This document shows, in pieces, positions 1 to 11,823 of a DNA stretch of 11,823 bases (position 1 is its first letter; every line of letters begins with the position of its first letter). The stretch is from Candidatus Rokuibacteriota bacterium (GTDB taxonomy: Bacteria > Methylomirabilota > Methylomirabilia > Rokubacteriales > JACPHL01): contig JACPHL010000040.1 of the NCBI GenBank assembly GCA_016188625.1, forward strand, positions 1 through 11,823, given 5' to 3'. The notes below the pieces were generated by a model. The model worked only from the letters and a program-made list of their open reading frames with translations, was not told where the DNA came from and searched no databases. A program made the translations under genes and the position numbers.

Positions 1-326
1 ATCGTCGCCTTGGTCACGAAGTCGTCCGCGCCGGCCGTGAGGGCGGCCCGGCGATAGTCGTCCGTCTCGAGGAGCGTCAGGGCAATGATCCCCATCTCTG
101 GTCGAGCCGCCCGCAGGCGCGGGATGATCTCAAGGCCAGGGAGGCCCGGCATGAGCAGATCCACCAGCACGACGTCCGGCCTCAGCGCCCCGATCTTCAA
201 GACGGCCTCGGCGCCCCGAGTCACCGAGCCGACGACGGCCAGCCCGTCGGCTGCCTCCAGGAAGCCGGTCAGCGCCCGGAGGAAGCCGGGATGGTCGTCC
301 ACGAGGAAAAGCCGAAGACCGCCCAT
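1..326 (-). CDS. Response regulator receiver domain protein, C-terminus cut by window edge
   Basis: The first 108 codons of a CheY-like receiver run from an ATG at 326 to the window edge. The acidic pair is D10-D11 in LFLVDDH, the probable phosphoacceptor is D56 in VLVDLLMPG, the switch threonine is T84 and the conserved lysine is K106 in FVTKA. This is a complete phosphorylatable receiver. The VDDH start and LLMPGLPGLE loop are typical of NarL/FixJ-type regulators, so a helix-turn-helix output domain may follow outside the window, but a stand-alone receiver is equally possible. Only a weak ribosome site (AAGGTG) precedes the ATG. It lies 158 nt downstream of the NarL-type gene on the same strand, so it may be a distal member of that signalling operon or have its own promoter in the gap. 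Confidence 0.85.
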   Translation of the reverse strand, partial: MGGLRLFLVDDHPGFLRALTGFLEAADGLAVVGSVTRGAEAVLKIGALRPDVVLVDLLMPGLPGLEIIPRLRAARPEMGIIALTLLETDDYRRAALTAGADDFVTKAT

Positions 327-366
327 AGGTGGAATCACCTTGGCTCAGTCGGAAGGGAGCTGTCTA

Positions 367-382
367 TCCGTAAATCTACGGA
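367..382. promoter_or_regulatory. Perfect dyad between two regulator genes, possible operator
   Basis: TCCGTA (367-372) and TACGGA (377-382) form a perfect 6-bp inverted repeat around AATC. It sits 41 nt upstream of the receiver gene that starts at 326, in the promoter-side half of the 158-nt gap. A short symmetric site here would suit a dimeric regulator such as the NarL-type protein encoded just upstream, but that link is inference from position alone. Confidence 0.4.
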
Positions 383-407
383 ATGTTTAAGAAAAACCCA
401 CGTGACT

Positions 408-425
408 CGGGCGGATCGACGCCCG
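408..425 (-). terminator. GC hairpin, possible terminator of the signalling operon
   Basis: CGGGCG (408-413) pairs with CGCCCG (420-425) around a 6-nt loop. Read on the minus strand, a GGGTTTTTC tract follows about 8 nt beyond the stem, so this could be a weak intrinsic terminator for the upstream three-gene operon. The stem is short and the T tract is offset, so the call is tentative. Confidence 0.3.
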
Positions 426-432
426 GAAGCAG

Positions 433-456
433 GACTGAAATGTCGAAAAATCAGTC
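433..456. repeat. Interrupted inverted repeat in the 327-484 gap
   Basis: GACTGA (433-438) is mirrored by TCAGTC (451-456) across a 12-nt A-rich spacer, and a further CAGT follows directly. It lies about 30 nt past the NarL-type gene's stop. It could be a regulator site or an mRNA 3'-end hairpin; the sequence does not decide. The rest of the 158-nt gap shows no coding potential. Confidence 0.3.
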
Positions 457-484
457 AGTTAGGTCTACAGGCCTCGCCGGGCCC

Positions 485-1138
485 TTACGGCTCGGCCGGC
501 AGAAGTCCGCGCCTGAGGGCGAAGCGGATCAGGTCGCTCTGGGTCCGCAGGCCGAGCTTCCGCATCACGCTGGCGCGGTGGGTCTCGACCGTGCGGGGGC
601 TGATCGACAGGCGGGCGGCGGTCTCCTGGTTGCTGTGGCCTTCGGCGACGAGCTGGAACACCTCCCGCTCGCGGGAGGTGAGGGTGTCGTAAGGGTCCAG
701 GCTGGGGGCGCTCCTGGCCCGCTCGGCGTAGGCGTCGATGGCGCGCCGGGAGAGCGGCGAGCTCAGATAGCGCCGGCCGGCCGCCGCCTCCCGCACGGCC
801 TGGATCAACTCGGCGGACGTCGAGTCCTTGAGGACATAGCCGGTGGCGCCGTGTCTCAGGGCCTCGAGCACGTAGGCTTCGGTGGCGTGCATGGAGAGGA
901 CTACGACCTGCGTGGAGGGCGACTCCTGCCTGACCTGCCGCGTCACATCGAGGCCGTTCAGGCCCGGCATCAGGATGTCCACCACGAGCACGTTGGGCTG
1001 GAGGCGTTCCACGAGACGGACGGCCTCGAGACCGTCGGCCGCCTCGCCCACGATGCGAAGGTCCGGCTCGGCTTCGAGCAGGCCCCGGAGGGCCTGGCGG
1101 ATGAGGGTGTGGTCGTCGGCCAGGACAATGCCGATCAG
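485..1138 (-). CDS. NarL/FixJ-family response regulator (receiver plus LuxR-type HTH)
   Basis: From the proposed start this is a 217-residue, full-length NarL-type transcription factor. The receiver covers about residues 1-118, with acidic pocket D8-D9, phosphoacceptor D54 in VVDILMPG, S82 and K104 in YVLKD. A LuxR/GerE helix-turn-helix spans about 152-210 (LTSREREV, with recognition helix near SPRTVETH). The reading frame stays open upstream to 1348, but that part is arginine-rich antisense of the kinase ATPase domain. Family alignment places the first residue at the CTG of 1138-1136, giving (M)IGIVLADDH. That CTG shares its TG with the TGA ending the kinase gene and has GGTGGAG just upstream, so translation is probably coupled and starts at a rare codon. 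The adjacent kinase is its likely phosphodonor. Confidence 0.88.
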   Translation of the reverse strand: MIGIVLADDHTLIRQALRGLLEAEPDLRIVGEAADGLEAVRLVERLQPNVLVVDILMPGLNGLDVTRQVRQESPSTQVVVLSMHATEAYVLEALRHGATGYVLKDSTSAELIQAVREAAAGRRYLSSPLSRRAIDAYAERARSAPSLDPYDTLTSREREVFQLVAEGHSNQETAARLSISPRTVETHRASVMRKLGLRTQSDLIRFALRRGLLPAEP

Positions 1139-3558
1139 GGCTCCACCCTCAGGGGCAGGGTCGCCGCGAGTCGAGTGCCAGCGCCGGGGGCGGAGTCGAT
1201 GGTGAGCCGACCACCCAGCAGGGCCGCGCGCTCGCGAGCGCCCGGGAGCCCGCTGGTGCCGCCGACGGTGAAGACAGCGTCGGGATCGAACCCGACCCCC
1301 TCGTCCTCGATCCGGATGTCGAGCCGGGTGTCGTCGGCCGACACCCACACCTTCGCCTCCGAGGCCCCCGCGTGACGTGCGACGTTGTTCAGCGCCTCCT
1401 GGACGATCCGATAGGCCGCCGTCTCGACCTCGGGCCGGAACCGGCGCTCCAGCCCGCTGTGCCCGAAGGCGACCCTGACGCCGGTCCGCGTTTGAGAGCG
1501 CTCGAAGTGCCAGAGCAGCGTCGGCAGGAGACCGAAGTCGTCGAGCATGGCAGGACGGAGATCGAGCGACATCTCGCGGACCCGAGCCAACAGCTCGTCG
1601 ACGAGCTCCCGGGCATCGCCCAGCCCGCGAGCGCCTTCGGCCCCCGCCGTGCTGGCGCGCCGCTGCAGGATGAGGTTCAGGGCCGTGAGGGTCTGACCGA
1701 TCTCGTCGTGCAGCTCCCGCGCGAGGTGCCGGCGCTCGGCCTCCTGGACCTCTACGAGCTGGCGGGCCATGGCGTAGAGGCGATCCCGGGCCTCCCGGAC
1801 CTGGTCGAAGAGCCGGGCGTTGTGAAGGGCGACGGCCAGCGAGTCGGCGACCTCGCGGGCGATCTCCACCTGCAGGGGATCGAAGGCGCCTGGCTCAGAG
1901 GTCCCCAGGTTGAGGGAGCCGATCAGCTCACCGTGGACGATGAGGGGAACGTACAGGCACGAGCGGATTCCCACGGCGATCAGCTCCTGGTACACCGGAG
2001 ATGACCGTAGCAGGTCCAAGAGATCGTCCACCCTGACCACCTCGCCCCGCCGGAGTGCCTCGACGTCCCCGAAGGACTCGAGCCGAACGCGAGTTCCGAC
2101 GGGAAGTCGTCCGATGCCCTTGGGCTCGACGGCCATGATCGTCGCTTCATCGGCATCGAGGTCGTACACGGTGACGCCGAGATGCCGGAGAGGGATCAGG
2201 CGCCGGATGTGACGGAGGGCCGCCTGCGCGATCTCCGAGGGCGACCGGGCGGCCACAATGGCCCTGTCGATCCCGCGCAGGGCGGCCAGCCGTTTGGCGA
2301 ACTCCCGGAGCCGCGTCTCGGCCCGCTTGCGCTGGGTGATGTCCTGCACCTGGACGACCCGGTACATCATGCTCCCGTTCCGGGCGCGGACCGCCGAGAC
2401 GCCCACCATCGTCCAGACCACCGATCGTCCATCCTTGTGGAGGTGTCGCTTCTCGAGCTGGTACCAATCGACCTCTCCCGCGAGCAGGCGCCGTTCATGC
2501 TCGGCGTCCAAGGACAGGTCATCGGGATGGGTGACCTCACGGCCGGTCCTGCCGAGCAATTCGTCCTCCGGGTAGCCCAGCATCGCGCAGAAGGCCCGGT
2601 TCACGCGCAGGTAGCGGCCGTCCATCGCCTGGAGGGCCATGCCCACCGCGGCATCGTCGAAGGCCCGCCGGAAGCGCTCCTCGCTCTCCCGCAGCGCCTC
2701 CTCGGCCCGCTTCCGCTCCGAGATGTCACGGAGGTGCGCGGTGAATTGCGGCGGGCCCTCCCCCTGGAGCCGGGTCACGGTCAGCTCGGCGGGGAACTCC
2801 GTGCCGTCGGCGCGCAGCGCGGGGAACTCGAGTCGCCGCCCGAGGACTACGCTCTCGCCGGTGGTCAGATAGCGCACGAAGCCGCGCTGATGCCGCTCTC
2901 GCAGGGAAGGCGGGACGAGCAGCTCGGCCATCTGCCGGCCGAGGACCTGGGCCCGCGAGTACCCGAAGATGCGCTCCGCCGCCGGGTTGAACTCGATGAT
3001 CTTCCTCTCGTGGTCGATGGCGATGACGGCATCCAGGGCCGACTCCAGGATCCCGCGGGTCAGGGCCTCGCTGTCGCGCAGTGCCTCCTCGGCGCGCTTG
3101 CGCTCGGTGATGTCACGCCCGACCCCCAGGGTGCCGATGACAGTGCCGTTCGCGTCCTTCAGAAGGGCAGCGGAGCAGTCGAGGTCGATCCACCGGCCGT
3201 CCTTGGCCCGGAGGGCGGTCTCGTAATGCCGGATCTGACCCTCGGCAATCAGCCGCTCCATGACCGCCCGCGCCTCCTTCATGCCGTTCCGGTAGTAGCC
3301 CGCGATGCGCTGGCCGAGCACCTCTTCGGCCCGATAGCCGAAGATCGCCTCGGCGCCGGGGCTGAAGTAGGTGAACCGGCCGTGGAGATCCGTCGTGACG
3401 ATGGCGTCTGCCGAGGCCTCGGCGATGGCCTGCAGGAAGTCGCGAGATCCCTGGAAGGCCGCGCGCCGGGCGACGGCCGTAAATCCTGCATTGACCGAAG
3501 CCGGCTTCGAAGGCGATCGCGGTCGCTTGCGCGAGGCCGACCGACGGACCTTGCTCAT
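1135..3558 (-). CDS. Soluble PAS-PAS-PAS-GAF sensor histidine kinase (HisKA_3/NarX-like class)
   Basis: This 807-residue kinase has a basic N-terminus with no membrane segment or signal peptide, so it probably senses in the cytoplasm. PAS domains lie at about 38-155, 165-285 and 290-412. Each ends in the linker DI(T/S)(E/Q)RKRAE that leads to the next module, and these linkers are visible as DNA repeats near 2320-2345, 2700-2730 and 3090-3115. A GAF domain follows (about 425-580). The dimerisation/phosphotransfer domain carries H617 in ELHDEIGQ. The ATPase domain has an N box (EALNNVARHA, about 721), a G1 box (DEGVGFD, about 752) and GLPGARER (about 770). HisKA_3 kinases normally pair with NarL-type regulators, and one follows directly. 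The ATG overlaps the preceding regulator's stop as ATGA (3555-3558). The ligand is unknown; heme, flavin or no cofactor cannot be told apart here. Confidence 0.93.
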   Translation of the reverse strand: MSKVRRSASRKRPRSPSKPASVNAGFTAVARRAAFQGSRDFLQAIAEASADAIVTTDLHGRFTYFSPGAEAIFGYRAEEVLGQRIAGYYRNGMKEARAVMERLIAEGQIRHYETALRAKDGRWIDLDCSAALLKDANGTVIGTLGVGRDITERKRAEEALRDSEALTRGILESALDAVIAIDHERKIIEFNPAAERIFGYSRAQVLGRQMAELLVPPSLRERHQRGFVRYLTTGESVVLGRRLEFPALRADGTEFPAELTVTRLQGEGPPQFTAHLRDISERKRAEEALRESEERFRRAFDDAAVGMALQAMDGRYLRVNRAFCAMLGYPEDELLGRTGREVTHPDDLSLDAEHERRLLAGEVDWYQLEKRHLHKDGRSVVWTMVGVSAVRARNGSMMYRVVQVQDITQRKRAETRLREFAKRLAALRGIDRAIVAARSPSEIAQAALRHIRRLIPLRHLGVTVYDLDADEATIMAVEPKGIGRLPVGTRVRLESFGDVEALRRGEVVRVDDLLDLLRSSPVYQELIAVGIRSCLYVPLIVHGELIGSLNLGTSEPGAFDPLQVEIAREVADSLAVALHNARLFDQVREARDRLYAMARQLVEVQEAERRHLARELHDEIGQTLTALNLILQRRASTAGAEGARGLGDARELVDELLARVREMSLDLRPAMLDDFGLLPTLLWHFERSQTRTGVRVAFGHSGLERRFRPEVETAAYRIVQEALNNVARHAGASEAKVWVSADDTRLDIRIEDEGVGFDPDAVFTVGGTSGLPGARERAALLGGRLTIDSAPGAGTRLAATLPLRVEP

Positions 3559-4145
3559 GGGCGTGCCAGGAAGCGGTCGACCTGACGTCTCAGCTCCTGG
3601 ACGTCCAGCGGCTTGGTGAGACAGGCGTCGGCGCCCGCCTGGAGGAGCCGCGGGATCGTGTCCGGGTAGCCCGTGATCCCGAGGATCCTGATGCCCCGCG
3701 TGTCCGGACCCGCCTTGAGGCGGCGGCAGACCTCGACCCCGTCGAGCCGCGGCATAACGATGTCGAGGATCAGCACGGACGGCTTGAAGGCCCCCACCTT
3801 GATCAGGGCCTCGTAGCCGTCCATCGCGGTCTCGATCTTGAACCCCCGCGGGTCGCCGGCCAGGACGTCCACGAGCAGCTCCACGACGTCGGGCTCGTCG
3901 TCCACAATAAGGACACGAGGCTCGGGCTCGCGGCCCGGATAGGCGGGCATCCCGTACTGCTTGAGAAACCGTTGGAATTCTGCGAGTTCGATCCGGGTGT
4001 GCCGGCCGGGGGTCTTGAACGCGCGGAGCCGTCCCTCGCGGATCCAGCGCTTGACGGTGGGAGTCGAAACCTGGCAGTGCCGGGCCGCCTGGCCCGTCCT
4101 GAGGAAAACGCCTGGGCCTCCTTGTGGGGGTTTTCTTTTATTCAA
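3555..4145 (-). CDS. Response regulator with reversed order: N-terminal MerR/excisionase-type HTH, C-terminal receiver
   Basis: This protein of up to 196 residues has two domains. Residues about 14-62 are a winged HTH of the MerR/HTH_17 (excisionase, BldC-like) type: LRTGQAARHCQVSTPTVKRW then a basic wing GRLRAFKTPGRHTR. Residues about 76-194 are a receiver with D82-D83, phosphoacceptor D128 in LILDIVMP, T158 and K178 in LTKPL. Most response regulators have the receiver first, so the order is unusual. It is the first gene of the signalling operon and overlaps the kinase start by 4 nt (ATGA). The only standard start in frame is TTG at 4145, poorly placed for a ribosome site. A strong AAGGAGG (4117-4123) lies inside the frame, 7 nt before codon 13 (GTT), exactly where the HTH fold begins. 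The true N-terminus is therefore uncertain. Confidence 0.88.
   Translation of the reverse strand: MNKRKPPQGGPGVFLRTGQAARHCQVSTPTVKRWIREGRLRAFKTPGRHTRIELAEFQRFLKQYGMPAYPGREPEPRVLIVDDEPDVVELLVDVLAGDPRGFKIETAMDGYEALIKVGAFKPSVLILDIVMPRLDGVEVCRRLKAGPDTRGIRILGITGYPDTIPRLLQAGADACLTKPLDVQELRRQVDRFLARP
4117..4123 (-). promoter_or_regulatory. Consensus ribosome-binding site inside the annotated 5' end
   Basis: AAGGAGG on the minus strand is a full Shine-Dalgarno match, followed 7 nt later by in-frame GTT TTC CTC, with no ATG, GTG or TTG at that spacing. The transcript predicted from the promoter at 4168-4197 would reach this site about 40 nt from its 5' end. Either it serves a non-standard start or it is incidental. 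Confidence 0.5.
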
Positions 4146-4167
4146 TTTATTGCATTATTCCGGTTTC

Positions 4168-4197
4168 TTTATACTTTGTTATCCCATTGTTTGTCAA
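4168..4197 (-). promoter_or_regulatory. Sigma-70-type promoter of the signalling operon
   Basis: On the minus strand TTGACA (4192-4197) is separated by 18 nt from TATAAA (4168-4173), predicting transcription from about 4161. It lies in a stretch (about 4131-4200) that is much more AT-rich than anything else in the first 9 kb, between divergent genes. This is the best consensus promoter in the window and reads into the HTH-receiver gene. Confidence 0.8.
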
Positions 4198-4225
4198 GGG
4201 GTTTTCAGCCGCCTGAATCTCCGGA

Positions 4226-4255
4226 TTGATCCCCGGAGAACCGGTCTGGTAGAGT
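4226..4255 (+). promoter_or_regulatory. Probable promoter of the EamA transporter gene
   Basis: TTGATC (4226-4231), 18 nt, then TAGAGT (4250-4255). The predicted start of transcription falls within about 3 nt of the TTG start codon at 4265, suggesting a leaderless or near-leaderless message. Each hexamer matches consensus at 4 of 6 positions. Confidence 0.5.
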
Positions 4256-4264
4256 AAACCTGCC

Positions 4265-5155
4265 TTGAGCGCGCCCGGTCACCCCCGCGAGCTCGACGCC
4301 GCCGCGGTCGGGCTCATCCTGCTCCTCTCCCTGTTCTGGGGGGCGAACCTCGTGGCGATCAAGATCGGGCTCGCCGACGCCCCGCCGCTCCGCCTGGCCT
4401 GGATGCGCTTCGTCCTGGGCGGCCTGGTCGTGCTCGGCTGGGCCCGCCGGAGCGGCGCCTCGCTCCGGCTCGTCCCCGGCGAGCCGCTCCCCCTGCTCGC
4501 CCTCGGCCTCCTCTTCACGGTCCAGATCGGGCTCCTCAACCTCGGGACCCACCTCACCTCGGCGGGCCACGCCACGGTCCTCCTGAACGCCTACCCGATC
4601 CACATCGTGCTGCTCGCCCACTTCTTCGTCCCCGGGGACCGGATCGACGTCCGGCGGCTCGGCGGGCTCCTCCTGGCCTACGTGGGGGTCGTGGTCCTCT
4701 TCGCTCGGCAGCTCGTCGGCGGGGGCCTCGTCACCGGCGACCTCCTGGTCTCGCTCTCCGCCTTCCTCCTCGGGGTCCGCATCATCGTCATGAACCGGCA
4801 GGTCCAGCACATCGACCCGACCAAGATCCTCCTCGCCCAGGTGGCGGTGGGCGTCCCGCTCTTCTTCATCCTGTCGAGCCTCGTCGAGACGGCCCCCTAC
4901 CGGCTGACGGTGCCCCTGGCTTCGTCGCTCCTCTACCAGGGCCTGGTGACGGCCGGCTTCAACTTCATCGCGAACCTCTGGCTCCTCCAGCACTACCGCC
5001 CGAGCTCGCTGGCCTCGTTCTACCTCACGACGCCGGTCTTCGGGGTGGCGGTGGCCTGGCTCCTCCTCGGCGAGCCGATCACGCCGGACCTGGCGCTGGC
5101 GACGCTCCTCGTCGCGGCCGGGATCGGCCTCGTGAACCGTCCCCGGCGCGGCTGA
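4265..5155 (+). CDS. EamA/DMT-family inner-membrane transporter
   Basis: This 296-residue, strongly hydrophobic protein has about ten predicted membrane helices in two EamA repeats (about 14-146 and 156-292), the usual length and layout of drug/metabolite transporters. The first repeat contains LLSLFWGANLVAIKIGL and the conserved helix around RLAWMRFVLGG. The second ends in the diagnostic TTPVFGVAVAWLLLGEPI. Substrate cannot be predicted in this family. The start is TTG at 4265; an in-frame TAG at 4250 excludes longer forms and no ATG or GTG lies near. The gene diverges from the signalling operon across about 120 nt and is followed after 35 nt by tenA on the same strand. That adjacency might hint at export or uptake of a pyrimidine or thiamine precursor, but this is speculative. 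Confidence 0.9.
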   Translation: MSAPGHPRELDAAAVGLILLLSLFWGANLVAIKIGLADAPPLRLAWMRFVLGGLVVLGWARRSGASLRLVPGEPLPLLALGLLFTVQIGLLNLGTHLTSAGHATVLLNAYPIHIVLLAHFFVPGDRIDVRRLGGLLLAYVGVVVLFARQLVGGGLVTGDLLVSLSAFLLGVRIIVMNRQVQHIDPTKILLAQVAVGVPLFFILSSLVETAPYRLTVPLASSLLYQGLVTAGFNFIANLWLLQHYRPSSLASFYLTTPVFGVAVAWLLLGEPITPDLALATLLVAAGIGLVNRPRRG

Positions 5156-5175
5156 GCGGGCGGGGGCGGCTCTGC

Positions 5176-5181
5176 TATGAT
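5176..5181 (+). promoter_or_regulatory. -10-like hexamer just upstream of tenA
   Basis: TATGAT lies 9 nt before the tenA ATG at 5191, with only a poor -35 match (CTGAGC, 5152-5157). If used, it would give an almost leaderless transcript, which would fit the absence of a purine-rich ribosome site before this ATG. The 35-nt gap is too short for a thiamine riboswitch. Confidence 0.4.
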
Positions 5182-5190
5182 GGGGGCGCC

Positions 5191-5913
5191 ATGGCGCGGG
5201 CCTTCCGTCAGGAGCTCCGGGGCGCGGCCGAGCCGATCTGGCGGGCCATCTTCGCCCACCCCTTCGTCCGCGAGGTCGGCGCCGGGGCGCTCGCCCGCGA
5301 GAAGTTCGGCTTCTTCATCCGCCAGGACTTCCTCTACCTCCGGGAGTTCACCCGTGTCCTCTGCCTCGGCGGGGCCAAGGCGTCCGATCTGGACACCCAG
5401 GACCTCTTCGCGCGCCACGCCCACAACACCGTCCTGGTCGAGCGCGCCATGCACCAGACCTTCGCCCGGCGGCTCGGCCTGACGGCCCGGGCGCTCGAGG
5501 CCACCGAGCCCGCGCCGGCGACCGTCGCCTACACCCGCCACCTCCTCGCGGTGGCCGCAGCGGGGAGCCTGGGGGAGCTGGTGGCCGCGGTCCTCCCCTG
5601 CTACTGGGTCTACCGGGAGGTGGGGCGACGCCTGAAGCGCCGGCTCCCCCGGGAGCCGCTCTACGCCCGGTGGATCCGCGCCTACGCCTCGGCCCAGTAC
5701 GGCCGGCTGGTCCAGGAGCAGCTCGGGCTGGCGGATCGGCTCGGCCGGGCGGCGGGCGAGGCGGAGCGGGCCCGGATGCGCGAGCACTTCGTCACCTCGA
5801 GCCGCTACGAGTACCTCTTCTGGGATCAGGCCTGGAAGCCCGAGGGCTGGCCGAGCGAGCGGAGCGAGCGCCAGAGGGGCGGAGCCCCTATGGGGAGCGC
5901 CGTGAGGCCGTAG
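5191..5913 (+). CDS. tenA: TenA-family thiaminase II / aminopyrimidine aminohydrolase
   Basis: TenA enzymes salvage thiamine breakdown products by hydrolysing 4-amino-5-aminomethyl-2-methylpyrimidine to the hydroxymethyl pyrimidine, in the cytoplasm. The family block is clear from HPFVREVGAG through FFIRQDFLYLREFTRV. All residues known for Bacillus subtilis TenA appear with a constant offset of two: D46 (Asp44), Y49 (Tyr47), Y114 (Tyr112), C137 in LPCYWVY (Cys135), Y141 (Tyr139), Y165 (Tyr163) and E207 in RYEYLFW (Glu205). The active-site cysteine puts it in the TenA_C class. The homologous part ends near residue 220; the last 20 or so residues (SERSER... to the stop) are encoded by repetitive, hairpin-forming DNA and are probably an acquired tail. 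No other thiamine gene is in the window. Confidence 0.92.
   Translation: MARAFRQELRGAAEPIWRAIFAHPFVREVGAGALAREKFGFFIRQDFLYLREFTRVLCLGGAKASDLDTQDLFARHAHNTVLVERAMHQTFARRLGLTARALEATEPAPATVAYTRHLLAVAAAGSLGELVAAVLPCYWVYREVGRRLKRRLPREPLYARWIRAYASAQYGRLVQEQLGLADRLGRAAGEAERARMREHFVTSSRYEYLFWDQAWKPEGWPSERSERQRGGAPMGSAVRP
5853..5889. repeat. Tandem 9-mer and hairpin forming the 3' end of tenA
   Basis: GAGCGAGCG occurs twice in tandem (5853-5861 and 5862-5870) and is followed by a perfect stem AGGGGC (5875-5880) and GCCCCT (5884-5889) with a 3-nt loop. It encodes the low-complexity C-terminal tail of TenA. It looks like a small GC-rich repeat inserted over or fused to the end of the gene; comparison with other TenA genes would show where the original stop lay. 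Confidence 0.55.
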
Positions 5914-5984
5914 GCCCCGCGGCGCGACGGGTCCAGAGCGTGCGAGCGCACCGCGTGACTCGGGTGGGCCCCTAGGGCGGGTGG

Positions 5985-6002
5985 TATACTGAGGGCGAGG
6001 AG
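5985..6002 (+). promoter_or_regulatory. -10 hexamer and ribosome site of queF
   Basis: TATACT (5985-5990) is a 5 of 6 match to a -10 element, and GAGGAG (5997-6002) is a good ribosome site 5 nt before the ATG at 6008. No convincing -35 element is visible. The 94-nt gap after tenA otherwise holds a short GTGCG/CGCAC inverted repeat (5940-5951) and no recognisable preQ1 riboswitch. Confidence 0.5.
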
Positions 6003-6007
6003 CCGGC

Positions 6008-6370
6008 ATGCCGACCCAGCCGTCGAGGAAGATCGAGCGGGTCCCCAACCCGCACCCCGAGCGGGACTACGAGGTCGATCTCGCGGTCCCGGAGTTCACC
6101 TGCCTCTGCCCCCTGACCGGCCAGCCCGACTTCGCCACCATCCGGATCCGCTACGTCCCCGACCAGTGGCTCGTCGAGCTGAAGTCGCTCAAGCTCTACA
6201 TGTGGTCGTACCGGGACGAGGGCGCCTTCCACGAGGACGTGACGAACCGGATCCTCGAGGACCTGGTGGAGGCGCGGGCGCCGCGGCGGATCGAGGTGGT
6301 CGGGGACTGGAACGTCCGGGGCGGGATCAAGACCGTCGTCACCGCCCGCTACGAGCAGAAGCCGGCCTGA
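6008..6370 (+). CDS. queF: preQ0 reductase (7-cyano-7-deazaguanine reductase), QueF type I
   Basis: QueF reduces 7-cyano-7-deazaguanine (preQ0) to preQ1 with two NADPH in queuosine tRNA modification. The 120-residue length is close to the short single-domain (YkvM-like) QueF subfamily. The nucleophilic cysteine is C34 in [15 protein letters not shown] (Cys55 of Bacillus subtilis QueF), the proton donor is D41, and the substrate-binding pair is H75-E76 in AFHEDV. The family-specific QueF motif is [16 protein letters not shown] (57-72), which distinguishes it from GTP cyclohydrolase I folds. A GAGGAG ribosome site sits 5 nt upstream. None of queC, queD or queE is adjacent, so the pathway partners must lie elsewhere. 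A GC-rich hairpin directly follows the stop. Confidence 0.96.
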
Positions 6371-6372
6371 TC

Positions 6373-6392
6373 CGCGCCGGCCAGCCGGCGCG
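6373..6392 (+). terminator. GC-rich hairpin after queF
   Basis: Starting 2 nt after the queF stop, CGCGCCGGC (6373-6381) and GCCGGCGCG (6384-6392) form a perfect 9-bp inverted repeat with a very short loop. No T tract follows, so it would be an atypical terminator or a 3'-end-protecting hairpin. Confidence 0.45.
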
Positions 6393-6422
6393 CCCCGGCC
6401 GCGAGCCCCCAACGCCACCGAG

Positions 6423-6605
6423 CTAGCCGCGATTATTCATGCACGGCTTCCCGCGAGGCGGACGGGTCCTGTCGCGCCGGGCAGCCCCACTCGGCTCGCC
6501 ACCCCCGCCCGGTGTGGGGTCCCCCGGCTCGCCTCGTGGGGCGCCCCGCCCGGCGCGCCACCCGTCCGACGTCCGCTGGCGGCGGACACGAATAATCCCG
6601 GCTAG
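6423..6605. mobile_element. 183-bp fold-back element with 16-bp terminal inverted repeats (MITE-like)
   Basis: CTAGCCGCGATTATTC (6423-6438) is repeated inverted at 6590-6605 with 15 of 16 matches. The arms keep pairing inward with interruptions: GGACGGGT, CGCGCCGGGC and GCCCCAC of the left arm all recur, inverted and in order, in the right arm, so most of the element folds back on itself. It contains no credible gene. CTAG at both outer ends could be part of the repeat or a 4-bp target duplication, which some IS5-type elements make. It sits in intergenic DNA between the convergent queF and dehydrogenase genes. A structured non-mobile RNA or a bidirectional terminator is the main alternative. 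No transposase is in the window. Confidence 0.6.
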
Positions 6606-6628
6606 GCCCGCTGCGTGGCTCGCGCGCT

Positions 6629-6832
6629 CTGACCCTCGGCGTGCGGATTGGCTGGTCCGCTTCGAGCGCCGGCTTTGCCGGCGCACCTCTGGGGGGAGGC
6701 CAGTCGAGGCCCGAAGCGTTCGCCGAAGGGCGAACGCCCCGGCTTTGCCGGGAGGGCCGTCCGAACGGGGTCCCCGTCGGGCCGATAGGCCCGGTGGGGT
6801 GTTCGGTTGGGGGTGGAACCCCCCTTCGAGTA
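6629..6832 (-). repeat. Dispersed 3'-end structured element, dehydrogenase copy (with about 90-nt insertion)
   Basis: On the minus strand, directly after the dehydrogenase stop, come ACTCGAAGGGGGG, a short loop and a C tract (hairpin about 6809-6824), then CCGAAC. After an extra segment with three more hairpins (6778-6793, 6738-6752 and 6716-6737) comes a block starting CCTCCCCCC (6691-6699). That block contains the perfect hairpin GCGCCGGC/GCCGGCGC (6666-6684), then TCGAAGCGGA and a GCGGA/TCCGC hairpin. The same parts in the same order follow the phasin gene at 10350-10457. The gap between genes here is otherwise non-coding. Confidence 0.7.
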
Positions 6833-7837
6833 TCAAGGGAAGACCGCGACCTTGATCGCCTCGGGGCGGCGGTGGGTCTCGAGGGCGTCGGCGATCGCCT
6901 CGAGCGGGAAGCGGTGGGTGATGAGGGGGGCGGTCCGGACCCGACCCTCGGCGAGGAGGTCCAGGGCCTCGCCGAATTCGCGCTGGTAGATCATCGAGCC
7001 GAGGATCTGGAGCTCCCGGCGGACCACCCGGAAGAAGTTCACCGAGGAGGGGGCGTGGGGGAGACCGGTCAGGACCACGCGCCCCCCCGGTCTCGCCAGC
7101 CCGAGCGCGACCTCCACCGCCTCGGGCGTCCCCGCGGTCTCCACTAGTAGGTCCACCCCGTCGCGGCCGGCAAAGGCGCGCGCCGCTCCGACCCCCGCAT
7201 CCGCCCCCAGCGGCGCCGCGGCTTCCGCCCCCAGCTCCCGCGCCAGGGCGAGCCGGCGCTCGCTCCGGGAGAGCACCAGCACCCGGCACCCCCGGGCCCG
7301 GAGGACCTGGAGGGCGAGGAGGCCGAGCGTTCCGACCCCGAGGACCGCCGCGCTCTCGCCGGAGCGGGGCGCGCCGCGGCCGACGGCCCGGACGACGACG
7401 GCCAGCGGCTCGACCAGGAGGAGCTGCTCCTCGGCGATGGCGTCCGGCGCCGGCCAGCAGCAGCGCTCCGGGACCGCGGCCAGCTCGGCGAAGCCGCCCG
7501 CGACGTCGATCCCGATCGCCGTGCGCCGGAGGCAGAGGTTCGACTGCCCCTCCCGGCAGAGGTCGCAGACCCCGCAGCTGTAATTGGGCTCGATGGCGAG
7601 CCGCTCGCCTGGCCGGATGCGCGTGACCCCCTCCCCTACCGCCGCGGCCTCACCGATGAACTCGTGGCCCATGACCAGGGGGTAGCGGACCGGGCGCTCC
7701 CCGGACCAGATCCGGTAGTCGGTGCCACAGACCCCGGCGGCCCGGACCCGGACCAGGACCTCGCCGGATCGGACGGACGGCTCCCGGGTCGCCTCGACCC
7801 TGAGGTCCCGGGGGGCGTGGAGGACGGCCGCCTTCAT
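6833..7837 (-). CDS. Zinc-dependent medium-chain alcohol/polyol dehydrogenase
   Basis: This 334-residue NAD(P)-dependent oxidoreductase belongs to the MDR superfamily, closest in pattern to threonine/sorbitol dehydrogenases. The GroES-like catalytic domain carries zinc ligands C37 (AAGVCGTDYR), H58 and E59 (MGHEFIGE) and E143 (LVEPLAV). Structural zinc cysteines are C88, C91, C94 and C102. The Rossmann domain has GVGTLG (167-172). The second strand ends in VLVLSRSERR without an acidic residue, which leans toward NADP, though this is weak. The substrate is not predictable. The start is ATG 7837 with GAGGGG 6 nt upstream; it overlaps the stop of the 22-codon SDR remnant (ATGA). It is cotranscribed with the acyl-CoA synthetase upstream, suggesting alcohol/aldehyde or lipid-derived substrates. 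A structured repeat begins 2 nt after its stop. Confidence 0.92.
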   Translation of the reverse strand: MKAAVLHAPRDLRVEATREPSVRSGEVLVRVRAAGVCGTDYRIWSGERPVRYPLVMGHEFIGEAAAVGEGVTRIRPGERLAIEPNYSCGVCDLCREGQSNLCLRRTAIGIDVAGGFAELAAVPERCCWPAPDAIAEEQLLLVEPLAVVVRAVGRGAPRSGESAAVLGVGTLGLLALQVLRARGCRVLVLSRSERRLALARELGAEAAAPLGADAGVGAARAFAGRDGVDLLVETAGTPEAVEVALGLARPGGRVVLTGLPHAPSSVNFFRVVRRELQILGSMIYQREFGEALDLLAEGRVRTAPLITHRFPLEAIADALETHRRPEAIKVAVFP

Positions 7838-7902
7838 CGCGAGCCCCTCAGCGCCTCGATCGCCACCCGCCCGTCGAGCCTGAGCTGATCGAAGACCCCC
7901 AT
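7834..7902 (-). pseudogene. 22-codon remnant of an SDR gene start
   Basis: An ATG at 7902 opens a frame reading MGVFDQLRLDGRVAI and then seven residues to a TGA that overlaps the dehydrogenase ATG. The first 15 residues match the usual beginning of short-chain dehydrogenases, in which the next residues would be the VTGxxxGxG nucleotide-binding turn; here that turn is absent. It starts 14 nt after the acyl-CoA synthetase stop, just where an operon gene should begin. The most likely reading is an SDR gene whose interior was deleted, leaving start and stop in frame. It might still be translated and couple the dehydrogenase start to the upstream gene. A chance small ORF is possible. Confidence 0.55.
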
Positions 7903-7916
7903 GGCCGGATCGCCGA

Positions 7917-9707
7917 TCAGGTGTAGAGGGACTCGAGGAGATCGCGGTACTTCTCCGCGACCACCTTCCGCCTCACCTTGAAGGTCGGGGTCAGCTCGCC
8001 CGTGACCTGGGTGAACTCCTCGGGGAGGACGGCGAAGCGCTTGACCCGGGCGTAGGAGGCGAGCCGGGCGTTGGCCGCCTCCACGATCTGGCGCACGCGC
8101 TCCACGATCATGGGGTGACGGGCCAGCTCGGCGTGGGGAAGCCCGGGGAGGCCGAGGGCCCCGGCGAACCTGGCCAGCCCCTCCGGGTTCAGGGTCAGGA
8201 GGACGACCGGGTACGGGCGCCGGTCGCCGTAGACCACGGCCTGGCTGACGAGGGGATCGCCCTGCAGGAGGTTCTCGATGTTCTGGGGGGCGACGTTCAT
8301 CCCGCCCGCGGTGACGAGGAGGTCCTTCTTCCGGTCGGTGATCGTCAGGAACCCCTCGGCGTCCAGGACCCCGATGTCCCCGGTGTGGAACCACCCCTCG
8401 GCGTCGAAGACCTCGGCGGTCGCCTCCGGCTTTTTGTAGTACCCCGCCGCGATGTTGGGCCCCCGGGCCAGGATCTCGCCGTCCCCGGCGATCCTGAGCG
8501 TGACGCCCGGGAGGGCCTGCCCCACGGTCCCGAACTTGAAGCGATCGGCCCGGTTGAAGGTCAGCGCCGGGCAGGTCTCGGTCAGGCCGTACCCCTCCAG
8601 GATCAGGATCCCGGCCGCGTGGAAGAACTCGGCGATCTCGCGGCCCAGGGGCGCCCCGCCCGAGACGCAGAAGCGGAGGCGGCCGCCGAGGGCCCGGTGG
8701 AGCTTCCCGAAGACGAGCCGATGGGCGAGGACGTGCCGGAGCCCGAGCCAGATCGGGATCGGACGGCGGGCCTGCTGGAGCCGGCTCACAGCCCGGCCGA
8801 CCCCGAGCGCCCAGTAGAAAAGCCGCTTCTTGAGGGACTGGCCGCCCTCCACCTGGGCCAGGATCCTGGCGTAGACCTTCTCGAAGAGGCGGGGGACGCT
8901 GCAGATGAAGTAGGGCGAGACCTCGCGGAGGTTGTCGGAGACCTTCTCCAGGCTCTCGGCGAAGGCGGTAACGAACCCGTTGTGGATCCCCTGGTACGCC
9001 TCCAGACGGGCGAAAGAGTGCGCGAGGGGGAGGAAGAGGAGGTGGACCGCCCCCTCGGGGGCCGGCAGGACCTGGCCGGTCGAGCGGAGCATGGCGAGGT
9101 GGTTGACGTGGGTCTGGACGACGCCCTTCGGGGGGCCGGTGGTCCCCGAGGTGTAGACGATGGTCGCCACGTCCTCGGCCCGGGCCGCGGCGAGCCGCGC
9201 CTCGAGCGCGGGCCCGAGCTCGGCCGCCCGCTCCCGGCCGCGGGCGCGGAGCGTCGCCCAGTCCAGGATCCCGGGGTCCGCCGCGCCGGCCGCCCCCGAG
9301 ATCAGGACGATCTGCTCGAGCCCCTTCAGCCGGGCGCGGACCTCGAGGAGCTTGGCGAGCTGGGTCTCGTCCTCGACGAAGATCGCCTTGGCCTCGGCGT
9401 CCTCGACGATGTAGGCGAGCTGCTCGGCGGGGTAGCTCGGGTAGATGGGGATGGTGACGCCCCCGGCCGAGAGGATCGCCAGATCGGCCTGGACCCACTC
9501 GGCCCGGCTCTGGGAGAGGAGCGCGACCGCCTCCCCGGGCTGCCGCCCGAGCGCCAGGAGCCCGAGGGCCAGCTCGCGGATGGTCTCGCCGAGCTGGCGC
9601 CAGGTGGTCTCGGCCCAGACGCCGGAGACCTTGGCCTTCTGGGCCGGGCGATCCCCGAGCCGCTCGACGCGCGCCCAGAACATCCGGGGCAGGGTCTCCT
9701 CAGGCAT
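7917..9707 (-). CDS. Long-chain fatty acyl-CoA synthetase (AMP-forming, FAA1/FadD15-like)
   Basis: This 596-residue enzyme of the adenylate-forming superfamily activates fatty acids to acyl-CoA through an acyl-AMP intermediate; it is cytoplasmic or membrane-associated. Motifs in order: P-loop YTSGTTGPPKGV (185-196), a FACS linker region around PLAHSFARLEAYQG (227-240), SGGAPL (349-354), adenine motif EGYGLTET (371-378), GWFHTGD (438-444), hinge DRKKDL (458-463) and the C-terminal lysine motif LTPTFKVRRK (572-581). Length and the FKVRRK ending match the FAA1 group rather than short-chain acetate or propionate synthetases. The start is ATG 9707 with no strong ribosome site. It heads an operon with an SDR remnant and an MDR dehydrogenase, and faces the phasin promoter across a 210-nt regulatory gap. 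Products may feed beta-oxidation or PHA precursors; this is inferred. Confidence 0.95.
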   Translation of the reverse strand: MPEETLPRMFWARVERLGDRPAQKAKVSGVWAETTWRQLGETIRELALGLLALGRQPGEAVALLSQSRAEWVQADLAILSAGGVTIPIYPSYPAEQLAYIVEDAEAKAIFVEDETQLAKLLEVRARLKGLEQIVLISGAAGAADPGILDWATLRARGRERAAELGPALEARLAAARAEDVATIVYTSGTTGPPKGVVQTHVNHLAMLRSTGQVLPAPEGAVHLLFLPLAHSFARLEAYQGIHNGFVTAFAESLEKVSDNLREVSPYFICSVPRLFEKVYARILAQVEGGQSLKKRLFYWALGVGRAVSRLQQARRPIPIWLGLRHVLAHRLVFGKLHRALGGRLRFCVSGGAPLGREIAEFFHAAGILILEGYGLTETCPALTFNRADRFKFGTVGQALPGVTLRIAGDGEILARGPNIAAGYYKKPEATAEVFDAEGWFHTGDIGVLDAEGFLTITDRKKDLLVTAGGMNVAPQNIENLLQGDPLVSQAVVYGDRRPYPVVLLTLNPEGLARFAGALGLPGLPHAELARHPMIVERVRQIVEAANARLASYARVKRFAVLPEEFTQVTGELTPTFKVRRKVVAEKYRDLLESLYT

Positions 9708-9797
9708 GCTCGCCGACGATCGCGCGGCCGGGCGATGACGCTCTGCGCTGCCCCGACCGAGCCGATGTCTTGAAGTCCCGTATCACGGTGAAGCCAG

Positions 9798-9837
9798 AAT
9801 GTTACTATAATTCATAATGTTACAAGTCATTTTGACT
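9798..9837. promoter_or_regulatory. AT-rich operator-like region between acyl-CoA synthetase and phasin genes
   Basis: AATGTTAC occurs twice (9798-9805 and 9816-9823), exactly 18 nt apart, and is followed by a dyad AGTCA (9825-9829) and TGACT (9833-9837). A TATAGT on the minus strand (9804-9809) could be the -10 of the acyl-CoA synthetase promoter, though no -35 match is seen. The block is conspicuously AT-rich against its surroundings. Repeats spaced at nearly two helical turns suggest a regulator binding one face of the DNA; its identity is unknown. Confidence 0.45.
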
Positions 9838-9852
9838 CGATGCGTAATTTCC

Positions 9853-9881
9853 TTGACACGCCATGACGCAGCGTGTTAATC
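9853..9881 (+). promoter_or_regulatory. Phasin gene promoter
   Basis: A perfect TTGACA (9853-9858) is followed after 17 nt by TTAATC (9876-9881), predicting transcription from about 9888. The message would carry a 30-nt leader with the consensus ribosome site AAAGGAGG (9905-9912), 5 nt before ATG 9918. Strong promoter plus strong ribosome site suits an abundant granule-coat protein. Confidence 0.7.
9864..9878 (+). promoter_or_regulatory. Candidate PhaR operator at the phasin promoter
   Basis: TGACGCAGCGTGTTA fills the spacer and enters the -10 element of the phasin promoter. The same 15-mer with one change occurs on the minus strand at 11047-11061, again ending in the -10 element, at the phaR promoter. 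PhaR proteins are known to repress phasin and their own genes and to let go when granules form. The central ACGC-A-GCGT here is a short palindrome. Confidence 0.55.
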
Positions 9882-9917
9882 TTCGGGGCAGAACGCAAGG
9901 CTCGAAAGGAGGACACG

Positions 9918-10349
9918 ATGACCCAGACCGAGTTCACCCAGTTCACGGGCAAGGCGATGGAGGCCTTCTCCCTCTTCGCCGAGACCAACCAGCGCGTCGT
10001 GCAGGAGCTGGCGGATCTCGCGGCGACCACGGCCAAGGACGGGGCGCGCCTCTACGGGGAGCTCCAGGCCAACCTGGTCCAGGCCGCCCGGGAACAGCAG
10101 GCCGCCCTGCTGGACGGCCCCGCCGGCTGGCCGGAGACCCAGAAGGACCCCTTCCAGTGGTACCAGAAGGGCATCACCGCCGTGGTCGAGGGCTCCCAGC
10201 GGGCCTTCCGGCTCTTCGAGGCCGACGCCCAGGCGCTCACGCGGCTGGCCGAGCGCCTCGAGGGGAACACCACGCGAACCGCCAAGGAGATCCAGGAGGC
10301 GATGGCCGCCTACGCGACCCGCCTGAAGGAGCTCCACCCCCAGGGCTAG
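9918..10349 (+). CDS. Phasin-like PHA granule-associated protein
   Basis: This 143-residue, almost wholly helical, alanine- and glutamine-rich protein has no cysteine, no signal peptide and no membrane helix. The pattern FTQFTGKAMEAFSLFAETNQRVVQELADLAATTAKDGARLYGELQ followed by a second long amphipathic helix region (about 84-137) resembles phasins, which coat polyhydroxyalkanoate granules. The family is poorly conserved, so the call leans on context: a PhaR-type regulator and a FabG/PhaB-type reductase are adjacent and the promoter shares a motif with phaR. The frame is open from a GTG at 9873, but that codon lies inside the promoter; AAAGGAGG 5 nt upstream fixes the start at ATG 9918. A structured repeat starts 1 nt after the stop. 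Confidence 0.8.
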   Translation: MTQTEFTQFTGKAMEAFSLFAETNQRVVQELADLAATTAKDGARLYGELQANLVQAAREQQAALLDGPAGWPETQKDPFQWYQKGITAVVEGSQRAFRLFEADAQALTRLAERLEGNTTRTAKEIQEAMAAYATRLKELHPQG

Positions 10350-10457
10350 GAGACTCGGAGGGGGGCTGACGCCCCCCTTCCGAACCTCCCCCCAAAAGCT
10401 GCGCGGGCAGAGCCCGCGCTCGAAGCGGAACACTCCATCCGCGAGTCGAGGGTCGAG
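10350..10457 (+). repeat. Dispersed 3'-end structured element, phasin copy
   Basis: Directly after the phasin stop comes GAGACTCG, then a 10-bp hairpin with one G-T pair (10357-10366 with 10371-10380, loop TGAC), then CCGAACCTCCCCCC. A second hairpin GCGCGGGC (10401-10408) with GCCCGCGC (10412-10419) follows, then TCGAAGCGGA and a GCGGA/TCCGC stem. The dehydrogenase gene is followed by the same series in the same gene-relative orientation. Between the copies the second hairpin differs at one base pair by a compensated change (C-G versus G-C). It probably acts as a transcription end or mRNA 3' stabiliser; a mobile palindromic repeat is an alternative. Confidence 0.72.
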
Positions 10458-10508
10458 CAGCCGCGGGGATCCTACTCGCACAGGTTTCTAGCCAGCCATC
10501 GGCACGCC

Positions 10509-10538
10509 CGGGGCCGGGGAGATCCCTCCCCGGCCCCG
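10509..10538 (-). terminator. 13-bp perfect hairpin after phaR
   Basis: CGGGGCCGGGGAG (10509-10521) pairs perfectly with CTCCCCGGCCCCG (10526-10538) around ATCC, 7 nt beyond the phaR stop. Such a strong stem between convergent genes is probably a terminator, perhaps bidirectional, although neither strand shows a following run of T. Confidence 0.65.
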
Positions 10539-10545
10539 CGTCGTT

Positions 10546-11031
10546 TCACGACCGCCGTCGCTCGGCGAGCCTCGCCTCCAGCTCGCTGAGCCTCGACTTC
10601 AGCGTCGCCACCTCGGCCCGCAGCCCCTCCAGCTCGTCGCCCCCCCCTCCCTTCCCGCCCGGCGGGGCCCACCAGCCGCTCCGGGCGGCCCACTCCCGGA
10701 AGAACCGCTCGGCCTCGCGCTGGCTCCCGAGCACCCCGGCGAGGCTCGCCTTGAGCGAGTTCTGGAAGAACTCCTGCCACCCCTCGCCGTGCTTGATCAG
10801 GAGGTGGAGGAAACTCGCGGGGAGGAACGGCCCCCCGCTCCGCTCCTTCTCGAGGATGATCTGGGCCAGGGTCAGGGTGGTCAGGTCCTCCCCGGAGGTG
10901 GCGTCCACCACCCTGATCTCGCGCCCCTCCCGGATCAGCTCCTCCAGCTCCTCCAGGGTGACGTAGCGGCTCCGGCTCTGGTCGTAGAGCTTCCGGTTGG
11001 CGTACCGCTTGATCAGGATCGGCTCGTCCAT
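10546..11031 (-). CDS. phaR: PHA accumulation regulator, PhaR-type DNA-binding protein
   Basis: This 161-residue protein begins with the PHB/PHA accumulation regulator DNA-binding domain: ILIKRYANRKLYDQSRSRYV (5-24), LEELEELIREGREIRVVDA and SGEDLTTLTLAQIILEKE (46-63). PhaR proteins bind both DNA and nascent PHA granules and repress phasin genes and themselves. The second part (about 67-120) is a mixed helical region, then a glycine-rich hinge (about 123-131) and a C-terminal coiled coil (132-160, leucine heptads). A GTG at 11052 would add seven residues but lies within the -10/operator region, so ATG 11031 is preferred; with the -10 at 11043-11048 the mRNA would be nearly leaderless. It faces fabG divergently. 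The call means the proteobacterial repressor, not the Bacillus synthase subunit of the same name. Confidence 0.92.
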   Translation of the reverse strand: MDEPILIKRYANRKLYDQSRSRYVTLEELEELIREGREIRVVDATSGEDLTTLTLAQIILEKERSGGPFLPASFLHLLIKHGEGWQEFFQNSLKASLAGVLGSQREAERFFREWAARSGWWAPPGGKGGGGDELEGLRAEVATLKSRLSELEARLAERRRS

Positions 11032-11042
11032 GGAGGTGCCCC

Positions 11043-11071
11043 ATTCTAACACCCTGCGTCAAATCCGGCAA
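11043..11071 (-). promoter_or_regulatory. phaR promoter with overlapping 15-mer operator candidate
   Basis: On the minus strand TTGCCG (11066-11071), 17 nt, TAGAAT (11043-11048), predicting transcription about 5 nt before the phaR ATG. The motif TGACGCAGGGTGTTA (11047-11061) fills the spacer and touches the -10, matching the phasin promoter motif at 14 of 15 positions. This layout fits autorepression. Confidence 0.6.
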
Positions 11072-11082
11072 AGCCCCGGTGC

Positions 11083-11088
11083 TATAAT
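11083..11088 (+). promoter_or_regulatory. -10 element of the fabG-type gene
   Basis: A perfect TATAAT lies 32 nt upstream of the fabG ATG, with no good -35 at the usual spacing. The shared 15-mer (11047-11061) would lie just upstream of its -35 region, so PhaR or an activator could affect both divergent genes. The ribosome site GGAGGGG (11108-11114) is 5 nt before the ATG. Confidence 0.5.
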
Positions 11089-11119
11089 CCCCCTCGAAGA
11101 CGACGCTGGAGGGGACGCC

Positions 11120-11793
11120 ATGAAGCTCGCGGGGCGGACGGCCGTGGTGACGGGGGGGTCTCGAGGGATCGGTCGGGCGATCGCCCTGGCCCTGGCCGAG
11201 GAAGGGGCCGACGTGGCGATCAACTACGTCGCCAACGAGGGGGCGGCGAAGGCGGTCGCCGAGGAGCTGAAGCGGCGGGGGCGGAGGACGCTCGCGGTCC
11301 GGGCGGATGTCAGCGACTTCCGGGACGCCCAGCGGATGGCCGAGGAGGCCCGGAAGGCCCTCGGCGACATCGACATCCTGGTGAACAACGCCGGGGTGAC
11401 CAGCGACAAGACCTTCGTGAAGATGGAGCCCGCCACCTGGCGGCGGGTCCTCTCGATCAACCTCGACGGGGTCTTCAACTGCACGAAGGTCTTGGTGGGG
11501 CCGATGATCGAGCGCGGCTGGGGGAGGATCGTCAACATCACCTCGGTCATCGGCCAGACGAGCTGGCCGGCAAGGGGGTCACGGTCAACGCCGTCGCCCC
11601 GGGGTTCATCGAGACCGAGCTGGTGGAGACCATCCCGGAGCGGGTGCGTCAGCGCCTCCTGGATCAGATCCCGCTGAAGCGGTTCGGGCGGGCCGAGGAG
11701 GTGGCGCGGGCGGTGGTCTATCTGGTCTCCTCCGACGGGGACTACATCACCGGCGCCGAGCTGCCGGTCAACGGCGGCCTGCTCATGCACTGA
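11120..11793 (+). pseudogene. fabG: FabG/PhaB-type 3-ketoacyl (acetoacetyl-CoA) reductase, frameshifted by internal deletion
   Basis: The first 147 codons are a typical SDR reductase: TGGSRGIG (11-18) for NADP(H), NNAG (89-92), N114 and catalytic serine S142 in ITSVIGQT. After 11560 the frame is lost, but the next frame (from about 11560) continues as ELAGKGVTVNAVAPGFIETE and on through PLKRFGRAEEVARAVVYL to VNGG and a TGA at 11791. Compared with FabG, about 24 residues between VIGQT and ELAGKG are missing, including the catalytic YxxxK. The shift implies loss of 3n+1 nt, probably 73. Together the two parts plus the gap make the normal length near 248. The product cannot be an active reductase. 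Context suggests NADPH-dependent acetoacetyl-CoA reduction for PHA. An assembly error is a real alternative. Confidence 0.88.
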
Positions 11794-11823
11794 TAGACTC
11801 GGAGGGGGGTTACACCCCCCTTC
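11794..11823 (+). repeat. Dispersed 3'-end structured element, fabG copy (cut by window edge)
   Basis: Immediately after the fabG stop comes TAGACTCGGAGGGGGG, then a short loop and the matching C tract followed by TTC at the window edge. The stem GGGGGGT (11804-11810) pairs with ACCCCCC (11814-11820) and is extended by outer pairs. It matches the start of the element after the phasin and dehydrogenase genes; the remainder should lie beyond 11823. Confidence 0.65.

What the first reader, a model, noticed from the sequence alone, without database searches (positions are those of the whole stretch)
6629..11823. A structured repeat placed directly after the stop codon of three unrelated genes
The dehydrogenase (minus, from 6832), phasin (from 10350) and fabG (from 11794) genes are each followed within 2-5 nt by ACTCG(A/G)AGGGGGG, a 3-5-nt loop and a C tract. 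The two complete copies then share CCGAAC, CCTCCCCCC, a GCGC-type hairpin, CTCGAAGCGGA, a GCGGA/TCCGC hairpin and CGAGGGTC in the same order and the same orientation relative to the gene. Consistent docking at stop codons argues for a selected 3'-end function (termination, mRNA protection) or a mobile repeat that targets gene ends.
Basis: seen in the sequence. Interest (0 to 1): 0.8.

Follow-up and report, generated by a model that had tools for sequence, protein, structure and literature searches.

The report
Mobile hairpin repeat at gene ends
Rokubacterial genomes carry a roughly 145-base mobile DNA repeat made of hairpins that inserts at CTAG-like sites, which in these GC-rich genomes lie mostly at stop codons and between genes, so copies pile up right behind genes without damaging them; it resembles known REP and MITE repeats, but no enzyme that moves it was found.

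Summary
The repeat is real. ACTCG(A/G)AGGGGG occurs 103 times in the source genome (2.6 Mb MAG) versus 4 for the reversed motif. A covariance model of the full element (138 nt, hairpins) hits 59 of 60 genomes of the order (Rokubacteria) and 1 of 35 others of the class. Half of the left ends (50/99) begin -1 to +4 nt from a same-strand stop codon (mode +3); chance is about 2%.

The interpretation needs changing. Orientation is not fixed: in tandem gene pairs it is 31 with and 36 against. What is fixed is absence from divergent gaps (0/59, versus 22/45 convergent and 63/283 tandem). The flank is often YTAR (CTAG) even where there is no stop codon, at both ends. YTAR is very rare inside genes and about a third of non-coding YTAR sites are stop codons, so a CTAG-targeting mobile element would dock at stops. 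Two congeneric genomes show filled and empty sites, one with the insertion exactly after an intact stop codon.

Best reading: a REP/MITE-like non-autonomous mobile element bounded by CTAG. No Y1/RAYT (PF01797) or IS701-type (PF13546) transposase was found in this genome. A 3'-end RNA function is possible but unproven; there is no U-tract.

The parts
10346..10491 (+). Complete element copy after the phasin-like gene, including the CTAG on either side (10346-10349, whose TAG is the stop codon, and 10488-10491, which is not a stop codon of a called gene)
   Evidence: Model R1 hit 10353-10487, 128 bits, E 3.5e-28; flanks read from sequence
10353..10383 (+). Hairpin 1 of the phasin copy (ACTCGGAGGGGGG..CCCCCCTTCCGA)
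   Evidence: Fold; consensus structure
10401..10419 (+). Hairpin 2 of the phasin copy (GCGCGGGC-AGA-GCCCGCGC), the stem with compensatory changes across copies
10425..10442 (+). Hairpin 3 of the phasin copy (GCGGA..TCCGC)
6602..6831 (-). Element copy after the dehydrogenase gene: hairpin 1 (6831-6803), extra hairpin modules, then the rest of the element down to CTAG 6602-6605
   Evidence: Model R1 hit 6593-6728(-), 78 bits, E 4.6e-16; repeat depth along 6590-6832; fold z -6.1
11797..11823 (+). Third copy after the fabG reading frame, hairpin 1 only, cut off by the contig end
   Evidence: Model R1 hit, 30 bits, cut at 3'
5927..5976 (+). Weak remnant of the element's right part behind the TenA-like gene, ending CTCGGGTGGGCCCCTAG (5959-5975)
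   Evidence: Model R1 25.6 bits, E 0.002; blastn to the element at L043:5431-5384, 83% over 48 nt; right-end pattern hit

Best explanation
It is a non-autonomous mobile repeat, similar to REP/BIME and MITE elements, that inserts at YTAR sites (best CTAG). The full form is about 145 nt: CTAG-NAG-[hairpin 1, CCTCCCCCC linker, hairpin 2, hairpin 3, ACTCGGACRGG]-CTN-CTAG, with modular variants. CTAG is palindromic, so orientation is random. YTAR is nearly absent from coding DNA in this 71% GC genome but common at stop codons (C-TAG), so surviving insertions lie directly behind intact genes, and insertions in divergent promoter gaps are lost or never made. Shown here: copy number, ends, flanks, location bias, orientation neutrality, filled and empty sites, constraint on paired bases. 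Inferred: that an unidentified transposase acting in trans recognises the ends or hairpins, that CTAG is duplicated on insertion, and that insertions in promoter regions are purged by selection. Any effect on mRNA 3' ends is secondary and untested.
For: 103 copies of the motif versus 4 for the reversed control; 50/99 left ends within -1..+4 nt of a same-strand stop versus 1.8% expected. YTAR at the left junction in 31/50 copies at stops and in 17/32 copies beside antisense genes, against a 2.5% background. CTAG or TTAG after the right end in copies with no gene end within 12 nt. YTAR: 97 in coding DNA, 163 at stops, 264 in other non-coding DNA of 0.8 Mb. Orientation 31 versus 36 in tandem pairs, 0 of 59 divergent gaps; 17/17/14/0 for full-length hits. 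Filled/empty pair: G087 'GCC CTAG AGCGG' versus G088 'GCC CTAG CAG ACTCGG...CTAG', same gene end (L127/L161). In three G088 copies the left CTAG belongs to another repeat, not to a stop codon. Present in 59/60 genomes of the order. Stems conserved with compensatory changes.
Against: No candidate transposase was found: PF01797 and PF13546 are absent from this genome. Only one clean filled/empty pair for the element itself, and even there a second repeat follows it and the right flank differs by some bases. 12 of 24 full-length copies at stops lack YTAR, and some TGA stops show the same +3 spacing, so the stop codon or selection may matter beyond the motif. Terminal inverted repeats are only about 3 bp besides CTAG.
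Confidence: 0.72

Rival explanations
1. The repeat is kept by selection as a 3'-end RNA structure (terminator, block to 3' exonucleases, or insulator between convergent genes), and docking at stops reflects that function rather than target choice.
For: Placement within a few nt of stops, enrichment in convergent gaps and absence from divergent gaps, conserved stems with compensatory changes.
Against: No U-tract, none flagged by the terminator scan; orientation is random; copies are polymorphic between close relatives; the right half of the element is kept although hairpin 1 alone would serve; the CTAG flank also occurs away from stops.
Confidence: 0.17
2. It is a true REP/BIME family moved by a Y1 (RAYT, IS200/IS605-like) transposase that has been lost or lies in the missing part of this MAG.
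For: Hairpins with a TAG-containing foot, gene-3' location and avoidance of divergent gaps match REPs (PMC3733652); no long terminal inverted repeats; Y1 genes exist in a minority of relatives.
Against: The foot is CTAG/YTAR on both sides, not a fixed GTAG on one side; Y1 is absent here and in most repeat-rich genomes of the order, including several that are at least 93% complete.
Confidence: 0.08
3. It is an artefact of assembly or binning of a fragmented MAG.
For: Contigs often end inside the repeat and the fabG frame next to a copy is broken.
Against: The same element is in 59 of 60 genomes of the order and nearly absent outside it; 103 versus 4 for the reversed motif.
Confidence: 0.01

Closest known systems
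GTAG/CGTC-tagged REP elements and BIMEs (PMC3733652, PMC2817692)
   Same: Short hairpin repeats in many copies, mostly between convergent or tandem genes, very close to gene 3' ends; GTAG REP ends are reported to often supply a TAG stop codon.
   Different: Bounded by CTAG/YTAR on both sides rather than tagged by GTAG on one; about 145 nt with several different hairpins in a fixed order; no RAYT/Y1 gene in this genome and in most carriers.
Bacterial MITEs such as Correia/NEMIS and RUP (reviewed in PMC2229807)
   Same: Small non-autonomous interspersed element with a TA-containing target, hairpin-forming, polymorphic insertions, modular or nested copies.
   Different: GC-rich rather than AT-rich; terminal inverted repeat reduced to CTAG-NAG; boundary is 4-bp CTAG/YTAR rather than TA; no parent insertion sequence identified.
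IS701 (and IS5) type insertion sequences with exact 4-bp target duplications (PMC2266710 for IS701; YTAR preference from my own knowledge)
   Same: A 4-bp boundary that fits the CTAG seen on both sides.
   Different: DDE_5 (PF13546) is absent from this genome and most repeat-rich relatives; IS5-type transposases were not tested; no long inverted ends.

Membership tests
REP/BIME (RAYT-associated) | Short palindromic extragenic repeat in high copy, in convergent and tandem but not divergent gaps | tested here: met
   103 copies; 22/45 convergent, 63/283 tandem, 0/59 divergent gaps
REP/BIME (RAYT-associated) | Conserved GTAG (or CGTC) tag at one foot of the hairpin | tested here: not met
   Flank is YTAR/CTAG with three variable nt, on both sides
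REP/BIME (RAYT-associated) | RAYT/Y1 transposase (PF01797) in the genome | tested here: not met
   0 matches in this genome (84% complete) and in most carriers
MITE | Short non-coding interspersed element, presence/absence polymorphic | tested here: met
   138-nt model, 71 hits at E below 1e-11 in 0.8 Mb; filled and empty sites
MITE | Terminal inverted repeats | tested here: inconclusive
   Only CTAG-NAG / CTN-CTAG shared between the two ends
MITE | Target-site duplication | tested here: inconclusive
   CTAG on both sides of filled sites and once in the one clean empty site; few pairs
MITE | Parent insertion sequence with the same ends | not tested
   PF01797 and PF13546 searched and absent; other transposase families and end-to-end searches not done
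Intrinsic transcription terminator | GC-rich hairpin followed by a U-tract | tested here: not met
   No repeat copy flagged in 6300-11823; sequence after hairpin 1 is UUCCGAACCUCCCCCC
Rfam RNA family | Match above the curated threshold | tested here: not met
   0 matches in the window

The most novel reading that the evidence does not exclude
An order-wide family of portable gene 3' ends: hairpin cassettes moved by an unknown enzyme that places them at stop codons, where their conserved stems act as mRNA 3' structures, so that the element spreads by being harmless or useful at that one position.
Probability: 0.15. Interest if true: 0.75.

Novelty: new variant of a known kind. Interest (0 to 1): 0.5.

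Why it matters
It shows how a mobile repeat can colonise gene 3' ends by targeting a motif (CTAG/YTAR) that a GC-rich genome largely confines to stop codons and non-coding DNA, with no need to recognise stop codons as such. That is a simple, testable account of stop-codon docking, which has also been noted for REP elements. No description of this family was found in the papers searched for this phylum, and the enzyme that moves it is an open question.

Tried and rejected
REP/RAYT by Y1 transposase: PF01797 searched in this genome and across the phylum; not supported. IS701-type driver: PF13546 absent here. Known RNA family: none in Rfam. Phage or plasmid origin: no blastn match in the phage or plasmid collections. 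Canonical terminator: no U-tract. Fixed orientation relative to the gene: rejected, 31 versus 36. Stop codon as the sole recognised feature: weakened by CTAG flanks away from gene ends. DNA-uptake signal pairs: considered; not formally tested, but only 4 of 99 motif copies lie inside genes, unlike such signals as I know them. The flank tally at the end used the wrong letter case and is void; one search replaces it. A search pattern for right ends with 3 mismatches gave as many control hits, so right ends were only accepted together with a left end or by the model.

Full report
OBSERVATION. ACTCG(A/G)AGGGGGG starts 1 nt after the dehydrogenase stop, 3 nt after the phasin stop and 3 nt after the fabG stop; the last copy is cut by the contig end. 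The folds of the two long copies are much more stable than shuffles (z -6.1 and -4.6). Rfam has no match.

GENOME-WIDE. The window is G000:C143 of a 2.6 Mb, 344-contig MAG, 84% complete. ACTCGRAGGGGG occurs 103 times against 4 for the reversed motif. I fetched 0.80 Mb, mostly contigs chosen because they carry the motif, so densities must be taken and not from this sample. Genes were called with a home-made codon-usage program, which is a source of error for individual sites. Of 99 sites, 50 begin -1 to +4 nt from a same-strand stop (25 of them at exactly +3), against 1.8% of oriented intergenic positions. Only 4 lie inside called genes. So docking is real.

NOT ORIENTED. In 32 of 99 sites the left neighbour is the 5' end of an antisense gene. 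In several of these the element's right end lies at the stop of the preceding gene. In tandem gene pairs 31 elements run with the genes and 36 against; 60 full-length model hits give 17 and 17, with 14 convergent and none divergent. None of 59 divergent gaps carries a copy, while 22 of 45 convergent and 63 of 283 tandem gaps do; divergent gaps make up about 19% of this intergenic DNA, so about 16 occupied gaps would be expected by length.

ANATOMY. The commonest full form is about 138 nt (alignment A1, 83% mean column identity): hairpin 1, CCTCCCCCC, hairpin 2, hairpin 3, a GC-rich stretch and a right end ACTCGGACRGGCTC. The left flank is CTAG plus three nt (mostly NAG in G088) and the right flank is CTAG. 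Read inward from either side, both ends are CTAG-NAG. Variants contain extra hairpin modules (as in the dehydrogenase copy), hairpin 1 only, or a nested, unrelated inverted-repeat element. Stems are kept while sequence changes: in 61 copies from three genomes there are 42 double-changed paired cells versus a mean of 15.8 (maximum 24) in shuffles. In A1, 97.9% of cells pair and 13 cells change on both sides against 5.6 in shuffles, 0/500 reaching it, although only two pairs carry these double changes.

WHY STOP CODONS. YTAR (mostly CTAG) is found at the left junction in 31/50 copies at stops and also in 17/32 copies beside antisense genes, where it is not their stop; the background is 2.5%. CTAG or TTAG follows the right end in copies with no gene end nearby. 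In three G088 copies the left CTAG belongs to another repeat. In the fetched 0.8 Mb there are 97 YTAR in coding DNA, 163 at stop codons and 264 in other non-coding DNA; away from elements, 123 and 220. A YTAR-directed element therefore lands at stops or between genes. Stop codons might still be favoured beyond the motif: TGA copies with the same +3 spacing exist, and 12 of 24 full-length copies at stops lack YTAR.

MOBILITY. G087 and G088 are congeneric relatives, about 93-95% identical at most aligned loci. L127/L161: G087 reads GCC CTAG AGCGG, whereas G088 reads GCC CTAG CAG ACTCGG...CTAG followed by a second repeat; the gene end and its stop are unchanged. L115/L156 and L128/L184 differ by composite insertions. 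L136/L179 shows a different inverted-repeat element inserted at CTAG with a clean 4-bp duplication. The window dehydrogenase ends in AIKVAVFP* (read), like its named Rokubacteria orthologues (for example SIKVAVVP*), in none of which an element follows the stop.

DISTRIBUTION. The 12-mer is enriched in many genera of the order and at background elsewhere. Model R1 hits 59 of 60 order genomes, many at the cap of about 34 scored candidates, and 1 of 35 other genomes of the class. Named relatives are Candidatus Rokuibacteriota. No similar DNA is in the phage or plasmid collections.

DRIVER. PF01797 (Y1; RAYT and IS200/IS605) and PF13546 (IS701 type) are absent from this genome and from most repeat-rich relatives. 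The moving enzyme is unknown.

KNOWN KINDS. GTAG REPs sit near 3' ends, are mainly in convergent and tandem gaps and often supply a TAG stop (PMC3733652). This family behaves similarly but has no fixed GTAG tag and no RAYT here, so it works like a REP or MITE without being shown to be either. I found no earlier description in the papers searched for this phylum.

VERDICT. The finding is real and worth recording: a new order-wide REP/MITE-like family whose stop-codon docking is mostly explained by a CTAG-type target. A 3'-end RNA function remains possible but unproven.

Noticed in passing
window 6423-6605: A second repeat with inverted ends CTAGCCGCGATTATTCATG...CACGAATAATCCCGGCTAG, with copies in L047, L101 and L042; it shares the CTAG at 6602-6605 with the dehydrogenase copy of the element.
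   Followed up: partly
window 11120-11793: The fabG frame is broken: a deletion with frameshift after ITSVIGQT removes the stretch with the catalytic YxxxK; pseudogene or assembly error.
   Followed up: partly
window 5873-5976: The C-terminal tail of the TenA-like protein (GWPSERSERQRGGAPMGSAVRP) is encoded in DNA that recurs at L080:1-89 (88% identity) and runs into a weak remnant of the element, so a repeat seems to have supplied a new C-terminus and stop.
   Followed up: partly
own genome, e.g. L042, L047, L052, L103: Another high-copy repeat of about 200 bp with long inverted ends GGGAGGCGTCGGCCCC...GGGGCCGACGCCTCCC, often nested inside or beside the element.
   Followed up: partly
L136:1150-1240 versus L179:8536: In relatives G087/G088 an inverted-repeat element with ends TGCCGTTCCAACT inserts with a clean CTAG duplication; CTAG seems to be a shared hotspot for several repeat families in this order.
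   Followed up: partly
L055, L060, L063: Two copies of hairpin 1 and 2 in tandem, spaced about 90-95 nt, suggesting local duplication or repeated insertion.
   Followed up: no
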